Shown: positions 1-64,000 of the stretch, piece by piece
Position numbering within the stretch: the first letter of the stretch is position 1
Layout: each line of letters begins with the position of its first letter
Assembly: GCF_002192455.1 (NCBI RefSeq)
Contig: NZ_CP021744.1
Location: 2,882,001-2,946,000 of the forward strand
DNA: 64,000 bases
Direction of reading: 5' to 3'
Source: Streptomyces albireticuli
GTDB taxonomy: Bacteria > Actinomycetota > Actinomycetes > Streptomycetales > Streptomycetaceae
The notes under the pieces: model-generated
Databases searched by the model: none
Seen by the model: the letters and a program-made list of their open reading frames with translations, nothing else
What the model was told of the DNA's origin: nothing
Position numbers and translations under genes: made by a program

Positions 1-2
1 GC

Positions 3-29
3 GCCTTCGACGATCCGCGCTTTTTCTAG
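3..29 (+). CDS. C-terminal end of a probable succinate dehydrogenase cytochrome b subunit (partial)
   Basis: Only the last eight codons and a TAG stop are inside the window; they read AFDDPRFF in frame 3. The stop overlaps the start of the AGGAGGGG ribosome-binding site of the flavoprotein gene, 13 nt before its ATG, which is what an operon would show. The assignment to a membrane cytochrome b subunit is inferred from the usual C-A-B order of this actinobacterial succinate dehydrogenase type and not from any visible domain. Confidence 0.45.
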   Translation, partial: AFDDPRFF

Positions 30-41
30 GAGGGGCTACTG

Positions 42-1988
42 ATGTCGCGTACGGCACGACAGGACTGGGACGTGGTCGTGGTCGGCGCCGGCGGCGCGGG
101 GCTGCGGGCCGCCATCGAGGCCCGGGAGCAGGGCCTGCGCTGCGCCGTCATCTGCAAGTCGCTCTTCGGCAAGGCGCACACGGTCATGGCCGAGGGCGGC
201 ATCGCCGCCAGCATGGGCAACGTCAACGAGGGCGACAACTGGCAGGTGCACTTCAGAGACACCATGCGCGGGGGCAAATTCCTCAACCACTGGCGGATGG
301 CGGAGCTGCACGCCAGGGAGGCCCCCGACCGGGTCTGGGAGCTGGAGACCTGGGGCGCGGTCTTCGACCGCACCAAGGACGGGAAGATCTCGCAGCGCAA
401 CTTCGGCGGGCACGAGTACCCCCGCCTGGCACACGTCGGCGACCGCACCGGCCTGGAGCTGATCCGCACCCTCCAGCAGAAGATCGTCGCCCTCCAGCAG
501 GAGGACCTGCGCGAGCACGGCGACTACGAGGCCCGGCTGAAGGTCTTCCAGGAGTGCACCGTCACCCGCCTGCTGAAGGACGGGAACCGGATCTCGGGGG
601 TCTTCGGCTACGAGCGGGAGTCCGGGCGCTTCTTCGTCATCGAGTCCCCCGCCGTGGTGCTGGCCACCGGCGGCATCGGCAAGTCCTTCAAGGTGACGTC
701 GAACTCCTGGGAGTACACCGGCGACGGCCACGCGCTGGCGCTGCTCGCCGGCGCCCAGCTGATCAACATGGAGTTCGTGCAGTTCCACCCGACGGGCATG
801 GTCTGGCCGCCGTCCGTCAAGGGCATCCTCGTCACCGAGTCCGTCCGCGGCGACGGCGGGGTGCTGCGCAACAGCGACGGCAAGCGGTTCATGTTCGACT
901 ACGTCCCGGACGTCTTCAAGGAGAAGTACGCGGAGTCCGAGGCCGAGGGCGACCGCTGGTACAAGGACCCCGACAACAACCGCCGGCCGCCCGAGCTGCT
1001 CCCCCGCGACGAGGTGGCCCGCGCCATCAACTCCGAGGTCAAGGCCGGTCGCGGCAGCCCGCACGGCGGGGTCTTCCTGGACATCTCCAGCCGGCTGCCG
1101 GCCGAGGAGGTCCGCCGCAGGCTGCCGTCCATGCACCACCAGTTCAAGGAGCTGGCGGACGTGGACATCACGGCGGAGCCGATGGAGGTGGGCCCCACCT
1201 GCCACTACGTGATGGGCGGCGTGGACGTCGACCCGGACACGGCGGCGGCGACCGGCGTGCCCGGCCTCTTCGCGGCCGGCGAGGTCGCGGGCGGGATGCA
1301 CGGCTCCAACCGGCTGGGCGGCAACTCCCTCTCCGACCTGCTGGTCTTCGGCCGCCGCGCCGGGCTGCACGCCGCCCGGTACGCGGCCGGCCTCACCGGG
1401 CCCGGCCGGCCCGCCGTCGCCGACGCCGACGTCGAGGCGGCGGAGGCCGAGGCGCTGCGCCCGTTCAGCGCCGAAGGCGGCGGGGCAGGAGGGGCCGACG
1501 GGACCCCGGGCCCGGCCGAGAACCCGTACACCCTGCACCAAGAGCTCCAGCAGTCCATGAACGACCTGGTGGGCATCATCCGCAAGGGTCCCGAGATGGC
1601 GGAGGCGCTGCGCCGGCTGGCACTGCTGCGCGGCCGGTCCCGGCGGGCCGGCGTGGAGGGGCACCGGCAGTTCAACCCCGGCTGGCACCTGGCCATCGAC
1701 CTGCGCAACATGCTGCTGGTCAGCGAGTGCGTGGCGCGCGCGGCCCTGGAGCGCACCGAGAGCCGGGGCGGGCACACGCGCGACGACCACCCGGCGATGG
1801 ACCGGAGCTGGCGTCAGGTCAACCTCGTCTGCCGGCTGCTGGCGGAGAGCGGCGAGGCCGATCCGCTGCTGGGGCTGATCGGGGTGGAGCGGCGCGCGAT
1901 GCCGCCGATCCGGGGCGACCTGCTGGCGCTCTTCGAGAAGGACGAGCTGATGAAGTACCTGACCGACGAGGAGCTGACCGCACCGTGA
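42..1988 (+). CDS. sdhA: Succinate dehydrogenase/fumarate reductase flavoprotein subunit
   Basis: This 648-residue FAD protein oxidises succinate to fumarate (or the reverse) in the TCA cycle and respiratory chain, on the cytoplasmic face of the membrane. The N-terminal Rossmann motif VVVVGAGGAGLRAA (residues 11-24) binds FAD. His46 in KAHTVMAEGG is the expected covalent flavin attachment site. QFHPTGMVWP and GGNSLSDLLVFGRRAG carry conserved substrate/FAD residues, and the C-terminal Sdh helical domain follows. AGGAGGGG stands 6 nt before the ATG, which fixes the start. The stop overlaps the GTG of the iron-sulfur subunit gene (GTGA), so the two are translationally coupled. Sequence alone does not settle the direction of the reaction; in an aerobic actinomycete succinate oxidation is the better guess. 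Confidence 0.95.
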   Translation: MSRTARQDWDVVVVGAGGAGLRAAIEAREQGLRCAVICKSLFGKAHTVMAEGGIAASMGNVNEGDNWQVHFRDTMRGGKFLNHWRMAELHAREAPDRVWELETWGAVFDRTKDGKISQRNFGGHEYPRLAHVGDRTGLELIRTLQQKIVALQQEDLREHGDYEARLKVFQECTVTRLLKDGNRISGVFGYERESGRFFVIESPAVVLATGGIGKSFKVTSNSWEYTGDGHALALLAGAQLINMEFVQFHPTGMVWPPSVKGILVTESVRGDGGVLRNSDGKRFMFDYVPDVFKEKYAESEAEGDRWYKDPDNNRRPPELLPRDEVARAINSEVKAGRGSPHGGVFLDISSRLPAEEVRRRLPSMHHQFKELADVDITAEPMEVGPTCHYVMGGVDVDPDTAAATGVPGLFAAGEVAGGMHGSNRLGGNSLSDLLVFGRRAGLHAARYAAGLTGPGRPAVADADVEAAEAEALRPFSAEGGGAGGADGTPGPAENPYTLHQELQQSMNDLVGIIRKGPEMAEALRRLALLRGRSRRAGVEGHRQFNPGWHLAIDLRNMLLVSECVARAALERTESRGGHTRDDHPAMDRSWRQVNLVCRLLAESGEADPLLGLIGVERRAMPPIRGDLLALFEKDELMKYLTDEELTAP

Positions 1989-2752
1989 GCTACGACGCCC
2001 ACTTCCGGGTATGGCGGGGGGACGCGGCCGGCGGGGAGCTCGCCGACTACACCGTCGCCGTCAACGACGGCGAGGTCGTCCTCGACGTCATCCACCGGCT
2101 CCAGGCCACCGAGGCCACCGACCTGGCCGTCCGCTGGAACTGCAAGGCGGGCAAGTGCGGTTCCTGTAGCGCGGAGATCAACGGCAGGCCGCGGCTGATG
2201 TGCATGACCCGGATGTCGTCCCTTCCGCCCGGGCAGACCGTGACCGTCACGCCGATGCGCGCCTTCCCGGTCGTCCGGGACCTGGTGACGGACGTGTCGT
2301 TCAACTACGCAAAGGCGCGCGAGGTCCCGGCGTTCGTCCCGCCGCCCGGTCTGGCGCCCGGGGAGTACCGGATGCGGCAGGAGGACGTCGGCCGCTCCCA
2401 GGAGTTCCGCAAGTGCATCGAGTGCTTCCTGTGCCAGGACACCTGCCATGTGGTGCGCGACCACGAGGAGAACAAGGCCGCGTTCGCCGGGCCCCGCTTC
2501 CTGATGCGCGTCGCCGAGCTGGACATGCACCCGCTGGACGCGGCGGCCGAGGCCGGGCTGGACCGCAAGCGGGCCGCGCAGGAGGAGCACGGACTGGGCT
2601 ACTGCAACATCACCAAGTGCTGCACGGAGGTCTGCCCCGAGAACATCAAGATCACCGACAACGCCCTGATCCCGCTCAAGGAGCGCGCCGTCGACCGCAA
2701 GTACGACCCGCTGGTCTGGCTCGGCGCCAGGATCCGCCGGCGGGGGGCGTGA
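1985..2752 (+). CDS. sdhB: Succinate dehydrogenase/fumarate reductase iron-sulfur subunit
   Basis: The 255-residue electron-transfer subunit passes electrons from the flavoprotein to the membrane quinone site. An N-terminal ferredoxin-like domain has the [2Fe-2S] motif CKAGKCGSC plus a fourth cysteine (residues about 53-73). The C-terminal domain has CIECFLCQDTC for the [4Fe-4S] cluster and CCTEVCPENI for the remaining cluster (about residues 143-220). The start is a GTG overlapping the stop of the flavoprotein gene by 4 nt; no other start would give a full-length ferredoxin domain. The protein is short, as usual for soluble SdhB, with no insertions. Confidence 0.95.
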   Translation: MSYDAHFRVWRGDAAGGELADYTVAVNDGEVVLDVIHRLQATEATDLAVRWNCKAGKCGSCSAEINGRPRLMCMTRMSSLPPGQTVTVTPMRAFPVVRDLVTDVSFNYAKAREVPAFVPPPGLAPGEYRMRQEDVGRSQEFRKCIECFLCQDTCHVVRDHEENKAAFAGPRFLMRVAELDMHPLDAAAEAGLDRKRAAQEEHGLGYCNITKCCTEVCPENIKITDNALIPLKERAVDRKYDPLVWLGARIRRRGA

Positions 2753-2840
2753 GCGGGGGCGCGACAAGGGGCGCGAGCAGGCGCGAACACGGACCGTGGA
2801 TGGCCCCGAGCTCCCGGTAGCGGGCCGGACACTACCGCCA

Positions 2841-2846
2841 TACGCT
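2841..2846 (+). promoter_or_regulatory. Predicted -10 box of a leaderless promoter (TPM gene)
   Basis: TACGCT lies 13 nt before the GTG start at 2854, and no Shine-Dalgarno is present in between. Initiation 7-10 nt downstream would put the transcript start at or next to the start codon. This is inferred from spacing and from similar boxes elsewhere in the window. Confidence 0.4.
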
Positions 2847-2853
2847 CACAAAT

Positions 2854-4956
2854 GTGACGCGGCTTTCGAGGCGGTACCGTCCGGCGCCGGGCGGGGCCAG
2901 GGTCAGGGCCCTCCTCGCCCTCCTCACGCTGTGCGCGTTGCTGCTGCCGGGCCCGCCCGCCCGTGCCGACACCCCCCTCGACCTGGACACCGGGGGCCGG
3001 ATCACCGACACCGTGGGCGCGCTCGGCCGCCGCCGGGCCCAGGTGACGTCCGCGCTCGACAAGCTGCACACCACGCACCGCATCCAGCTGTACGTCACCT
3101 ACGTACGGGACTTCTCCGGCCGCTCCGGGCACGACTGGGCCGACGCCACGGCCGACCGCAACGGCCTCGGCCCGCGCGACGTCCTGCTCGCCGTCGCCAC
3201 GCACCGGCAGCAGTACGCCGTCTCGGCCGCCGGGGACTCCGGCTTCCGCCGCGCGCAGCTGGACGCCGTCGCGGCCACCGCGATCGCGCCCGCCGTGGCC
3301 CAGCACGACTGGGCCGGCGCGGCCATCGGCGCGGCCGACGGCTACGGCTCCGTACTCCGGGGCGAGCCGGTCCGGCCACCCGCGATCTCGCCCGGCGACA
3401 GCGACCCGGGCGGCGGGCTGGTGCCCCGTCACCGCGCCGTGTGGCTGCCCGTGGCCCTCGCCGCCGCGGTCTGCCTGACGGTCCTGTGCCTGTGCTCCCG
3501 GCGGGCGGCACGGCGGCGGGCGGCCCGGCGGGCCCGCAGGGCGGCACGGGCGGCGCGGGCGGTCCGCCCGGACAGCGCGGTGCGGGCCTCCGTCGTCGGC
3601 ACGTCGACCGAACCCGGCCTCGCCCGGATGGTCCAGCCGCTGACGCCGCTGCCCGCCCTGGACGCCGAGGCCGCCCGCGCGCTCGTGGAGACGGACGACG
3701 CCGTGCGCACCAGCGCGGAGGAGCTGCTCTTCGCCACCGCCCAGCTGGGCGGCGCGGCGACCCGGCCCTTCGCCGAGGCCGTCGCGTACGCGAAGGGCGA
3801 GCTCGCGGACGCCTTCCGGCTGCGGCAGCGGCTCGACGACGCGCCGTACGAGGACGAGGAGCTGCGCCGCCGCGCGCTGGACGAGATCTGCTCCCACTGC
3901 ACCAGCGCCAACCGCCGGCTGGACGCCGAGTCCGAGGCGTTCGACCGGCTGCGCGGGCTGCGGGCCAACGCGGCGGGCATCCTCGCGCACGCCGAGGCCG
4001 CGGCCCAGGCGCTGGCGCCCCGCATCGACACCGCCGATGCGGCGCTCACCGCCCTGACCGGCTGCTGCGCGGGCACGGCGCTCAGCGCCTTCGTCCGGCA
4101 CCCCGCGGAGGCCCGGGACCGGCTGGCCTTCGCCACGGCGGGCCTGGCCGAGGCCCGCCGGACCCTGGCGGCGGGTGACGCGGACGGCGCGGCCGTCTCC
4201 CTGCGCGCCGCCGAGGCCGCGCTGTCCCAGGCCCGCACGCTGACCACGGCGGCCCTGCGGCGGGCCCACGAGCTGACGGGCACGGCGGCCCGGCTGCGGG
4301 CCGCCGTGCTGGACGCCGAGGCGGGGCTGGCGGCCGCCCGGAGCGGCCCGGTCTCGGCGGAGGGCGCCCGGCGCGCGGCCACCGCCGCGCGGGTGCTGAC
4401 CGAGGTGCGGCGCGACATGGCGTGCGGCCGGTACGACCCGCGGGCGGTGCTGCGGCGCGTCGAGGAGGCGGCGGCGTCGCTCGACGCGGAGGCCGCGGGT
4501 ACGGGCGGCGGCAGCCGGGCGGACGAGCGGCGGGCCCGGCGCCGGGTGGAGCGGGCGGTGCTGGCCGCGCGCGGCGAGGTGGCGGCGGCCCGGGACTTCG
4601 TCAGCACCCACCGGGGTGCCGTCGGCTGCCGGGCCCGCACCCGGCTCGCCGAGGCGGAGCGCCATCTCGCGCGAGCCCGCGGCCTGCCGGCCGACCAGGG
4701 CCGGGAGATCCTGTCGGCGACCGGCCACGCCGACTCGCTGGCCCGCCAGGCCCGCGCGCTGGCCGAGCACGACGTCACCGACTATCTGACCGGGCCCGGC
4801 ACCGGGAGGCCGGCCGCCTATGACCCGGAGGCGCCCCGGCCCGCCCGCGCCCTGGGCGGCGCGCTGCTGGGCGGCGTCATCATGGCGGGCCTGCTGCCGG
4901 CCACCTTCGGCGGCGGGGCGACGCGGGGGCGGCTGGCGGGCGGCACGGAGGCGTGA
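2854..4956 (+). CDS. TPM-domain membrane protein with long coiled-coil region
   Basis: The 700-residue protein begins with a signal or membrane segment (about residues 15-36, rich in Leu, ending PARA). A TPM (DUF477) domain follows at roughly 38-165, containing RIQLYVTYVRDFSG and GPRDVLLAVATHRQQYAVS. Next come a second membrane helix (about 192-213), a very basic Arg/Ala stretch, and then about 430 residues of Ala/Arg/Glu-rich helix likely to form coiled coils. The end is a hydrophobic GGALLGGVIMAGLLPATFGGG segment. TPM domains are found in photosystem repair and envelope proteins and some have phosphatase activity; the role here is unknown. The GTG start has no Shine-Dalgarno but a -10-like TACGCT 13 nt upstream. 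The gene stands alone. Confidence 0.8.
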   Translation: MTRLSRRYRPAPGGARVRALLALLTLCALLLPGPPARADTPLDLDTGGRITDTVGALGRRRAQVTSALDKLHTTHRIQLYVTYVRDFSGRSGHDWADATADRNGLGPRDVLLAVATHRQQYAVSAAGDSGFRRAQLDAVAATAIAPAVAQHDWAGAAIGAADGYGSVLRGEPVRPPAISPGDSDPGGGLVPRHRAVWLPVALAAAVCLTVLCLCSRRAARRRAARRARRAARAARAVRPDSAVRASVVGTSTEPGLARMVQPLTPLPALDAEAARALVETDDAVRTSAEELLFATAQLGGAATRPFAEAVAYAKGELADAFRLRQRLDDAPYEDEELRRRALDEICSHCTSANRRLDAESEAFDRLRGLRANAAGILAHAEAAAQALAPRIDTADAALTALTGCCAGTALSAFVRHPAEARDRLAFATAGLAEARRTLAAGDADGAAVSLRAAEAALSQARTLTTAALRRAHELTGTAARLRAAVLDAEAGLAAARSGPVSAEGARRAATAARVLTEVRRDMACGRYDPRAVLRRVEEAAASLDAEAAGTGGGSRADERRARRRVERAVLAARGEVAAARDFVSTHRGAVGCRARTRLAEAERHLARARGLPADQGREILSATGHADSLARQARALAEHDVTDYLTGPGTGRPAAYDPEAPRPARALGGALLGGVIMAGLLPATFGGGATRGRLAGGTEA

Positions 4957-5190
4957 CGGAGACGGGCCGGAGACGGCGAGGCCCCGGAGGGCGGCCGGGG
5001 CCGCCGCCGTGTCCCCGGCGAGGCGCTCGCGCCGGCTCCGCGCGCCGTCCGCGCACGGCGGGCCGGTCACTCAGAGTGGTGACGCGGTGTATCGCGCCGT
5101 GCACCGCGCGCGCATAATTGCAGACGCGTCCTGGAAGGGTGCCGTCCGCATGTGCGTACGCCACCCCGATCACACGTCCCTGAACTGCAA

Positions 5191-5246
5191 TTCACTACAT
5201 CTAGTGAAACTCTGGCCAGAAGTTGCGCATCGCAACCCTGGGTTGC
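5191..5246 (+). promoter_or_regulatory. Cluster of perfect palindromes upstream of the GntR gene
   Basis: Three perfect inverted repeats lie in 56 bp. TTCACTA-CATC-TAGTGAA is at 5191-5208. GTTGCG-CAT-CGCAAC is at 5222-5236. GCAACC-CTG-GGTTGC is at 5232-5246 and overlaps the second, so the two would be alternative pairings if transcribed. The rest of the 327-nt gap (4957-5283) shows only a GC-rich stretch after the previous gene. The site is likely an operator for the adjacent GntR regulator, by position; this is not shown. Confidence 0.5.
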
Positions 5247-5283
5247 CAAGCTGTTGCGGACTGTCAACCCCTTGGGAGTGGAC

Positions 5284-6036
5284 GTGGCCTTCGGTGACCA
5301 GCCCGCATACCTTCGAGTCGCCGGCGATCTTCGACAGAAAATCGTCGCAGGCGAGCTGCCGCCGCACACCCGCCTCCCCTCCCAGGCCCGCATCCGCGAG
5401 CAGTACGGCGTCTCCGACACCGTCGCCCTGGAGGCCCGCAAGGTCCTGATGGCCGAGGGGCTGGTCGAGGGGCGCTCCGGCTCCGGCACCTATGTGCGGG
5501 AGCAGCCCGTGCCGCGCGCCCTGGCCCGCACGGGCTACCGCACGGCCGGGGAGTCCACGCCCTTCCGTCAGGAGCAGGCCGACAGCCGGGTGAAGGGCAC
5601 CTGGGAGTCCCGCAGCGAGCAGGTGGCGGTCGACACCCCGCTGGCCCGTCGGCTGCGGATCGCCACGGGCGACCGCGCCATGCGGACGGACTACCTCTTC
5701 CGGGCCGGCGGCGAGCCGGTGATGCTCTCGACCTCCTGGGAGCCCCTGGCCGTCACCGGGCGGACACCCGTGATGCTCCCCGAGGAGGGCCCGCTGGCCG
5801 GGCGCGGCGTCGTGGAGCGGATGGCCGCCATCGACCTGATCGTGGACAACGTCGCGGAGGAGGTCAGCGCCCGCCCCGGCCTCGCGGAGGAGGTGCTGGC
5901 CCTCGGCGGCGTCCCCGGTCACTACGTGGTGGTCGTCTCGCGCACGTATTTCGCCGGCGGCTGCCCCGTGGAGACGGCGGACATCGTCGTGCTCGCCGAG
6001 CGCTACCGCATCGCGTACCACCTTCCGGTGAAGTGA
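5284..6036 (+). CDS. GntR-family transcriptional regulator (HutC/UTRA type)
   Basis: The 250-residue DNA-binding regulator has an N-terminal winged helix (residues about 1-68; DQPAYLRVAGDLRQKI, LPSQARIREQYGVS, EGRSGSGTYV). A UTRA ligand-binding domain follows (about 85-245; TDYLFRAGGEPVMLSTSWEP, ending AERYRIAYHLPVK). The start chosen is the GTG of VAFGDQPAYL, with TTGGGAG 5 nt upstream; the GTG two codons earlier is the alternative. Upstream codons look non-coding. The effector is unknown. It is transcribed alone, and palindromes in its leader suggest self-regulation. A 16-17 bp imperfect direct repeat spans its stop codon. Confidence 0.85.
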   Translation: MAFGDQPAYLRVAGDLRQKIVAGELPPHTRLPSQARIREQYGVSDTVALEARKVLMAEGLVEGRSGSGTYVREQPVPRALARTGYRTAGESTPFRQEQADSRVKGTWESRSEQVAVDTPLARRLRIATGDRAMRTDYLFRAGGEPVMLSTSWEPLAVTGRTPVMLPEEGPLAGRGVVERMAAIDLIVDNVAEEVSARPGLAEEVLALGGVPGHYVVVVSRTYFAGGCPVETADIVVLAERYRIAYHLPVK

Positions 6037-6094
6037 TCGGCTACCACTTTCCGGTGAAGCACGTGTGACGCCGGCGTGAACCGGCCATGACGCA

Positions 6095-6122
6095 CTACCC
6101 GCCGCTTCGTACCAGCGGGTAG
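6095..6122 (+). terminator. Hairpin after the GntR gene
   Basis: CTACCCGC and GCGGGTAG form a perfect 8-bp stem around a 12-nt loop, without a T tract. It may help end transcription together with the stronger hairpin just downstream. Confidence 0.45.
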
Positions 6123-6138
6123 GAAGTGCGCGCTATGT

Positions 6139-6177
6139 CCCGCTCTGCCCCGATAAGGCAGGGCGGGTCTTTGTGTT
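6139..6177 (+). terminator. Intrinsic terminator
   Basis: An 11-bp stem (CCCGCTCTGCC with GGCAGGGCGGG, one G-U pair) around a 7-nt loop is followed by the T-rich TCTTTGTGTT. It ends the GntR transcript before the permease gene. Confidence 0.75.
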
Positions 6178-6298
6178 GCAAACCTCACATACGGCCAGGT
6201 CAGAGGCTTTTCGCGGAATGTGAGCGTCCAAATCACTCATACGATGGCGCGGTTTGTGTCCTGCCGTGAGGGAGAAGAAAGAAAAGGAGATCCGGGGC

Positions 6299-7966
6299 TT
6301 GAGTACCGAACAGGGTTCTAACTCCAACTACCGCCGGACGCTTGGGACGACGGCTCTGACCGCCGTCGGCCTCGGGTCGATCATCGGCTCCGGCTGGCTC
6401 TTCGGTGCCGAGCGCGCCGCCGCGCTGGCCGGCCCTGCCGCCATCCTCGCCTGGGTCATCGGCGCCGTCGTGGCGCTGACCATCGCCCTCACCTACACCG
6501 AGCTCGGCTCGATGTTCCCCAAGGCCGGCGGCATGGTGCGGTACGGCCAGTTCTCGCACGGCTCGCTGGCGGGGTACATGGCCGCCTGGGCCAACTGGAT
6601 CGCGATCGTCTCCGTGATCCCCGGTGAGGCGACCGCGTCGATCCAGTACATGAGCTCCTGGGACTTCTCCTGGGCCGAGAACCTGTACGACGGCAAGGAG
6701 CTGACCGGATCCGGTCTCGCCCTCGCCAGCGTGCTGGTGGTCTTCTACTTCTTCCTGAACTGGTTCGCGATCACCCTGTTCGCCAAGACGAACAACGCGA
6801 TCACCGTGTTCAAGGTCGTCGTGCCGGTGCTGACGGCGGGCGCGCTGATGTTCGCCCACTTCGACACCAGCAACATCACCGACCACGGCGGCTTCGCCCC
6901 GAACGGCTGGAGCGCGGTCTTCAGCGCGGTCGCGGTCGCGGGCATCGTCTGGGCCTTCAACGGCTTCCAGTCGCCGCTGAACATGGCCGCCGAGGCCCGT
7001 AACCCCGGCAAGTCGCTGCCGAAGGCCGTCATCGGCTCCATCCTGATCGCCCTGGTGATCTACATCGCCCTCCAGGTCGCGTTCCTGATGGCCGTCCCGG
7101 CCCAGGACCTGACCGCCAGCGGTGGCTGGAACGCGCTGGGCTACAAGTCCCCGCTCGCCGACCTCTCCATCGCCTGGGGCCTGAACTGGCTCGCGCTGCT
7201 GCTCTACGCGGACGCCTTCGTCTCCCCGTCCGGCACCGGCATGATCTACGCGGCCACCACCTCGCGCATGATCCACGGCGTCCAGGAGAACGGTCACCTG
7301 CCGAAGATCTTCGGCAAGGTCGACCCCAAGACCGGTGTGCCGAAGCCGGCCCTGCTGCTCAACCTGGTGATCTCCTTCATCTTCCTGGCCGTCTTCCGCG
7401 GCTGGGGCTCGATCGCCGAGATCGTCGGTGTGGCCACGGTCATCTCGTACATCACCGGCCCCGTCGCCGTGATGTCCCTGCGCCGCATCGCCCCCGGCAT
7501 GAAGCGCCCGGTGAAGCTGAAGGCCATGCCGGTGATCGCGCCCATCGCGATGATCTTCGGCTCCCTGGTCATGTACTGGGCCCGCTGGCCGCTGACCGGC
7601 AAGGTCATCTTCATCATGGCCATCGGCCTGCCGATCTGGGCCTGGTACGAGCTGCGCAAGCCGTGGGCCGAGCTGAAGCCGCACCTGAAGGCCGGCGCCT
7701 GGATGGTCACCTACCTGCTCGTCATGGCCTTCGTCTCCTGGGCCGGCGGCGAGGAGTTCGGCGGCAAGGGCTACCTGGCCCCCGGCTGGGACATCGTGGT
7801 CGTCGCCCTGATCGCCCTCGTCTTCTACGCCTGGGGCGTGAAGAGCGCCTGGCGCAACCCGACGCTCGTCCAGGTCGAGAAGGAGATGACGGAGCTCGCG
7901 GAGTCGGAGGGCGGGTCGGACGAGACCGACGGGCGCTCCGAGCCCTCGCTGGCGAAGAAGTCCTGA
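6299..7966 (+). CDS. APC-family amino-acid permease (aspartate/proton symporter-like)
   Basis: The 555-residue integral membrane protein has about 12 hydrophobic segments and is predicted to import an amino acid with a proton. GLGSIIGSGWLFG is the glycine-rich first-helix signature of the APC superfamily, and LTYTELGSMFPKAGG is the second-helix signature. The hydrophilic C-terminal tail is rich in Glu and Asp. The start chosen is TTG at 6299 because AAGGAGA lies 7 nt upstream; the TTG at 6254 and GTG at 6266 lack a ribosome site. Overall pattern is closest to my recollection of aspartate:proton symporters (YveA type), but substrate is an inference. A strong terminator follows. Confidence 0.88.
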   Translation: MSTEQGSNSNYRRTLGTTALTAVGLGSIIGSGWLFGAERAAALAGPAAILAWVIGAVVALTIALTYTELGSMFPKAGGMVRYGQFSHGSLAGYMAAWANWIAIVSVIPGEATASIQYMSSWDFSWAENLYDGKELTGSGLALASVLVVFYFFLNWFAITLFAKTNNAITVFKVVVPVLTAGALMFAHFDTSNITDHGGFAPNGWSAVFSAVAVAGIVWAFNGFQSPLNMAAEARNPGKSLPKAVIGSILIALVIYIALQVAFLMAVPAQDLTASGGWNALGYKSPLADLSIAWGLNWLALLLYADAFVSPSGTGMIYAATTSRMIHGVQENGHLPKIFGKVDPKTGVPKPALLLNLVISFIFLAVFRGWGSIAEIVGVATVISYITGPVAVMSLRRIAPGMKRPVKLKAMPVIAPIAMIFGSLVMYWARWPLTGKVIFIMAIGLPIWAWYELRKPWAELKPHLKAGAWMVTYLLVMAFVSWAGGEEFGGKGYLAPGWDIVVVALIALVFYAWGVKSAWRNPTLVQVEKEMTELAESEGGSDETDGRSEPSLAKKS

Positions 7967-7999
7967 CGGCTGCCTGACAGCCTGACCGGCCTCCTGTAG

Positions 8000-8050
8000 C
8001 ACGAAGGGGCGGTCCAGGGTCCGCAACGGGCCCCGGACCGCCCCTTCGTG
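8000..8050 (+). terminator. Strong hairpin terminator after the permease
   Basis: A perfect 16-bp stem (CACGAAGGGGCGGTCC with its complement) encloses a 19-nt loop that can itself pair partly. No long T run follows, which is normal for streptomycete terminators. Confidence 0.75.
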
Positions 8051-8212
8051 CGTCCCCGGACCACCCTGATGGCCGAATGCGTACCTCTTCGTGAAAAACC
8101 GTATCCGCTGCGTAAAGGTCGGGCGTACGCTCGGGCATATGCGGACTGCGGTTTCTCGGGGAGACGCCGAAAGGTGTGCGCCGGTGCGCGCACCGGCGGA
8201 AGGGCAGGGGCG

Positions 8213-8392
8213 ATGACGGACAGCGGACCGATCCTGCCCTGGCTGGTGATCCGCGAGGACGAAAGCGGCAACCGCTACCGCGTCGGCCGCTACGCCACCA
8301 AGACGGAGGCCGAGCAGGTGGCCGAGCGCCTGGACGCCCGCGCCCGCAGCGGGCTCTACATAGTCGAGCGGGTCGGCCGCGCGCTCTCCTGA
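8213..8392 (+). CDS. Small SPOR-like domain protein
   Basis: This 59-residue protein, with PWLVIREDESGNRYRVGRYA then TEAEQVAERLDAR and LYIVERVG, has the beta-alpha-beta-beta pattern seen in short SPOR-like proteins. SPOR domains bind denuded peptidoglycan in other bacteria; no signal peptide is visible here, so a cell-wall role is doubtful. The ATG has AGGGGCG immediately upstream. A GC palindrome (CCGGTGCGCGCACCGG) lies about 20 nt before the start. No operon partner is seen; the Nudix gene follows with its own promoter. Confidence 0.75.
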   Translation: MTDSGPILPWLVIREDESGNRYRVGRYATKTEAEQVAERLDARARSGLYIVERVGRALS

Positions 8393-8448
8393 GAGCGCGC
8401 CCGGCCGCTCCGGGCCCCTCCCCCGGCCGCCGGGCCGCGCCGACCCCC

Positions 8449-8454
8449 TAGGCT
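8449..8454 (+). promoter_or_regulatory. Predicted -10 box of a leaderless promoter (Nudix gene)
   Basis: TAGGCT lies 14 nt before the ATG at 8463 with only nine intervening bases and no ribosome-binding site, which fits a leaderless transcript. Confidence 0.45.
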
Positions 8455-8462
8455 TGCCCCTC

Positions 8463-8861
8463 ATGACGACGGTGCGTGTGGTGGTGGGCGGAGCGGTCTT
8501 CGACCAGGGCCGGCTGCTGGCGGCGCGGCGCAGTGCCCCGCCCGAGCTGGCGGGCCGCTGGGAGCTGCCCGGCGGCAAGCTCGAAGCGGGCGAGAGCGCC
8601 GAGCAGGCGCTGGTGCGGGAGCTGCGCGAGGAGCTCGGCGTGGAGGTCGAGCCGCTGGAGCGGATCGAGGGCGAGTGGCCGCTGCGGCCCCCGTACGTCC
8701 TCCAGGTCTGGACGGCCCGGCTGCGGAGCGGCGAGGCGCGCCCGCTCCAGGACCACGACGAGCTGCGCTGGCTGACCCCCGACCGCGTCGACGAGGTCGA
8801 CTGGCTCGACCAGGACAGGCCTGCGGTGGCGGCCGCGGCGCGCCTGCTCGGCTCTTCCTGA
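8463..8861 (+). CDS. Nudix hydrolase (MutT-like)
   Basis: The 132-residue protein has a complete Nudix box: GKLEAGESAEQALVRELREE followed by LGV (about residues 38-60), fitting GX5EX7REUXEEXGU. Length and the AARRSAPPELAGRWELPGGK lead-in match MutT/CTP-pyrophosphohydrolase-like enzymes that clear oxidised or surplus nucleoside triphosphates, giving monophosphate and pyrophosphate. All metal-binding glutamates are present. The start is the ATG preceded by TAGGCT rather than a Shine-Dalgarno. It stands alone; the 3' side holds a degenerate copy of the dispersed palindromic repeat. Confidence 0.9.
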   Translation: MTTVRVVVGGAVFDQGRLLAARRSAPPELAGRWELPGGKLEAGESAEQALVRELREELGVEVEPLERIEGEWPLRPPYVLQVWTARLRSGEARPLQDHDELRWLTPDRVDEVDWLDQDRPAVAAAARLLGSS

Positions 8862-8924
8862 CCTGAGGCCCAGCCCCCGGCGGACCGGATTTCCGCACGG
8901 CGGCGCGGGAGAGGCCGGGGCACG

Positions 8925-8985
8925 AATCCCCCGGTCCGGAAGGGGCGGGGCCCGGGAAGTACGCCGCGCGGCGGCACCCGTCCCG
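8925..8985 (+). repeat. Degenerate right end of the dispersed palindromic repeat
   Basis: Between the Nudix gene and the ATPase gene, GGAAGGGGCGGGGCCCGGGA followed by a CGCCGCGCGGCGG tract aligns with the right end of the full repeats at 20866, 27017 and 54549. The central inverted repeat is absent. Apart from this the 319-nt gap (8862-9180) shows no gene. Confidence 0.4.
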
Positions 8986-9180
8986 CACCGCCGCGCCCGG
9001 CCGTCACCCGCCCCGCGTACCCCCCGCACGCGCGGGCCGGTTACGCCATCCGTGTCACAGCCGACGACCCCGGAGCGCCGAAGAAGATAGTCAGCCCGCC
9101 ATATCGGGTATGTGCTGATTATTCTCCCCGTACCCGGTCATTCCCGGGCGGGGCCGCAGCGGGTCTGGGAAGTGATCGGC

Positions 9181-9591
9181 GTGAGCGAGAGCGCGAGGGC
9201 CCTGGCGTCGACGCCCGGCTTCGCCGAGTGGAGCTTCCCCGCCGAGCCCGGCGCCGTCCGGACCGCGCGCACCCTGGTGCGCGACACCCTGGAGGAGTGG
9301 GGCCTCGGCTCGGTCACGGATGTGACGGTGCTGCTGGTCAGCGAGCTGGTCACCAACTCCCTGCGGTACGCGAGCGGGCCCATCGGCGTCCGGATGTACT
9401 CCCACGCCGGGCCCACGCTGCTGGTCGAGGTGTCCGATCCACTGCCCGATCCGCCCACCGAGCGCGTCGCCCACCCCGACGACGAGGGCGGCCGCGGGCT
9501 GCAATTGGTGGCATGCGCCTCGCGACGCTGGGGAACCCGCCGGGGAAACACCGGCAAAACAGTGTGGTTCGAGCTCAGTCTGCCCGGTTAG
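9181..9591 (+). CDS. ATP-binding anti-sigma/regulatory protein (HATPase_c, RsbW-like)
   Basis: This 136-residue protein consists of one GHKL ATPase fold: an N-box LLVSELVTNSLRYA (about residues 51-64), DPLP and DDEGGRGLQLV loops forming the ATP lid, and a C-terminal TGKTVWFEL. Proteins of this type act as serine kinases/anti-sigma factors in partner-switching pathways. The start is uncertain: GTG 9181 has GGGAAG upstream, while GTG 9112 would add 23 residues with rare ATT codons. It lies 131 bp before a SpoIIE phosphatase whose own C-terminal domain is clearly paralogous, so the two may share targets. The substrate is unknown. Confidence 0.85.
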   Translation: MSESARALASTPGFAEWSFPAEPGAVRTARTLVRDTLEEWGLGSVTDVTVLLVSELVTNSLRYASGPIGVRMYSHAGPTLLVEVSDPLPDPPTERVAHPDDEGGRGLQLVACASRRWGTRRGNTGKTVWFELSLPG

Positions 9592-9722
9592 GAACCCGGT
9601 GAGGAGACATAGCGGGTTGAGACCGTGCTGTGATCGTGAAGTCCGTGTTCCGAAGGGCCCCTGTGCTGGATACTCGGCCTTCTGATGCCGGTGCGAGCAC
9701 ATGAGCCGGAGGGGACGGGCAC

Positions 9723-12311
9723 GTGAGCGAAAAGCCAGCGGGTACGGCGGACAGCACGCCGGAGGCACTCCACGCCGATGCGATGTGGCAGAACAGTCCG
9801 CCCGGATCCCTCTACGACTACATTCGCGTGGCCTCCTTCGCCCTGGGTTCCGACGGGCGGATCGAGCAGTGGAGCGAGCGGGCGGCCGAGCTGTTCGGCA
9901 TAGCGGCGCGGCACGCCGTCGGGAAGGACCCCGCCGAGCTCTTCGCCGCCCCGGAGCCCGGGCGCCCGCTCGCCCCCTTCCTGGGCGAGGGCGGCCCGGA
10001 CGGCCGGGAGTGGACCGGGATCGTCCCGTACCAGCGCGGTGGCCGGCGCGGCGGCCCGCACGACGGCCTCCAGGGGTCCGGCCTCGCCGAGATCTATGTA
10101 ATGCCCACCGAGACCGACCGCGGGGAGCGCGCCGCGCTCTGTGTCGCCGTCGACGTCCGGGCGCTGCGCGGCATAGAGACCGACATCGCGGCGTCCGAAG
10201 CCGTTTTCGGCCAATCTCCCCTGGGTTTCTTCTTCTTCGGTACCGATCTCACCCTGTTGCGCGTCAACGAGAGCTTCGCCCAGACCTTCGGCCGGCCGGC
10301 CGCCTGGCACCGCGGCCGTACCCCGCACGACTTCCTGCCGCGCGGCGAGGCCGAGCGGCTGACCGCCGCCCTGCGCCAAGTCCTCGCCACCGGCAAGCCG
10401 GTGTCGGACATTCAGCTCGTCGGGCCCGTGCCGGGCCAGAGCGAGCGCCGCCGCTGGTCGGTCTCGCTCTACCGGCTGCACAGCGGCAGCGGGCGGCCGA
10501 TCGGCGTGGCCGCCCTCGCCACCGACGTCACCGGCCGCCGCCGCGCCGAGCGGGAGGCCGCGGGCGTCCGCCGCAATCTGGCGCTGCTCAACGAGGCGGG
10601 CGCCCGGATCGGCAACAGCCTGGACCTGGAGACCACGGCGCGGGAGCTGCTGGCCGTCGCCGTGCCGCAGTTCTGCGACCTGGCCTCCGTGGACCTCTAC
10701 CAGGGCCTGCTCGCCGGCGACGAGGCCCCGCCCGGCCTCGCGGACGGCAGCGGGGAGCTGCGCCGCGTCGCGTACGCCAGCGCGGTCTCGGGGGCGCCCG
10801 TCGACGGCGGCGACAAGCCCATCCAGGTCGGCGAGGTGCACCGCTACCCCTTCCACTCGCCCTGCGCCGGTGCGCTGCGCACCGCGCAGGCGCAGGTGGT
10901 GCCGCGCCGGGAGCGCGAGGAGGGGCCGGAGCTGGGCGCGGTGGTGCAGTCGACGCTGGCCGTGCCGATGGTCGCCCGGGACGTCGTGGTGGGGCTGGCC
11001 CAGTTCTCCCGTACGAAGGGCAGCGAGCCCTTCGGCGAGCGGGACACCGCCCTGGCCGTGGAGCTGGCGGCGCGCGCGGCGGTCTGCATCGACAACGCCC
11101 GCCTCTACCGCAGGGAGCACGAGCGCGCCCTGATCCTCCAGCGCAGCCTGCTGCCCCCGGGCGACCCCGAGGCCGCCGGGCTGGACATCGCCTGCCGCTA
11201 TCTGCCCGCCAACGCGGCGACAGAGGTCGGCGGCGACTGGTTCGACGTGATCGAGCTCCCCGGCCACCGCACGGCCCTGGTCGTCGGCGATGTGATGGGC
11301 CGTGGGCTGCGGGCCGCCGTGGCCATGGGCGAGCTGCGCACGGCCGTCCGCACCCTGGCCATGCTGGACCTGGAGCCGGCCGAGGTGCTCTCCGCGCTCG
11401 ACGAGATCGCCCACGGCCTGGGCAGGCCGGGCGGCAAGCAGTCCGCGTCGCGCGGGGTCCGCGGCGGGGTACGGGCGGCGGACCTCTCCGAGGTCTATCT
11501 GGCGACGTGCGTCTACGCCGTCTACGACCCCGTCACCCGCCGCTGCACGGTCGCCAACGCCGGGCACCTGCCGCCGGTGCTGGTCGAGGCGGGCCGGCCC
11601 GCGAAGCTGCTGGACGTGCCGCCGGGGATGCCGCTGGGCGTCGGGGGCGAGCCGTTCGAGGAGACGGAGATCGATCTGCCGGACGGCGCGCTCCTCGCCC
11701 TCTACACCGACGGCCTGGTGGAGTCCCGCGACCATCCGCTGGACGAGGGCCTGCACGCCTTCCGGGAGGCGCTGACGGACCCGGCGCGGCCGCTGGAGGA
11801 GGTCTGCGACCACGTCCTGGGCGCCCTGGACACCCACCACGGCGAGGACGACATCGCGCTGCTCATGGCACGGCTGCGCGGCCTGCCCGAGAGCCACGTC
11901 GGCGACTGGACGCTGCCGCCGGAGCCCCGCTCGGTCGCCCGCGCCCGGGAGATGGCCCGCGACCAGCTGCTGGCATGGGGCCTGGAGGACCTGGTCGACA
12001 CCACGGAGCTGCTGGTCAGCGAGCTGGTCACCAACGCCCTGCGGTACGGCGAGGGGGAGATCCGGCTCCGGCTGCTGCTGGACCGGACGCTGGTGTGCGA
12101 GGTCTGGGACGGCGGCCTCGTACAGCCGCGCCGCCGCCGGGCCCGCGACACGGACGAGGGCGGCCGCGGCCTCCAGCTCGTCGGCCTGCTCAGCGCCGCC
12201 TGGGGCAGCCGGCGCACGCCGCACGGCAAGACCGTGTGGTTCGAACTGGCCCTGCCCGACGCGGACTCCCCGGCTCCGGACGCGGTGGAGGCGCTGCTGA
12301 GCCTTTACTGA
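9723..12311 (+). CDS. PAS-PAS-GAF-SpoIIE phosphatase-HATPase regulator
   Basis: The 862-residue cytoplasmic signalling protein has two PAS sensor domains (about 30-150 and 155-280), a GAF domain (285-465), a PP2C/SpoIIE phosphatase domain (about 470-700; LQRSLLPPGD, EVGGDWFDVI, LVVGDVMGRG, YTDGLVESRD, GEDDIALL) and a C-terminal RsbW-like ATPase (about 715-855; LLVSELVTNALRYG, DEGGRGLQLVG, GKTVWFEL). The metal-binding aspartates are intact. It combines an anti-anti-sigma phosphatase with an anti-sigma-type kinase fold and probably switches a SpoIIAA-like partner in response to a PAS/GAF ligand; none is encoded nearby. The GTG start has GGAGGGG 7 nt upstream. Confidence 0.92.
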   Translation: MSEKPAGTADSTPEALHADAMWQNSPPGSLYDYIRVASFALGSDGRIEQWSERAAELFGIAARHAVGKDPAELFAAPEPGRPLAPFLGEGGPDGREWTGIVPYQRGGRRGGPHDGLQGSGLAEIYVMPTETDRGERAALCVAVDVRALRGIETDIAASEAVFGQSPLGFFFFGTDLTLLRVNESFAQTFGRPAAWHRGRTPHDFLPRGEAERLTAALRQVLATGKPVSDIQLVGPVPGQSERRRWSVSLYRLHSGSGRPIGVAALATDVTGRRRAEREAAGVRRNLALLNEAGARIGNSLDLETTARELLAVAVPQFCDLASVDLYQGLLAGDEAPPGLADGSGELRRVAYASAVSGAPVDGGDKPIQVGEVHRYPFHSPCAGALRTAQAQVVPRREREEGPELGAVVQSTLAVPMVARDVVVGLAQFSRTKGSEPFGERDTALAVELAARAAVCIDNARLYRREHERALILQRSLLPPGDPEAAGLDIACRYLPANAATEVGGDWFDVIELPGHRTALVVGDVMGRGLRAAVAMGELRTAVRTLAMLDLEPAEVLSALDEIAHGLGRPGGKQSASRGVRGGVRAADLSEVYLATCVYAVYDPVTRRCTVANAGHLPPVLVEAGRPAKLLDVPPGMPLGVGGEPFEETEIDLPDGALLALYTDGLVESRDHPLDEGLHAFREALTDPARPLEEVCDHVLGALDTHHGEDDIALLMARLRGLPESHVGDWTLPPEPRSVARAREMARDQLLAWGLEDLVDTTELLVSELVTNALRYGEGEIRLRLLLDRTLVCEVWDGGLVQPRRRRARDTDEGGRGLQLVGLLSAAWGSRRTPHGKTVWFELALPDADSPAPDAVEALLSLY

Positions 12312-12444
12312 TCCTGTACCGAACCCCCTTCCGGCCGGGGTGGCCGAGCGGACTGGATCTTGTTATCGTCGCGGCAACCGGAGGGTTGGATATTCAAATC
12401 CACCACAGCCGGTAGCGGCCTCCGGCCGACGAAGGGGGAAGCGC

Positions 12445-13386
12445 ATGTCGCCGAACGGGATCCAGACGCCGACGCCCGGCGGGCTGCTGGAGGACGCCGG
12501 TACCGGGGAGTCCCTCGACGCCCGGCTCGCGGCGTCCCTGGAGGGCTCCTTCAGCAGCGAGTACGCGGAGGTGAACGGCGTCCGCCTGCACTATGTGACG
12601 GGCGGCCGGGGCACGCCGCTGGTCCTGCTGCCCGGCTGGCCGGAGACCTGGTGGGAGTACCGCAAGGTCATGCCCGCCCTCGCGGCCCACCACCGCGTGA
12701 TAGCCGTGGACTTCCGCGGCATGGGCGGCTCGGACAAGCCGGCGTCCGGCTTCGAGAAGAAGACGATGGCCGGCGACATCCGCGAACTGGCCCGCCACCT
12801 CGGCCACGACCGGATCAACATCGCGGGTCACGGCATCGGCGCGATGATCGCCTTCGCGTACGCCAACAACCACCCGGAGGCCACCGAGAAGGTGGCCGTC
12901 CTCAACACCACCCACATCGACGACAGCTACTACGACTTCCCCATGGTCCCCCGCCCCGGCGACAAGGGACCGCACCGCTGGTGGCTGGCCTTCAACCAGG
13001 TGCACGACCTCCCGGAGCAACTCCTGGAGGGCCGCTACCGCCATCTGATCGACTACATGTTCGGCCTCAGCCTGGTGAACCCGGACGCGATCACCCCGCA
13101 CGACCGCGACGTCTACGCCCGCGCCTACTCCTCGGCGGAGGCGATCCGCGCCAGCAAGGCCTGGTTCCAGGCGTACCAGCGGGACATCGAGGACTTCAAC
13201 GGCTACGGCCCGGTCACCGCCCCCATGCTGGGCCTGGCCTACGGCACCTTCTACGACTACATGCGCGAGGCCCTCCCGGCCCAGGGCACGGACGTCCGCG
13301 TCGTCGAGATCGAGAACACCCGCAACTACCTGGTCGAGGAACAGCCGGAGGCGGTGGCGCGGGAGCTGCTGGCGTTCTTCGGCTGA
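12445..13386 (+). CDS. Alpha/beta-hydrolase (epoxide hydrolase-like)
   Basis: The 313-residue cytosolic hydrolase has an oxyanion motif LLPGWPETWWEYRKV (HGXP-like variant with Gly-Trp-Pro) and the strand VIAVDFRGMGGSDKP. The nucleophile elbow is GHGIGAMIA, where the nucleophile position is isoleucine instead of Asp or Ser. The sequence otherwise follows epoxide hydrolase/haloalkane dehalogenase-type proteins, so catalytic competence is questionable unless another residue serves. A C-terminal GTDVRVVEIENTRNYLVEEQPE matches the region that usually carries the catalytic His, here apparently replaced by Asn. A GAAGGGGGA ribosome site precedes the ATG. It may be a non-classical or inactive family member. 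Confidence 0.8.
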   Translation: MSPNGIQTPTPGGLLEDAGTGESLDARLAASLEGSFSSEYAEVNGVRLHYVTGGRGTPLVLLPGWPETWWEYRKVMPALAAHHRVIAVDFRGMGGSDKPASGFEKKTMAGDIRELARHLGHDRINIAGHGIGAMIAFAYANNHPEATEKVAVLNTTHIDDSYYDFPMVPRPGDKGPHRWWLAFNQVHDLPEQLLEGRYRHLIDYMFGLSLVNPDAITPHDRDVYARAYSSAEAIRASKAWFQAYQRDIEDFNGYGPVTAPMLGLAYGTFYDYMREALPAQGTDVRVVEIENTRNYLVEEQPEAVARELLAFFG

Positions 13387-13403
13387 GGCGGGGGCGGGGC
13401 CGC

Positions 13404-13450
13404 CATGCCGACTTTCCCTCCCTGGATGTCCGGGGAGGGAAATCGGCATG
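13404..13450 (+). terminator. Long hairpin between the hydrolase and Uma2 genes
   Basis: CATGCCGACTTTCCCTCC and GGAGGGAAATCGGCATG pair over 17 bp with one bulged base around a 12-nt loop. It can end hydrolase transcription, but it lacks a T tract and its near-perfect arms could be another kind of element. Confidence 0.5.
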
Positions 13451-13528
13451 CAGTAGCACGGCCGGAGCCCACGCGCGGAGCGTTCGCCCGAACCGGTCCG
13501 ATCCATGACCGGAAGGGATCCAGGTCGC

Positions 13529-13534
13529 TACGGT
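13529..13534 (+). promoter_or_regulatory. Predicted -10 box of a leaderless promoter (Uma2 gene)
   Basis: TACGGT starts 12 nt before the ATG at 13541. The short GGAGG next to the ATG is too close to act as a normal ribosome site, so initiation at or beside the ATG is likely. Confidence 0.4.
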
Positions 13535-13540
13535 GGAGGC

Positions 13541-14122
13541 ATGACCGCCCTGCCCGACTGGATGCGCCCGCCTCGCGAGGAAGGCTGGCTGGCGGAGGAT
13601 CTGGACAACCTCCCGGAGGCCCCTCGCCACACCGAGCTGATCGATGGAGCCCTCGTCTTCACGATGTCCCCACAGCGGTCCTGGCACGGCCGCGTCCTCG
13701 ACGCCCTGACCTACACCATCAGGCAGCAGGCACCTGCGGGCTTCGAGGTGGAGCGTGAGATGACCGTCAGCCTCGACGAGCGCAACCGCCCCGAACCGGA
13801 CCTCTTGGTGAGCACGGTCCCGTACGTCCCCGAACGGACGTGGTTCGCGCCGGAGAATGTCCAGCTCGTCCTCGAAGTGGTGTCCCCCGAGTACGCGCAC
13901 CGCGACCGCACGGTCAAGCTCGGCAAGTACGCCCGGGCGGGGATCCCGCACTACTGGATCGTCGAGGACGAGGACGGCTCCCCCGTCGTCCACGTCTACG
14001 AGCTGGACAAACCGACCGGGGCCTACGCCCCGGCAGGCATCTTCCGCCACGCCCTCCAGCGCGACGTCCCCTTCGAAATCGGCCTCGACCTGGACAAGCT
14101 CACACCGCGGGCGAGCCGCTGA
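13541..14122 (+). CDS. Uma2-family (DUF820) restriction-endonuclease-fold protein
   Basis: The 193-residue protein carries the PD-(D/E)XK-like pattern of the Uma2 family: ELIDGALVFTMSPQRSWHGRV, RPEPDLLVST, LVLEVVSPEYAHRDRTVKLGKYARAGIPHYWIV. E and D of the core (PEPDLL, LEVVS) and the lysine KLGKY are present. Members are widespread in cyanobacteria and Streptomyces, often in several copies; their biological role is poorly known and a nuclease function is predicted from fold only. It stands alone and ends before a terminator shared with convergent ychF. Confidence 0.85.
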   Translation: MTALPDWMRPPREEGWLAEDLDNLPEAPRHTELIDGALVFTMSPQRSWHGRVLDALTYTIRQQAPAGFEVEREMTVSLDERNRPEPDLLVSTVPYVPERTWFAPENVQLVLEVVSPEYAHRDRTVKLGKYARAGIPHYWIVEDEDGSPVVHVYELDKPTGAYAPAGIFRHALQRDVPFEIGLDLDKLTPRASR

Positions 14123-14140
14123 GCCGGACCGGGAACACCG

Positions 14141-14176
14141 AAGGGCCGCGCTCACCGGAGTGCGGCCCTTTCTCGC
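14141..14176. terminator. Bidirectional terminator between Uma2 gene and ychF
   Basis: AAGGGCCGC and GCGGCCCTT form a 9-bp stem with a 12-nt loop, with TT tracts at both edges, between two convergent genes. Confidence 0.75.
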
Positions 14177-14183
14177 GTGCTGA

Positions 14184-15272
<1,089 letters not shown>

Positions 15273-15442
15273 GTGGCGACTTCCCGTAGCGAGATGTGAA
15301 GGGTTCGCGGCCCGCTGCGGGGCCGGTCATCCAGTCTACGGGTCCCCGCCCGGAGGCGGCCCCGGACGGACTATCAGTCGAACGCACGGCCAAGGTGGCC
15401 CAAACGGCGTGTCCAACGTCGGATTCCTCCCACTTCTCGACC

Positions 15443-15448
15443 TAGTTT
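15443..15448 (+). promoter_or_regulatory. Predicted -10 box of a leaderless promoter (DUF6542 gene)
   Basis: TAGTTT starts 12 nt before the GTG at 15455, and no Shine-Dalgarno is seen between. Confidence 0.35.
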
Positions 15449-15454
15449 GGTCGG

Positions 15455-16054
15455 GTGGAGCAACCCAGCACACGTATCCCGCAGCGCAAGGTCCGCCGCG
15501 CGTCCCCGGTGCCCCGGCCCGCCGCCCCCGTGGGGCCGGGCGAGAGCCCCTTCCTCCTCCGCGGCCGGTCCGGACGGGCCTCTCCCCCGACGGGCGGTCC
15601 GGGGACCCGGCTGACCGGCCTCGGCAGCGGCCTGCTGACCATCCTGGCGATGCTCGGCGCGGGCTGGCTGGTCTCCGTCACGGCCGGCGGCTCGACCACC
15701 CTCTACGGGATGGCCTTCCTGGCCGGCGCCGCGGCCTGCGCCCTGTGGGTGCGCCCCGCGGACCTGGTCACCGCGCCCGTGACCGCCCCCATCGCCTTCA
15801 CCGCGGGAGCCGTGCCCCTGACCGACGGCGACGGCGGCTTCGCAGGCCAGGCCATGGGCATGATCACCCTGCTGTCGCTGAACGCCGGGTGGCTCTACGC
15901 CGGCACCCTGCTGGCCGGCGTGCTCGCGCTCGTCCGCAGGATCATGCTGGTCAGGGCGCGTCGGAAGCAGCGGAACCGGCAGCGGAGGCGGCCATCGCGG
16001 CCCCCACGATCCCCGCGTCGTTCTGGAGCAGAGCAGGCACGATCTCGGCGCTGA
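15455..16054 (+). CDS. DUF6542 membrane protein
   Basis: This 199-residue protein has a basic, Pro-rich N-terminus (about 1-50), then hydrophobic segments [43 protein letters not shown] and [17 protein letters not shown], and ends in a very basic tail. The pattern matches the DUF6542 group of actinobacterial membrane proteins of unknown function. The last 104 nt overlap the 3' end of ppgK on the other strand; a stop just after the last helix would remove the overlap, but the open frame runs on, so the basic tail is real unless the sequence has an error. Confidence 0.7.
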
Positions 16055-16712
16055 CCCCCTCGATCAGCGGCAGGAACTTCTCCGCCTTACGGCTCACCCC
16101 GCCGCCGATCACGAACAGCTCGGGCGAGAACAGCTTCTCCACATGGACGAGGTAGCGCTGCACCCGGCGGGCCCAGTGCTGCCAGTTCAGGCCTTCCTCT
16201 TCCTTCGCCCGGGTCGAGGCGCGGGTCTCCGCGTCATGGCCGTGCAGCTCCAGATGGCCCAGCTCCGTGTTGGGCACCAGCCTGCCGTCCGTGAAGACGG
16301 CGCTGCCGATGCCCGTGCCGAAGGTGAGCACGACGACCGTGCCGCGCCGCCCGCGCCCGGCGCCGTGCGTCATCTCGGCGAGCCCGGCCGCGTCCGCGTC
16401 GTTCAGCACGGTCACGGGGGCGCCGAGGCGCTCACCGAGCAGCGCGGCGGCGTCCCGCCCGATCCAGCCCTTGTCGACATTGGCGGCCGTCCGCGTCGTA
16501 CCGCCGACGACCACGCCGGGGAAGGTCGCCCCCACCGGCCCGGACCAGCCGAAGTGGTCCGCCACCTCCCGGACACGGTCCGCGACCGCGTCCGGGGTCG
16601 CCGGGTGCGGGGTGAGGACCTTGAACCGCTCCTCGGCCAGCTCGCCCCGCGCCACGTCCACCGGCGCGCCCTTGATGCCCGATCCGCCGATGTCCACGCC
16701 GAATACGTTCAT
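15951..16712 (-). CDS. ppgK: Polyphosphate glucokinase
   Basis: The 253-residue ROK-family kinase phosphorylates glucose to glucose-6-phosphate using polyphosphate or ATP; in actinobacteria it feeds glycolysis. Motifs include the phosphate-binding [29 protein letters not shown], the catalytic-loop [12 protein letters not shown] and LGHLELHG. The zinc site of longer ROK proteins is absent, as normal for PpgK. The start is ATG 16712; GTG codons two and three positions upstream are alternatives. Its 3' end overlaps the convergent DUF6542 gene by 104 nt. Confidence 0.93.
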
Positions 16713-16742
16713 GGCCACCACGCTAAGGGGTCGGGTCCGGCG

Positions 16743-17747
16743 TCACCCCTTCTCGGCGCCGGATTCCGGACCCCCGGCCAGCGTGGCCGCCTCCGCGCGC
16801 AGGTCGCGGCGGAGCTCCTTGGGGAGCGAGAAGGTGATGGACTCCTTGGCGGCCGTGACGGTCTCGACGTCGTCGTAGCCGCGCTCGGCCAGCCAGTCCA
16901 GGACGCCCTCGACGAGGATCTCCGGCACCGAGGCGCCCGAGGTCACACCGACCGTCCGCACGCCCTCCAGCCACGCCTCGTCGATCTCCTCGGCGTAGTC
17001 CACCAGGTGGGCGTCCTTGGCGCCCGCGCCGAGGGCGACCTCGACCAGGCGGACGGAGTTCGAGGAGTTCTTGGAGCCGACGACGATCACCAGGTCGGCC
17101 TCCGCGCCCATCTGCTTGACCGCGATCTGGCGGTTCTGCGTGGCGTAGCAGATGTCGTCGCTCGGCGGGCTGATCAGCTGCGGGAAGCGGCCCTTCAGCG
17201 CGTCGACGGTCTCCATCGTCTCGTCGACGGAGAGCGTGGTCTGGGAGAGCCAGACGACCTTGGACTCGTCGCGGACGGTCACGTTCGACACGTCGTCGGG
17301 GCCGTCGACCAGCGTGATGTGGTCGGGCGCCTCGCCGCTCGTGCCGATGACCTCCTCGTGGCCCTCGTGACCGATGAGGAGGATGTCGTAGTCCTCCTTG
17401 GCGAACCGGACGGCTTCCTTGTGGACCTTGGTGACCAGCGGGCACGTCGCGTCGATCGTGGCGAGCTTGCCGCGCGCGGCCTCGTCGTGGACGACCGGGG
17501 CGACGCCGTGCGCCGAGAAGATGACGATGTTGCCCTCGGGCACCTCCTCCGTCTCCTCGACGAAGATGGCGCCCTTCTTCTCCAGGGTCTTGACCACGTA
17601 CTTGTTGTGGACGATCTCATGGCGCACGTAGACGGGCGCGCCGTACTGCTCCAGAGCCTTTTCGACGGCGATCACGGCACGGTCCACACCCGCGCAGTAG
17701 CCACGGGGGGCGGCGAGAAGAACCTTGCGGGAGGTCGTTGCAGTCAT
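16743..17747 (-). CDS. ispH: 4-hydroxy-3-methylbut-2-enyl diphosphate reductase
   Basis: The 334-residue iron-sulfur enzyme does the last step of the non-mevalonate isoprenoid pathway, giving IPP and DMAPP, which feed UppS (49.0 kb) among others. The three cluster cysteines are visible: Cys18 in [11 protein letters not shown], one in [10 protein letters not shown] (about residue 102) and one in ICYATQNRQ (about 199). SAHGV, the conserved TTLS and [10 protein letters not shown] motifs are present. The start chosen is ATG 17747; ATG 17756 is a close alternative. It is read toward ppgK with a 30-nt gap, so co-transcription is possible. Confidence 0.97.
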
Positions 17748-17870
17748 GCCGTCCATCGTACGGGCCCGGGCCCCGCTCATTCCGCTTGACCGGCGTCCCG
17801 GCCGGAGCTGGGGCACGATGTCCGGAAGGCCGGAAGGGGCCGGACGGCACGGACCAGCGAGGGGCATTCC

Positions 17871-19232
17871 ATGGCACAGCCCGCCGGCGAGCGCGGCAGC
17901 ACCGAGCTCCACCGCACGCTCACCTTCCGGGACCTGGTCGTCTACGGCCTCCTCTTCATCGCCCCCATGGCGCCCGTCGGCGTCTTCGGCACCCTCGGCG
18001 CGAAGTCGCACGGCGCGGTCGCCCTCGTCTACGTGGTGGCCACGGTCGCCATGGCGTTCACCGCCTTCTCGTACGCGCAGATGGTCCGGGTGGCCCCGCA
18101 GGCCGGCTCGGTCTACACCTACGCGCGGGTGGGGCTCGGCGAGGGGCCGGGCTTCATCGCCGGCTGGATGGCGATGCTCGACTACCTGCTGATCCCGGCC
18201 GTCGCGTACCTCTTCTCCGGGATCGCGATGAACGCGCTGGTGCCCGAGGTCTCCCGGTGGGTGTGGACGGCGATCGCCGTGGTCGTCACGACCGGGCTGA
18301 ACCTCTGGGGGGTGCGGGCCGCGGCGCTCGTCGGCTTCCTGGTGCTGGCCATGGAGATCGTGGTGCTGCTGGTCTTCCTGGCCTCGGCCGTCTTCGCGCT
18401 AGCCGAGAAGGGCGCCCGGCGCGACTGGCTGTCGCCCCTGACCGGCGAGGGCGGGCTCACCACGGGGGCGGTCTTCGCCGCGGTGTCCGTGGCGGTGCTG
18501 TCGTACCTGGGCTTCGACGCGATCGCCGCCTTCGCGGAGGAGTCCGCGGGCGGCTCGGCCCGGGTGGCCCGGGCCGTGATGACGTGCCTGGCGGTGGCGG
18601 GCGTGCTGTTCGTCGCCCAGACGTACCTGGCGGCGCTGCTCGCCCCCATGTCCGCCGCTGAGCTGGCCGCGGACCCGGCGGCCCAGGGCTCGGCGTTCTA
18701 CGACACGGTGGACGCGTCGACGGGCGCGTGGCTGCACGACCTGGTGGCCGCGAGCAAGGCGATCGGCGCCGCGTTCGCCGCCCTGGCCGGGCAGGCGGCG
18801 GCGGGCCGGCTGCTGTTCGCGATGGCCCGCGACCGCCGGCTGCCGGCCCTGCTGGCCAAGGTCGACCGCGGCTCCGGCGTACCCCGCCCCGCCCTGCTGG
18901 GCGCGGCGGCGGTGACGCTGGTGGCGGCGGTCTGGGCGGCCCGCCGCGACGACGGCCTGGACCGGCTGGTCTCGGTCGTGGACGTGGGCGCGCTGGTCGC
19001 CTTCGCGCTGCTGCACCTGTCGGTGATCGGCTGGTTCGCGGTACGGAAGCGGGGCGGTCCGACGCATCCGGTACGGCATGTGGTGGTACCGCTGCTGGGA
19101 CTGGCCGTGGTGATCGCGGTCGTGGTGAAGGCGGCGGCGACGGCCCAGATCGTGGGCGGGGTGTGGCTGGCGGTGGGCCTGGGGGTCCTGATCACCCAAC
19201 GCCTCCGGCGCGGGTCGGCGGGCGTGGGGTGA
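17871..19232 (+). CDS. APC-family amino-acid/polyamine permease
   Basis: The 453-residue inner-membrane transporter has about 12 hydrophobic segments. [15 protein letters not shown] stands where the first-helix glycine motif of the APC fold is expected, and [20 protein letters not shown] is the second-helix signature. GYLGFD-type residues ([15 protein letters not shown]) occur in helix 6. The pattern is like putrescine/amino-acid importers, but no residue fixes the substrate. A GAGGGG ribosome site lies before the ATG. It is divergent from ispH with about 120 bp between and is followed by xseA with its own promoter. Confidence 0.87.
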
Positions 19233-19306
19233 CGTGCCCGCGGTCCCGCGCGGACACCGACGGCGAAGGCCCGCGCTGAGACCCCCACACTGTCAGCGCA
19301 CGCGAC

Positions 19307-19312
19307 TACGCT
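19307..19312 (+). promoter_or_regulatory. Predicted -10 box of a leaderless promoter (xseA)
   Basis: TACGCT starts 12 nt before the ATG of xseA and no Shine-Dalgarno intervenes. Confidence 0.45.
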
Positions 19313-19318
19313 CGCGCC

Positions 19319-20596
19319 ATGGCTCTGAGCACGTCCCCCGACACCCCGATCCCCGTCGGCCAGGTGTCCCGGCTGATCGGCGGCTGGATCGACCGCCTGG
19401 GCGCCGTATGGGTCGAGGGGCAGATCACCCAGCTGTCCCGGCGGCCCGGCGCGGGCGTGGTGTTCCTGACGCTGCGCGACCCGTCGCACGACATCTCGCT
19501 GTCCGTGACCTGCTACCGCGCGGTCTTCGACCAGGTCGCCGACATCGTCTCGGAGGGCGCGCGCGTCGTCGTGCACGCCAAGCCGGAGTGGTACGCGCCG
19601 CGCGGCCAGCTGTCCCTGCGGGCCGCCGAGATCCGGCCGGTCGGCGTCGGCGAGCTGCTGGCACGGCTGGAGCAGCTGAAGAGGTCGCTGACTGCGGAGG
19701 GTCTGTTCGCCGCCGACCGCAAGCGGCCGCTGCCGTTCCTGCCGCAGCTGATCGGGCTGGTCTGCGGCCGCGCCTCCGCCGCCGAGCGGGACGTCCTGGA
19801 GAACGCCCGGCACCGCTGGCCGGCGGTCCGCTTCGAGGTGCGCAACGTCCCGGTGCAGGGCGTGCACGCCGTACCGGCGGTCATCGAGGCGGTCACGGAG
19901 CTGGACGGGAAGCCCGAGGTCGACGTGATCATCGTGGCGCGGGGCGGCGGCAGCGTGGAGGACCTGCTGCCGTTCTCGGACGAGCAGCTCGTACGGGCGG
20001 TCGCCGGGTGCCGTACGCCGGTGGTGTCGGCGATCGGGCACGAGCCGGACACCCCGCTCCTGGACCTCGTCGCCGACCTGCGGGCCTCCACGCCCACCGA
20101 CGCCGCCAAGCGCGTGGTGCCGGACGTCGGCGAGGAGCTGGTCCGGGTGCGGCAGCTGCGGGACCGCGCGCTGCGCTGCGTCACCGGGTTCCTTGACCGC
20201 GAGGAGCGAGGGCTCGCGGCGGTCCGGGCGCGCCCGTGCGTCGAGCGGCCGCAGCGGATGGTGGACGAGCGGGAGGCGCAGGTCACGGCGCTGGCCGAGC
20301 GGTCGCGGCGCACGCTCGGGCACCTGCTGGACCGGGCGGAGTCCGAGCTGTCGCACACCCACGCGCGGGTGGTCGCGCTGTCCCCGGCGGCGACCCTGCG
20401 CCGTGGCTACGCCGTGCTCCAGCACGCGGACGGCTCGGTGGTGCGGGCCGCGGCCGAGGTGACGGCCGAGGAGGAGCTGCGGGCACGGGTCGCGGAGGGT
20501 GAGTTCGCGGTGCGGGTCACGTCCGCGGAGACGCCTACGGAACCGTCCGCGGAGCCGTCGGCGGACGTGCGGCCCGGTGTCACTCCCCCCGCTTAG
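19319..20596 (+). CDS. xseA: Exodeoxyribonuclease VII large subunit
   Basis: The 425-residue subunit degrades single-stranded DNA with XseB. An N-terminal OB fold (about 12-105; [22 protein letters not shown]..., [15 protein letters not shown]) binds ssDNA. The catalytic core carries [32 protein letters not shown] and [15 protein letters not shown] long coiled coil with [14 protein letters not shown] follows, then a Pro/Glu-rich tail. The TAG stop is also the start of the -10-like box of xseB. All family motifs are intact. Confidence 0.97.
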
Positions 20597-20599
20597 GCT
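20594..20599 (+). promoter_or_regulatory. Predicted -10 box for xseB, embedded in the xseA stop codon
   Basis: TAGGCT begins with the TAG stop of xseA and lies 13 nt before the xseB ATG. xseB has no Shine-Dalgarno, so it may be made from its own leaderless mRNA as well as from the xseA transcript. Confidence 0.4.
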
Positions 20600-20606
20600 G
20601 GACGAC

Positions 20607-20858
20607 ATGGCGAAGACGGGTGCGACAGCCGAGGACAGCGGCTCCGGCGAGAGCGTGCTGGGGTACGAGCAGGCGCGGGACGAACTGATCGAGGTGGTGC
20701 GCCGCCTGGAGGCGGGCGGCACCACGCTGGAGGAGTCCCTGGCGCTGTGGGAGCGCGGCGAGGAGCTGTCGAAGGTGTGCCGGCACTGGCTGGAGGGGGC
20801 GCGGGCGCGGCTGGACGCGGCGCTGGCGGAGTCCGAGGACGTGTCGGCCGAAGGCTGA
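20607..20858 (+). CDS. xseB: Exodeoxyribonuclease VII small subunit
   Basis: The 83-residue partner of XseA is needed for nuclease activity in E. coli. [37 protein letters not shown] gives the family's helical hairpin, including YEQARDEL and [11 protein letters not shown]. The ATG is 10 nt after the xseA stop. It is followed by a full copy of the dispersed palindromic repeat, which probably also ends transcription. Confidence 0.95.
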
Positions 20859-20865
20859 CGGGCCG

Positions 20866-21088
20866 GGGGCGGGGCCTTTTCCCCAGCCCCGCCCCTTCCC
20901 GAAACCGGGGGCAAGCCCCCGGACCCCCTTCCGCGCTGACGCGCGGTGTCCTCAAGCGCCGGACGGGCTGAATTCACCCGGTTCCGGGCAACCACTCAGC
21001 CCGTCCGGCGCTTGAGGACCGGGGTCCGGGGCGGAGCCCCGGTATCGGGAAGGGGCGGGGCTGGGGAAAGGCCCCGCGCAGCGGCCCA
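20866..21088 (+). repeat. Dispersed palindromic repeat, copy A (complete)
   Basis: This 3' intergenic element has nested inverted repeats. The outer arms are CCCAGCCCCGCCCCTTCCCG and its complement near 21048-21068. The inner perfect 23-bp arms (20949-20971 and 20996-21018, containing CAAGCGCCGGACGGGCTG) flank a 24-nt loop. The same architecture recurs at 27017 and 54549. It fills most of the 366-nt gap between xseB and the nitroreductase gene and carries no ORF. Confidence 0.85.
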
Positions 21089-21149
21089 CAACCCACCGCA
21101 CCCTCGGCACACCCCCACCCCCCCGTGACCCGCCCCACCCCCCCTTTGG

Positions 21150-21177
21150 TTGAACTTTCACCTATCTCGCGTACAGT
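21150..21177 (+). promoter_or_regulatory. Predicted vegetative promoter of the nitroreductase gene
   Basis: TTGAAC (21150-21155) and TACAGT (21172-21177) are separated by 16 bp, close to the sigma-HrdB consensus. The transcript would start near 21184, with a 40-nt leader containing GAAGGTG. Confidence 0.6.
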
Positions 21178-21224
21178 GGACGACATCAGCACAGCCCTCT
21201 GCACGTAATAGAAGGTGTTTTTTC

Positions 21225-21815
21225 ATGACTCTCGCCCTCGACCCCGCCGCCCAGGACCTCCTCTTCCGCGAGGCCCGCACCGCCAACACCTTCTCCGCCG
21301 AACCGGTGACCGACGAGCAGATCCAGGCCGTCTACGACCTGGTCAAGTACGCCCCGACCGCCTTCAACCAGTCGCCGCTGCGCGTCGTCCTGGTCCGCTC
21401 CGAGGAGGCCCGCGAGCGTCTGGTGGGTCACATGGCCGAGGGCAACCAGGCCAAGACCCGCACCGCGCCGCTGGTCGCCATCCTCGCCACGGACAACGAG
21501 TTCCACGAGGAGCTGCCGGCGCTGTTCCCGCACTTCCCGCAGGCCAAGGACGTGTTCTTCGCCGAGCGTCCGGCCCGTGAGCAGTCGGCCGCGCTCAACG
21601 GCGCGCTCCAGGCCGCGTACTTCATCGTGGGCGTCCGCGCCGCCGGCCTGGCCGCGGGCCCGATGACCGGCTTCGACTTCGCGGGCGTCCAGAAGGAGTT
21701 CCTGGACGACGACCACACCCCGCTGATGGTCGTGAACATCGGCAAGCCGGGCGAGGACGCCTGGTTCCCCCGCTCGCCGCGCCTCTCCTACGAGCAGGTC
21801 GTCACGACCGTCTGA
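21225..21815 (+). CDS. Nitroreductase-family protein (malonic semialdehyde reductase-like)
   Basis: The 196-residue FMN enzyme is of the RutE/HadB-like group. FREARTANTFSAEPVTDEQI, YAPTAFNQSPLRVVLVRS (FMN phosphate and ring binding) and the AYFIVGVRAAGLAAGPMTGFD dimer/FMN motif are present at the usual spacing. RutE-type enzymes reduce malonic semialdehyde in pyrimidine breakdown, but no rut genes are near, so the substrate is open. The ATG has GAAGGTG 7 nt upstream and a good vegetative promoter further up. A strong terminator follows. Confidence 0.9.
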   Translation: MTLALDPAAQDLLFREARTANTFSAEPVTDEQIQAVYDLVKYAPTAFNQSPLRVVLVRSEEARERLVGHMAEGNQAKTRTAPLVAILATDNEFHEELPALFPHFPQAKDVFFAERPAREQSAALNGALQAAYFIVGVRAAGLAAGPMTGFDFAGVQKEFLDDDHTPLMVVNIGKPGEDAWFPRSPRLSYEQVVTTV

Positions 21816-21842
21816 CCGGACGCGTCACCCGCGAAAGCGAAC

Positions 21843-21892
21843 AGCGGAACGGCCCGTCCTCCCCGATGCCGGGGAGGACGGGCCGTTCCGCT
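21843..21892. terminator. Bidirectional terminator
   Basis: A perfect 22-bp stem around a 6-nt loop (arm AGCGGAACGGCCCGTCCTCC and following CC) lies between the convergent nitroreductase and DUF4245 genes. Confidence 0.85.
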
Positions 21893-21915
21893 GGACAGAC
21901 GGGAACAGAAGCCGG

Positions 21916-22476
21916 TCAGGCCTTGCCCGCCCCTTCCGGCAGAGTCTTCTTCTCCGCCTTGAGCGACGCGGCCATCTCCCCGAGCCGCTCGTAGGAGGCC
22001 GTGCCGGTGACGACCGTGGTCACCCCGCGCTCCTCGCGCACCAGGGCGTTGTACTTCTCGCCCTCGTAGCGGCGCCAGGTGGCGTCGCCCACCTTCTGCG
22101 TCCCGCTCGTCCGCTCCGCCCGCCGGCTCACCTCGTCGATGAACTCGGCCGCCGGGCCGTCGCTCTGCTCGACCGCCACGTACTCCTTCTGCGGGTCGAG
22201 GAAGCCCAGGTGCCAGAGCGAGCCTTCCTTGCCGCCCGCCCGGTACGAGACGGAGGTCGCGCGCCAGCCCTCGGCCAGCCCCTCGGGTGCCGCGACGGCG
22301 TACGGCGCGGCGCGGCGCGCCGTGTCGAGCTCCACGCGGTAGCCGACCGTCTTCACGGGGTCGTTGCTTTCGTCGTGCGGAATGAAGACATAGCTCACGA
22401 ACGCCACGGGGATCACCACCGCGAGCGAGAGCAGCATGTTCCGTACGGTCTGCGCCTTGCCATTCCTACCAGCCAC
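21916..22476 (-). CDS. DUF4245 membrane-anchored protein
   Basis: The 186-residue protein has one N-terminal membrane helix (about residues 13-30, MLLSLAVVIPVAFVSYVF), so the bulk is outside the membrane. The extracytoplasmic part contains the DUF4245 pattern (YRVELDTARRAAPYAV, SVSYRAGGKEGSLWHLGFLD, YVAVEQSDG, VTTVVTGTASYERLGEMAAS). Function unknown; it is regularly found beside glpX in Streptomyces, in divergent orientation as here. The start is GTG 22476. Confidence 0.85.
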   Translation of the reverse strand: MAGRNGKAQTVRNMLLSLAVVIPVAFVSYVFIPHDESNDPVKTVGYRVELDTARRAAPYAVAAPEGLAEGWRATSVSYRAGGKEGSLWHLGFLDPQKEYVAVEQSDGPAAEFIDEVSRRAERTSGTQKVGDATWRRYEGEKYNALVREERGVTTVVTGTASYERLGEMAASLKAEKKTLPEGAGKA

Positions 22477-22694
22477 CCCACCATCGTCCCCTATGGCCCG
22501 AACGATCTCGACGCCGGAGGGGGGGTGCGCCGCGCACGGGGCTCCCGGGCGCCGTGAACCTTGACGACGCTCATGCGTGGGGCGCCCTGCTCACTCTCGC
22601 AGTAAGCAGATAAAGTCATCAGCACCCTCACCCTCTGCCCCGCCAAGGGGACGAGGGGCCCCACGGCCGTCGCCGTACAGAAAGGTGCGCTCCG

Positions 22695-23726
22695 ATGACC
22701 GATCATCATCTGCCGTCCCCGCTGGAAGTCAGCCCCGAGGCCCCCGACCGGAACCTCGCCCTGGAGCTCGTCCGGGTCACCGAGGCCGGCGCCATGGCGT
22801 CGGGCCGCTGGGTCGGTCGCGGCGACAAGAACGGCGCGGACGGCGCCGCGGTCAAGGCCATGCGCGCCCTCATCGGCACCGTCTCCATGAACGGTGTCGT
22901 CGTCATCGGCGAGGGCGAGAAGGACAACGCCCCCATGCTCTACAACGGTGAGCGCGTGGGCGACGGGACCGGCGCCGAGTGCGACGTCGCCGTGGACCCG
23001 GTGGACGGCACCACCCTCACCGCCAAGGGCATGGCCAACGCGGTCTCCGTGATGGCCGTCGCCGACCGCGGCTCCATGTTCGACCCGTCCGCGGTCTTCT
23101 ACATGGACAAGCTGGTCACCGGCCCCGAGGCCGCCGACTACGTCGACATCAACGCCCCGGTGGCCGTCAACATCCGGCGCGTCGCGAAGGCCAAGCACTC
23201 CTCGCCCGAGGACGTCACGGTCGTCGTCCTGGACCGCCCCCGCCACGACGGGATCGTCAAGGAGATCCGCGAGGCCGGCGCCCGCATCAAGTTCATCTCC
23301 GACGGCGACGTGGCCGGCGCGATCATGGCGGTGCGCGAGGGCACGGGCATCGACCTGCTGCTCGGCGTCGGCGGTACGCCCGAGGGCATCATCGCGGCCT
23401 GCGCGATCAAGTGCCTCGGCGGCACCATCCAGGCGAAGCTGTGGCCCAAGGACGACGAGGAGCGCGAGCGCGCCCTGGCCGCCGGTCACGACCTCGACAA
23501 GGTCCTGCACACCGACGACCTCGTCCGCGGTGACAACGTCTTCTTCGTCGCCACCGGCATCACCGACGGCGAGCTGCTGCGCGGCGTGCGCTACCGCGCG
23601 GAGACCGCGACCACGCAGTCGCTCGTCATGCGGTCCAAGTCGGGCACGATCCGGCAGATCGACTCCACGCACCGGCTGTCCAAGCTGCGCGCGTACAGCA
23701 GGGTGGACTTCGAGCGCCCCAGCTGA
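22695..23726 (+). CDS. glpX: Class II fructose-1,6-bisphosphatase
   Basis: The 343-residue gluconeogenic enzyme hydrolyses fructose-1,6-bisphosphate. Metal- and substrate-binding motifs are [22 protein letters not shown] and [10 protein letters not shown], followed by [17 protein letters not shown] and [22 protein letters not shown]. The length is typical. An AAAGGTG ribosome site precedes the ATG by 7 nt. A strong hairpin follows, before the convergent wblI gene. Confidence 0.97.
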
Positions 23727-23790
23727 CGCCCGAAGGCGCCTCCCTCGGCCGCGGATCCCGCGACGACTTCCGACCGGCCGGCGCCGGTCA

Positions 23791-23838
23791 CCGGACGGGC
23801 CGGGAGCGGCCGGCCTCGGCCGGTCCCGGCCCGTCCGG
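23791..23838. terminator. Bidirectional terminator between glpX and wblI
   Basis: CCGGACGGGCCGGGA and TCCCGGCCCGTCCGG form a perfect 15-bp stem with an 18-nt GC-rich loop. Confidence 0.75.
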
Positions 23839-23888
23839 GTGCCGCGAGCGCGGACGGGTGCGCCCCGGACGGACCCGGGCCCGCACGC

Positions 23889-24245
23889 TCAGCCCGCTGC
23901 GGCGATGCGTGTCGTGCGCGCCAGCTCGGCCTCGCGGCGGCGCCGGCGGGCGAGCACCACGCGGCGCTCGGCCGCGGTGAGACCGCCCCACACCCCGTAG
24001 GGCTCCGGCTGGAGCAGGGCGTGCTCCCGGCATTCGACCATCACGGGGCAGCGGGCGCAGACCCGCTTCGCGGCCTCCTCACGGGAGAGCCGCGCGGCCG
24101 TGGGTTCCTTGGATGGTGCGAAGAAGAGCCCGGCTTCATCCCGGCGGCACACCGCCTCCGAATGCCAGGGGCCGGCCTGATCCCTGGCGGAAATCCGCTG
24201 GGACGGTACGGCGGCTTCCTGCAGGGGCTGATGCGGTAGCAGCAC
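23889..24245 (-). CDS. wblI: WhiB-like iron-sulfur transcription factor (WblI-like)
   Basis: The 118-residue regulator has the four [4Fe-4S] cysteines of the Wbl family: Cys33 (AVCRRDE), Cys63 and Cys66 (RVCARCP) and Cys72 (VECREHAL). The turn motif GVWGG (84-88) and a basic C-terminal helix (ERRVVLARRRRREAEL) complete the family pattern. Wbl proteins bind sigma factor region 4 and respond to redox or NO. The gene stands between glpX and a DUF1707 gene, the place of wblI in S. coelicolor as I recall it; the symbol rests on that synteny. The GTG start has AGGAG 6 nt upstream. Confidence 0.85.
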   Translation of the reverse strand: MLLPHQPLQEAAVPSQRISARDQAGPWHSEAVCRRDEAGLFFAPSKEPTAARLSREEAAKRVCARCPVMVECREHALLQPEPYGVWGGLTAAERRVVLARRRRREAELARTTRIAAAG

Positions 24246-24425
24246 GGTCTACTCCTGACGACGGCTTTGCTGGGCCGATTGAGTCACCTTTGCCCGCCTC
24301 CACTGCGCACGGCCATTCGCACCGGCAGCCGTACGAGAGACGATGCACCAAGCTTTACCCGCTGTGCGCGTGCTTATTCACACCGTTGCCATGAGCGGAA
24401 CGCCGTCAGCCGCCGCCGGGCGCGA

Positions 24426-25178
24426 TCAGCCCGCCGCGCGGAGGTTCTTGAGCCGCTTTCCGCGCCGGGGTTTGGCCTCCACACCGCCGAAGAACGCGAA
24501 GCCGGTGACGGAGACGACCGGGGCGTCGGGGTCGGGCGCCTCCTGGGTCCGGACGTCGAAACCGCCGAAGACGCCGCCTCCCGTGGTGCGCAGCGTGACG
24601 TTCTCGGGGACCTTGATGTCGACGCCGCCGAACACCGCGACCGCGTTGATCACGATCTCCCGGCGCTCGAAGACCGCCTCCGTCAGATCGATCTCCACCC
24701 CGCCGAACAGCGCGAAGGCGTTGGTCCGCCGCGGCACCCGCCAGCGGCCCTTGCGGCCGGCCCCGCCGAAGACGGCGACCAGGTTCTCCGTGCTCTCGGA
24801 GCCCTCCGGACCCGCGCCACCGGGGCGCGCCACGTCGTGGTCGTACGGGCGCGGGTGGGCCGGGGCGGCCCGGCCGGCGTCCGGGGCGCCACCGCCCGCG
24901 CGGGGCAGGTCGCGGACGAGCGGCTCCAGCTCCCCGAGCGTCCGGGCCCCGTAGACGGCGCCGACCCGCTCGCCGTGCTCCTCCGCCGTGAGGCGCCCCT
25001 CGGCCAGGGCCTCGCGCAGGATGTCCGCGATCCGGTCGCGGTCGGCGTCGGAGGCGCGGATCCCGGGCGCACCGGGCAGACCGGACGGACCGGGCTCCGT
25101 CACGGCCACCGGCACGGGCTCGGGCGGGCTCTCGGACCCGCTCGGTCGGGGCCGCTTCTCGAACGATGGCTTGTCCAC
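24426..25178 (-). CDS. DUF1707 protein with repeated FGG beta segments
   Basis: The 250-residue protein has a disordered Pro-rich start, then a DUF1707 (SHOCT-like) helical domain at about 40-92 (IRASDADRDRIADILREALA, GRLTAEEHGERVGAVYGART). A C-terminal region has five repeats around Phe-Gly-Gly: VAVFGGAG, FALFGGVEI, VAVFGGVDI, GGVFGGFDV, FAFFGGVEA, spaced 15-25 residues. This resembles the LiaF-type cell-envelope-response fold, a right-handed beta stack. Role unknown; LiaF-like proteins sense cell-wall stress. The gene is divergent from the class I fumarase. Confidence 0.85.
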   Translation of the reverse strand: MDKPSFEKRPRPSGSESPPEPVPVAVTEPGPSGLPGAPGIRASDADRDRIADILREALAEGRLTAEEHGERVGAVYGARTLGELEPLVRDLPRAGGGAPDAGRAAPAHPRPYDHDVARPGGAGPEGSESTENLVAVFGGAGRKGRWRVPRRTNAFALFGGVEIDLTEAVFERREIVINAVAVFGGVDIKVPENVTLRTTGGGVFGGFDVRTQEAPDPDAPVVSVTGFAFFGGVEAKPRRGKRLKNLRAAG

Positions 25179-25335
25179 GACAGCAGCGTAGCGAAACGCG
25201 ATAGATCGCGACCAGGGGAAAGTCGAGATGTACTGAGCCTTACCTCACAAGCCCGGACGCGCGGCGGCCGCCTACGCTTGAGCTGCGCTGCCGAAGGTGC
25301 CAGCCGAAGCCACTGTCGAGTGAGGAATCGCCGCA

Positions 25336-27015
<1,680 letters not shown>

Positions 27016-27016
27016 C

Positions 27017-27155
27017 CGGGCGGGGGCTTTTTCCCAGCCCCGCCCCTTCCCGAATGTCCTCAAGCGCCGGACGGGCTGAAAATCAGCCCGTCCGGCGTTC
27101 GAGGACCGGGGTCCGGGGCGGAGCCCCGGTTTCGGGAAGGGGCGGGGTGGGGGCT
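27017..27155. repeat. Dispersed palindromic repeat, copy B
   Basis: This shorter copy begins 2 nt after the class I fumarase stop and runs into the 3' end of the convergent GDSL gene. Inner arms at 27057-27079 and 27083-27105 pair with two mismatches around a 3-nt loop; outer arms match copies A and C. It can form a bidirectional terminator. Confidence 0.8.
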
Positions 27156-28671
27156 ACGCGAAGCGCTGCGCCGCCGACCCGTCGCACTTCTGGAGCCGCA
27201 CCGCGTCCTTCGCCGACGACAGCGTCAGGCACAGCCCGTCCGCGGCGGCGGGCCGGAACCCGGAACCGTTCCGGACGAACTTCTGGTTCCCCCCACCGTG
27301 GCAGTTCCACAGCACCACAGCCGCCCCCGCCGCGTACTTCCCCTCCGGGACGTCGACGCAGCGGTCGTGGGAGAGCGCCGTGCGCAGCGCGCCCGTGGCG
27401 GAGTCGTACGACCACTCCTGGTTCCGGTTCCCCGTGCAGTCCCAGCCGACGACCGCGGTGCCGTTGCGGCTGGCCGCCCCGTACGCGTCGACGCAGGTCC
27501 CCGTCGCCGCGCCCTTGAGCGGGCGGAAGGAGTCGTCCCAGGCGCCCTCGCGCAGCACCGGCGTCCCCGTGCTGCCGGGGTCGGCGCAGCCGGCCTCGCG
27601 GTAGCCCGCGCGGTAGAGCTGGCTGAGGCAGGACGCGAAGGCGCCGTGCCCGCGCTGGTTGGGGTGGAAGGACTGGCGGACGGAGTTGGAGTCCGGCGGG
27701 AACGGGTTGGTCACGTCGACGTAGAGGCCGCGGGCCCAGGTGTCCTCCATGCACACCTCGTGGCCGTGGAAGAGGCGGGAGTTGTCGAGGTAGGTCGCGC
27801 CGGTGCGGCGGGCCGCCTCGCGCATGCCGCGCTCGAAGGCGGGGACGGCGGTGTTGCGGCCCCAGGCGGCGTCGGAGGTGTAGCCGAGGCAGCCGCCGGG
27901 GAGCTTGCCCGGGAACTTGGGGTTGTCCTCGAAGTCGGGGCCGATCGGGCTGGGGTAGCCCATGACGACGAGCCGGTAGTCGCCGTCGGCGTAGCCCGCG
28001 CCGGTCATGACGGCGCGCAGGTCCCGTACGGTCTGCTCGACCTTGGGCACGAGGCCGTCGACGCGGGCCTGCCAGCCGGGTGCGTACTTGGGCTCGCAGG
28101 TGCCCTGGAGGGTGAGGTAGCGGGTGACGCAGTCGGTCATCACGGGCCCGAACTGGAGGTCGTCGTTGGCGCCGGCGACGAGCAGCACCAGCTTGACGCG
28201 GGTGTTGCGGGCCTTGACGGCGAGGTTGTCGCTCTGGACCAGCTCGTCCGCGTACTGCTTGCTGCCGCCGGCCCGGATGTTGTACGTGGCCGCGCCGGAA
28301 CAGGCCACGTTGTAAGTGACGTCGGCCGGGATGGTGGTGCGGTGGATGGCGGCGTCGGGCGAGCGGTGGCACCAGTTGTCGGGCCCGTTGGTGCCCGGCT
28401 CGTAGGTGCCGACGCCCTCACCCGAGATCTCGCTGTCGCCGAGCGAGACGAGGGAGGTCTTGCGCTGGTCGAGGGGCCGTTCGGCGGCGTCGCCGTAGAG
28501 CTTGAGGGCCTCGGCGGCGCGGATCTTCTCCAGCTCCGGTGCGAGGGGGGTGGCGGCCGCGGCGCGGGGCAGGGCCTGGGCGGTGGGGCCGGTCGCGGCC
28601 ATGCCGCCGAACGCCGCGGCGAGCGCGGCGACGGCGGCGAGGGTACAGCGCAGGGTGGGTCTGCGTGTCAT
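27154..28671 (-). CDS. Secreted GDSL/SGNH esterase with C-terminal ricin-type lectin domain
   Basis: The 505-residue exported enzyme starts with a signal peptide (about 1-33; LAAVAALAAAFGGMAATG, cut near AQA). The SGNH hydrolase domain (about 65-365) has block I SLGDSEISG with the nucleophile serine, GANDD (block III-like) and SFHPNQRGH (block V, catalytic His). Cysteines suggest disulfides. The C-terminal region (about 375-505) is a ricin-B beta-trefoil lectin with QEWSYD and QKFVRN repeats of the QXW type, likely binding polysaccharide. It probably hydrolyses lipid or acyl esters outside the cell. GGGGAGAC precedes the ATG. It is divergent from fumC. Confidence 0.92.
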   Translation of the reverse strand: MTRRPTLRCTLAAVAALAAAFGGMAATGPTAQALPRAAAATPLAPELEKIRAAEALKLYGDAAERPLDQRKTSLVSLGDSEISGEGVGTYEPGTNGPDNWCHRSPDAAIHRTTIPADVTYNVACSGAATYNIRAGGSKQYADELVQSDNLAVKARNTRVKLVLLVAGANDDLQFGPVMTDCVTRYLTLQGTCEPKYAPGWQARVDGLVPKVEQTVRDLRAVMTGAGYADGDYRLVVMGYPSPIGPDFEDNPKFPGKLPGGCLGYTSDAAWGRNTAVPAFERGMREAARRTGATYLDNSRLFHGHEVCMEDTWARGLYVDVTNPFPPDSNSVRQSFHPNQRGHGAFASCLSQLYRAGYREAGCADPGSTGTPVLREGAWDDSFRPLKGAATGTCVDAYGAASRNGTAVVGWDCTGNRNQEWSYDSATGALRTALSHDRCVDVPEGKYAAGAAVVLWNCHGGGNQKFVRNGSGFRPAAADGLCLTLSSAKDAVRLQKCDGSAAQRFA

Positions 28672-28780
28672 CGTGTCTCCCCGGTTTCTGTTGTTACCCG
28701 CGGTATTTACTAGTCGGTAGGTACTTTTGGGAACACGTTGAACCGGACAAACGCTGTTCTTTGTCAGGAGGTAAGTGACG

Positions 28781-30175
28781 ATGACCGACAGCGAGCAGTA
28801 CCGGATCGAGCACGACTCGATGGGTGAGGTCCGGGTCCCGGCCCACGCCAAGTGGCGCGCGCAGACCCAGCGGGCCGTGGAGAACTTCCCGATCAGCGGC
28901 CAGCGGCTGGAGCGCGCGCACATCGCGGCGCTGGCCCGGATCAAGGGGGCGGCCGCCAAGGTCAACGCCGAGCTGGGCGTGGTGGACAAGGACATCGCGG
29001 AGGCCGTCGCCGCCGCGGCCGAGGAGGTCGCGGCGGGCCGCTGGGACGACCACTTCCCCGTCGACGTCTTCCAGACCGGCTCCGGCACGTCCTCGAACAT
29101 GAACACCAACGAGGTCCTCGCCACCCTCGCCACCGAGCGCCTGGGCCGGGACGTGCACCCGAACGACCACGTCAACGCCTCGCAGAGCTCCAACGACGTG
29201 TTCCCGTCCAGCATCCACATCGCCGCCACCGCGGCCGTCACCGGCGATCTGATCCCGGCGCTGGAGCACCTGGCCGCGTCCCTGGAGCGCAAGGCCGAGG
29301 AGTTCTCACAGGTCGTCAAGTCCGGCCGTACGCACCTGATGGACGCCACCCCTGTGACGCTCGGTCAGGAATTCGGCGGCTACGCGGCCCAGGTGCGCTA
29401 CGGCGTGGAGCGGCTGCGTTCCGCCCTGCCCCGGCTGGCCGAACTGCCCCTCGGCGGTACGGCCGTGGGCACCGGCATCAACACCCCGCCCGGCTTCTCC
29501 GGTGCCGTCATCGCCGAGGTGGCCCGCGCCACCGGGCTGCCGCTGACCGAGGCCCGCGACCACTTCGAGGCCCAGGGCGCCCGCGACGGCCTGGTGGAGA
29601 CCAGCGGCCAGCTGCGGACGATCGCGGTGGGCCTCACCAAGATCGCCAACGATCTGCGCTGGATGTCCTCCGGTCCGCGCACCGGTCTGGCCGAGATCAA
29701 TCTCCCCGACCTCCAGCCGGGCTCCTCGATCATGCCCGGCAAGGTCAATCCGGTCGTCCCCGAGGCCGTCCTGATGGTGGCCGCCCAGGTCACCGGGAAC
29801 GACACGACCGTGGCCACGGCGGGCGCGGCCGGGAACTTCGAGCTCAATGTGATGCTCCCGGTGATGGCGAAGAACCTCCTCGAATCGGTGCGGCTGCTCG
29901 CCAACGCCTCCCGGCTGCTCGCCGACCGCACCGTCGACGGCATCACCGCCAACGTCGAGCGCGCCCGCGAGTACGCGGAGTCCTCGCCCTCGGTCGTCAC
30001 CCCGCTCAACCGCTACATCGGCTACGAGGAGGCCGCCAAGGTGGCCAAGAAGTCCCTCGCCGAGCGCAGGACGATCCGCGAGGTCGTCCTGGAGTCGGGC
30101 TACGTCGACCGCGGGCTGCTGACGCGGGAGCAGCTCGACGAGGCACTGGACGTGCTGCGGATGACCCGCCCGTAA
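28781..30175 (+). CDS. fumC: Class II fumarate hydratase
   Basis: The 464-residue oxygen-stable fumarase of the aspartase/fumarase superfamily acts as a homotetramer. The motifs are [52 protein letters not shown] and the signature [12 protein letters not shown]. Catalytic Ser lies in the SSIMPGK loop and the His in THLMDA. The start is ATG 28781 because AGGAGG stands 8 nt upstream; the GTG two codons before would be too close to it. The promoter region is shared with the divergent esterase gene. A GC palindrome after the stop probably ends transcription. Confidence 0.97.
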
Positions 30176-30186
30176 TCCCTCCGGGC

Positions 30187-30206
30187 CCCGGGGGCGCGCC
30201 CCCGGG
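30187..30206 (+). terminator. GC palindrome after fumC
   Basis: CCCGGGGGCG followed directly by its complement forms a perfect 20-nt palindrome 12 nt after the stop codon; a further GGCGCC-rich stretch follows. Confidence 0.5.
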
Positions 30207-30278
30207 CGCCGGGTCCGGGCGGCGCCCTGGACCGTACCTTTGCGGCGCACGTCACGGCGCATCCCCGTGCCGGGCACC

Positions 30279-30284
30279 TAGGAT
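30279..30284 (+). promoter_or_regulatory. Predicted -10 box of a leaderless promoter (DUF402 gene)
   Basis: TAGGAT starts 12 nt before the ATG at 30291 with no Shine-Dalgarno. Confidence 0.45.
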
Positions 30285-30290
30285 CTGCGC

Positions 30291-30977
30291 ATGACAGCGG
30301 ACACGGTGGACACCACGGGCACGGCCGGCACCGCCCCCTGGGCGCCGGGGGACCATATCCTCTGGCGCTACCGGGGCAACGGCAGCGACCAGGTCCACAT
30401 CTGCCGTCCCGTCACCGTCGTCCAGGACACCGACGAACTCCTGGCCGTGTGGATGGCCCCCGGCACGGACTGCGTCAAGCCGCTGCTGGCCGATGGCACC
30501 CCCATCCACAAGGAGCCGCTCGCCACCCGCTACACCCGTCCGCGCACGACCGTCGTCGACCGCTGGCACGGCACGGGCGTCCTCAAGCTCGCCCGGCCCG
30601 GCGAGGCCTGGTCGGTCTGGCTGTTCTGGGACGCGGGCTGGCGCTTCAAGAACTGGTACGTCAACCTCGAGGAGCCCCTCGCCCGCTGGGCCGGCGGGGT
30701 CGACTCCGAGGACCACTACCTCGACATCGCCGTCTACCCGGACCGCCGTTGGGAGTGGAAGGACGAGGACGAGTTCGCCCAGGCGCAGCGCGTCGGCCTG
30801 ATGCCCGCCGAGCAGGCCGCGCGGGTGCGGGCCGCCGGGCACGACGCCGTCCGGCGGATCGAGGAATGGGCCGCTCCGTTCGCCGCGGGCTGGGAGGACT
30901 GGCGGCCGGATCCCGCCTGGGCCGTGCCGTCCCTGCCGGCCGACTGGGACCGGGTCCCGGTCCGGGTACGGAGCTGA
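30291..30977 (+). CDS. DUF402 domain protein (Ntdp-like)
   Basis: The 228-residue protein has the DUF402 barrel at about 90-190: LKLARPGEAWSVWLFWD, FKNWYVNLEEPLARW, EDHYLDIAVYPDRRWEWKDEDEF, with the conserved acidic pairs DHYLDI and DEDEF that bind metal in nucleoside tri-/diphosphatases of this family. An alpha-helical C-terminus follows. Some DUF402 proteins hydrolyse nucleotides and others bind RNA, so the activity is only likely. The N-terminal 25 residues are Thr/Ala-rich and probably disordered. It appears to be transcribed alone from a leaderless promoter. Confidence 0.85.
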   Translation: MTADTVDTTGTAGTAPWAPGDHILWRYRGNGSDQVHICRPVTVVQDTDELLAVWMAPGTDCVKPLLADGTPIHKEPLATRYTRPRTTVVDRWHGTGVLKLARPGEAWSVWLFWDAGWRFKNWYVNLEEPLARWAGGVDSEDHYLDIAVYPDRRWEWKDEDEFAQAQRVGLMPAEQAARVRAAGHDAVRRIEEWAAPFAAGWEDWRPDPAWAVPSLPADWDRVPVRVRS

Positions 30978-31114
30978 ACCTCCGGAACCGCTTGGCGGGC
31001 CCCCACGGGGCAACCGTAGGATCGGCCTCCGCGATACTGCACAGCAGCACGGCACGAACAGAGCACGGCATGTGACGCACGATCACAGCCGAAGGTCACA
31101 GAGAGGGCGGAGCC

Positions 31115-31789
31115 GTGAGCGGTGACGACCAGCGGGACTACGACGGCTACGCCCGCTTAGGGCTGGACCGCAGTGGTCAGGCCGAGGCCTTCGACAGCAT
31201 CGGCGACCGCTACGACGAGGCGTTCCCGCACAAGGAGGGCCAGCTCGACGCCGGTGCCTGGCTCGCGGCCGAGCTGCCGCCCGGCTCCCGGATCCTCGAC
31301 CTCGGCTGCGGTACGGGCCTGCCGACGGCCCGGCAGCTGAGCGACGCGGGCCATCAGGTCCTCGGCGTCGACATCTCGGCCGGCATGCTCGACCTGGCCC
31401 GCGGCAACGTCCCCAAGGCGGAGTTCCGCCTGGCGGACCTGGCCGACCTGCGGGACGGGCGGCTGGGCGCCTTCGACGGCGTCGCCGCGTTCTTCGCCCT
31501 GCTGATGCTGCCCCGCGCGGAGATCCCGCACGCGCTGCGGATGCTGCACGACCTGCTGAGACCCGGGGGGCTGCTGGCCCTGTCGATGGTCGAGGCCGAC
31601 GTGGACGACTTCGCGATCCCGTTCCTGGGCAACACGATCCGGGTATCCGGATATCTGCGGGAGGAACTGCGCCAGGTCGTGTGCGAAGCGGGTTTCGAGA
31701 TCGCCGGGGAGAACTCGCTGGCGTACGCCCCGGCGAGTACGGACGTACCACCCGAGATCCAGCTCTTCCTCAATCTGCGACGCGCCTGA
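31115..31789 (+). CDS. Class I SAM-dependent methyltransferase with a TTA codon
   Basis: The 224-residue Rossmann-fold methyltransferase has the SAM motif ILDLGCGTGLPTARQL (about residues 60-75), an acidic VDISAGML and the motif VAAFFALLMLP. The substrate is not predictable. Codon 15 is TTA (31157-31159), within GYARLGLD; I found no other in-frame TTA in this window. In Streptomyces TTA needs the bldA tRNA, made mainly late in growth, so translation may be development-dependent. The GTG start has GGGCGGAG upstream. The SpoIIE-type gene starts about 57 nt after it, so they may share a transcript. Confidence 0.88.
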   Translation: MSGDDQRDYDGYARLGLDRSGQAEAFDSIGDRYDEAFPHKEGQLDAGAWLAAELPPGSRILDLGCGTGLPTARQLSDAGHQVLGVDISAGMLDLARGNVPKAEFRLADLADLRDGRLGAFDGVAAFFALLMLPRAEIPHALRMLHDLLRPGGLLALSMVEADVDDFAIPFLGNTIRVSGYLREELRQVVCEAGFEIAGENSLAYAPASTDVPPEIQLFLNLRRA

Positions 31790-31845
31790 CCCACGGTGCG
31801 CCCTCTGCGACTGGGCGTACGGCCCCGACGGATGGAACCCCACGC

Positions 31846-34059
31846 GTGACGGAGCATCCCAACTCCCACGGACGACAGCGGACCGCGGCGGTGCGACAGC
31901 CCGCCCCGCCCGGCACCGTGCCCGGCGTGCCCGCGCCCGTGCCCGGCCCCGACGCCGCCACCGCCCGCCTGCCCCGGCAGCCCGGCGGGGGTGGCGGCTG
32001 CGCCGTGCCCGGCGCCGAGGCCCCGCGCGAGCGGAGCCGCGCCGAGGCGCACCCGGAACCGGCCGGGCGCCCGGGCGGCGACGCCCACGCGGCAGGCCCG
32101 GCACGCGGCGGCCCCGAGCGGACCGGCGGGCCGGACGGTCAGGCCGGCGTCAGCGGGGCCGTGGACGGGGCGGGTGCGGCCGACGGCGCGCCTGGGGCCC
32201 CCGAGGCACCCGCGGCCCCCGGGACCGCCGCAGCGGGCCGTACGCGGCCGGGCGCGGACGGCTCCGGCCCGGGCGGCGCCGACGGTGGCGGGGCAGCCCC
32301 CGCGTCTCCCACGCCCGCCGGGGCCACCGGCGGCGAGCGGCTGCGCTTCGTCGGCGCGGCCACCCGGCGGATCGCGCGCGGCATCGACCTGGACGAGATC
32401 GTGCTCGGCCTGTGCCGGGCCACCGTGCCCACCTTCGCCGACGCGATCCTGGTCTACCTCCGCGACCCGCTGCCGGTGGGCGACGAGCGGCCGGTGGGCC
32501 CCGTCGTGCTGCGGCTGCGCCGCACCGACCAGCTGCCCGAGCACGTGCGCGGCCTGGGCGAGCCGGTCGGCGGCTTCGCCGTGCCCGCGGAGCCGGTCCC
32601 CGACCGCACCGATCCGGCCACCGACCTGGCGGGGGCCGCGGCCGAGCGCTGCGAGGTGCGCATAGGAGGGCCGCTCGCGGAGGTGCTGCGAGGGGTCAGA
32701 CCCGTCTTCGGCGACTCCTCCGCCGCGCGGGCGGCGCTCCCGGAACTGCTGGGCGAGGGCCGGTGCGTCCCGGACCGGCACCGGACGATCCTCGCGCCGC
32801 TGCGCGGCCGGCGCCGGGTGATCGGGGCCGCGGTCTTCATACGCCGCGCCGACCGGCCCGCCTTCGAGGGCGACGACCTGCTGGTCGCGGCGCAGCTGGC
32901 GACGCACACGGCCCTCGGCGTCGACAAGGCGGTGCTCTACGGCCGCGAGGTCTACATCGCGGACGAGCTCCAGCGCACGATGCTCCCCGACTCCCTCCCC
33001 CAGCCGACCGGCGTCCGGCTCGCCAGCCGCTATCTGCCGGCCGCCGAGACCGCCCGGGTGGGCGGTGACTGGTACGACGCCATCCCGCTGCCGGGCAACC
33101 GGGTCGCGCTCGTGGTCGGCGACGTCATGGGCCACTCCATGACCTCCGCCGCGATCATGGGCCAGCTGCGCACCACCGCGCAGACCCTCGCGGGCCTGGA
33201 CCTGCCGCCGGCCGAGGTGCTGCACCACCTGGACGAGCAGGCCCAGCGGCTGGGCTCGGACCGCATGGCCACCTGCCTCTACGCGGTCTACGACCCGGTC
33301 GCGCACCGCATCGTGATCGCCAACGCCGGGCACCCGCCGCCCATCATGCTGCACCGCGGCGGCCGCGCCGAGGTGCTGCGCGTCCCGCCGGGCGCGCCGA
33401 TCGGCGTGGGCGGGGTGGACTTCGAGGCGGTGGAGCTGGACGCGCCGGCCGGGGCGACCCTGCTGCTGTACACCGACGGCCTGGTGGAGTCGCGGATACG
33501 GGACGTGTGGACGGGCATAGAGCAGCTGCGCGAGCGGCTGATCGAGACGGCCCGGCTGACGGGCCCGAACCCGCCGCCGCTGGAGCCGCTGTGCGACGAG
33601 GTGCTCGGCATGCTCGGCCCGGGTGACCGGGACGACGACATCGCCCTGCTCGCGGCCCGCTTCGAGGGGATCGCCCCCAGCGACGTCGCGTACTGGTTCC
33701 TCGACCCCCGGCCGCAGACGGCCCGGCAGGCCCGCCGGCTGGCCCGCCGGGCGCTGACCCGCTGGGGTCTGGAGGAGCTGTCCGACAGCGTGGAGCTGCT
33801 GGTCAGCGAGGTGATCACCAATGCGGTGCGGTACGCCGAACGGCCGATAACGCTGCGGTTGCTCCGGACGGACGTACTGCGCTGCGAGGTCGGCGACGAT
33901 GTGCCCCAGCTGCCCCGGCTGCGTCAGGCCCGGCCCTCGGACGAGGGCGGGCGGGGGCTGTATCTGGTGAACCGGCTGGCCAGGCGGTGGGGGGCGACCC
34001 GGCTCTCCACCGGGAAGGTGGTGTGGTTCGAGCTGGCGCTGCCCGCGCATGCCCGGTGA
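31846..34059 (+). CDS. GAF-SpoIIE phosphatase-HATPase regulator with long disordered N-terminus
   Basis: In this 737-residue protein the first about 160 residues are Pro/Ala/Gly-rich and probably disordered. A GAF domain follows (165-350), then a PP2C/SpoIIE domain (about 375-600; LQRTMLPDSLPQ, RVGGDWYDAI, LVVGDVMGHS, YTDGLVESRI, RDDDIALLAA), then an RsbW-like ATPase (about 620-735; LLVSEVITNAVRYA, DEGGRGLYLVN, GKVVWFEL). It is built like the 862-residue protein at 9.7 kb but without PAS domains. It likely dephosphorylates and/or phosphorylates an anti-anti-sigma protein encoded elsewhere. The GTG start has only a weak ribosome site; the true start in the low-complexity region is uncertain. 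Confidence 0.88.
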   Translation: MTEHPNSHGRQRTAAVRQPAPPGTVPGVPAPVPGPDAATARLPRQPGGGGGCAVPGAEAPRERSRAEAHPEPAGRPGGDAHAAGPARGGPERTGGPDGQAGVSGAVDGAGAADGAPGAPEAPAAPGTAAAGRTRPGADGSGPGGADGGGAAPASPTPAGATGGERLRFVGAATRRIARGIDLDEIVLGLCRATVPTFADAILVYLRDPLPVGDERPVGPVVLRLRRTDQLPEHVRGLGEPVGGFAVPAEPVPDRTDPATDLAGAAAERCEVRIGGPLAEVLRGVRPVFGDSSAARAALPELLGEGRCVPDRHRTILAPLRGRRRVIGAAVFIRRADRPAFEGDDLLVAAQLATHTALGVDKAVLYGREVYIADELQRTMLPDSLPQPTGVRLASRYLPAAETARVGGDWYDAIPLPGNRVALVVGDVMGHSMTSAAIMGQLRTTAQTLAGLDLPPAEVLHHLDEQAQRLGSDRMATCLYAVYDPVAHRIVIANAGHPPPIMLHRGGRAEVLRVPPGAPIGVGGVDFEAVELDAPAGATLLLYTDGLVESRIRDVWTGIEQLRERLIETARLTGPNPPPLEPLCDEVLGMLGPGDRDDDIALLAARFEGIAPSDVAYWFLDPRPQTARQARRLARRALTRWGLEELSDSVELLVSEVITNAVRYAERPITLRLLRTDVLRCEVGDDVPQLPRLRQARPSDEGGRGLYLVNRLARRWGATRLSTGKVVWFELALPAHAR

Positions 34060-34118
34060 GGTCCGGGGCACCTGAGGAGGGTGTCCGGGACGACCCGTTC
34101 GCCCGTACGAGGTGAAAT

Positions 34119-34158
34119 TCTGGACAGTGTCCAGACTCCTGTTGCCGACACGCTGTCG
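34119..34158 (+). promoter_or_regulatory. Paired palindromes in the catalase promoter region
   Basis: TCTGGACA-G-TGTCCAGA (34119-34135) is a perfect 17-bp palindrome. CCGACA-CGC-TGTCGG follows at 34144-34158, so the two centres are 24 bp apart and share TGTC/GACA cores. They lie 73-112 bp before the catalase ATG and are likely operators of an unidentified repressor. Confidence 0.6.
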
Positions 34159-34230
34159 GCGGAGTTCACTGGCTCGGGTGAGGGCGGCACGGACGCGCCC
34201 TCACCCATCCCCCGTTCCGGGAGGCGTCCC

Positions 34231-35694
34231 ATGACCGACTCGGCGCAGCAGACTCCTTACACCACGAACAACGCGGGAATCCCGGTGGAGAGCGACGAGC
34301 ACTCGCTCACCATCGGTGACACCGGTCCCATCCTGCTCCAGGATCACTACCTGATCGAGAAGATGGCCCAGTTCAACCGGGAACGGGTCCCCGAGCGGGT
34401 GGTGCACGCCAAGGGCGGCGGCGCCTACGGCTTCTTCGAGGTCACCAACGACGTCAGCCAGTTCACCAAGGCGGACCTCTTCCAGCCCGGGAAGCGCTGC
34501 GAGATGCTGGCCCGCTTCTCGACGGTCGCGGGGGAACAGGGCAGCCCCGACACCTGGCGCGACCCGCGCGGCTTCGCCCTGAAGTTCTACACCGAACACG
34601 GCAACTACGACCTGGTCGGCAACAACACCCCGGTCTTCTTCGTCCGGGACCCGCAGAAGTTCCAGGACTTCATCCGCAGCCAGAAGCGCCACCCGCGGAC
34701 CGGCCTGCGCAACAACGACATGCAGTGGGACTTCTGGACGCTGTCGCCGGAGTCGGCGCACCAGGTCACCTGGCTGATGGGCGACCGCGGCATCCCGAAG
34801 ACCTGGCGCCACATGAACGGCTACAGCTCGCACACCTACATGTGGGTGAACGGCGGCGGTGAGCGGTTCTGGGTGAAGTACCACATCAAGACCGACCAGG
34901 GCATCGACTTCCTCACCCAGGCGGAGGCGGACGAGCTGGCGGGCTCGGACGCCGACAAGCACCGCCGGGACCTCTACGAGTCCATCGAGAGCGGGAACGC
35001 CCCCTCCTGGACGATGCACGTCCAGATCATGCCCTTCGAGGACGCGGCGGACTACCGCTTCAACCCCTTCGACCTGACGAAGGTGTGGCCGCACGGCGAC
35101 TACCCGCTGATCGAGGTCGGCCGGATGACGCTGGACAGGAACCCCGAGGACTTCTTCATCCACATCGAGCAGGCCGCGTTCGAGCCGTCCAACCTGGTGC
35201 CGGGCATCGGGCCGTCCCCGGACAAGATGCTGCTCGGGCGGCTCTTCTCCTACCCGGACACCCACCGCTACCGCATCGGCCCGAACTACGCGCAGCTGCC
35301 GCCGAACCGGCCGCACTCCCCGGTGTACTCCTACGCCAAGGACGGCCCGATGCGCTACGAGCCGTCCCGTACGGGCGCGGTGTACGCCCCGAACTCCCAC
35401 GGCGGTCCGGCCGCGGACTACGGGCGCTTCGGCGACCCGGCGGGCTGGGCGGCGGCGGGCGAGATGGTCCGCGAGGCGTACAAGCTGCACCGCGAGGACG
35501 ACGACTGGGGCCAGCCGGGCACGCTGGTCCGCCAGGTCATGGACGACGCCGCGCGCGACCGGCTGGTGGGCAACGTCTCCGGCCATCTGAAGCAGGGCGT
35601 CAGCAGGCCCGTCCTCGACCGGGCGTTCCAGTACTGGCGCAACATCGACAAGAAGATCGGCGACCGGATCGCCACCGAGGTCAACGGCGGCTGA
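34231..35694 (+). CDS. katA: Haem catalase (monofunctional, small subunit)
   Basis: The 487-residue cytosolic enzyme splits hydrogen peroxide to water and oxygen. Active-site His59 is in [12 protein letters not shown], the distal Asn is in [13 protein letters not shown], and the proximal haem Tyr (about 341) is in [15 protein letters not shown], all in place. The length is that of small-subunit catalases without the C-terminal flavodoxin domain. The start is the ATG of [16 protein letters not shown], preceded by GGGAGG. The leader holds two palindromes. With OxyR-AhpCD 8 kb away it forms a local peroxide-defence neighbourhood, but no Fur-like CatR gene is next to it as in some streptomycetes. 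Confidence 0.96.
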
Positions 35695-35708
35695 GCCCGG
35701 GACCGCGA

Positions 35709-35755
35709 AAGGACGGCCGCCCGCCGCGCTTCTCGCGCGGCGGGCGGCCGTCCTT
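35709..35755. terminator. Bidirectional terminator between catalase and PBP genes
   Basis: Arms of 20 bp (AAGGACGGCCGCCCGCCGCG and its complement) flank a 7-nt loop between two convergent genes, with AAA and TT at the edges. Confidence 0.85.
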
Positions 35756-35775
35756 CGGGTCCGGTGCGGGCCGGG

Positions 35776-38046
35776 TCAGTCCTTCGGGTCCACGCGCCCG
35801 CCGTTGGGCACCGTCCCGCCGTCGGCACCGCCGCCGCCCGTGCTGGGCGAGGGCTTGTTCGACGGGGTGGGCGGCTTCGGCGGCTTCGCGGACTGCGAGG
35901 CCGGCGGGGGCGACGGCTGCTGCGACGGCGGCTTGGAGGAACCGCCCGGGGACGGCGACTGCGACTGCCGCGAGGGCGTCGCCGACGGCGTGTGCGAGGG
36001 CTGCGTGGAGGGCTGCGAGGAGGCCGGCGGCGCGGGCGGCGGGGGCACCACGGCCGCCTCGTCCGTCTCCAGGTCGAACTCGGTGTCGCCGTCCGCGGCC
36101 TCACCCATGTAGTCGGCCCAGATCTCGGCCGGGTAGCCACCACCGTTGATACGGCCGTCGTGGCCGCCGGTGTTGGTCAACGGTACCTGCTTGCCGCCGG
36201 GGCCCTCACCGAACATGCCGACCGTGGTCACCAGACCGGGGGTGTAGCCCGCGAACCACGCCGACTTGTTGTCGTCGGAGGTGCCGGTCTTGCCCGCCAC
36301 CGCGTACGTCGCGTTCTGCACGACCTTGGCCGTACCGTCGTTGACCACGCCCTTGAGGATCTGGGTCACGTTGTCGGCGTTGGTGCGGTCGAGGACCTGG
36401 CTGCCGATCGGGTCGGGCATGTCCAGCTTCTGGCCGCCGTTGCGGGTGACCGAGGCGACGAGGGTCGGGGTGACCTTCTTGCCGTGGTTGGCGAGGGTCG
36501 CGTAGGCACCGGCCATCCGGAGGGGGCTCGCGCCCATGGAGCCCAGCGACATGGCGGGCACCTCCTCGAAGTTGCCGGCCTTGCCGTTCATGCCCATGTC
36601 GACGGCGGTCTTCTTGACCTTGGCGAGGCCCACGTCGACGGCCATCTGCGCGAACGCGGAGTTGATGGACTTGTTCATCGACTCCTGGACCGTCACCGGG
36701 CCGTAGCTGACGTCGTCCTCGTTCTCCGGGGCGAAGGCCGTGTCACCGCCGCGGACGGGCCGCTTGCTGGTGCCGTCGTAGATCGTGCCGGCCGTGATGC
36801 GCTGGCCGTTCTCGTTCTTGGCCTCGTTCTGCAACGCGGAGGCGAAGATCAGCGGCTTGAAGGTGGAGGCCGGCTGGTAGTCCTCGCGGGTGGCGTTGTT
36901 GCTGAAGTGCTTGAGGTAGTCCTGGCCGCCGTAGAGGGCCACGACCCTGCCGGTCTTGCGGTCCACCGAGGCGGCGCCGACCTGGGCATAGGCGTCGACC
37001 TTGCGGGCCTGGGGATCCAGCTTGCGGGTCACCTGCTGGTGGACCGCCTTCTCCAGCTCCTTCTGCTTCGTCGGGTCGATGCTGAGCGTGATGGTCCAGC
37101 CGCCGGCCGCCAGGTCGCTCTCGCTGCGGCCCTGGGCGCGCAGCACCCGCTCGATCTCCTGCTCCGCCGCCTTGACGAGGTAGCCGTTCTGACCGCTCAT
37201 GCCCTTCGGGGGCTTGGGGTCCTTCGGCACCTCGAACTTCATGTCCTTGCGCTTGTCCGCGGTGAGCCACTTCATCTCGACCATCTTGTCGAGGACGTAG
37301 TTCCAGCGGTTCTGGGCGTTCTTCTTGCCGTCGTCGGTCGCGACGGTCCAGTCGTACTGGCTCGGGGCCTGGAGCAACGCGGCCAGGTAGGCGCCCTCTT
37401 CGAGGGTGAGCTTGTCGACGTCCTTCTGGTAGTACGCGCGGGAGGCGGCCTGGATGCCGTAGGCGTTCCGGCCGTAGTAACTGGTGTTCAGGTACCCGGC
37501 GAGGATGTCCTTCTTGTCGAACTTCTGCTGCACCTTGAGCGAGATGATCAGTTCCTTCACCTTGCGGGTGACGGTCTGTTCCTGGCTCAGGTAGGAGTTC
37601 TTGACGTACTGCTGGGTGATGGTCGAGCCACCCTGCTTGCCGCGGCCCATCACGGTGTTGAGGATGCCTCGGGCGGTGCCCTTGACGTCGACACCGGGGT
37701 CGGTCCAGAAGTTCTTGTTCTCCGCCGCGACGACGGCGTTCTGGATGTTCTTGGGAATCTTGTCCAGCGGGACTTCCTCACGGTTGACCTGGCCCGTACG
37801 GGCCACCACCGTGCCGTTGCTGAGCTTGTAGATGTTGCTCTGCAACTTCGTCGCCGTCTTGCTGTCGGGGACGTCGACGTACAGATAGAGCGCCACGAAG
37901 GCGCCCGCACCGAGAGCGATCAGACCCACGAAGTAGGCGAGCAGCTTCTTCCACGTGAAGAAGCGGCGTATGCCTGTCTTCTTGGGCTTCTTGCCCTTCG
38001 TTGTGCGGGTGCTGTTCTGCGCCCGTCGCGCTTCCGCTCGGCCCAT
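35776..38046 (-). CDS. Class A penicillin-binding protein (glycosyltransferase/transpeptidase)
   Basis: The 756-residue bifunctional peptidoglycan synthase has a basic cytoplasmic start, then one membrane anchor (about 32-53; LLAYFVGLIALGAGAFVALYL). The glycosyltransferase (GT51) domain at about 75-250 has VVAAENKNFWTDPGVD, GGSTITQQYVKN and KVKELIISLKVQ. The transpeptidase domain is at about 340-620, with the active-site Ser in STFKPL, SMNKS (SXN) and KTGTSDD (KTG). The Pro/Ser/Gln-rich C-terminal tail (from about 665) is disordered. The start is ATG 38046; GTG 38085 is possible. It is the only cell-wall polymerase here; UppS supplies the lipid carrier precursor. Confidence 0.93.
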   Translation of the reverse strand: MGRAEARRAQNSTRTTKGKKPKKTGIRRFFTWKKLLAYFVGLIALGAGAFVALYLYVDVPDSKTATKLQSNIYKLSNGTVVARTGQVNREEVPLDKIPKNIQNAVVAAENKNFWTDPGVDVKGTARGILNTVMGRGKQGGSTITQQYVKNSYLSQEQTVTRKVKELIISLKVQQKFDKKDILAGYLNTSYYGRNAYGIQAASRAYYQKDVDKLTLEEGAYLAALLQAPSQYDWTVATDDGKKNAQNRWNYVLDKMVEMKWLTADKRKDMKFEVPKDPKPPKGMSGQNGYLVKAAEQEIERVLRAQGRSESDLAAGGWTITLSIDPTKQKELEKAVHQQVTRKLDPQARKVDAYAQVGAASVDRKTGRVVALYGGQDYLKHFSNNATREDYQPASTFKPLIFASALQNEAKNENGQRITAGTIYDGTSKRPVRGGDTAFAPENEDDVSYGPVTVQESMNKSINSAFAQMAVDVGLAKVKKTAVDMGMNGKAGNFEEVPAMSLGSMGASPLRMAGAYATLANHGKKVTPTLVASVTRNGGQKLDMPDPIGSQVLDRTNADNVTQILKGVVNDGTAKVVQNATYAVAGKTGTSDDNKSAWFAGYTPGLVTTVGMFGEGPGGKQVPLTNTGGHDGRINGGGYPAEIWADYMGEAADGDTEFDLETDEAAVVPPPPAPPASSQPSTQPSHTPSATPSRQSQSPSPGGSSKPPSQQPSPPPASQSAKPPKPPTPSNKPSPSTGGGGADGGTVPNGGRVDPKD

Positions 38047-38307
38047 CTCTCCCGTAGCTCCACTCTGTCCGCCCCCAACCCAGCTCACGAAGCTAACACC
38101 GCAACTGTCACCAAACGCCCATCGATCAAGGCTTTGACGCACGTGACATACAGCACCCCGGATGGCGGGAACCGGGTACGGCGCAGCGCGGAAAACCGTA
38201 CAGGGCGATAATGTGCTATCACTTTGCTAGACAGCCGAGGGGGCGCGCCGACCGACGCGCGGCCCGTCGGACACGCGTGAAATCAGCGAGGAACCAGGGG
38301 GATCGCC

Positions 38308-39264
38308 ATGCCGGAGACCATCGGCACGACCGACGCCGTCACATCGGCGGACGTACCGGAGATGCCCGCGCCGCAGGTGCGGGAGAAGCCGGCCCACGAC
38401 ATCGGCGGCGGCCTCGCCCTGCTGCTGGGGCTGGCCGGGCTGCTGGCCGGCGGCGGCGCGATCGCCTGGGGCGTCAGCTTCGGCAGCGCCGGGCGGACGC
38501 TCCCGTGCGCGGTGCTCGTGGCCTGCGGGATCCTGCTCGGCCTCGCCTCCGTCACGGCGATGAGCGGGCTGAACACCGTCGCCCCGGGCGAGGCCCGCGT
38601 GGTCCAGCTCTTCGGCCGCTACCGCGGCACGATCCGCACCGAGGGCCTGCGTTGGGTGAACCCCTTCACCAGCCGCGAGAAGATCTCGACCCGGGTGCGC
38701 AACCACGAGACGGCCGTCCTGAAGGTCAACGACGCCTACGGCAACCCCATCGAGCTGGCCGCCGTGGTGGTCTGGCGGGTGGAGGACACCGCGCAGGCGC
38801 TGTTCGAGGTGGACGACTTCCTGGAGTTCGTCTCCACCCAGACCGAGGCGGCCGTGCGGCACATCGCCATCGAGTACCCCTATGACGCGCACGACGACGA
38901 CGCCCTCTCGCTGCGCGGCAACGCCGAGGAGATCACCGAGAAACTCGCCGTCGAGCTGCACGCCCGCGTCGAGGCCGCCGGTGTGCACATCATCGAGTCG
39001 CGGTTCACGCACCTCGCCTACGCTCCGGAGATCGCCTCCGCGATGCTTCAGCGGCAGCAGGCGGGCGCGGTCGTCGCGGCCCGGAAGCTGATCGTCGAGG
39101 GCGCGGTCGGGATGGTGGAGGAGGCCCTGGAGCGGATCAGCGAGCAGGGCTTCGTGGAACTGGACGAGGAGCGGAAAGCGGCCATGGTGAGCAATCTGAT
39201 GGTGGTGCTCTGCGGGGACCGCGCGGCGCAGCCGGTCCTCAACACGGGCACCCTCTACCAGTGA
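38308..39264 (+). CDS. SPFH/Band 7 domain membrane protein
   Basis: The 318-residue protein has two adjacent membrane helices (about 34-55 and 63-85), then an SPFH (stomatin/prohibitin) domain from about 92 (NTVAPGEARVVQLFGRYRGTI, EGLRWVNPF, YGNPIELAAVVVWRVED, QTEAAVRHIA) and a C-terminal helical region (MLQRQQAGAVVAARKLIVEG). SPFH proteins form membrane-associated cages or rafts and often regulate proteases. The stop overlaps the GTG of the next small gene (GTGA), so the pair is translationally coupled. An AGGGGG ribosome site precedes the ATG. Confidence 0.92.
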   Translation: MPETIGTTDAVTSADVPEMPAPQVREKPAHDIGGGLALLLGLAGLLAGGGAIAWGVSFGSAGRTLPCAVLVACGILLGLASVTAMSGLNTVAPGEARVVQLFGRYRGTIRTEGLRWVNPFTSREKISTRVRNHETAVLKVNDAYGNPIELAAVVVWRVEDTAQALFEVDDFLEFVSTQTEAAVRHIAIEYPYDAHDDDALSLRGNAEEITEKLAVELHARVEAAGVHIIESRFTHLAYAPEIASAMLQRQQAGAVVAARKLIVEGAVGMVEEALERISEQGFVELDEERKAAMVSNLMVVLCGDRAAQPVLNTGTLYQ

Positions 39265-39509
39265 CGGAGGACCTCCCGCCCGAGCGCGGGCCGCGGCGGC
39301 GCAAGCAGGTGCTGCTGCGGCTCGACCCGCTGGTCCACGACGCGCTCACGCGCTGGGCGGGCGAGGAGCTGCGCAGCGCCAACGCGCAGATCGAGTTCCT
39401 GCTGCGCAAGGCGCTCTCCGAGGCCGGGCGGCTGCCGAAGGGGACGGGCGCGCTGCCCCGGCGGGGCCGGCCGCCGAAGGGCGAGGGCCAGGACCGCGAC
39501 ACGGACTGA
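39261..39509 (+). CDS. Small ribbon-helix-helix-like protein coupled to the SPFH gene
   Basis: The 82-residue basic protein has a central KQVLLRLDPLVHDALTRWAG and SANAQIEFLLRKALSEAG, which fit a short strand followed by two helices, as in Arc/MetJ-type DNA-binding proteins (AQIEFLLRKAL is typical of the second helix). The tail is Arg/Gly/Pro-rich. Start GTG overlaps the SPFH stop by 4 nt. It could be a regulator or bind RNA/DNA near the membrane; no toxin gene is adjacent. A weak hairpin (39516-39533) follows. Confidence 0.8.
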   Translation: MTEDLPPERGPRRRKQVLLRLDPLVHDALTRWAGEELRSANAQIEFLLRKALSEAGRLPKGTGALPRRGRPPKGEGQDRDTD

Positions 39510-39557
39510 GGACGCGGAGGGCGGGGACCCTCCGGCCCCGGCCCCGGCACCCCTTTT

Positions 39558-39635
39558 ATATTCGATTCTTGAGCGAATATTTTCAGACAACTCAACACCC
39601 CGTCTATACATGCCGTGTATACACACCGTGTACAT
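39558..39635 (+). promoter_or_regulatory. AT-rich promoter/operator region of the FtsX-type permease gene
   Basis: ATATTCG and CGAATAT (39558-39580, 9-bp spacer) form a perfect 7-bp inverted repeat. GTGTATACAC at 39615-39624 is a perfect 10-bp palindrome inside a larger TATAC...GTATA symmetry (39605-39621), and GTGTACAT follows. The stretch is far richer in A+T than its surroundings and probably binds a PadR-, TetR- or GntR-type repressor. Confidence 0.6.
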
Positions 39636-39643
39636 TCCTCGGC

Positions 39644-42019
39644 ATGTCGATCGGACCCACAGGAACCACCCCCCGGCCCGCCGGCCCCACCGGGGTCGCC
39701 GCCTGGCTGCGGGACCTCACCACGGGCGCCCGCTTCGCCCTGACGGGCGGCCGGGACAGCTGGCTGCGCACCGCGCTCACGGCGGTGGGCGTCGGCCTGG
39801 GGGTGACGCTGCTGCTGATCGCGGCCTCCGTCCCGGAGATGCTGTCCCAGCGGTCGCACCGGGAGAGCGCGCGAGCGGTGCCCCTGCCCGCCGAGACGCC
39901 CGCGCGGCTGGATCCCGCCCCTGGCACCCTGCTGGTCCGCGCCGTCGAGACGGACTTCCGGGACAAGCCCGTCCGCGGCACGCTGGTGCGGGCGGACGGG
40001 CCGGAGGCGCCCGTACCGCCCGGCCTGGACCGGCTCCCCGGTCCCGGCGAGATGGTGCTCTCCCCCGCCCTGGAACGGCTGCTGAAGTCCGACGAGGGCG
40101 CGCTGCTGCGGGACCGGTTCGCCCACCGGCTCGTCGGCACCATCTCCGACGCCGGACTCGCCGGCCCCAGCGAGCTCTACTACTACGTCGGCTCCGACCG
40201 GCTCGCCACGGACCCGCACGCCTCGCGCGTCGACCACTTCGGAGGCGACACGGACCTGCCACCACCGGATGCGGTCGCCCTCGTCCTGGGCGCCCTGGGC
40301 TGCGTCGTCCTGCTGATGCCGGTGGCCGTCTTCCTCGCCACCGCCGTGCGCTTCGGGGGCGAGCAGCGCGACCGGCGGCTCGCCGCGCTGCGGCTGGTCG
40401 GCGCGGACGTCAGGACGGTCCGGCGGATCGCCGCCGGTGAGGCGCTGTGCGGCGCGCTGGCCGGAATGGCCGTCGGCGCGTGCCTCTTCCTCTTCCTGCG
40501 CGGCTTCGCGACCGGTGTCACCATCCGGGAGGCCAGCGTCTTCCCCGCCGACCTCGCGCCGAGCGCGCCGCTCGCCGCGCTCGTCGCCCTCGCGGTGCCC
40601 GCTGCCGCCGTGCTCGTCACGCTCTTCGCGCTGCGCCGGGTCGCCGTGGAGCCGCTGGGCGTCACGCGCGACGGCGCGTCCCGGCGCCGCAGGCTGTGGT
40701 GGCGGCTGCTCGTCCCGGCCGTGGGCGTCGCGCTGCTGCTGCCGGGCCTCACGGACGCGAACGTGATGACCTACGGGATCTCGGCGGGCACCTACCGGAT
40801 CGCCCTCGGCGCGGTGCTCGTCCTGGTCGGCGTCACCGCCCTGCTCCCCTGGCTCGTCGAGCGCTGCGTGGCCCGGCTGCGGGGCGGCCCGGTGGCGTGG
40901 CAGCTGGCCGTCCGCCGGCTCCAGCTCAACAGCGGCCCGGCGGCCCGCGCGGTCAGCGGCATCACCGTCGCCGTGGCCGGGGCGATCGCGATCCAGATGT
41001 TCCTCGCCGGCACCCAGAGCGGCCCCCCGAGGCCTGAGGAGCCGAGCCACTCGGCGCTGCACGGCCGGTTCCGCCCCGGCACGGCCGCCGAGGTACGCGG
41101 CTGGGTGGACCGGCTGAAGGCCACCGAGGGCGTCACGGGCGTCACCGGCTTCGTGGAGCGGTACGCCGACAAGGACAGCGGAGGGCCCTTCTCCGTCACC
41201 ACGGTCACGGTCGGCGACTGCGCCACCCTGCGGGAGCTGGCCGAGCTGGGCTCGTGCCGGGAGGGCGACACCTTCGTCGCCCAGGAGCCCGACGGCGACG
41301 TCGACACGGCCGGCCGGTTCCCGCCCGGCACCCCGCTGACGATCAAGGAGTGGGCGGACGGGCCGTCCCCGCGTACGTACCGCTGGACGGTTCCCACGAC
41401 GGCGCGTGTCGTGCCGACCCGTCCCGACGCGATCGGTGAGCACCGGTTCGGCGTGCTCGCCACCCCGTCGGCCATCGACGTGCCGAAGATCCCGGACGCG
41501 GAGACCACGTTCGCGGTGAAGGTACGGCCCGGCGACCTGGACGCCATCGAACGGGTCCGCAACACCGCGGCCGCCGTCGACCCCTCCTTCCGGGTCTGGC
41601 GGGCGGGCGGCGTGGTGAAGGACGACCACTACGCGGCCGTGCGGCAGGGCCTGCTCGCCGGCGCGGTCCTCATCCTGTTCCTCATCGGCGCGAGCATGCT
41701 CGTCGGCACGCTGGAGCAGCTGCGGGAGCGCAGGCGGCTGCTGTCCGCCCTGGTCGCCTCCGGCGTCCCCCGCGCCACCGTCGGCTGGTCCGTGCTCTGG
41801 CAGACCGCGATCCCCGTGATCCTGGGCCTGGCGCTCGCCGTCGCGGGCGGCCTGGGACTGGGCTGGGCGACGCTCGCCCTGGTCGGCCGGACCGTACGGG
41901 ACTGGACGGCGTTCGTACCGCTGGTCGGCGCGGGCGCGAGCGTCATCGTGCTGGTGACGCTCGCCAGTCTGCCGCCCCTGTGGCGGCTGATGCGGCCGGA
42001 CGGGCTCCACACGGAGTAG
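39644..42019 (+). CDS. FtsX-like ABC transporter permease without an adjacent ATPase
   Basis: The 791-residue membrane protein has a short cytoplasmic start, one helix (about 43-62, ALTAVGVGLGVTLLLIAASV), and an extracytoplasmic domain. An FtsX domain with three helices follows (about 205-350; VLLMPVAVFLATAVRFGGEQRDRRLAALRLVGA), then a further helix and a second extracytoplasmic domain, and a second FtsX domain at the C-terminus (about 670-785; LEQLRERRRLLSALVASGVPR). This duplicated MacB/LolCE-like layout is common in actinobacterial export or mechanotransmission systems that need an ATP-binding partner, which is not in the window. The start is ATG 39644. Confidence 0.88.
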   Translation: MSIGPTGTTPRPAGPTGVAAWLRDLTTGARFALTGGRDSWLRTALTAVGVGLGVTLLLIAASVPEMLSQRSHRESARAVPLPAETPARLDPAPGTLLVRAVETDFRDKPVRGTLVRADGPEAPVPPGLDRLPGPGEMVLSPALERLLKSDEGALLRDRFAHRLVGTISDAGLAGPSELYYYVGSDRLATDPHASRVDHFGGDTDLPPPDAVALVLGALGCVVLLMPVAVFLATAVRFGGEQRDRRLAALRLVGADVRTVRRIAAGEALCGALAGMAVGACLFLFLRGFATGVTIREASVFPADLAPSAPLAALVALAVPAAAVLVTLFALRRVAVEPLGVTRDGASRRRRLWWRLLVPAVGVALLLPGLTDANVMTYGISAGTYRIALGAVLVLVGVTALLPWLVERCVARLRGGPVAWQLAVRRLQLNSGPAARAVSGITVAVAGAIAIQMFLAGTQSGPPRPEEPSHSALHGRFRPGTAAEVRGWVDRLKATEGVTGVTGFVERYADKDSGGPFSVTTVTVGDCATLRELAELGSCREGDTFVAQEPDGDVDTAGRFPPGTPLTIKEWADGPSPRTYRWTVPTTARVVPTRPDAIGEHRFGVLATPSAIDVPKIPDAETTFAVKVRPGDLDAIERVRNTAAAVDPSFRVWRAGGVVKDDHYAAVRQGLLAGAVLILFLIGASMLVGTLEQLRERRRLLSALVASGVPRATVGWSVLWQTAIPVILGLALAVAGGLGLGWATLALVGRTVRDWTAFVPLVGAGASVIVLVTLASLPPLWRLMRPDGLHTE

Positions 42020-42049
42020 GCCCGGCGGCACGGTGACGGCGGGAAGTGC

Positions 42050-42075
42050 GGGGCGGTGCCACAGGGCGCCGCCCC
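42050..42075 (+). terminator. Hairpin terminator after the FtsX-type permease gene
   Basis: GGGGCGGTGCC and GGCGCCGCCCC give an 11-bp stem with one G-U pair and a tetraloop (ACAG). The rest of the gap holds imperfect repeats of CGCCCGTAC. Confidence 0.65.
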
Positions 42076-42156
42076 GCGCCCGTACGCCCGGGACCGTAGC
42101 CCGCGCCCGTACCCCCGGAGCCGTACGCCCGTGCCCGTAACGCCCCTGACCTCGCG

Positions 42157-43161
42157 TCAGCCCCGGAGTGTCCGGACCGGCAGGCTTCGCATGGCGGCCC
42201 GCAGCGCCTCGGCGAACTGCTCGAACTCCTCCTGCCGGGCCGCGCCCGAGCGCATCGCCAAGGCGACCCGGCGCGAGGGCGCGGGGTCGGAGAAGTAGCC
42301 CGTGGCCAGTTCCTCGTTGCGGTCGGTCTCGACGCGCAGCGCCGTCCGCGGCAGCAGGGTCACGCCCATGCCGCCGCCCACCAGCTGGACCAGGGTCGAC
42401 AGCCCGGCGGCGCTGGTCGTGACGGGCAGCCCGGCCGTGCGGCCCGCCTCCCGGCAGATGTCGAGCGCCTGGTCGCGCAGGCAGTGCCCCTCGTCCAGGA
42501 GCAGGAGGTCCAGCTCACGCAGCGCGGCGCGGGGGATGTCCCCCCGGCCGGCCAGCCAGTGGTCACTCGGAGTGACGAGCACGAAGTCCTCGTCGAAGAG
42601 CGGGAGCTCCGTCACACCGGGCGCGCCGAGGGGCACGGCGAGCAGCAGGAGGTCCAGCCGGCCCTGGGCCAGGCCGTCCAGCAGGGAGGCGGTCTGCTCC
42701 TCGTGCACCTGGAGGTCGAGGGCGGGATAGGCGTCGTGGACCAGCCGCAGGACCGTGGGCAGCAGATAGGGCGCCACAGTCGGGATCACCCCGAGCCGGA
42801 GCACCCCGGTGAAGGGCGCGCGGGCCGCGTCGGCCTCCTCCAGCAGGTCTCCGACGGCGTCGAGAACGGCGCGGGCGCGGACGGCCAGCCGCTCGCCGGC
42901 GGGGCTGAGCAGCACTTTTCTTGTCGTACGCTCAAGAAGCTGGACGTCGAGCACCTCCTCCAGGGCCGAGACGGCGCCGGAGAGCGCGGGCTGGCTCATC
43001 CCTATCGCGGACGCGGCGTCGCGGAAGTGCAGGTGCTCCGCGACGGCGGCGAAGGCCCGCAGCTGGGCGAGGCTGAGCTGGCGCGGCCGGGCCGGCGCGG
43101 CCTTCGCGGCGCCCCCCGCGGGCGTCTGGCCGGGGTCCTTCCCCGGGGCTATGGGAGACAT
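42157..43161 (-). CDS. oxyR: LysR-family peroxide sensor OxyR
   Basis: The 334-residue regulator has an N-terminal helix-turn-helix (about residues 27-88; LSLAQLRAFAAVAEHLHFRDAA..., QPALSGAVSALEEVL) after a Pro/Ala-rich extension. The effector domain carries the redox pair in GHCLRDQALDIC (about Cys226 and Cys235, nine apart as in E. coli OxyR). Oxidation by peroxide would form a disulfide and activate ahpCD. It is divergent from ahpC with a 133-bp shared control region containing a TGATAAC...GTTATCA inverted repeat. Confidence 0.94.
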   Translation of the reverse strand: MSPIAPGKDPGQTPAGGAAKAAPARPRQLSLAQLRAFAAVAEHLHFRDAASAIGMSQPALSGAVSALEEVLDVQLLERTTRKVLLSPAGERLAVRARAVLDAVGDLLEEADAARAPFTGVLRLGVIPTVAPYLLPTVLRLVHDAYPALDLQVHEEQTASLLDGLAQGRLDLLLLAVPLGAPGVTELPLFDEDFVLVTPSDHWLAGRGDIPRAALRELDLLLLDEGHCLRDQALDICREAGRTAGLPVTTSAAGLSTLVQLVGGGMGVTLLPRTALRVETDRNEELATGYFSDPAPSRRVALAMRSGAARQEEFEQFAEALRAAMRSLPVRTLRG

Positions 43162-43164
43162 GAC

Positions 43165-43214
43165 TGATAACCACCTCCGATCAACTTCCACCAGTCTAGC
43201 TATTTCCGTTATCA
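43165..43214 (+). promoter_or_regulatory. Putative OxyR operator between oxyR and ahpC
   Basis: TGATAAC (43165-43171) and GTTATCA (43208-43214) are perfect inverted half-sites with centres 43 bp apart, about four helical turns, as a LysR-type tetramer would need. A separate 7-bp hairpin (GGGTTGG/CCAACCC, 43230-43248) lies in the ahpC leader. Confidence 0.5.
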
Positions 43215-43294
43215 ATGAGACCTGTGGCAGGGTTGGTCTGTCCAACCCGAAGGAAGCTCCCGAAATGGGACGTTTCTCGTTACAAGGAGAGCGC

Positions 43295-43849
43295 GTGCTC
43301 ACTGTCGGTGACAAGTTCCCCGAGTTCGACCTGACCGCCTGCGTTGATCTCGACGCGGACAAGGCCTTCGCGCAGATCGACCACAAGACCCACGAGGGCA
43401 AGTGGAAGGTCGTCTTCTTCTGGCCGAAGGACTTCACCTTCGTCTGCCCCACCGAGATCGCCGCTTTCGGCAAGCTGAACGACGAGTTCGCCGACCGTGA
43501 CGCCCAGATCCTCGGTGTGTCCGGCGACTCCGAGTTCGTGCACCACGCCTGGCGCAAGGACCACGCCGACCTGCGTGACCTGCCCTTCCCGATGCTGGCC
43601 GACGCCAAGCACGAGCTGATGCAGGCCTGCGGCGTCGAGGGCGAGGACGGCTACGCCCAGCGCGCCGTCTTCATCGTGGACCCCAACAACGAGATCCAGT
43701 TCGTCATGGTGACCGCCGGTTCCGTCGGCCGTAACCCCAAGGAGGTCCTGCGGGTCCTCGACGCGCTCCAGACGGACGAGCTGTGCCCGTGCAACTGGAA
43801 CAAGGGCGAGACGACCCTCGACCCGGTCGCGCTGCTCGCGGGCGAGTGA
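43295..43849 (+). CDS. ahpC: Alkyl hydroperoxide reductase peroxiredoxin
   Basis: The 184-residue 2-Cys peroxiredoxin reduces peroxides and peroxynitrite. Peroxidatic Cys51 lies in [15 protein letters not shown], and the C-terminal Cys164 and Cys166 (LCPCNWNKG) serve as resolving residues, as in actinobacterial AhpC. The GTG start has CAAGGAGAG just upstream. The gene is followed after 4 nt by ahpD, its usual reducing partner in actinobacteria, and is divergent from oxyR, its activator. Confidence 0.97.
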
Positions 43850-43853
43850 CCCG

Positions 43854-44387
43854 ATGGCCCTCGACGAGCTGAAGTCCGCCATACCGGACTACGCCAAGGA
43901 CCTGAAGCTGAACCTCGGCTCGGTCATCGGCAACTCCGACCTTCCCCAGCAGCAGCTGTGGGGCACGGTCCTCTCCTGCGCGATCGCGACCCGTTCGCCG
44001 ATCGTCCTGCGTGAGCTGGAGCCGGTGGCCAAGGAGAACCTCTCCCCCGAGGCGTACACCGCAGCCAAGTCCGCGGCGGCCATCATGGCGATGAACAACG
44101 TCTACTACCGCACCCGGCACCTGCTGTCGGACCCGGAGTACGGCAACCTGCGCGCGGGTCTGCGGATGAACGTCATCGGCAACCCCGGCGTGGAGAAGGT
44201 CGACTTCGAGCTGTGGTCCCTGGCCGTCTCCGCCATCAACGGCTGCGGCATGTGCCTCGACTCCCACGAGCAGGTGCTGCGCAAGGCCGGCGTGGAGCGC
44301 GAGACGATCCAGGAGGCGTTCAAGATCGCCTCGGTGCTCCAGGCCGTCGGCGCGACCCTCGACGCCGAGGCCGTGCTGAACGGCTGA
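43854..44387 (+). CDS. ahpD: Alkylhydroperoxidase AhpD
   Basis: The 177-residue protein has the active motif [10 protein letters not shown] (about Cys131 and Cys134) with the upstream Glu and downstream His of the AhpD proton relay. It regenerates AhpC, in mycobacteria via a lipoyl dehydrogenase complex, and has weak peroxidase activity itself. It starts 4 nt after ahpC, so the two form one operon ended by a strong hairpin. Confidence 0.97.
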
Positions 44388-44411
44388 CGGACAGCACCGC
44401 TGCCCTGAGCC

Positions 44412-44457
44412 CATACGAAAGGTCCGCCGGCCATCAGGCCGGCGGACCTTTCGTATG
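44412..44457. terminator. Strong terminator after ahpCD
   Basis: A perfect 21-bp stem (arm CATACGAAAGGTCCGCCGGC plus C) with a 4-nt loop ends the operon and also faces the convergent AI-2E gene. Confidence 0.85.
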
Positions 44458-44471
44458 TCCGCTCGCGCGCG

Positions 44472-45905
44472 TCAGGCCCGCGGGGGCTCCTCGCCCGGCG
44501 GCTCACCGGGTGGCGCCGCGCCCGCGGCCGCCGCACCCGCGGTCACCGCGACGGGCTCCTCCGGCGGCGGCCCGTCCGCCGCTGCCGCCCGCAAAGCGTT
44601 CTCCTTGGCGTGCGCGCGGAGATAGCCGACGACCGTGTTGGTGACGGCGGCCAGCGGGACCGCGACCACCGCGCCGCCGATGCCCGCGACCAGCGAGCCC
44701 GCGGCCACCGACAGGACCACCGCGAGCGGGTGGACCCGCACGGCCCGGCCCAGGATGAAGGGCTGGAGGACATGGCCCTCGATCTGCTGCACCGCGAGCA
44801 CCACGACCAGCACCATCATCGCCGTGAACACATCGCGCGTCACCAGCGCCACGACCACCGCCAGCGCGCCGGAGACCACCGCGCCGACGAGGGGGATGAA
44901 GGCGAAGAGGAAGATGAACACGGCCAGCGGCACCGCCAGCGGCACATCGAGGAAGAACAGCCCTATGCCGATGAAGATCGCGTCGATCAGGGCCACTATC
45001 ACCGTGCCGCGCACATAGGCCGTCAGCGTCGCCCACGCGCGCGGGCCCGCGCCCGCCACACCCTCACGGGCCGCCGCCGGGAACAGCTTGAGCAGCCACT
45101 CCCAGATCTTCGGGCCGTCGTAGAGCAGGAAGAGCGTGCTGAACATCGCCAGCAGGATGCCGGTGAGCACCTCGATGATGACCTGGACACCCTCTATGCC
45201 CGCCGTGGTGATGTCCTTGGTGTTGGTGCCGATCGCCTGACTGAGGTTGTCGGCGATGTTGTTGATCTGGTCCTCGGTGACGTGGAACGGGCTGTTGAGG
45301 AGCCAGTGCTTGAGGTCCTTGATGCCCTGCTGGACCTGCGTGGACAGGTCGTCGAGGTTCTCCGTCACCTGCCAGACCACGAACCAGCCGACCAGGCCCA
45401 TGACGACGAACCCGGAGATGAAGGTCATCGCCGTGGCCAGGCCGCGGGGCACGCCGCGCCGCTTGAGCAGGGCGACGGTGGGCTGGAGCAGCGCCGTGAT
45501 GAGCAGGGCCGCGGTGAAGGCGAGCACCACCAGCTGGACCGCGCTGATCACCCGCATCAGCACCCAGAGCGTGCCGGCGAGGATCAGCAGCCGCCAGGCC
45601 ACCTCGGCCGCGACGCGCACGCCCCAGGGGACGGTGGCCACCGGGTCGGGGCGCGCGGCGACGGCCGGCGCATAGCCGGGCGGCGGCGGTACGTGTTCGG
45701 CCGGGGCCGTCGCGGACGGCGTGTCGGCGGCGCCGGCCGCCGGCCCGGGGGCCGCGACGGGCACGGGTTCGGGGCCGGAGGGCGGGCTCACCGCGGCCGG
45801 CGTCGCCGCCGCGCCCGGGTCCTCGCCCTTCCGGGCTTCGAGACGGTCGGCGAGGCGGGACAGGCCCGCTCCCACACCCCCGACCAATCTTGGCAATCTG
45901 GACAT
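44472..45905 (-). CDS. AI-2E family transporter (membrane permease)
   Basis: The 477-residue membrane protein has a Pro/Ala-rich disordered N-terminus (about 1-100), then about seven or eight helices and the UPF0118 pattern: QPTVALLKRRGVPRGLATAMTF, DLSTQVQQGIKDL, GTVIVALIDAIFIGIGLFFL, AVFIFLFAFIPLVGAVVSG, QQIEGHVLQPFILGRAVRVHPL. Members export small molecules or act as Na+/H+ antiporters; transport of AI-2 is shown for few. The acidic/Pro-rich C-terminus is disordered. The GAGGAAGAGAA ribosome site sits right before the ATG. Confidence 0.9.
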   Translation of the reverse strand: MSRLPRLVGGVGAGLSRLADRLEARKGEDPGAAATPAAVSPPSGPEPVPVAAPGPAAGAADTPSATAPAEHVPPPPGYAPAVAARPDPVATVPWGVRVAAEVAWRLLILAGTLWVLMRVISAVQLVVLAFTAALLITALLQPTVALLKRRGVPRGLATAMTFISGFVVMGLVGWFVVWQVTENLDDLSTQVQQGIKDLKHWLLNSPFHVTEDQINNIADNLSQAIGTNTKDITTAGIEGVQVIIEVLTGILLAMFSTLFLLYDGPKIWEWLLKLFPAAAREGVAGAGPRAWATLTAYVRGTVIVALIDAIFIGIGLFFLDVPLAVPLAVFIFLFAFIPLVGAVVSGALAVVVALVTRDVFTAMMVLVVVLAVQQIEGHVLQPFILGRAVRVHPLAVVLSVAAGSLVAGIGGAVVAVPLAAVTNTVVGYLRAHAKENALRAAAADGPPPEEPVAVTAGAAAAGAAPPGEPPGEEPPRA

Positions 45906-46005
45906 TTCTCTTCCTCTACCCCCACTCCCCCGCGGCCATGGTGACGACGTTACCTGTGCCCGCTGTCATCGATGCCGACAGGCGTCGTGGGGGAAGACAC
46001 ACGAA

Positions 46006-46031
46006 ACCCCCGGCCGGTTGAGGCCGGGGGT
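46006..46031 (-). terminator. Terminator of the SLT-domain gene
   Basis: ACCCCCGGCC and GGCCGGGGGT form a 10-bp perfect stem around GGTTGA, about 47 nt after the stop codon of the minus-strand gene. Confidence 0.7.
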
Positions 46032-46077
46032 CCCGCGAAAGGCATGGAAGTTACCGTAGGTACGGCCTAGGCGTGGG

Positions 46078-46809
46078 CTAGTACCACTGGTTGGCCTGCC
46101 AGAACGACCAGGCGCCGCACGGGCTGCCGTAGCGCTCGTTCATGTAGCCGAGGCCCCACTTGATCTGGGTGGCGGGGTTGGTCCGCCAGTCGGCGCCGGC
46201 CGACGACATCTTGGAGGCGGGCAGCGACTGCACCAGACCGTAGGCGCCGGAGGAGGCGTTGGTCGCGGTGTAGTCCCAGCTGCTCTCGTTGTTCACAATG
46301 TTGCTGAAGCACTGGAACTGGTCGCCGGGGACCATCTGCCGGGCCATCGCCTGGACCTCGGCGGTGGAGTAGGAGCTCTTGACCGCGAAGTCGGAGGCGT
46401 CGCGCGCGGCGGACCGGCTGCCGACCTCGTCCTTCTTCTCGCGCTCCTCGGCGTCCTTCTTCGCCTGCTCCTTCTCCTCCGCCTCCTTCTTCGCCGCGGC
46501 GTCCGCGGCGTCCTTCTTGGCGGTGGCGTCCTCGGCCGCCTGCTTGCGCGCGGCCTCCTCGGCGCCCTTCTTCGCGGCCGTGTCCGCCGCGTCGGACTGG
46601 GTGTCCGCCTGCTGCGTCAGGGAAGCGGTCTGCGCCTGGACGTTGTGTCCGACGGGGATCTCCGCGAGGAGCGTCGCGTCGGCTGCGGTGGCCTCGACCT
46701 GAGGGGTCGTGCCCTGGTCGCTGCCCGAGGCGACACCAACGACGGCGCCGACGGTGGTGACCGCGGTGGCGGACGCCACGGCGAATCCCCGGACCGAAAT
46801 CCGGCTCAC
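46078..46809 (-). CDS. Secreted SLT-type muralytic transglycosylase
   Basis: The 243-residue protein has a signal segment (residues about 6-32; VASATAVTTVGAVVGVASG), an Ala/Lys/Glu coiled coil (about 65-130, AAKKDAADAAAKKEAEEKEQ) and a C-terminal lysozyme-like domain (about 150-243; VPGDQFQCFSNIVNNESSW with the likely catalytic Glu, SGAYGLVQSLPASKM, NPATQIKWGLGYM). It should cleave peptidoglycan glycan strands during growth or spore germination. The GTG start at 46809 is preceded by GGAAGGAAACC. The approximately 470-nt region upstream has conserved-looking stems and may be a riboswitch, consistent with control of such hydrolases by c-di-AMP in Streptomyces. Confidence 0.9.
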   Translation of the reverse strand: MSRISVRGFAVASATAVTTVGAVVGVASGSDQGTTPQVEATAADATLLAEIPVGHNVQAQTASLTQQADTQSDAADTAAKKGAEEAARKQAAEDATAKKDAADAAAKKEAEEKEQAKKDAEEREKKDEVGSRSAARDASDFAVKSSYSTAEVQAMARQMVPGDQFQCFSNIVNNESSWDYTATNASSGAYGLVQSLPASKMSSAGADWRTNPATQIKWGLGYMNERYGSPCGAWSFWQANQWY

Positions 46810-46978
46810 ACGGTTTCCTTCCAGCATCGCCCGCATAGGTGACCTCGCGGACGCAATCGTGCCCCTGGCGCTGGCCTCCGTCGTGCCGGTCCCGTGTGGA
46901 GCGGAGGAACCGACTGGTCACAGAAGGCGCTGACCCGGTGGGGCCTCCCGCGAGGGAGGTCCGTGTGACGCTCGGGCG

Positions 46979-47043
46979 GCATACGGCGACGCTGTTCAGT
47001 TCTGTGGTGTCGCACCCCAAGGAGGTGCGGTGGTGCCGTATGC
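46979..47043 (-). promoter_or_regulatory. Structured 5' leader of the SLT gene (riboswitch candidate)
   Basis: GCATACGGC (46979-46987) and GCCGTATGC (47035-47043) form a perfect 9-bp stem. It encloses a hairpin CGCACC...GGTGCG (47011-47029) whose minus-strand loop reads CTCCTTGG, an anti-Shine-Dalgarno-like sequence able to pair with the AAGGA of the downstream ribosome site. The minus-strand RNA also contains GAACTGAACAGCG before CCGTATGCC, which resembles the 3' half of the ydaO/c-di-AMP riboswitch. The identity is inferred. The rest of 46837-47282 has no gene. Confidence 0.4.
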
Positions 47044-47282
47044 GGGGGCCTGACAGGACCCAGACTTTGCCCGACCGGGACGCCCCGAGGCAATTCCGCG
47101 TTGCGTGGGAAAGCTCACACGTCGTTTACGCCTGGGATTTCCCGGAAAGCCGGGCGCCGCACAACAGCGCGCGGCTAAGCTCCTTCGCTTTGCCGCGCGC
47201 TGTCGTCAAGCCGCCGTCCGTGCGGGATCCATGACGGATCCGCTCCGGTGCCACGGAAAACGACGGACAAGACGGATCCGTA

Positions 47283-48605
47283 TCAGATACGGCCGTCCTC
47301 CAGCATTTCGGTCACCAGGGCCGCGATCGGGGAACGTTCCGAACGCGTCAGAGTGACATGCGAGAAGAGCGGATGGCCCTTCAGCTTCTCGACGACGGCG
47401 ACCACTCCGTCGTAACGCCCCACGCGCAAGTTGTCGCGCTGCGCCACATCGTGGGTGAGAACCACCCGCGAATTGGCTCCGATCCGCGACAGAACGGTCA
47501 GCAGGACATTCCTTTCGAGCGACTGGGCCTCGTCCACGATCACGAATGCGTCGTGCAATGACCGGCCGCGGATATGGGTGAGCGGCAGCACCTCCAGCAT
47601 GCCGCGCCCGACGACCTCCTCGATCACCTCGGCGCTGGTCACCGCCGAGAGGGTGTCGAAGACGGCCTGGGCCCACGGGCTCATCTTCTCGGCCTCGCTG
47701 CCGGGCAGATAGCCCAACTCCTGGCCGCCCACCGCGTACAGCGGCCGGAAGACCATCACCTTGCGGTGCTGCCGCCGCTCCAGGACGGCCTCCAGCCCGG
47801 CGCACAGCGCCAGCGCCGACTTGCCCGTGCCGGCCCGGCCGCCCATGGACACGATGCCGATGTCCGGGTCCAGGAGCATGTCCAGGGCCACCCGCTGCTC
47901 GGCGCTGCGGCCGTGGATGCCGAACGCCTCGCGGTCGCCCCGGACCAGCCGTACGGAGCCGTCCGCGGCCACCCGGCCGAGGGCCTTGCCGCGCTCGGAC
48001 TGGAGCACCAGTCCCGTGTGCACCGGCAGTTCCGCCGCCTCGGGCACGTCGATGGCCTCGGTGGCGTACAGCTCGTCGACCTGCTCGGCGGTGACGGCGA
48101 GCTCCGCCATGCCCGTCCAGCCCGAGTCCGTGATGGCGAGCTCCGCGCGGTACTCCTCCGCCAGCAGGCCGACCGCGGACGCCTTGATGCGCAGGGGCAG
48201 GTCCTTGGACACGACCGTGACGTCGTATCCCTCCGCCTGGAGATTGCGGGCGACCGCGAGAATGCGCGAGTCGTTGTCACCGAGGCGGAACCCGGCGGGC
48301 AGTATGCCCGTATCCGAGTGGTTGAGCTCGACCCTGAGCGTCCCGCCCAACTCACCGATCGGAATCGGTGAGTCGAGGCGGCCGAATTGCACCCGGTATC
48401 CGTCCAGCAGGCGCAGCGCCTGCCGCGCGAAATAACCGAGCTCGGGGTGGTGCCTCTTGGCCTCCAGCTCCGTGACCACCACCACGGGCAGCACGACCTC
48501 GTGCTCCTCGAAGCGGGACATGGCGCCTGGGTCGGCCAGCAGGACGCTGGTGTCGAGGACATAGGTGCGCCGGTCGTTCTCACGGCGCTTCTTGCTGGTC
48601 ACCAC
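47283..48605 (-). CDS. phoH: PhoH-family PIN-ATPase
   Basis: The 440-residue protein has an N-terminal PIN ribonuclease domain (about 10-150; [55 protein letters not shown]) and a C-terminal PhoH P-loop ATPase. The Walker A is [12 protein letters not shown] (about 254-265), the Walker B is FVIVDEAQS (about 352), and HDVAQRDNL is the sensor region. Such PIN-PhoH fusions are RNA helicase/RNase candidates, related to mycobacterial PhoH2. The start chosen gives MVTSKKRR; GTG one codon downstream is an alternative. A 402-nt gap to uppS lies upstream. Confidence 0.93.
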
Positions 48606-49007
48606 GGGTGGACGAACCCCCTCGGGGAGAGGTCGGGGCGCGACGGCGTCGCCGGGGAATGGGCCGGGTCGATGCCCTTCGAGGGCCGGACGCCGGCCCT
48701 CCGCGTCGTCCGCGCGACCTGTCGGGTCCGCACGGTCCGCACGGTCGTCGTCCGTGTGCAAAGGGCCTCCCGGGCGGGCGGCCCCATGCCGCCCGCTGGC
48801 AGAGCGACGGTCTTTGGACAGACCGTCGACCTGGAGGGGATATTCCCGCTGTACCGCTTGACCATGCAACGGCATATGCGACGACGAGGTGAACCCTTGT
48901 TCCGCCGACCTGTGGAGCAGCCGCTCCGGCCGCCGGATCCGACCTGTCAACCGGCTTGTCCGCCGCCCCCGGCGGACCGCCTTACGGGCCCTCGCGCGAG
49001 CCGCGCG
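48606..49007. other. 402-nt intergenic region upstream of phoH
   Basis: No convincing gene is present. It holds a hairpin for uppS at 48958-48977 and a locally less GC-rich stretch (48840-48900). It probably contains the phoH promoter and a leader of up to 250 nt; no clear -10/-35 pair was found. Confidence 0.5.
48958..48977 (-). terminator. Hairpin after uppS
   Basis: GTCCGCC and GGCGGAC form a 7-bp stem with a 6-nt loop, 31 nt past the uppS stop on the minus strand. Confidence 0.55.
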
Positions 49008-49769
49008 TCAGCCGCCGTAACGGCGGTGCCGCGCCGCGTAATCCCGCAGCGCGCGAAGGAAGTCGACCTTCCGGAAAGCCGGCCAGAAGACTTCGCAGAA
49101 GTAGTACTCGGAGTGCGCGCTCTGCCAGAGCATGAAACCGGACAGACGCTGTTCGCCACTGGTGCGGATGACCAGATCCGGGTCGGGCTGGCCGCGCGTG
49201 TAGAGGTGCTTGGAGATGTGCTCGACGTCGACGGTCTCGGCCAGTTCCTCGAAAGAGGAGCCGTTCTCGGCGGCTTCGAGCACCAGCGAGCGCACCGCGT
49301 CCGCGATCTCCTGCCGGCCGCCGTAGCCGACGGCCACGTTGACCAGTATTCCGTCGACGCCGAGGGTGTCCTGCTCGGCCTCCTTCAGCACCGACTGGGT
49401 GCGCGCGGGCAGCAGGTCCATCGTGCCCACATGGTGCACGCGCCAGCGCCCGTCGGCGGCCAGGCCGCGGACCGTGTTCTCGATGATGCCGAGCAGCGGC
49501 TTCAGCTGGTCGGCCGGCCGGTCCAGGTTGTCGGTCGAGAGCATCCAGAGCGTCACGACCTCGACGTCGGTCTCGGCGCACCAGCCGAGCAGCTCCGAGA
49601 TCTTGTCCGCGCCCGCCTGGTGCCCCTGCTCCAGCGTGCGGCCGTCGGCCCGCGCCCAGCGTCGGTTGCCGTCCAGGATGACGCCGATGTGCTTGGGCAC
49701 CTGGGCGTGGTCGAGGCGGCCTTCCACCCGGCGTGCGTAGAGCCTGTACACCAGGTCGCGCAACTTCAC
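49008..49769 (-). CDS. uppS: Isoprenyl transferase (cis-prenyl diphosphate synthase)
   Basis: The 253-residue enzyme condenses IPP onto an allylic diphosphate to make the polyprenyl carrier lipid for cell-wall synthesis. Asp33 in VILDGNRRWARADG binds Mg2+ and diphosphate. Other family motifs are LWMLSTDNLDRP, VNVAVGYGGRQEI, DPDLVIRTSGEQRLSGFMLW and FCEVFWPAF. The start chosen is GTG 49769 (KLRDLVYRLYARR) with GGAAGAC close upstream; ATG 49787 adds six residues. The end is a conserved RRYGG. Its substrate depends on IspH, also in this window. Confidence 0.95.
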   Translation of the reverse strand: MKLRDLVYRLYARRVEGRLDHAQVPKHIGVILDGNRRWARADGRTLEQGHQAGADKISELLGWCAETDVEVVTLWMLSTDNLDRPADQLKPLLGIIENTVRGLAADGRWRVHHVGTMDLLPARTQSVLKEAEQDTLGVDGILVNVAVGYGGRQEIADAVRSLVLEAAENGSSFEELAETVDVEHISKHLYTRGQPDPDLVIRTSGEQRLSGFMLWQSAHSEYYFCEVFWPAFRKVDFLRALRDYAARHRRYGG

Positions 49770-49867
49770 GTCTTCCAGCCCCTCCATGCCACGGCGGTCG
49801 CCCCGAGGGCGCCACATTACTGCCCGCGTGTCACGAGCACCCAACTCGGCCTGTCACAGGTCCGTGA

Positions 49868-49873
49868 TAGTCA
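49868..49873 (+). promoter_or_regulatory. Predicted -10 box of a leaderless promoter (aldo/keto reductase)
   Basis: TAGTCA starts 13 nt before the ATG at 49881 and no Shine-Dalgarno is visible. Divergent from uppS with about 110 bp between starts. Confidence 0.35.
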
Positions 49874-49880
49874 GATACAC

Positions 49881-50927
49881 ATGACCGATTCCACTCATTC
49901 CGCGCACTATCGCGCGGCCGATTCCCGCTACGACTCGATGGAGTACCGGCGTACGGGGCGCAGTGGCCTCAAGCTGCCGGCCATCTCCCTCGGACTGTGG
50001 CACAACTTCGGGGACGACCGCTCCCTGGAGTCGCAGCGCGCCATCCTCCGCCGCGCCTTCGACCTGGGCGTCACCCACTTCGACCTGGCCAACAACTACG
50101 GGCCGCCGCCGGGCTCCGCCGAGCTGAACTTCGGCAAGATCTTCGCCCAGGACTTCCGGTCGTACCGTGACGAAATGGTGCTCTCCACCAAGGCCGGATA
50201 TCTCATGCACCCCGGCCCGTACGGGGAGTGGGGTTCGCGGAAGTACCTGCTCTCCTCGCTCGACGCGTCGCTGGGCCGGATGGGTGTCGACTACGTCGAC
50301 ATCTTCTACTCGCACCGCTTCGACCCGGAGACCCCGCTGGAGGAGACGATGGGCGCCCTCGCGTCCGCCGTCCAGCAGGGCAAGGCGCTCTACGCGGGCG
50401 TGTCCTCGTACAACGCCGAGCAGACCCGCGAAGCGGCCCGGCTGCTGCGCGAGATGGGCGTCCCGGCCCTGATCCACCAGCCGTCCTACTCGATGATCAA
50501 CCGCTGGACGGAGGACGACGGCCTGCTGGACACCCTGGAGGCGGAGGGCATGGGCTGCATCTCCTTCGCGCCGCTCGCCCAGGGCCTGCTGACCGACAAG
50601 TACCTGCACGGCATCCCGGAGGGCTCCCGCGCCTCGCAGGGCAAGTCGCTCGACCCGGAGCTGCTGACGGACGACGTCGTGGAGCGGCTGCGCGGGCTGA
50701 ACGCCCTCGCGGAGCGCCGTGGGCAGTCCCTGGCCCAGCTGGCCCTGACGTGGGTGCTGCGCGACGCCCGGATGACCTCGGCGCTGATCGGCGCGTCCAG
50801 CGTGCGTCAGCTGGAGGCGAATATCGCCGCGCTCGGGACGTCGAAGCTGACCGATGAGGAGCTGTCCGAGATCGACTCCTTCGCGGTGAGCACCGAAGGT
50901 GTCAACATCTGGGCCCGACGCGGCTGA
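49881..50927 (+). CDS. mgrA: Aldo/keto reductase (L-glyceraldehyde 3-phosphate reductase-like)
   Basis: The 348-residue NADPH enzyme is of the TIM-barrel AKR superfamily (AKR14/YghZ-like). The catalytic tetrad is visible: Asp and Tyr in FDLANNYGPPPGSAE, Lys in MVLSTKAGY and His in IFYSHRFDPETPLEE. Coenzyme motifs IGASSVRQLEANIAAL and ISFAPLAQGLLTDKYL are present. The closest pattern is YghZ, which reduces L-glyceraldehyde 3-phosphate and methylglyoxal. The ATG has no Shine-Dalgarno but a -10-like box 13 nt upstream. A very strong hairpin follows. Confidence 0.93.
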   Translation: MTDSTHSAHYRAADSRYDSMEYRRTGRSGLKLPAISLGLWHNFGDDRSLESQRAILRRAFDLGVTHFDLANNYGPPPGSAELNFGKIFAQDFRSYRDEMVLSTKAGYLMHPGPYGEWGSRKYLLSSLDASLGRMGVDYVDIFYSHRFDPETPLEETMGALASAVQQGKALYAGVSSYNAEQTREAARLLREMGVPALIHQPSYSMINRWTEDDGLLDTLEAEGMGCISFAPLAQGLLTDKYLHGIPEGSRASQGKSLDPELLTDDVVERLRGLNALAERRGQSLAQLALTWVLRDARMTSALIGASSVRQLEANIAALGTSKLTDEELSEIDSFAVSTEGVNIWARRG

Positions 50928-50978
50928 AACCCGACGGGTCTCCATTCCGTCACACACGGTGACGCCCGGGCAGAAAAA

Positions 50979-51013
50979 CGGGCCGGTCCGTGGGGGGGAT
51001 ACGGACCGGCCCG
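50979..51013 (+). terminator. Strong terminator after the aldo/keto reductase
   Basis: CGGGCCGGTCCGT and ACGGACCGGCCCG form a perfect 13-bp stem with a 9-nt G-rich loop, preceded by AAAAA and followed by a G run then TTT. Confidence 0.8.
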
Positions 51014-51278
51014 AGGGGGGGTTTCCACCTTAACCGCTCGGAGCACGTGTTCCGCGCACCGGCGGGGGTGACGGCGCGCGCCATGCTGACACTGGGTGAC
51101 GTTATTGATCTTGAACGGGCCGGTGCGGGCGGCCGCTTCGAGGCCCGCGAGGCCCGTCAGCACTGGCCCTACGGCGTAGAACCGGCCACGCCGGGGTCCA
51201 TCGGAACGCCGCTCTCCGCCCTTTCTAAAAACGTCCTGAAAAGTCACCCTCGCTTGACGCGTTTGGCTCTTTTTGGCC
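51014..51278. other. Anonymous intergenic stretch of lower GC content
   Basis: No credible ORF is present. GC content drops markedly between 51215 and 51275 (TTTCTAAAAACGTCCTGAAA, then CTTTTTGG). It could hold a small RNA or the 3' region of the MFS gene; nothing firmer can be said. Confidence 0.4.
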
Positions 51279-52475
51279 TCACGCGTGGACACTTTCGGTA
51301 GCGAGCTCGGCGTTTTGCGCCAGATGTCCATTCCGGGTAGCCCGGCCGGGGAGCAGGGCGGGAACGAGGGTGGCGAGACCGATCAGGGCCAGCGCGGCGC
51401 CGAGCCAGAGCGGGGCCCGCAGACCGAACGGACCGATCACCACACCGCCCACCCATGACCCGATGGTGACGCCCAGGGTGATGAAGGAGGAGTGGACGGT
51501 GTTGACCAGCGGCCGGGCGTTGCCGACCCGCTGGACCCGGGTGGCCATGGCCGGGTTCATCGTGACGCCGACGAGCCCGATGCCCATCATGAGGACCACC
51601 GCCGGCACGGTGAGGTGGGCGAAGAGCGCGAAGCCGGCGAGGAACAGCAGATTCAGGGCCAGGCCGGCCACCTGGACGCCGACGGTGTGCCGGTCCGCGA
51701 GCCGGCCGACGACGTTGTTGCCGATCACGGTGGCCGCGCCGTAGCCGATGAGCAGCAGCGGGACGGTGCCGTCGGCGAAGCCGGTGACCTCGGTGAGGAT
51801 CGGGTTGAAGTAGCTGAACGCGGCGAAGGTCGCCCCGATGATGAAGGTGCTGGTGGAGAGGGTCAGCCAGAGCTCGGGGTTCCGGAAGGCGCCCAGCTCC
51901 TGGCGGACGCTCCCGCCGCCCTCGGAGCGCTCCAGGCGCGGCACGCCGACGAGCGTGCAGAGCGCGGCGGCCACGGTCAGGGCGGCGATGACCCAGAAGG
52001 CGGCGCGCCAGCCCAGCCGCTCGCCGATCAGCGTGGCCAGGGGCATCCCGAGCAGGGTGCCGAGCATCAGCCCGTTCAGGGCGACAGCCATGGCCCGGCC
52101 GCGGACCTCCGGGCGGGTCAGCTGGGCACAGATCGAGAGGGCGACGCCGAAGAACGCCTGCGAGGCGACGCCGCCTATGACGCGCGCCACCAGCATGACC
52201 TCGTAGCCGGGCGCGGCGGCCGCCATGACGGTGCCGGTCAGGGAGACGGCGAACAGGAGGATCAGCGCCCGCTTCTGGCGCATCCTCAGCACGGCCACGG
52301 TCAGCAGCGGGCCGCCGACGGCCATGGCCACCGCGAAGGCGGTGATGAGGTAGCCGATCCGGGGGACGGTGGTGTCCAGCCCCTCGGCCATCTGCGGCAT
52401 CAGTCCGGCGACGACGAACTCGCCGGTCACCAGGGCGAAGATGCCCGCGGCGAGGACGTATACGGCACGTGGCAT
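51279..52475 (-). CDS. MFS efflux transporter (DHA1/AraJ-like)
   Basis: The 398-residue membrane protein has 12 predicted helices. The start MPRAVYVLAAGIFALVTGEF with LMPQMAEGLDTT is typical of the arabinose-efflux/CmlA-like DHA1 group. Motif A lies in helix 2-3 (VLRMRQKRALILL), and the antiporter GRVIGG-like ARVIGGVASQAFFG is in helix 5. It likely exports drugs or sugars. A 22-bp pseudo-palindrome 27-48 nt upstream matches one in front of the adjacent TetR gene, so TetR control is likely. CAGGAGC precedes the ATG. Confidence 0.92.
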   Translation of the reverse strand: MPRAVYVLAAGIFALVTGEFVVAGLMPQMAEGLDTTVPRIGYLITAFAVAMAVGGPLLTVAVLRMRQKRALILLFAVSLTGTVMAAAAPGYEVMLVARVIGGVASQAFFGVALSICAQLTRPEVRGRAMAVALNGLMLGTLLGMPLATLIGERLGWRAAFWVIAALTVAAALCTLVGVPRLERSEGGGSVRQELGAFRNPELWLTLSTSTFIIGATFAAFSYFNPILTEVTGFADGTVPLLLIGYGAATVIGNNVVGRLADRHTVGVQVAGLALNLLFLAGFALFAHLTVPAVVLMMGIGLVGVTMNPAMATRVQRVGNARPLVNTVHSSFITLGVTIGSWVGGVVIGPFGLRAPLWLGAALALIGLATLVPALLPGRATRNGHLAQNAELATESVHA

Positions 52476-52501
52476 GGCAGGTGCTCCTGTGCGGTGCAAG
52501 G

Positions 52502-52523
52502 TTTTGGATAGGTCAGTACAAAA
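52502..52523 (-). promoter_or_regulatory. Putative TetR operator in the MFS promoter
   Basis: A 22-bp element begins TTTTGGAT and ends AAAA. Compared with the one at 53274-53295, it agrees at the first eight positions, at T12, G15, T16 and at the last four. Its position 27 bp before the MFS start fits repression. Confidence 0.65.
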
Positions 52524-52674
52524 TCGGGGCAGGGGAAGGCGGGGAGGCGGCCCGGACGAGTGAGGGGAAAAGGGGTGGAGGAAAGGGGTGAGGGGAAAGG
52601 GGTGCGCTACGGGCGGGACGGAGACCGGTCGGCGGTCCGTGGGCGACCGCGGCGCCTGCGCCGCGGCCCTGGAC

Positions 52675-53256
52675 TCAGAGCGCGTCGACCGTGGTGCGGG
52701 CGATGCCCTCCAGCGCCGCCCGCCCGATGCCGGCGCGCGCCGAGACACGCATGCCACCGATGGCGGCGGCCACGAAGTGCGCGAGCGTACGGGCGTCCTT
52801 GGCCGCGTCGATGTCGCCGTCGCGCTGCCCGGACTCCAGGGCGGCCGTCAGCACCTCCAGGCGGCGCCGGTAGTCGCGCTCCAGCTCACGCGCCACCTCG
52901 GCGTCGCGGGCCGCCAGCTCCACGGCGGTGTTGACGAACAGACAGCCACGGCCGTCCTCCGCGTGCGCGCACTCCTCCTCGACGACGCGCTCCAGCATCG
53001 TGCGGACCTTCTCCCGCGCCGGGAGGTCCGATTCGAGCAGCTCGGTCAGCGAGGCGGTCTTCGTCTCCAGATAGCGCCCCAGGGCCCGCTCGAAGAGGTC
53101 GTGCTTGCTCTTGAAGGCGTTGTAGATGCTGCTCCGGCCCAGGCCGGTGGCGTCGCAGAGATCCTGGGTGGAGGTGGCTTCGTACCCGGCGGTCCAGAAC
53201 GCCTCCATCGCCGCGTCGACCGCCCGCTCCTCGTCGAACTTCCTCGGTCGGGCCAT
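52675..53256 (-). CDS. TetR/AcrR-family transcriptional regulator
   Basis: The 193-residue repressor has an N-terminal helix-turn-helix (about 9-55; AVDAAMEAFWTAGYEATSTQ, LCDATGLGRSSIYNAFKSKHDLFERAL) and a helical ligand-binding domain including ECAHAEDGRGCLFVNTAVEL. It is upstream of and read in the same direction as the MFS transporter gene, with 199 bp between, and both have the same 22-bp operator in front, so it probably controls itself and the transporter. Its ATG follows only 42 bp after the end of the prepilin peptidase gene. Confidence 0.93.
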   Translation of the reverse strand: MARPRKFDEERAVDAAMEAFWTAGYEATSTQDLCDATGLGRSSIYNAFKSKHDLFERALGRYLETKTASLTELLESDLPAREKVRTMLERVVEEECAHAEDGRGCLFVNTAVELAARDAEVARELERDYRRRLEVLTAALESGQRDGDIDAAKDARTLAHFVAAAIGGMRVSARAGIGRAALEGIARTTVDAL

Positions 53257-53273
53257 GGAACGACCGTAACATG

Positions 53274-53295
53274 TTTTGGATCACTTGGTCTAAAA
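53274..53295 (-). promoter_or_regulatory. Putative TetR operator in front of the TetR gene
   Basis: A 22-bp element from TTTTGGAT to AAAA has the same geometry as the site upstream of the MFS gene. It lies 18 nt before the TetR start and ends 3 nt from the stop of the prepilin peptidase gene. Confidence 0.65.
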
Positions 53296-53297
53296 GA

Positions 53298-54026
53298 TCA
53301 GGCGGTGGCCGCCGCGCCGCCCAGCAGCACCCCCAGCCACGCCCCCACGATCATGAACGGGCCGAAGGCCAGCGCCGTACCGCGCGCGGCCCGGCGCGCC
53401 ACCAGCAGCGCCGTGCCGTACAGCGAGCCGAGCAGCAGCCCCGCGAACGCGCCCGCGAAGACCACCGGCCAGCCGTACCAGCCGAGGGCGCAGCCCAGGC
53501 CGAGCGCGAGCTTCACGTCCCCGAACCCCATCCCGGCCGGATGGACCAGGAACAGCACCAGATAGCCGCCGCCCATCGCCAGGCCGCCCAGCAGGGCCCC
53601 GGCCCAGGAACCCGCGGCCCCGGGTATGAGCGCGGCGGCCCCCAGCAGGGCCGCCACCCCGGCGGCCAGCGGCAACGTCAGGACGTCGGGCAGCCGCCGC
53701 ACCGAGCGGTCGACCGCCGCCAGCAGCACCACCACGGGCGCGGCCAGCAGCCACACCACCAGCTCGGGGCGCGCCCCCGCGGCGGCCGCGAGCCCCGCGC
53801 AACCCAGCGCCGTGAACGCCGCGGGCCACCACGCGCCCCCGCCGTACCCCGCCCCGCACACCCCGCAGCGGGACCGGCCCAGCCAGCCCGCGACGGCGTG
53901 CCCGCAGGGCCCGGCCGACCGCCAGGGCTCCTCCGGCCCGACGCTCAGCCGATACCGCGCCCGCGCCACGGCCGCCCCGGCCACCGCCCCGTACACCGCC
54001 GCGAGAAAGACCAACAGCGCATCCAT
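53298..54026 (-). CDS. Prepilin peptidase (A24 family, TadV/PilD-like)
   Basis: The 242-residue membrane aspartic protease processes Flp-type prepilins. Catalytic Asp106 lies in AAVDRSVRRLPDVL and Asp170 in GMGFGDVKLALG, the two family motifs. Eight or so hydrophobic segments are present. The N-terminal CXXC pair (RSRCGVCGAGY) of the longer PilD methyltransferase domain is kept in a shortened form. It fits the Tad cluster 5 kb away on the same strand but is separated from it by a DUF192 gene and others. Confidence 0.92.
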   Translation of the reverse strand: MDALLVFLAAVYGAVAGAAVARARYRLSVGPEEPWRSAGPCGHAVAGWLGRSRCGVCGAGYGGGAWWPAAFTALGCAGLAAAAGARPELVVWLLAAPVVVLLAAVDRSVRRLPDVLTLPLAAGVAALLGAAALIPGAAGSWAGALLGGLAMGGGYLVLFLVHPAGMGFGDVKLALGLGCALGWYGWPVVFAGAFAGLLLGSLYGTALLVARRAARGTALAFGPFMIVGAWLGVLLGGAAATA

Positions 54027-54156
54027 GACCCGAGATTACGGACGATCGCCGATCTCCGCCGGGGCCTGTGGATAAAGTGCCGTGAGGCGCGGATCCGGCA
54101 CCCGACGGCCGGGTCCCGGCGCCTTGTTGCGGCTCCCCGCACGGAAGGATCACGGC

Positions 54157-54513
54157 ATGCCCCGATGGCGGGACGGCACCGGCCTGCTCCTCCTCCCGGA
54201 CCTGCCCCCGGTCCCGCTGGAGATCGCCTCCTCCTACCGCGCCCGCACTCGGGGGCTCCTCGGCCGGGACGGCGTCGAGGGGGCACTGCTCCTCACGCCG
54301 GCGTCCTCCGTCCATACCTTCCGGATGCGGTTCGCGATCGATGTGGCCTATCTGGACCGGGAGTTGCGGGTACTGGCGGTGCGGACGATGGTGCCGGGGA
54401 GGCTGGGGTTGCCGCGGGTTCGGGGGCGGCATGTGGTGGAGGCTTCGGCGGGGGCGTTGGAGCGGTGGGGGGTGCGGGTGGGGGTGCGGGTCGGGGTGAC
54501 GGGTGGGGGGTGA
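54157..54513 (+). CDS. DUF192 domain protein
   Basis: The 118-residue protein has the DUF192 beta-barrel pattern: PLEIASSYRARTRGLLGRDGVEGALLL, then VHTFRMRFAIDVAYLD, and RVLAVRTMVPGRLGLPRVRGRHVVEASAG. The M-R-F-AIDV motif is the family hallmark. Function unknown; it often stands near tad/pilus genes in actinobacteria. The ATG has GGAAGGA 7 nt upstream. The last 10 codons are Val/Arg/Gly repeats (GVRVGVRVGVTGGG), possibly slippage-derived. Confidence 0.88.
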   Translation: MPRWRDGTGLLLLPDLPPVPLEIASSYRARTRGLLGRDGVEGALLLTPASSVHTFRMRFAIDVAYLDRELRVLAVRTMVPGRLGLPRVRGRHVVEASAGALERWGVRVGVRVGVTGGG

Positions 54514-54548
54514 GGTGCGGGTCGGGGTGACGGGGGCCGGGACGGTGG

Positions 54549-54735
54549 GGGCCGCTGCGCGGGGCTTGTTCCCCACCCCGCCCCTTCCCGTAACCGGGGG
54601 CAAGCCCCCGGGCCCCCGTTCCGCGCTGACGCGCGGTGTCCTCACACGCCGGACGGGCTGAAGCCAGGACCGGGGTCCGGGGCGGAGCCCCGGTTACGGG
54701 AAGGGGCGGGACTGGGGAAAGCCCGCCGCAGGCGC
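54549..54735 (+). repeat. Dispersed palindromic repeat, copy C (deletion derivative)
   Basis: Outer arms match copies A and B, but only the left inner arm remains (with CACACGCCGGACGGGCTG). The sequence then passes directly to AGGACCGGGGTCCGGGGCGG, so the right inner arm and loop are missing. It fills the gap after the DUF192 gene. Confidence 0.75.
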
Positions 54736-54737
54736 CA

Positions 54738-55972
54738 CTACCCGCGCCGCACCCGCAGCGTCCACACCCCCAGCCCCAACAGCAACCCCGACCCCACCCC
54801 CACCCCCGCATACCCGACCACCCGCAGCACCCCGCCCCCGCCCGAACCACCCGCGCCGGCGACCGCCGTCACCCGAGTGCCCCCGGCTTCCTTGCGCGGC
54901 GCCGCCGAGGACGCCCTCTCGACATCCACGTCGAGAGTGACCGGCACCGTGCCCGAACCACCCCGCCCCACCTTCGGGTTGAGACTCACCTGAAGGTAGT
55001 ACCAGCCCGCGAAGCGCATCCCCCGCACCGCGTCCCCGCCCCGGCCGGGCCGCCCGCGGGAGGGGTGGCCAGGGAGAGCGTGGCGTCCCGCCCCTGATAG
55101 CCGGCCGTCTTGTTCATGACGTAGCCGCGGGCGGTGTTGCTCAGCCCCAGCCGCACCCCGCTGATCACGTACGGGGCGGCGCCGTCGTCCGCCGCGCCCG
55201 CGAACCGCGCGCTCGCGAAGAGCTGCCGGCCGGTGTCGACCGAGACCCGGTAGAAGCGCGTCTCGCCGGGGCGGAGCTGGTCTTTCCAGGATCCGGCGCG
55301 GATCTCCGCCGCGTCGTTGAAGCCGGAGCCGCCGACGATCTCCGTGGCCGCGCGGCGCGTCCTGGGCGGCGGCTGCGAGCTCCAGGAGCCGGAGGACGTC
55401 GCGGCGTCCCCGGGCCGGGCCGCCGGGCCCGTCTCGTACCGCAGCTCGACGGGCACCGCCGCCGTGTCACCGCCCGCCGCGTCGCCCCGCTCCACCGCGA
55501 AGCGGTACGTGCCCGCGGCCCCGCAGAGCGCGCCCGGCCGGACCACCCGCTCCGCGTAGTCGGCGACGGGGTAGGCACCGCCCGCCGACAGGAACGTACG
55601 GTGCCGCCCGGCGCCGCAGGGGGTGCCGGACGCGTCCTCCAGGACCACGTCGATGCCGTCCCGGGTGCCCATCGTGGCGCCGGGCCGGGGCACGGCCACC
55701 GCCGAGACGTACGCGCTGGAACCGGCGTCCAGCTCCACTCTGTAGTACTTGCGTTCGCCGGGCTTGACGCTGTCCGTGTAGGTCGCGGAGCCCGGCCTCA
55801 GTAACGGCCCGCCGGTGGCGCTCCCCGACCCGCGCACCTCTTGCGCACCCGGCGCCATGCGGTAGACCGGCACCGCGCCCGCTCCCCTGCCGCCCTGTCC
55901 GGCCGCCCCGGCGCTCCCGGCCGCCACCAGCACCCCCAGCGCGGCCGTTCCGACGAGCCAGCAGCCCCTCAT
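54738..55972 (-). pseudogene. Secreted single-pass membrane protein gene broken by a frameshift
   Basis: Two frames together make one protein. The first (from ATG 55972) has a signal peptide (LVGTAALGVLVAAGSAGAAG), a mature region with tyrosine-rich repeats (GERKYYRVELDAGSSAYVSA, GETRFYRVSVDTGRQLFASA) and a threonine/proline hinge. At about 55034-55042, in a run of C/G, the frame shifts by one: the downstream frame continues as DAVRGMRFAGWYYLQVSLNP and ends in a TM segment and RVRRG. In the unshifted frame the protein ends soon after with unrelated residues. One lost G/C base or a sequencing error explains it. The function is unknown. The intact version would be about 411 residues. The start overlaps the next gene's stop (ATGA). 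Confidence 0.8.
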
Positions 55973-56949
55973 CTCCCGCCTCCCTCACCAGTCCCCGGCC
56001 TCAGCGGTGCCCCATCCTGCCCTGCGCCGCGCGGCGGGCGCGAGGGTTCCGCACGGAGGCCGGCGAGGGCCGCCTCGATGGTGCGCACGGTCAGCCGCGG
56101 GCGGTGGAAGACGTCGTCGCGGGTGAAGCGGAGGAGCCGCCGGAGCTCCGGGCAGCCGGCCAGGTCGTTGAAGCGCGCCGTGTCGTTCTGGTGGGCGGCC
56201 CGGCTGCCGTGCCAGGTGAAGCCCTCGATCTCCACGCCCAGCCCTTCCGCCCGGAAGAGGAAGTCCAGCCGGGCCGTCCTGCCGCGCGCCGTGACCACCT
56301 CGGCCTGCGACTCGGGCCGGAGCCCGGCGCCGAGCATCTCCAGCCGCGCCTTGGACTCCGCCGGGGAGCCGCACCTGCCGTCGGTGAGCGCGAGGGCCCG
56401 CCGCGCCGCGCGCGTGCCGGGGCGGCGCGAGGAGGCGGCCAGGGCCGCCCCGATGCCGTCGGCGTCCACCGTGCCGCGGGCGAGGGCGGAGTCCGCGGCG
56501 ATGACGCCCTCCTCCAGGGGGAGCGTCCGCAGCAGGTCGCAGACCGTCCGCACGGGTGTCGTGACGCGCACCCCGGCGACGACGGTGACCTCCTCCTCGG
56601 CCACCGGGATCCCGTGCAGCACGGCCCCCGCGGCCCGCCGCCCCCGGCCGGGGGCGGTCAGCTCCGCCCCGTACGGCCGCGTCAGCGCGATGCCGTGGGC
56701 GGCGGCGGCCGAGCCGTGGCTCGCCACCAGCTCGGGGTGGCGCAGCTGCCAGGCGCGCAGCCGCAGCGGCAGGTCGACCACCCGCCCGGGCTCGGCCCAG
56801 GCCCCCGGGTGCACCCGGCTCCAGCCCGCGCGCCGCAGCGACCGGGCCACCCCGTCCGCCCGCAGCCCGGCGCCGGCGGCCTGCGCGGCCAGCACGATCC
56901 CGCCCTGCGCGGCGGCCACTTCGCGCAGCCTCCGGTGATCCGCCCTCAT
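55969..56949 (-). CDS. DUF559/AbiEi-like protein with predicted endonuclease fold
   Basis: The 326-residue protein has an N-terminal winged-helix-like domain as in AbiEi-type antitoxins (REVAAAQGGIVLAAQAAGAG, LRRAGWSRVHPGAWAEPG). A middle segment follows, then a C-terminal Vsr/DUF559-like domain (about 210-300): SKARLEMLGAGLRPESQAEV, RLDFLFRAEGLGVEIEGFTWH, RFNDLAGCPELRRLLRFTRDDVFHRP, with D, E and R/H residues fitting a nuclease fold. Such proteins are abundant in actinobacteria and their role is unknown. It starts at ATG 56949 and overlaps the broken secreted gene (ATGA). No AbiEii toxin is near. Confidence 0.8.
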   Translation of the reverse strand: MRADHRRLREVAAAQGGIVLAAQAAGAGLRADGVARSLRRAGWSRVHPGAWAEPGRVVDLPLRLRAWQLRHPELVASHGSAAAAHGIALTRPYGAELTAPGRGRRAAGAVLHGIPVAEEEVTVVAGVRVTTPVRTVCDLLRTLPLEEGVIAADSALARGTVDADGIGAALAASSRRPGTRAARRALALTDGRCGSPAESKARLEMLGAGLRPESQAEVVTARGRTARLDFLFRAEGLGVEIEGFTWHGSRAAHQNDTARFNDLAGCPELRRLLRFTRDDVFHRPRLTVRTIEAALAGLRAEPSRPPRGAGQDGAPLRPGTGEGGGR

Positions 56950-57027
56950 CGCCCCAGGAGACCGCACCCGCCCGCTTCCGCGCGAGCCCTGTGGATAACC
57001 CCGGCCGGCCGCGCGGGCGGCGGGCGT

Positions 57028-57663
57028 TCAGCCGCGCCGCGGGAAGCTGACCTCCACCCGCCGGTTCTTCCGGCGGCCTTCCTCGGTGGCGTTGTCGGCG
57101 ATCGGGAACAGCTCGCCGTAGCCCCGGATCTGGTAGCTGACGCCGGACGAGCCGACGTCCTTGGCCAGTTGCCGCTGTACGGCGTTGGCGCGCTCCTTGG
57201 ACAGGGCGACGCCGTGGGTGGTGGAACCGAGGTTGTCGGTGAAGCCGAAGACCCTCAGCGTGGTGGCGCGCTGCCTGGTGACCTCCTCGGCGATGGAGCG
57301 GATCTTCGCGTGGGCGTCGGAGCCGAGGGACGAGCTGTCCTTGTCGAAGAGGACCTCGGCCTGGAGGGCGAAGGTGACGGCGATGTTGGTGTCCTCGCGG
57401 CGCTCGTCGCCGTCGCCTGTCTCGACCACGGACTTGATGTCGAGGACCCGGCCGGGCGCGAGTTCGGCGCCGGAGCGCATCTTCAGATCGGGGTCCTTAC
57501 GGTCGATCCGCACCGGCGGGGACGTGTCGGCGGGGCTGCCGGGGCCGCTGTCCGCGCGGGCGGTGACGGCGGGCGCGGTGGCGGCCAGCAGGGCGGCGGT
57601 CACGGCCGCGGCGGCGGCAGCGCCGCGGCGGACCGCTCGGGGCGTCGGCACGGCCTGCCTCAT
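57028..57663 (-). CDS. OmpA-family protein of the pilus cluster
   Basis: The 211-residue exported protein has a signal peptide (residues about 9-38; AAAAAAVTAALLAATAPAV, cut after ARA) and a C-terminal OmpA-like peptidoglycan-binding domain (about 115-205; FDKDSSSLGSDAHAKIRSIA, FGFTDNLGSTTHGVALSKER, YQIRGYGELFPIADN, GRRKNRRVEVSF). The metal/peptidoglycan contact residues Asp and Arg of the NX2LSXXRAXXV-type motif are kept. Start ATG overlaps the stop of the lipoprotein gene (ATGA). It probably anchors pilus or envelope parts to the wall in a cell without an outer membrane. Confidence 0.92.
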   Translation of the reverse strand: MRQAVPTPRAVRRGAAAAAAVTAALLAATAPAVTARADSGPGSPADTSPPVRIDRKDPDLKMRSGAELAPGRVLDIKSVVETGDGDERREDTNIAVTFALQAEVLFDKDSSSLGSDAHAKIRSIAEEVTRQRATTLRVFGFTDNLGSTTHGVALSKERANAVQRQLAKDVGSSGVSYQIRGYGELFPIADNATEEGRRKNRRVEVSFPRRG

Positions 57664-58268
57664 CCCGAGATCCGCACACGGACGGAGGGCATGGTGGGGA
57701 GCTGGAAGTCGACGGCCGTGACGCTCTCCGGCGGGGCCGGGAACTGCGCGAAGACCGGCCGGCTCTCCTGCGGCTTGATGTTGGTCAGGCCCGTGCTGCA
57801 CAGACACTCGCCGTCGGTGTCCCGGAGCACCAGATAGCGCTTCTTGCTGGAGCCGTCGACAAGTGAGGCGCCGGAGAGGGAGGAGCGGGACTTCATCTCC
57901 GTCTCCTTCGAGAGCCAGTGGATGGCGTTGAAGGGCTTCTGGCCGCGGTTGGTCAGCGTGCCGTCGACGGTCACGAAGCCGCCGTCGTCGCGCCGCGCGG
58001 CGGTGAGGGTGATGACGACGCCGTCCGGCCCCTTCATCTCACCTATCGCCCCGGCCTTCGGGGAGGAGTCGTCCGCGCCGTCCGATCCGCCCCCCTTCCC
58101 GGACTTCCCGGCCTCGCCCGCCTTGCCGCGCGGGGTGGCCGAGGCCGCGCCGGAGTCGTCCGACGCGTCGCCGCCCCCGCCGCAGCCGGTCGCGGTCAGG
58201 GCCAGGGCGGCCGCGAGCGCCGCCGCGGCCGCGCCTCTGCGGGCCTTCGTCGTGTGCCGCATGCTCAT
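57660..58268 (-). CDS. Putative lipoprotein upstream of the OmpA gene
   Basis: The 202-residue protein has a lipoprotein signal with lipobox LTATGC (Cys29), then a Gly/Ser/Asp-rich linker (about 30-68) and a mature beta-rich domain (about 75-202) with VVITLTAARRDDGGFVTVDG, LTNRGQKPFNAIHWLSKE and DGECLCSTGLTNIKPQES. It has no recognised family except a general resemblance to secreted lipoproteins of actinobacterial pilus clusters. AAGGAA precedes the ATG by 9 nt. It is translationally coupled to the OmpA gene. Confidence 0.8.
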   Translation of the reverse strand: MSMRHTTKARRGAAAAALAAALALTATGCGGGGDASDDSGAASATPRGKAGEAGKSGKGGGSDGADDSSPKAGAIGEMKGPDGVVITLTAARRDDGGFVTVDGTLTNRGQKPFNAIHWLSKETEMKSRSSLSGASLVDGSSKKRYLVLRDTDGECLCSTGLTNIKPQESRPVFAQFPAPPESVTAVDFQLPTMPSVRVRISG

Positions 58269-58397
58269 GGGTCGCGTTCCTTCGTTCGTCGCCGGGCGGG
58301 CGGGTTCGTCAACGTCAAGCGGTCGGGCCGGTCGGGCCGGTCGGACACGGCCGGGTGGCCAGGCGGAGGGGTCGGTGTCGGTGCGGTCCGCCTTCCG

Positions 58398-59096
58398 TCA
58401 GTCCGCCAGGCGGACCGCGAAGAGCGCCCGGGCCGCCCGCGCGAGGTCGCCGGGGCGCGCCGGGTCGATCGTCACCACCTCGCCGCCGCACACGATCTCG
58501 ACGGGCGCCGGGCGCCCGGGTGACGGCGTGCCCGTCGGCCCGGGGGACGCCCCGCCCGAGGGCCGGGGCGACGGCTCGCCGGCGGGCCGGCCGGCGGCGC
58601 AGCGCGGTTCGACCACGGCCCGCGCGGTCGCCGTCGCGTGCGTGTCCTCGGTGCCCGGGACGACGGACCGGCCGACGGGATCGGTGGCCCTTACGGTGAC
58701 GGTGAAGGCGGCGGGCAGGCCGCCGTCCGGCGGTACGCAGTCGCCCACCAGGCCGGCGCCGTTCAGGGTCGCGTACGAGGCGGCCGCACCGCAGGCGGCG
58801 TCGGGCGACCCGGCGCGGCCCGTCAGCCAGTCCGTCCAGGCGGCGCCCGCACCGCCGTCCGTGAGGCCGCCCAGGGCGGTCAGGAGGCCCGTGCGGAGCT
58901 GGTCGCGGTAGCTCTGGGCCGCGGCCAGGGCGGCGGCGTCGGCGGCGGTCTGCGCGCCGTTCTTGTCGGCTCCCGCCCTGCCCACGGCGAAGAACGCGAG
59001 CGCGAGGAAGAGCAGGCCCGCCACGGCCGTGAGGTAGATCGGGAACGCCTGTCCCGCGTCGCCCGCGGCCCGCCCGCGCGCCGGCCGGCCGGTCAG
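58398..59096 (-). CDS. TadG/TadE-like pilus assembly protein with apparent CTG start
   Basis: The 232-residue pseudopilin-like protein has the TadE-type N-terminal helix GDAGQAFPIYLTAVAGLLFLALAFFAVG and then NGAQTAADAAALAAAQSYRD, typical of TadG/pilin-related (Rv3660c-type) proteins, followed by a Pro/Ser-rich tail. No in-frame ATG or GTG exists between the flp gene body and the helix. The CTG at 59096 overlaps the flp stop as CTGA and gives a 16-residue lead, so I chose it; a start inside flp upstream is the alternative. It is part of the Tad operon. Confidence 0.75.
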   Translation of the reverse strand: MTGRPARGRAAGDAGQAFPIYLTAVAGLLFLALAFFAVGRAGADKNGAQTAADAAALAAAQSYRDQLRTGLLTALGGLTDGGAGAAWTDWLTGRAGSPDAACGAAASYATLNGAGLVGDCVPPDGGLPAAFTVTVRATDPVGRSVVPGTEDTHATATARAVVEPRCAAGRPAGEPSPRPSGGASPGPTGTPSPGRPAPVEIVCGGEVVTIDPARPGDLARAARALFAVRLAD

Positions 59097-59257
59097 CCGC
59101 TGGTCACTTCGGTGATCTTGTCGGAGATGGCGCTCGCGATCGCGCTGCCGAAGTCGGTCCGGGTCAGCACGAGGACGATCGCCACCACGACGGCGATGAT
59201 GCCCAGATACTCGATCGCGGTCTGGCCGCGGTCGTTTCCCAAGAAGCGCTTGCCCAT
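59093..59257 (-). CDS. flp: Flp/type IVb pilin
   Basis: The 54-residue prepilin has a short basic leader MGKRFLGNDRG, a cut expected after Gly11, and Glu16 as the +5 residue in GQTAIEYLG. The hydrophobic helix IIAVVVAIVLVLTRTDFG packs the pilus. It is processed by the prepilin peptidase at 53.3 kb and assembled by TadABC. The start is ATG 59257 with GGAGGGGAAG directly upstream, an unusually strong ribosome site, as wanted for an abundant structural subunit. The 228-bp gap upstream probably holds its own promoter. Confidence 0.95.
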   Translation of the reverse strand: MGKRFLGNDRGQTAIEYLGIIAVVVAIVLVLTRTDFGSAIASAISDKITEVTSG

Positions 59258-59485
59258 CGTCTTCCCCTCCATCGGCGGCCGGTCCCGGCGGACCCGCTCG
59301 CTCCGTCCCCGTGACGCCGCTCGCGACACAAGAAAAGTACGCCGGAACAGCAGGAGCGGAACAGGGCACGTGACGCGATTCCTCACCCTTCAGGGGGAGT
59401 TGACACGCCGGACACCCGGCCGGCCCCCGCATCGCTACCCCCACACGCACCGCGCCACCCGCACACCACACCGGCTTCACCCCTC

Positions 59486-60373
59486 TCATTTCCCCGTGAG
59501 GGACCCGAAGTCCGTCCCCGACCCCAGGAAGAACCCCGCCACCAGCAGGATCATCGTCCCCGGCACCATGAACGTGGTGATCACGACAGTGGCCTTGGGG
59601 ACGGCGCGCGCCGCGCGGCGGCGCGCCTGCTGCGCATCCGTGCGACGCATGTCGTCCGCGATGGCGATCAGGGTGTCGACGATCGGCGCGCCCAGCTCCT
59701 CGCCCTGCTGGAGGGCGGTGACGAACTGGGCGACCTGCTCGGAGTCGTTGCGCCGGCGCAGCTCCTCGAACGCCTGCCGGCGGCCGACGCCCATGTCCAT
59801 CTGCCGGAGCGTGATGCGCAGTTCGTCCGCCCACGGCCCCTCGTACTTCTCCGAGACCCGGTCGAGGGCCTGCCGGAAGCTCAGCCCGGCGCTCACCACC
59901 ACCGCGAGGACGTCCAGGAAGTCCGGCAGCGTCCGGTCGATCGCGTCCTTGCGCTCGCGCACCGCCGCCCAGATGCCGACCTCGATCCAGAACAGGCCGA
60001 AGGCGCCCAGCAGCAGCGCGAGGAGCACCTCGCCGTCCAGCAGCATCACCAGCGCGCCGCCGAAGCCGAGCGCGCCGTAGACCGCGCGCCGCGCCGCGTA
60101 GCGGTCGACGGTCAGGCCGCCCGGGTTCCCGGCCCGGTCGATGCGCCCGCGGACCTTCGACACCCGTTTCTCGCCCATCATCCGCAGCACCAGCGGCGCG
60201 TACCGCATACCCAGCCGGTCGACCGCGGACCCCACGGCCGTCGTCCGGGTCGCGCCGACCTCCAGGGCCAGCGCCAGGTCGGCCGGCAGCCGCGCCTCGC
60301 TGCGCCAGAGGGCGACCCCCGCGCAGAGCCCGGCCACGGCCAGCGCGGCCAGCAGTCCCAGCAGAAGTCCCAT
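59486..60373 (-). CDS. tadC: Tad pilus membrane protein TadC (type II secretion F family)
   Basis: The 295-residue inner-membrane platform protein has an N-terminal helix and a T2SSF domain (about 115-260; LPDFLDVLAVVVSAGLSFRQALDRVSEKYEG, ELRITLRQMDMGVGRRQAFEEL, QFVTALQQGEELGAPIVDTLIAIADDMRR). C-terminal helices follow. It pairs with TadB to couple the TadA motor to pilin insertion. The ATG lies just beyond the end of the tadB gene, 11 nt apart, in one operon with a GGGGAG ribosome site. Confidence 0.95.
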   Translation of the reverse strand: MGLLLGLLAALAVAGLCAGVALWRSEARLPADLALALEVGATRTTAVGSAVDRLGMRYAPLVLRMMGEKRVSKVRGRIDRAGNPGGLTVDRYAARRAVYGALGFGGALVMLLDGEVLLALLLGAFGLFWIEVGIWAAVRERKDAIDRTLPDFLDVLAVVVSAGLSFRQALDRVSEKYEGPWADELRITLRQMDMGVGRRQAFEELRRRNDSEQVAQFVTALQQGEELGAPIVDTLIAIADDMRRTDAQQARRRAARAVPKATVVITTFMVPGTMILLVAGFFLGSGTDFGSLTGK

Positions 60374-60384
60374 CTCCCCGCCCC

Positions 60385-61323
60385 TCAGACGTCGATCCTG
60401 GACAGCTTGCGGATGACGAGGAAGCCCACCCCGTAGAGGCAGAAGGCCGCGACCACGGCCGCCTGCCCGAGGAAGCCGGAGGTCATCCGGTCGATCGACC
60501 CGGGCGCGATCCGGTCCATCAGCAGCAGGGTGCCGATGCCCATCAGCGGGACGACGTAGGCGGTGACGGTCACCTGCGACAGCTGCGTACGGACCTCCCG
60601 GCGCGTCTCCTTCCGCTCCTCCAGAGTCCGGGTGAGGTTGCGCAGCGAGCTGACGACCGTGCCGCCCGCCCGGTTCGACAGCACCAGCGTCGTCACCAGC
60701 ACCACCAGTTCCCGCGAGGGCAGCCGCTCGGCGAGCTCGCCGAGCGCGTCGTCCACGGAGTGCCCGACCGCGAGCTTGTCGGCGACCTTGGCGAGCTCCT
60801 CGCCCGCCGGCGCCTCCATCTCGTCCGCCGCCATGGCCAGCGCCGTGCGCAGGGCGAGGCCGGCCTGGGTGGCGTTGGCGAGGATCCGGGAGAGCTCGGG
60901 CAGCTGGTTGATGAACCGCTCGATCCGCTTGCGCCGCTGCCAGGTCAGCACCCCGGAGGCGGACCAGACCGCGACCCCGCCGGCCAGCGGCCCGAAGAAC
61001 GGCGCGAGGGCGCCCGCCGCCACCAGCCACAGGCCGGCCGCCGCCGTGACCGTGCCGACCGTGAACTCGGCCGGCGTGACGTCCAGGCCGGTCGACGCGA
61101 GCCGCAGCTCCAGGCGCCGCCCCGCGCGCGTCGCCCGCAGCCGCCGGTCGAGGCCCGCGAAGTGCCGGGCCCGGCCGGCGGGCGGCAGCGCGGGGGTGTC
61201 GGACAGCCGGTCCACCAGCGCCCTGCGCTGCGCCCGGCCCGCCCCGTACACCAGCAGGCCCGCGACGCCGAGGGCGCAGGCCAGCAGGGTGGCTCCGACC
61301 GTAAGGGTGACGAGTCCGTCCAT
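60385..61323 (-). CDS. tadB: Tad pilus membrane protein TadB (type II secretion F family)
   Basis: The 312-residue partner of TadC has an N-terminal helix, a basic linker, two central helices (about 100-145), the T2SSF domain (about 155-275; FINQLPELSRILANATQAGLALRTALAMAADEM, VTTLVLSNRAGGTVVSSLRNLTRTL) and two C-terminal helices. It lies 5 nt after the tadA gene and 11 nt before tadC, in the usual order A-B-C. The ATG follows directly. Confidence 0.95.
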   Translation of the reverse strand: MDGLVTLTVGATLLACALGVAGLLVYGAGRAQRRALVDRLSDTPALPPAGRARHFAGLDRRLRATRAGRRLELRLASTGLDVTPAEFTVGTVTAAAGLWLVAAGALAPFFGPLAGGVAVWSASGVLTWQRRKRIERFINQLPELSRILANATQAGLALRTALAMAADEMEAPAGEELAKVADKLAVGHSVDDALGELAERLPSRELVVLVTTLVLSNRAGGTVVSSLRNLTRTLEERKETRREVRTQLSQVTVTAYVVPLMGIGTLLLMDRIAPGSIDRMTSGFLGQAAVVAAFCLYGVGFLVIRKLSRIDV

Positions 61324-61328
61324 GGCGG

Positions 61329-62672
61329 CTACCTCTGCCTCGCCTCTCGGAGGGTGAGATCGGTGGGGAAGGCCGCGACGCCGAAGGCCTGCGGTACGGA
61401 CTCGTCGGCCATCCGCAGCCGTTCCGCGACGCGCTCGGGGACCGGGAAGCAGGAGAACGCGCCGCGCACGATGCGGTCCGAGCCCATCGGCCGGGCGTCG
61501 AAGCGGCAGACGGTGGCCAGCCGGTAGTCCTCGCGGCCGTGCGAGTCGAGGAGGGCGATCTCGGCGACGCGCCGGCTGCCGTCGGCCTGCCGGGTGAGCT
61601 GGATCAGGCAGTCGACGGCGCTGTTGATCTGGTCCCGCAGCGCCTCGTAGGGGATCTTCACCTCGGACATGGACGCGAGCGTCTGGAGCCGCATCAGCGC
61701 GTCCTCGGCGCTGTTGGCGTGGACGGTGGCGAGCGAGCCGTCGTGGCCGGTGGACATGGCCTGGAGCATGTCGAGCGTCTCGCCGCCGCGCACCTCGCCG
61801 ACGATGATGCGGTCGGGCCGCATGCGCAGGGAGTTGCGCACGAGGTCGCGGATGGTGATCCGGCCCTTCCCCTCCACGTTGGGCGGCCGCGATTCGAGGC
61901 GGATGACGTGCGCCTGTTGCAGCTGGAGCTCGGCGGCGTCCTCCACGGTGATGATGCGCTCGCCCTCGGGGATCAGCCCGGAGAGGGCGTTGAGCAGCGT
62001 GGTCTTGCCGGATCCGGTGGGCCCGGAGACCACCACGTTGAACTTCGCCCGGACGAGCGCGGAGAGCAGCAGCAGCATCCGCTCGTCCAGCGTGCCCATG
62101 CCGATGAGCTCGGGGAGGGTGTACGCGCGGGGGAAGCGGCGGATGGTGAGCGTCGCGCCGTTGAGCGCGAGCGGCGGGATGATGACATTGACGCGCTCGC
62201 CGCTGGGCAGCCGGGCGTCGACCATCGGATTGGACTCGTCCACCCGGCGGTTGACGGTGGAGACGATGCGCTCGATGGTCTGCATCAGCTGCTCGTTGGA
62301 GGCGAAGCGGACGGGGACGAGCTCGACCCGGCCGGCCCGCTCGACGAAGATCTGGTCGGGTCCGTTGACCATGATCTCGGTGATGGAGGGGTCCTCCAGC
62401 AGCGGTTCGAGGACGCCGAGGCCCAGCGCCTCGTCGACGACGCTGCGGATGAGCCGGTCGCGCTCGGCCGTGGAGAGCACCGGGCCCTCCCGGCTGATGA
62501 TGTGCCCGAGGACGCGCTCCAGGCGGCTGCGGCGCTCGCCGGCCGCGAGCGCGGACATCTCGGCGAGGTCGATCTCCTCCAGCAGCTTGGCCCGGTAGAC
62601 GGGCACCAGGTGGCCCGACTCCCGTCCGTCGGGCGGCGCTTCGGGGGCGACGATCCGGGCCCGCAGGCTCAT
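61329..62672 (-). CDS. tadA: Tad pilus assembly ATPase (CpaF/TadA)
   Basis: The 447-residue secretion ATPase powers Flp pilus extrusion. An N-terminal helical domain (about 30-115) precedes the motor domain. Motifs: Walker A GPTGSGKTTLLNAL (about 214-227), Asp-box ITVEDAAELQL, Walker B-type RPDRIIVGEVRGGETLDMLQ, His-box GHDGSLATVHANS. It is translationally coupled with the upstream TadE gene (ATGA overlap) and followed by tadB and tadC. It belongs to the CpaF subfamily. Confidence 0.96.
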   Translation of the reverse strand: MSLRARIVAPEAPPDGRESGHLVPVYRAKLLEEIDLAEMSALAAGERRSRLERVLGHIISREGPVLSTAERDRLIRSVVDEALGLGVLEPLLEDPSITEIMVNGPDQIFVERAGRVELVPVRFASNEQLMQTIERIVSTVNRRVDESNPMVDARLPSGERVNVIIPPLALNGATLTIRRFPRAYTLPELIGMGTLDERMLLLLSALVRAKFNVVVSGPTGSGKTTLLNALSGLIPEGERIITVEDAAELQLQQAHVIRLESRPPNVEGKGRITIRDLVRNSLRMRPDRIIVGEVRGGETLDMLQAMSTGHDGSLATVHANSAEDALMRLQTLASMSEVKIPYEALRDQINSAVDCLIQLTRQADGSRRVAEIALLDSHGREDYRLATVCRFDARPMGSDRIVRGAFSCFPVPERVAERLRMADESVPQAFGVAAFPTDLTLREARQR

Positions 62673-63292
62673 GGCGCACTCCTCGGATTCGGACGCGGGT
62701 ACGGGTACGGGTCCACGTCGGCGGGGCAGGCCATGGTGGCGCGCCGGGTCACGGCCGGGTCGCCGAGGAAGGGGAGGACGGCGGGGATCTCGACGGTGAC
62801 GGTCGCGGTGGTCCTTCCGCCGCCGTCGCACGGGGCCGCCTCCGGGGGGCCGTCCGTCCGCAGCCACCCGCTGAGCGCGGCCCGGCCCGCGTCGCCCGGC
62901 GACATCCGGGGGTCGTCCAGCGTGGCCGTGCGCGCCGCCGCCCGCGCCGCGCTGCCGGCCTGCTGCGTGGCGTACGCGGCGAGCCCGAGCTGCACGGCCG
63001 CGAGCCCGACGAGCAGCAGCACGGGCAGGAAGCCGAGGAACTCGATGGAGGCGGTGCCCCGGTCCCGGGCGGTACGGCGGGGGGCGCGGGCCCCCGGGTC
63101 CGTACGGCTCCCCTCCCCGGCCGTCGGGCCGGGTGAGGAGCGCGAACCGGGGCGGACGGGCCGGGCACGACGGCGGGCACGGACCCCGCGCGCTGACGGC
63201 GCCCCGGCGGCCTCCCCCGCCTCACCCGGCTCCGCCCGCCGCCGGGCGAGGCACCGGCTCACCCGCCCCTTCGCGCCGCCCGCGTACCCCAT
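62669..63292 (-). CDS. TadE-family minor pilin-like protein
   Basis: The 207-residue protein has a long Arg/Gly/Pro-rich N-terminus (about 1-75), then the TadE pilin helix RGTASIEFLGFLPVLLLVGL with the conserved Glu, and an extracytoplasmic region with AYATQQAGSAARAAARTA. It should be cut by the prepilin peptidase and be a minor pilin or part of the pilus base. It overlaps the tadA start by 4 nt and is 3 nt after the CpaE-TadE gene. Confidence 0.88.
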   Translation of the reverse strand: MGYAGGAKGRVSRCLARRRAEPGEAGEAAGAPSARGVRARRRARPVRPGSRSSPGPTAGEGSRTDPGARAPRRTARDRGTASIEFLGFLPVLLLVGLAAVQLGLAAYATQQAGSAARAAARTATLDDPRMSPGDAGRAALSGWLRTDGPPEAAPCDGGGRTTATVTVEIPAVLPFLGDPAVTRRATMACPADVDPYPYPRPNPRSAP

Positions 63293-63295
63293 CGC

Positions 63296-64000
63296 TCAGT
63301 CCTCCCTCGCCGCGCCGGCCGAGCCCTCGACCGTCCAGGGCCAGTCGACCGCCCCGGGGAAGAGCACCGGGACGGGCAGCGCCACCCGGGCGCGATAGAC
63401 GCCGCCCTCGGCGCCGCAGCCGATGCCGCCGTCGCCCCACGCGCCCGGGACGTCCGCGCGGGCCGCGCTCACGCAGTCACCGCCGGCCGCGCCCGCCCGC
63501 GCCCCCTTGTCCGCCGCGTCCCCGGCGAGCGAGTAGGTGTAGCCGACGAGGACGCACTGCCAGACCACCGCGAGCGCCACCAGGATGAGCGGGAGCAGGC
63601 CGAGGAACTCGACGGCCACCTGCCCCCGGTCGCCGCCCCGGCGCCGGAAGCGGCTCGCCGGTACGGGCGCGAGCTGGTCGGGGCCGGTGCCGCCGGGGCC
63701 CAGCGCGGCGCGGCGGCGGCGCAGGCCGCCGGTGAGCGAGCGGTCGGCGTGGGCCGGGCCCCGGGAGCCGCCCGGGGCGGGGGCGGCGAGCCCGAGCTCG
63801 GCGGCCAGGGCCCACAGCGCCTGCCGGACGGGCGACCGGGCGTCGAGGTCCTGCATCCGGCCGGAGTCGACGGCGGGCTGGAGGTCCTTGTAGCCGGCCG
63901 GGACCGTCGTGCGGGCGGTCTTCGTGCCCGTGGTGCGCTCGACGAGGGGCGGCTGGATCTCGGCGCTCCGGGTGTGCCGGTTGACGACGGTCGTGGTCTC
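63296..64000 (-). CDS. CpaE-type ATPase fused to a TadE-like domain (C-terminal part only)
   Basis: The open frame runs through the window edge on the minus strand; 234 residues are visible. The first about 75 (ETTTVVNRHTRSAEIQPPLV, GYKDLQPAVDSGRMQDLDAR, QALWALAAELGL) match the end of MinD/CpaE-type ATPases of Tad loci. They are followed, after a basic linker, by a TadE-like helix GQVAVEFLGLLPLILVALAV with the conserved Glu and WQCVLVGYTYSLAGDAADKGARAG. This points to a CpaE-TadE fusion, a form I recall from Streptomyces pilus clusters. The ATG at 63856 is internal, not the true start. Confidence 0.82.
   Translation of the reverse strand, partial: ETTTVVNRHTRSAEIQPPLVERTTGTKTARTTVPAGYKDLQPAVDSGRMQDLDARSPVRQALWALAAELGLAAPAPGGSRGPAHADRSLTGGLRRRRAALGPGGTGPDQLAPVPASRFRRRGGDRGQVAVEFLGLLPLILVALAVVWQCVLVGYTYSLAGDAADKGARAGAAGGDCVSAARADVPGAWGDGGIGCGAEGGVYRARVALPVPVLFPGAVDWPWTVEGSAGAARED

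Follow-up and report, generated by a model that had tools for sequence, protein, structure and literature searches.

Upstream of the SLT gene of Streptomyces albireticuli lies a conserved RNA of about 240 nt whose helices covary, whose position and spacing relative to the gene are fixed, and whose link is exclusively to SLT genes. We consider it probable that this RNA is a cis-acting, aptamer-like 5' leader of the SLT mRNA, built as a four-way junction with a kiss between the P4 and P5 loops, and that it controls translation. It has two features of a riboswitch: a covarying structure in a 5' leader and a constant association with one downstream function. Its restriction to a single gene family counts against this reading.

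In the model that we favour, P1 would be the closing helix of a four-way junction from which P2, P3 and P4 branch, and P5, beyond the junction, would end some 5 nt short of the Shine-Dalgarno sequence. If the P4 loop GUGACC pairs with the P5 loop GGUCAC, the aptamer-like domain would come to dock beside the ribosome site. Stabilisation of the docked fold by a signal, probably a small molecule, would then alter ribosome access to GGAAGGA and GUG. Control of translation and a ligand are what we infer from this architecture; that the Shine-Dalgarno sequence lies outside every conserved helix counts against the model. Features are collected in Table 1, with coordinates that refer to the window, the whole stretch of 64,000 nt that was analysed.

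Table 1. Features of the SLT locus and of its leader RNA, in window coordinates.
Feature	Position	Strand	Basis or description
phoH2 (RNA helicase PhoH2)	47283-48950	-	NF053827
Operator-like palindrome GTGTGAGCTTTCCCAC, upstream of promoter	47105-47120	-	conserved, 97/98 genus leaders
-35 TTGCCT	47088-47093	-	conserved in genus leaders
-10 CAAAGT (commonest form CAGAGT)	47064-47069	-	conserved in genus leaders
Whole conserved RNA element, about 240 nt	46816-47054	-	covariance model R1, 182.1 bits
P1 5' strand GCCCC, partner 46861-46865	47045-47049	-	RNAalifold
P1 3' strand GGGGC	46861-46865	-	RNAalifold
P2 5' strand (stem of the original prediction)	47035-47043	-	inverted repeat, RNAalifold, covariation
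P2 3' strand	46979-46987	-	inverted repeat, RNAalifold, covariation
P2a hairpin within P2	47012-47028	-	added by eye; covariation
P3 (46973-46977/46933-46937), encloses variable hairpin P3a	46933-46977	-	covariation
P4 (46923-46928/46874-46879), variable-length loop	46874-46928	-	covariation
Putative pseudoknot strand GTGACC in P4 loop	46916-46921	-	loop complementarity in 228/239 leaders
P5 hairpin (46847-46853/46828-46834), just 5' of ribosome site	46828-46853	-	covariation
Putative pseudoknot strand GGTCAC in P5 loop	46839-46844	-	loop complementarity
Shine-Dalgarno sequence GGAAGGA	46816-46822	-	sequence; spacing to SLT start in relatives
GTG start codon of SLT gene	46807-46809	-	sequence and relatives
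SLT gene	46078-46809	-	PF01464 / NF052397 C-terminal domain; putative secreted peptidoglycan hydrolase

From a single stem to a common fold

The original prediction of a riboswitch candidate centred on a 9-bp perfect stem (46979-46987/47035-47043), which is indeed present and forms helix P2 of the larger RNA. By itself such a stem is weak evidence, because at least one perfect 9-bp inverted repeat with a loop of up to 60 nt turns up in 102 of the 500 sequences obtained by dinucleotide shuffling of 46810-47282. The observed count of inverted repeats, 6, which takes in all repeats of 46810-47282, was reached by 1 of 500 shuffles. Folding energy of 46810-47075 was ordinary in comparison with shuffles (z 0.14), single-sequence energy being uninformative here. 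The stem matters because relatives show two-sided changes in its pairs, six of nine in alignment A1 and seven of nine in A2. The hairpin enclosed by the stem does contain CTCCTT, proposed earlier as an anti-Shine-Dalgarno loop, but relatives do not conserve it: it is peculiar to this sequence (1/239 distinct leaders), and CCTCC occurs within P2 in 33 of the 239. Pairing of the leader's 5' end with the Shine-Dalgarno sequence was likewise set aside, as the mean run of 3.8, against 3.2 in shuffled sequences, is above chance and too short.

A1 is a MAFFT alignment of 59 leaders and the source of covariance model R1 (214 positions). Its 64 candidates were 62 leaders of <90% identity plus L009 and L020, and L028, L045, L069, L084 and L085 were dropped by hand for long inserts or nearness to others. 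A2 holds 71 loci, 63 of them from other genera, which were fitted to R1 and are hence biased toward it. Run on A1 with no structure supplied, RNAalifold returned P1 to P5 with 28 pairs, 12 of which show two-sided changes. To these we added 15 pairs by eye (five in P2a, six in the pseudoknot, and four extending P3, P4 and P5), which gives a consensus of 43 pairs. Positions outside the helices are conserved too, as invariant and near-invariant columns of A1.

Covariation among related leaders

Do relatives preserve this fold by compensatory change? Two-sided changes occur in 17 of 43 pairs in A1, compared to 7.0 in shuffles, and in 23 of 43 in A2, compared to 12.1; in either alignment, none of 500 shuffles was as high. 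Under the consensus, 96.9% of the A1 cells are paired, against 35-46% for slid versions, and the figure for A2 is 97.3%. A single P2 pair, followed over 71 loci, reads GC in 45, UA in 12, AU in 11 and CG in 3.

Because kinship among the sequences inflates two-sided counts, we built a tree-based null, in which a FastTree tree and the changes per column were kept and the changes were placed independently (200 replicates). Of compensatory events on the same branch, A1 had 34, against a null of 5.5 and a null maximum of 11, and A2 had 61, against 5.5 and 15; 0/200 replicates were as high in each. By helix, the events in A2, with the null mean in brackets, were 2 for P1 (0.14), 21 for P2 (1.0), 20 for P2a (2.7), 2 for P3 (0.01), 9 for P4 (0.6), 7 for P5 (1.0) and 0 for the pseudoknot (0.01). 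The corresponding events in A1 were 11 for P2 (0.8), 10 for P2a (2.3), 3 for P3 (0.3), 6 for P4 (0.8) and 4 for P5 (0.9), with 0 for both P1 and the pseudoknot. The percentage of paired cells did not rise above the tree null for P1 (reached by 126 of 200 replicates in A1 and 141 in A2), for P3 (78 and 101) or for the pseudoknot (123 and 13), and in A1 the two-sided cells of P5, 2, fall below the null mean of 3.1. Judged by these events per helix and by the tree-null percentages, covariation supports P2, P2a and P4 firmly and gives good support for P5; P3 and P1 rest on few compensatory events. For P1 these concern one pair with changes from GC to AU in A2, and none in A1.

The loops of P4 and P5 can form at least 6 bp in 228 of 239 distinct leaders, with G-U pairs allowed and in any register. 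The 11 leaders that cannot form such a pairing include all three g2 genomes. With zero same-branch compensatory events in A1 and A2, the pseudoknot is unproven by covariation because both strands are near-invariant; it is a putative element, suggested by invariance only. In L106, one of the 11 leaders, the letters suggest one compensated pair, which was left out of the counts.

Gene context and the extent of the transcript

The genome is a single contig of 8.1 Mb. On the minus strand, phoH2 is followed by the SLT gene and then by an AI-2E-type transporter. The neighbours on the plus strand we take, from a reading of their translations, to be ahpD and ahpC, with an oxyR-like gene beyond. An ATG at 46836 is altered in some relatives (e.g. 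L011, L018, L020). By eye, the first SLT codons (46809-46780) are near-invariant at the nucleotide level across 71 loci, perhaps beyond what the protein needs.

Of the long leader of some 470 nt proposed originally, the structure and the conservation stood up to analysis and the length did not: about 250 nt is the better figure. The remainder, from 47283 to about 47150 and including a hairpin at 47149-47221, probably belongs to the phoH transcript as its 3' end. This hairpin, which follows phoH, is long and GC-rich, its position and sequence are conserved in relatives, and a terminator scan found no T-run in it. Of 98 genus leaders, 95 have a TTG -35 and a CAGAGT-like -10 at a spacing of 17-18 nt (18 nt in 93); a strict sigma-70 scan returned no promoter at the locus. 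In this genome the -10 ends 9 bases upstream of GUCAGG, so the transcript should begin near the 5' end of the element, with a predicted start near 47059.

The palindrome upstream of the promoter has the core TGTGA-N4-[TA][CA]NCA in 97 of 98 genus leaders, most commonly as GTGTGAGCTTTCACAC. Its copy at 47105-47120 is the only one in the genome within 2 mismatches. It resembles the Crp motif without fitting it. By eye, L110 and L111, two SLT copies that lack the leader, are preceded by comparable GTGTGA...CACAC sites and by a comparable promoter.

Downstream of the RNA the arrangement is nearly constant. An SLT match follows directly in 70 of 71 loci. Where the alignments reach residue 1, the SLT start falls on the same base relative to the RNA in 58 of 59 cases and one base later in the other; on visual inspection the remaining 11 SLT-bearing loci share this start. 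The exception is L178 (1501-1696), one of three RNA copies in a g14 genome, which has no SLT match downstream and is probably a decayed copy. Within the retrieved flank, a phoH match lies upstream in 60 of 71 loci (that of L180 covers only 27 residues), and the genomes of the other 11 hold a further RNA copy with phoH upstream.

Two other mechanisms were considered and rejected. An intrinsic attenuator does not fit, since the terminator scan shows no intrinsic terminator after P5. A leader peptide is contradicted by 169 leader lengths that spread over the three frames (69/54/46) and by stops in the three frames in 89, 125 and 108 of 169 leaders.

Distribution across genomes

The SLT protein is present in all 101 genus genomes. 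We examined 110 SLT loci from 100 of these genomes (all but G050). A regular expression matched the leader in 98 of the 110 loci and R1 in 100, a single locus per genome. The 10 loci without leader are extra copies of the SLT gene, each from a genome in which another copy does carry the leader; L112, which is among these ten, covers just 340 bases.

In the family, R1 matches 195 of 200 Streptomycetaceae genomes, from 15 of 17 genera. A laxer rerun on 22 genomes adds one g5 genome (1.4e-6), which raises the count to 196 genomes and 16 genera; no match was gained in this rerun for the g10 genome or for three further g5 genomes. Among the genomes of the rerun, 13 have multiple copies, 11 of them g14 and two g7. 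Beyond the family the RNA was not detected. A class sample of 394 genomes gave 40 R1 matches, all in the element's own genus, and none in the 354 genomes outside it, and none of 15 genomes of the order outside the family matched. Distant relatives may be missed, because the family, class and order searches were run with tighter filtering, at the expense of weak matches. In named genomes, a 19-nt pattern found at least 120 stretches. Among the matches listed, 80 in number, every one is from Streptomyces or Kitasatospora and matches R1, one of them being truncated by the end of its sequence. Presence in 16 of 17 family genera, together with the covariation, supports the proposal that the leader is a riboswitch candidate.

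Energy models and pairing of the start codon

For the native 239 nt, the minimum-energy fold contains every pair of P1, P2, P2a, P3 and P5; the P4 pairs are absent, their region being folded in another register. When 37 nt of the SLT gene are added, P1 and P3 drop to 0, and P2, P2a and P5 stay. Mean pair probabilities over the 71 A2 loci with 37 nt added are 0.14 for P1, 0.77 for P2, 0.24 for P3, 0.49 for P4 and 0.45 for P5. Enforcing the consensus costs a median of 6.1 kcal/mol over the minimum in these loci, with the pseudoknot outside the model, and 3.7 kcal/mol in 30 genus loci with sufficient flank. The energy model excludes the pseudoknot and any ligand, and energy models alone do not favour P1, P3 and P4. 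Folds that require a ligand are often disfavoured by energy models. The same result would also be expected if P1 or P3 were wrong.

Could the leader act by hiding the start codon? Here and in some other members of the genus, CCGUGUGA (46806-46813), a segment that includes the start codon, may pair with UCACACGG (46961-46968) inside P3. The two segments form a perfect 8-bp repeat, and with 37 nt added their pairing is predicted here at a mean probability of 0.96, with P1 and P3 lost. The start region finds its best partner inside P3 in 62 of 93 genus leaders; the pairing energy is -10.7 kcal/mol versus -6.9 for shuffled segments. However, swapped pairs do equally well (-10.6 against -10.7 for own pairs, with 8 of 40 swaps as good), and the best partner is inside P3 in just 8 of 69 A2 leaders, mostly from other genera. 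An ensemble probability above 0.5 is reached by just 5 of 30 genus loci (2 when the downstream part is shuffled) and by 4 of 71 A2 loci. Loss of P1 on adding 37 nt is not specific either, because P1 falls with a shuffled addition too. We regard sequestration of the start codon as unlikely even for this genome and some others of its genus, and we rejected it as a general mechanism given the equality of swapped pairs and the few A2 loci that show the pairing. Because its fold excludes P1 and P3, it could instead serve as the OFF state of the junction model, plausibly in this genome and not in general.

What the leader might sense

Several Streptomyces cell-wall hydrolase genes are under the control of c-di-AMP riboswitches, according to the accessible text of PMC10117811, which counts seven 'ydaO-like' hydrolase leaders in S. 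coelicolor; that of PMC8079986 gives six ydaO leaders found by Rfam in S. lividans, one of them before a 'transglycosylase'. Is the SLT leader another of these, as was originally proposed? RF00379 fails to match 46700-47400 at E<=10 and the loci of eight relatives at E<=5, whereas the same model recovers the five genuine copies that lie elsewhere in the genome (L001-L005), which served as positive control. The ydaO reading thus fails at the sequence level, and a diverged c-di-AMP riboswitch is scarcely credible despite the precedent among hydrolase genes (PMC10117811 and PMC8079986, in their accessible text). The original prediction had named two outcomes that would together speak against it: the lack of a ydaO hit came true, the lack of covariation did not.

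Nor does the leader belong to another catalogued family, as far as Rfam 15 covers them: there were 0 matches at the gathering score in the whole window. At E<=10, 46700-47400 gave 6 weak matches far below that score, five in 47142-47281 on the phoH side and the sixth, che1, on the plus strand at 46915-46988. The eight relatives' loci gave 8 matches at E<=5, none of which overlaps the leader.

A hint of the physiological signal comes from S. coelicolor. There, AhpC and AhpD are SCO5032 and SCO5031 (accessible text of PMC2367054), and SCO5029 is called an rpf homologue (accessible text of PMC3123327); on these grounds of gene order SCO5029 is likely the orthologue of the SLT gene. Its expression goes up under moenomycin and down under bacitracin and vancomycin (PMC3123327, same text), which makes a cell-wall intermediate a testable class of ligand. 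This response may arise from the promoter rather than from the RNA. We tentatively suggest that the leader represents a new class of riboswitch, restricted to Streptomycetaceae and sensing a wall metabolite other than c-di-AMP, in which the P4-P5 kiss, joined in some species by the competing start-codon pairing, would set translation of the hydrolase. A second, unrelated and near-universal RNA before another hydrolase would imply RNA-level sensing of a second signal.

Two readings dispense with a ligand. The leader could be the site of an RNA-binding protein or the target of an RNase, for instance of a helicase or nuclease. Association with a single gene and conserved loop nucleotides fit this as well as a riboswitch, the adjoining gene for the RNA helicase PhoH2 offers a hint only, and the accessible text of PMC11109978 voices the same reservation about its own candidates. 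A multi-helix junction with a likely pseudoknot nevertheless exceeds, on general knowledge, what a simple protein site needs, and we consider this reading quite unlikely. Very unlikely, in our view, is a constitutive mRNA element that governs stability or the basal rate of translation without sensing anything. Near-universal presence in the family before a single gene would suit such an element, and promoter and palindrome alone could explain the antibiotic response of SCO5029 (PMC3123327, accessible text), but conservation extends to nucleotides outside the helices. An aptamer-like leader that controls translation is the reading that we retain.

Comparison with known systems

A literature search that covered the main text of chiefly open-access papers returned no description of the leader, nor is one given in the accessible text of PMC3765725, PMC4681348, PMC2422843, PMC8269248 or PMC11678152; PMC8269248 reports 96 novel premature transcripts, given in its data sets. 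Four riboswitch candidates in S. avermitilis, among them dauA, livJ and pntA, are reported in the accessible text of PMC11109978. These three resemble the SLT leader in being Streptomyces leaders near the ribosome site and differ, by their description there, in gene and structure. We hold the novelty of the element with reservation, because the fourth candidate of this 2024 survey could be the same RNA.

With the c-di-AMP riboswitch RF00379, the SLT leader shares its place before a hydrolase gene in Streptomyces and a multi-helix fold; it differs in its helices and conserved nucleotides, and the model does not match it. In the cobalamin riboswitch RF00174, a loop of the junction domain kisses a hairpin loop beside the ribosome site. 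That family has no match here (E<=10) or in the relatives' loci (E<=5), and the SLT gene is unrelated to cobalamin. The likeness, an analogy only, is that the P4 and P5 loops, with 0 compensatory events between them, are complementary in 228 of 239 leaders.
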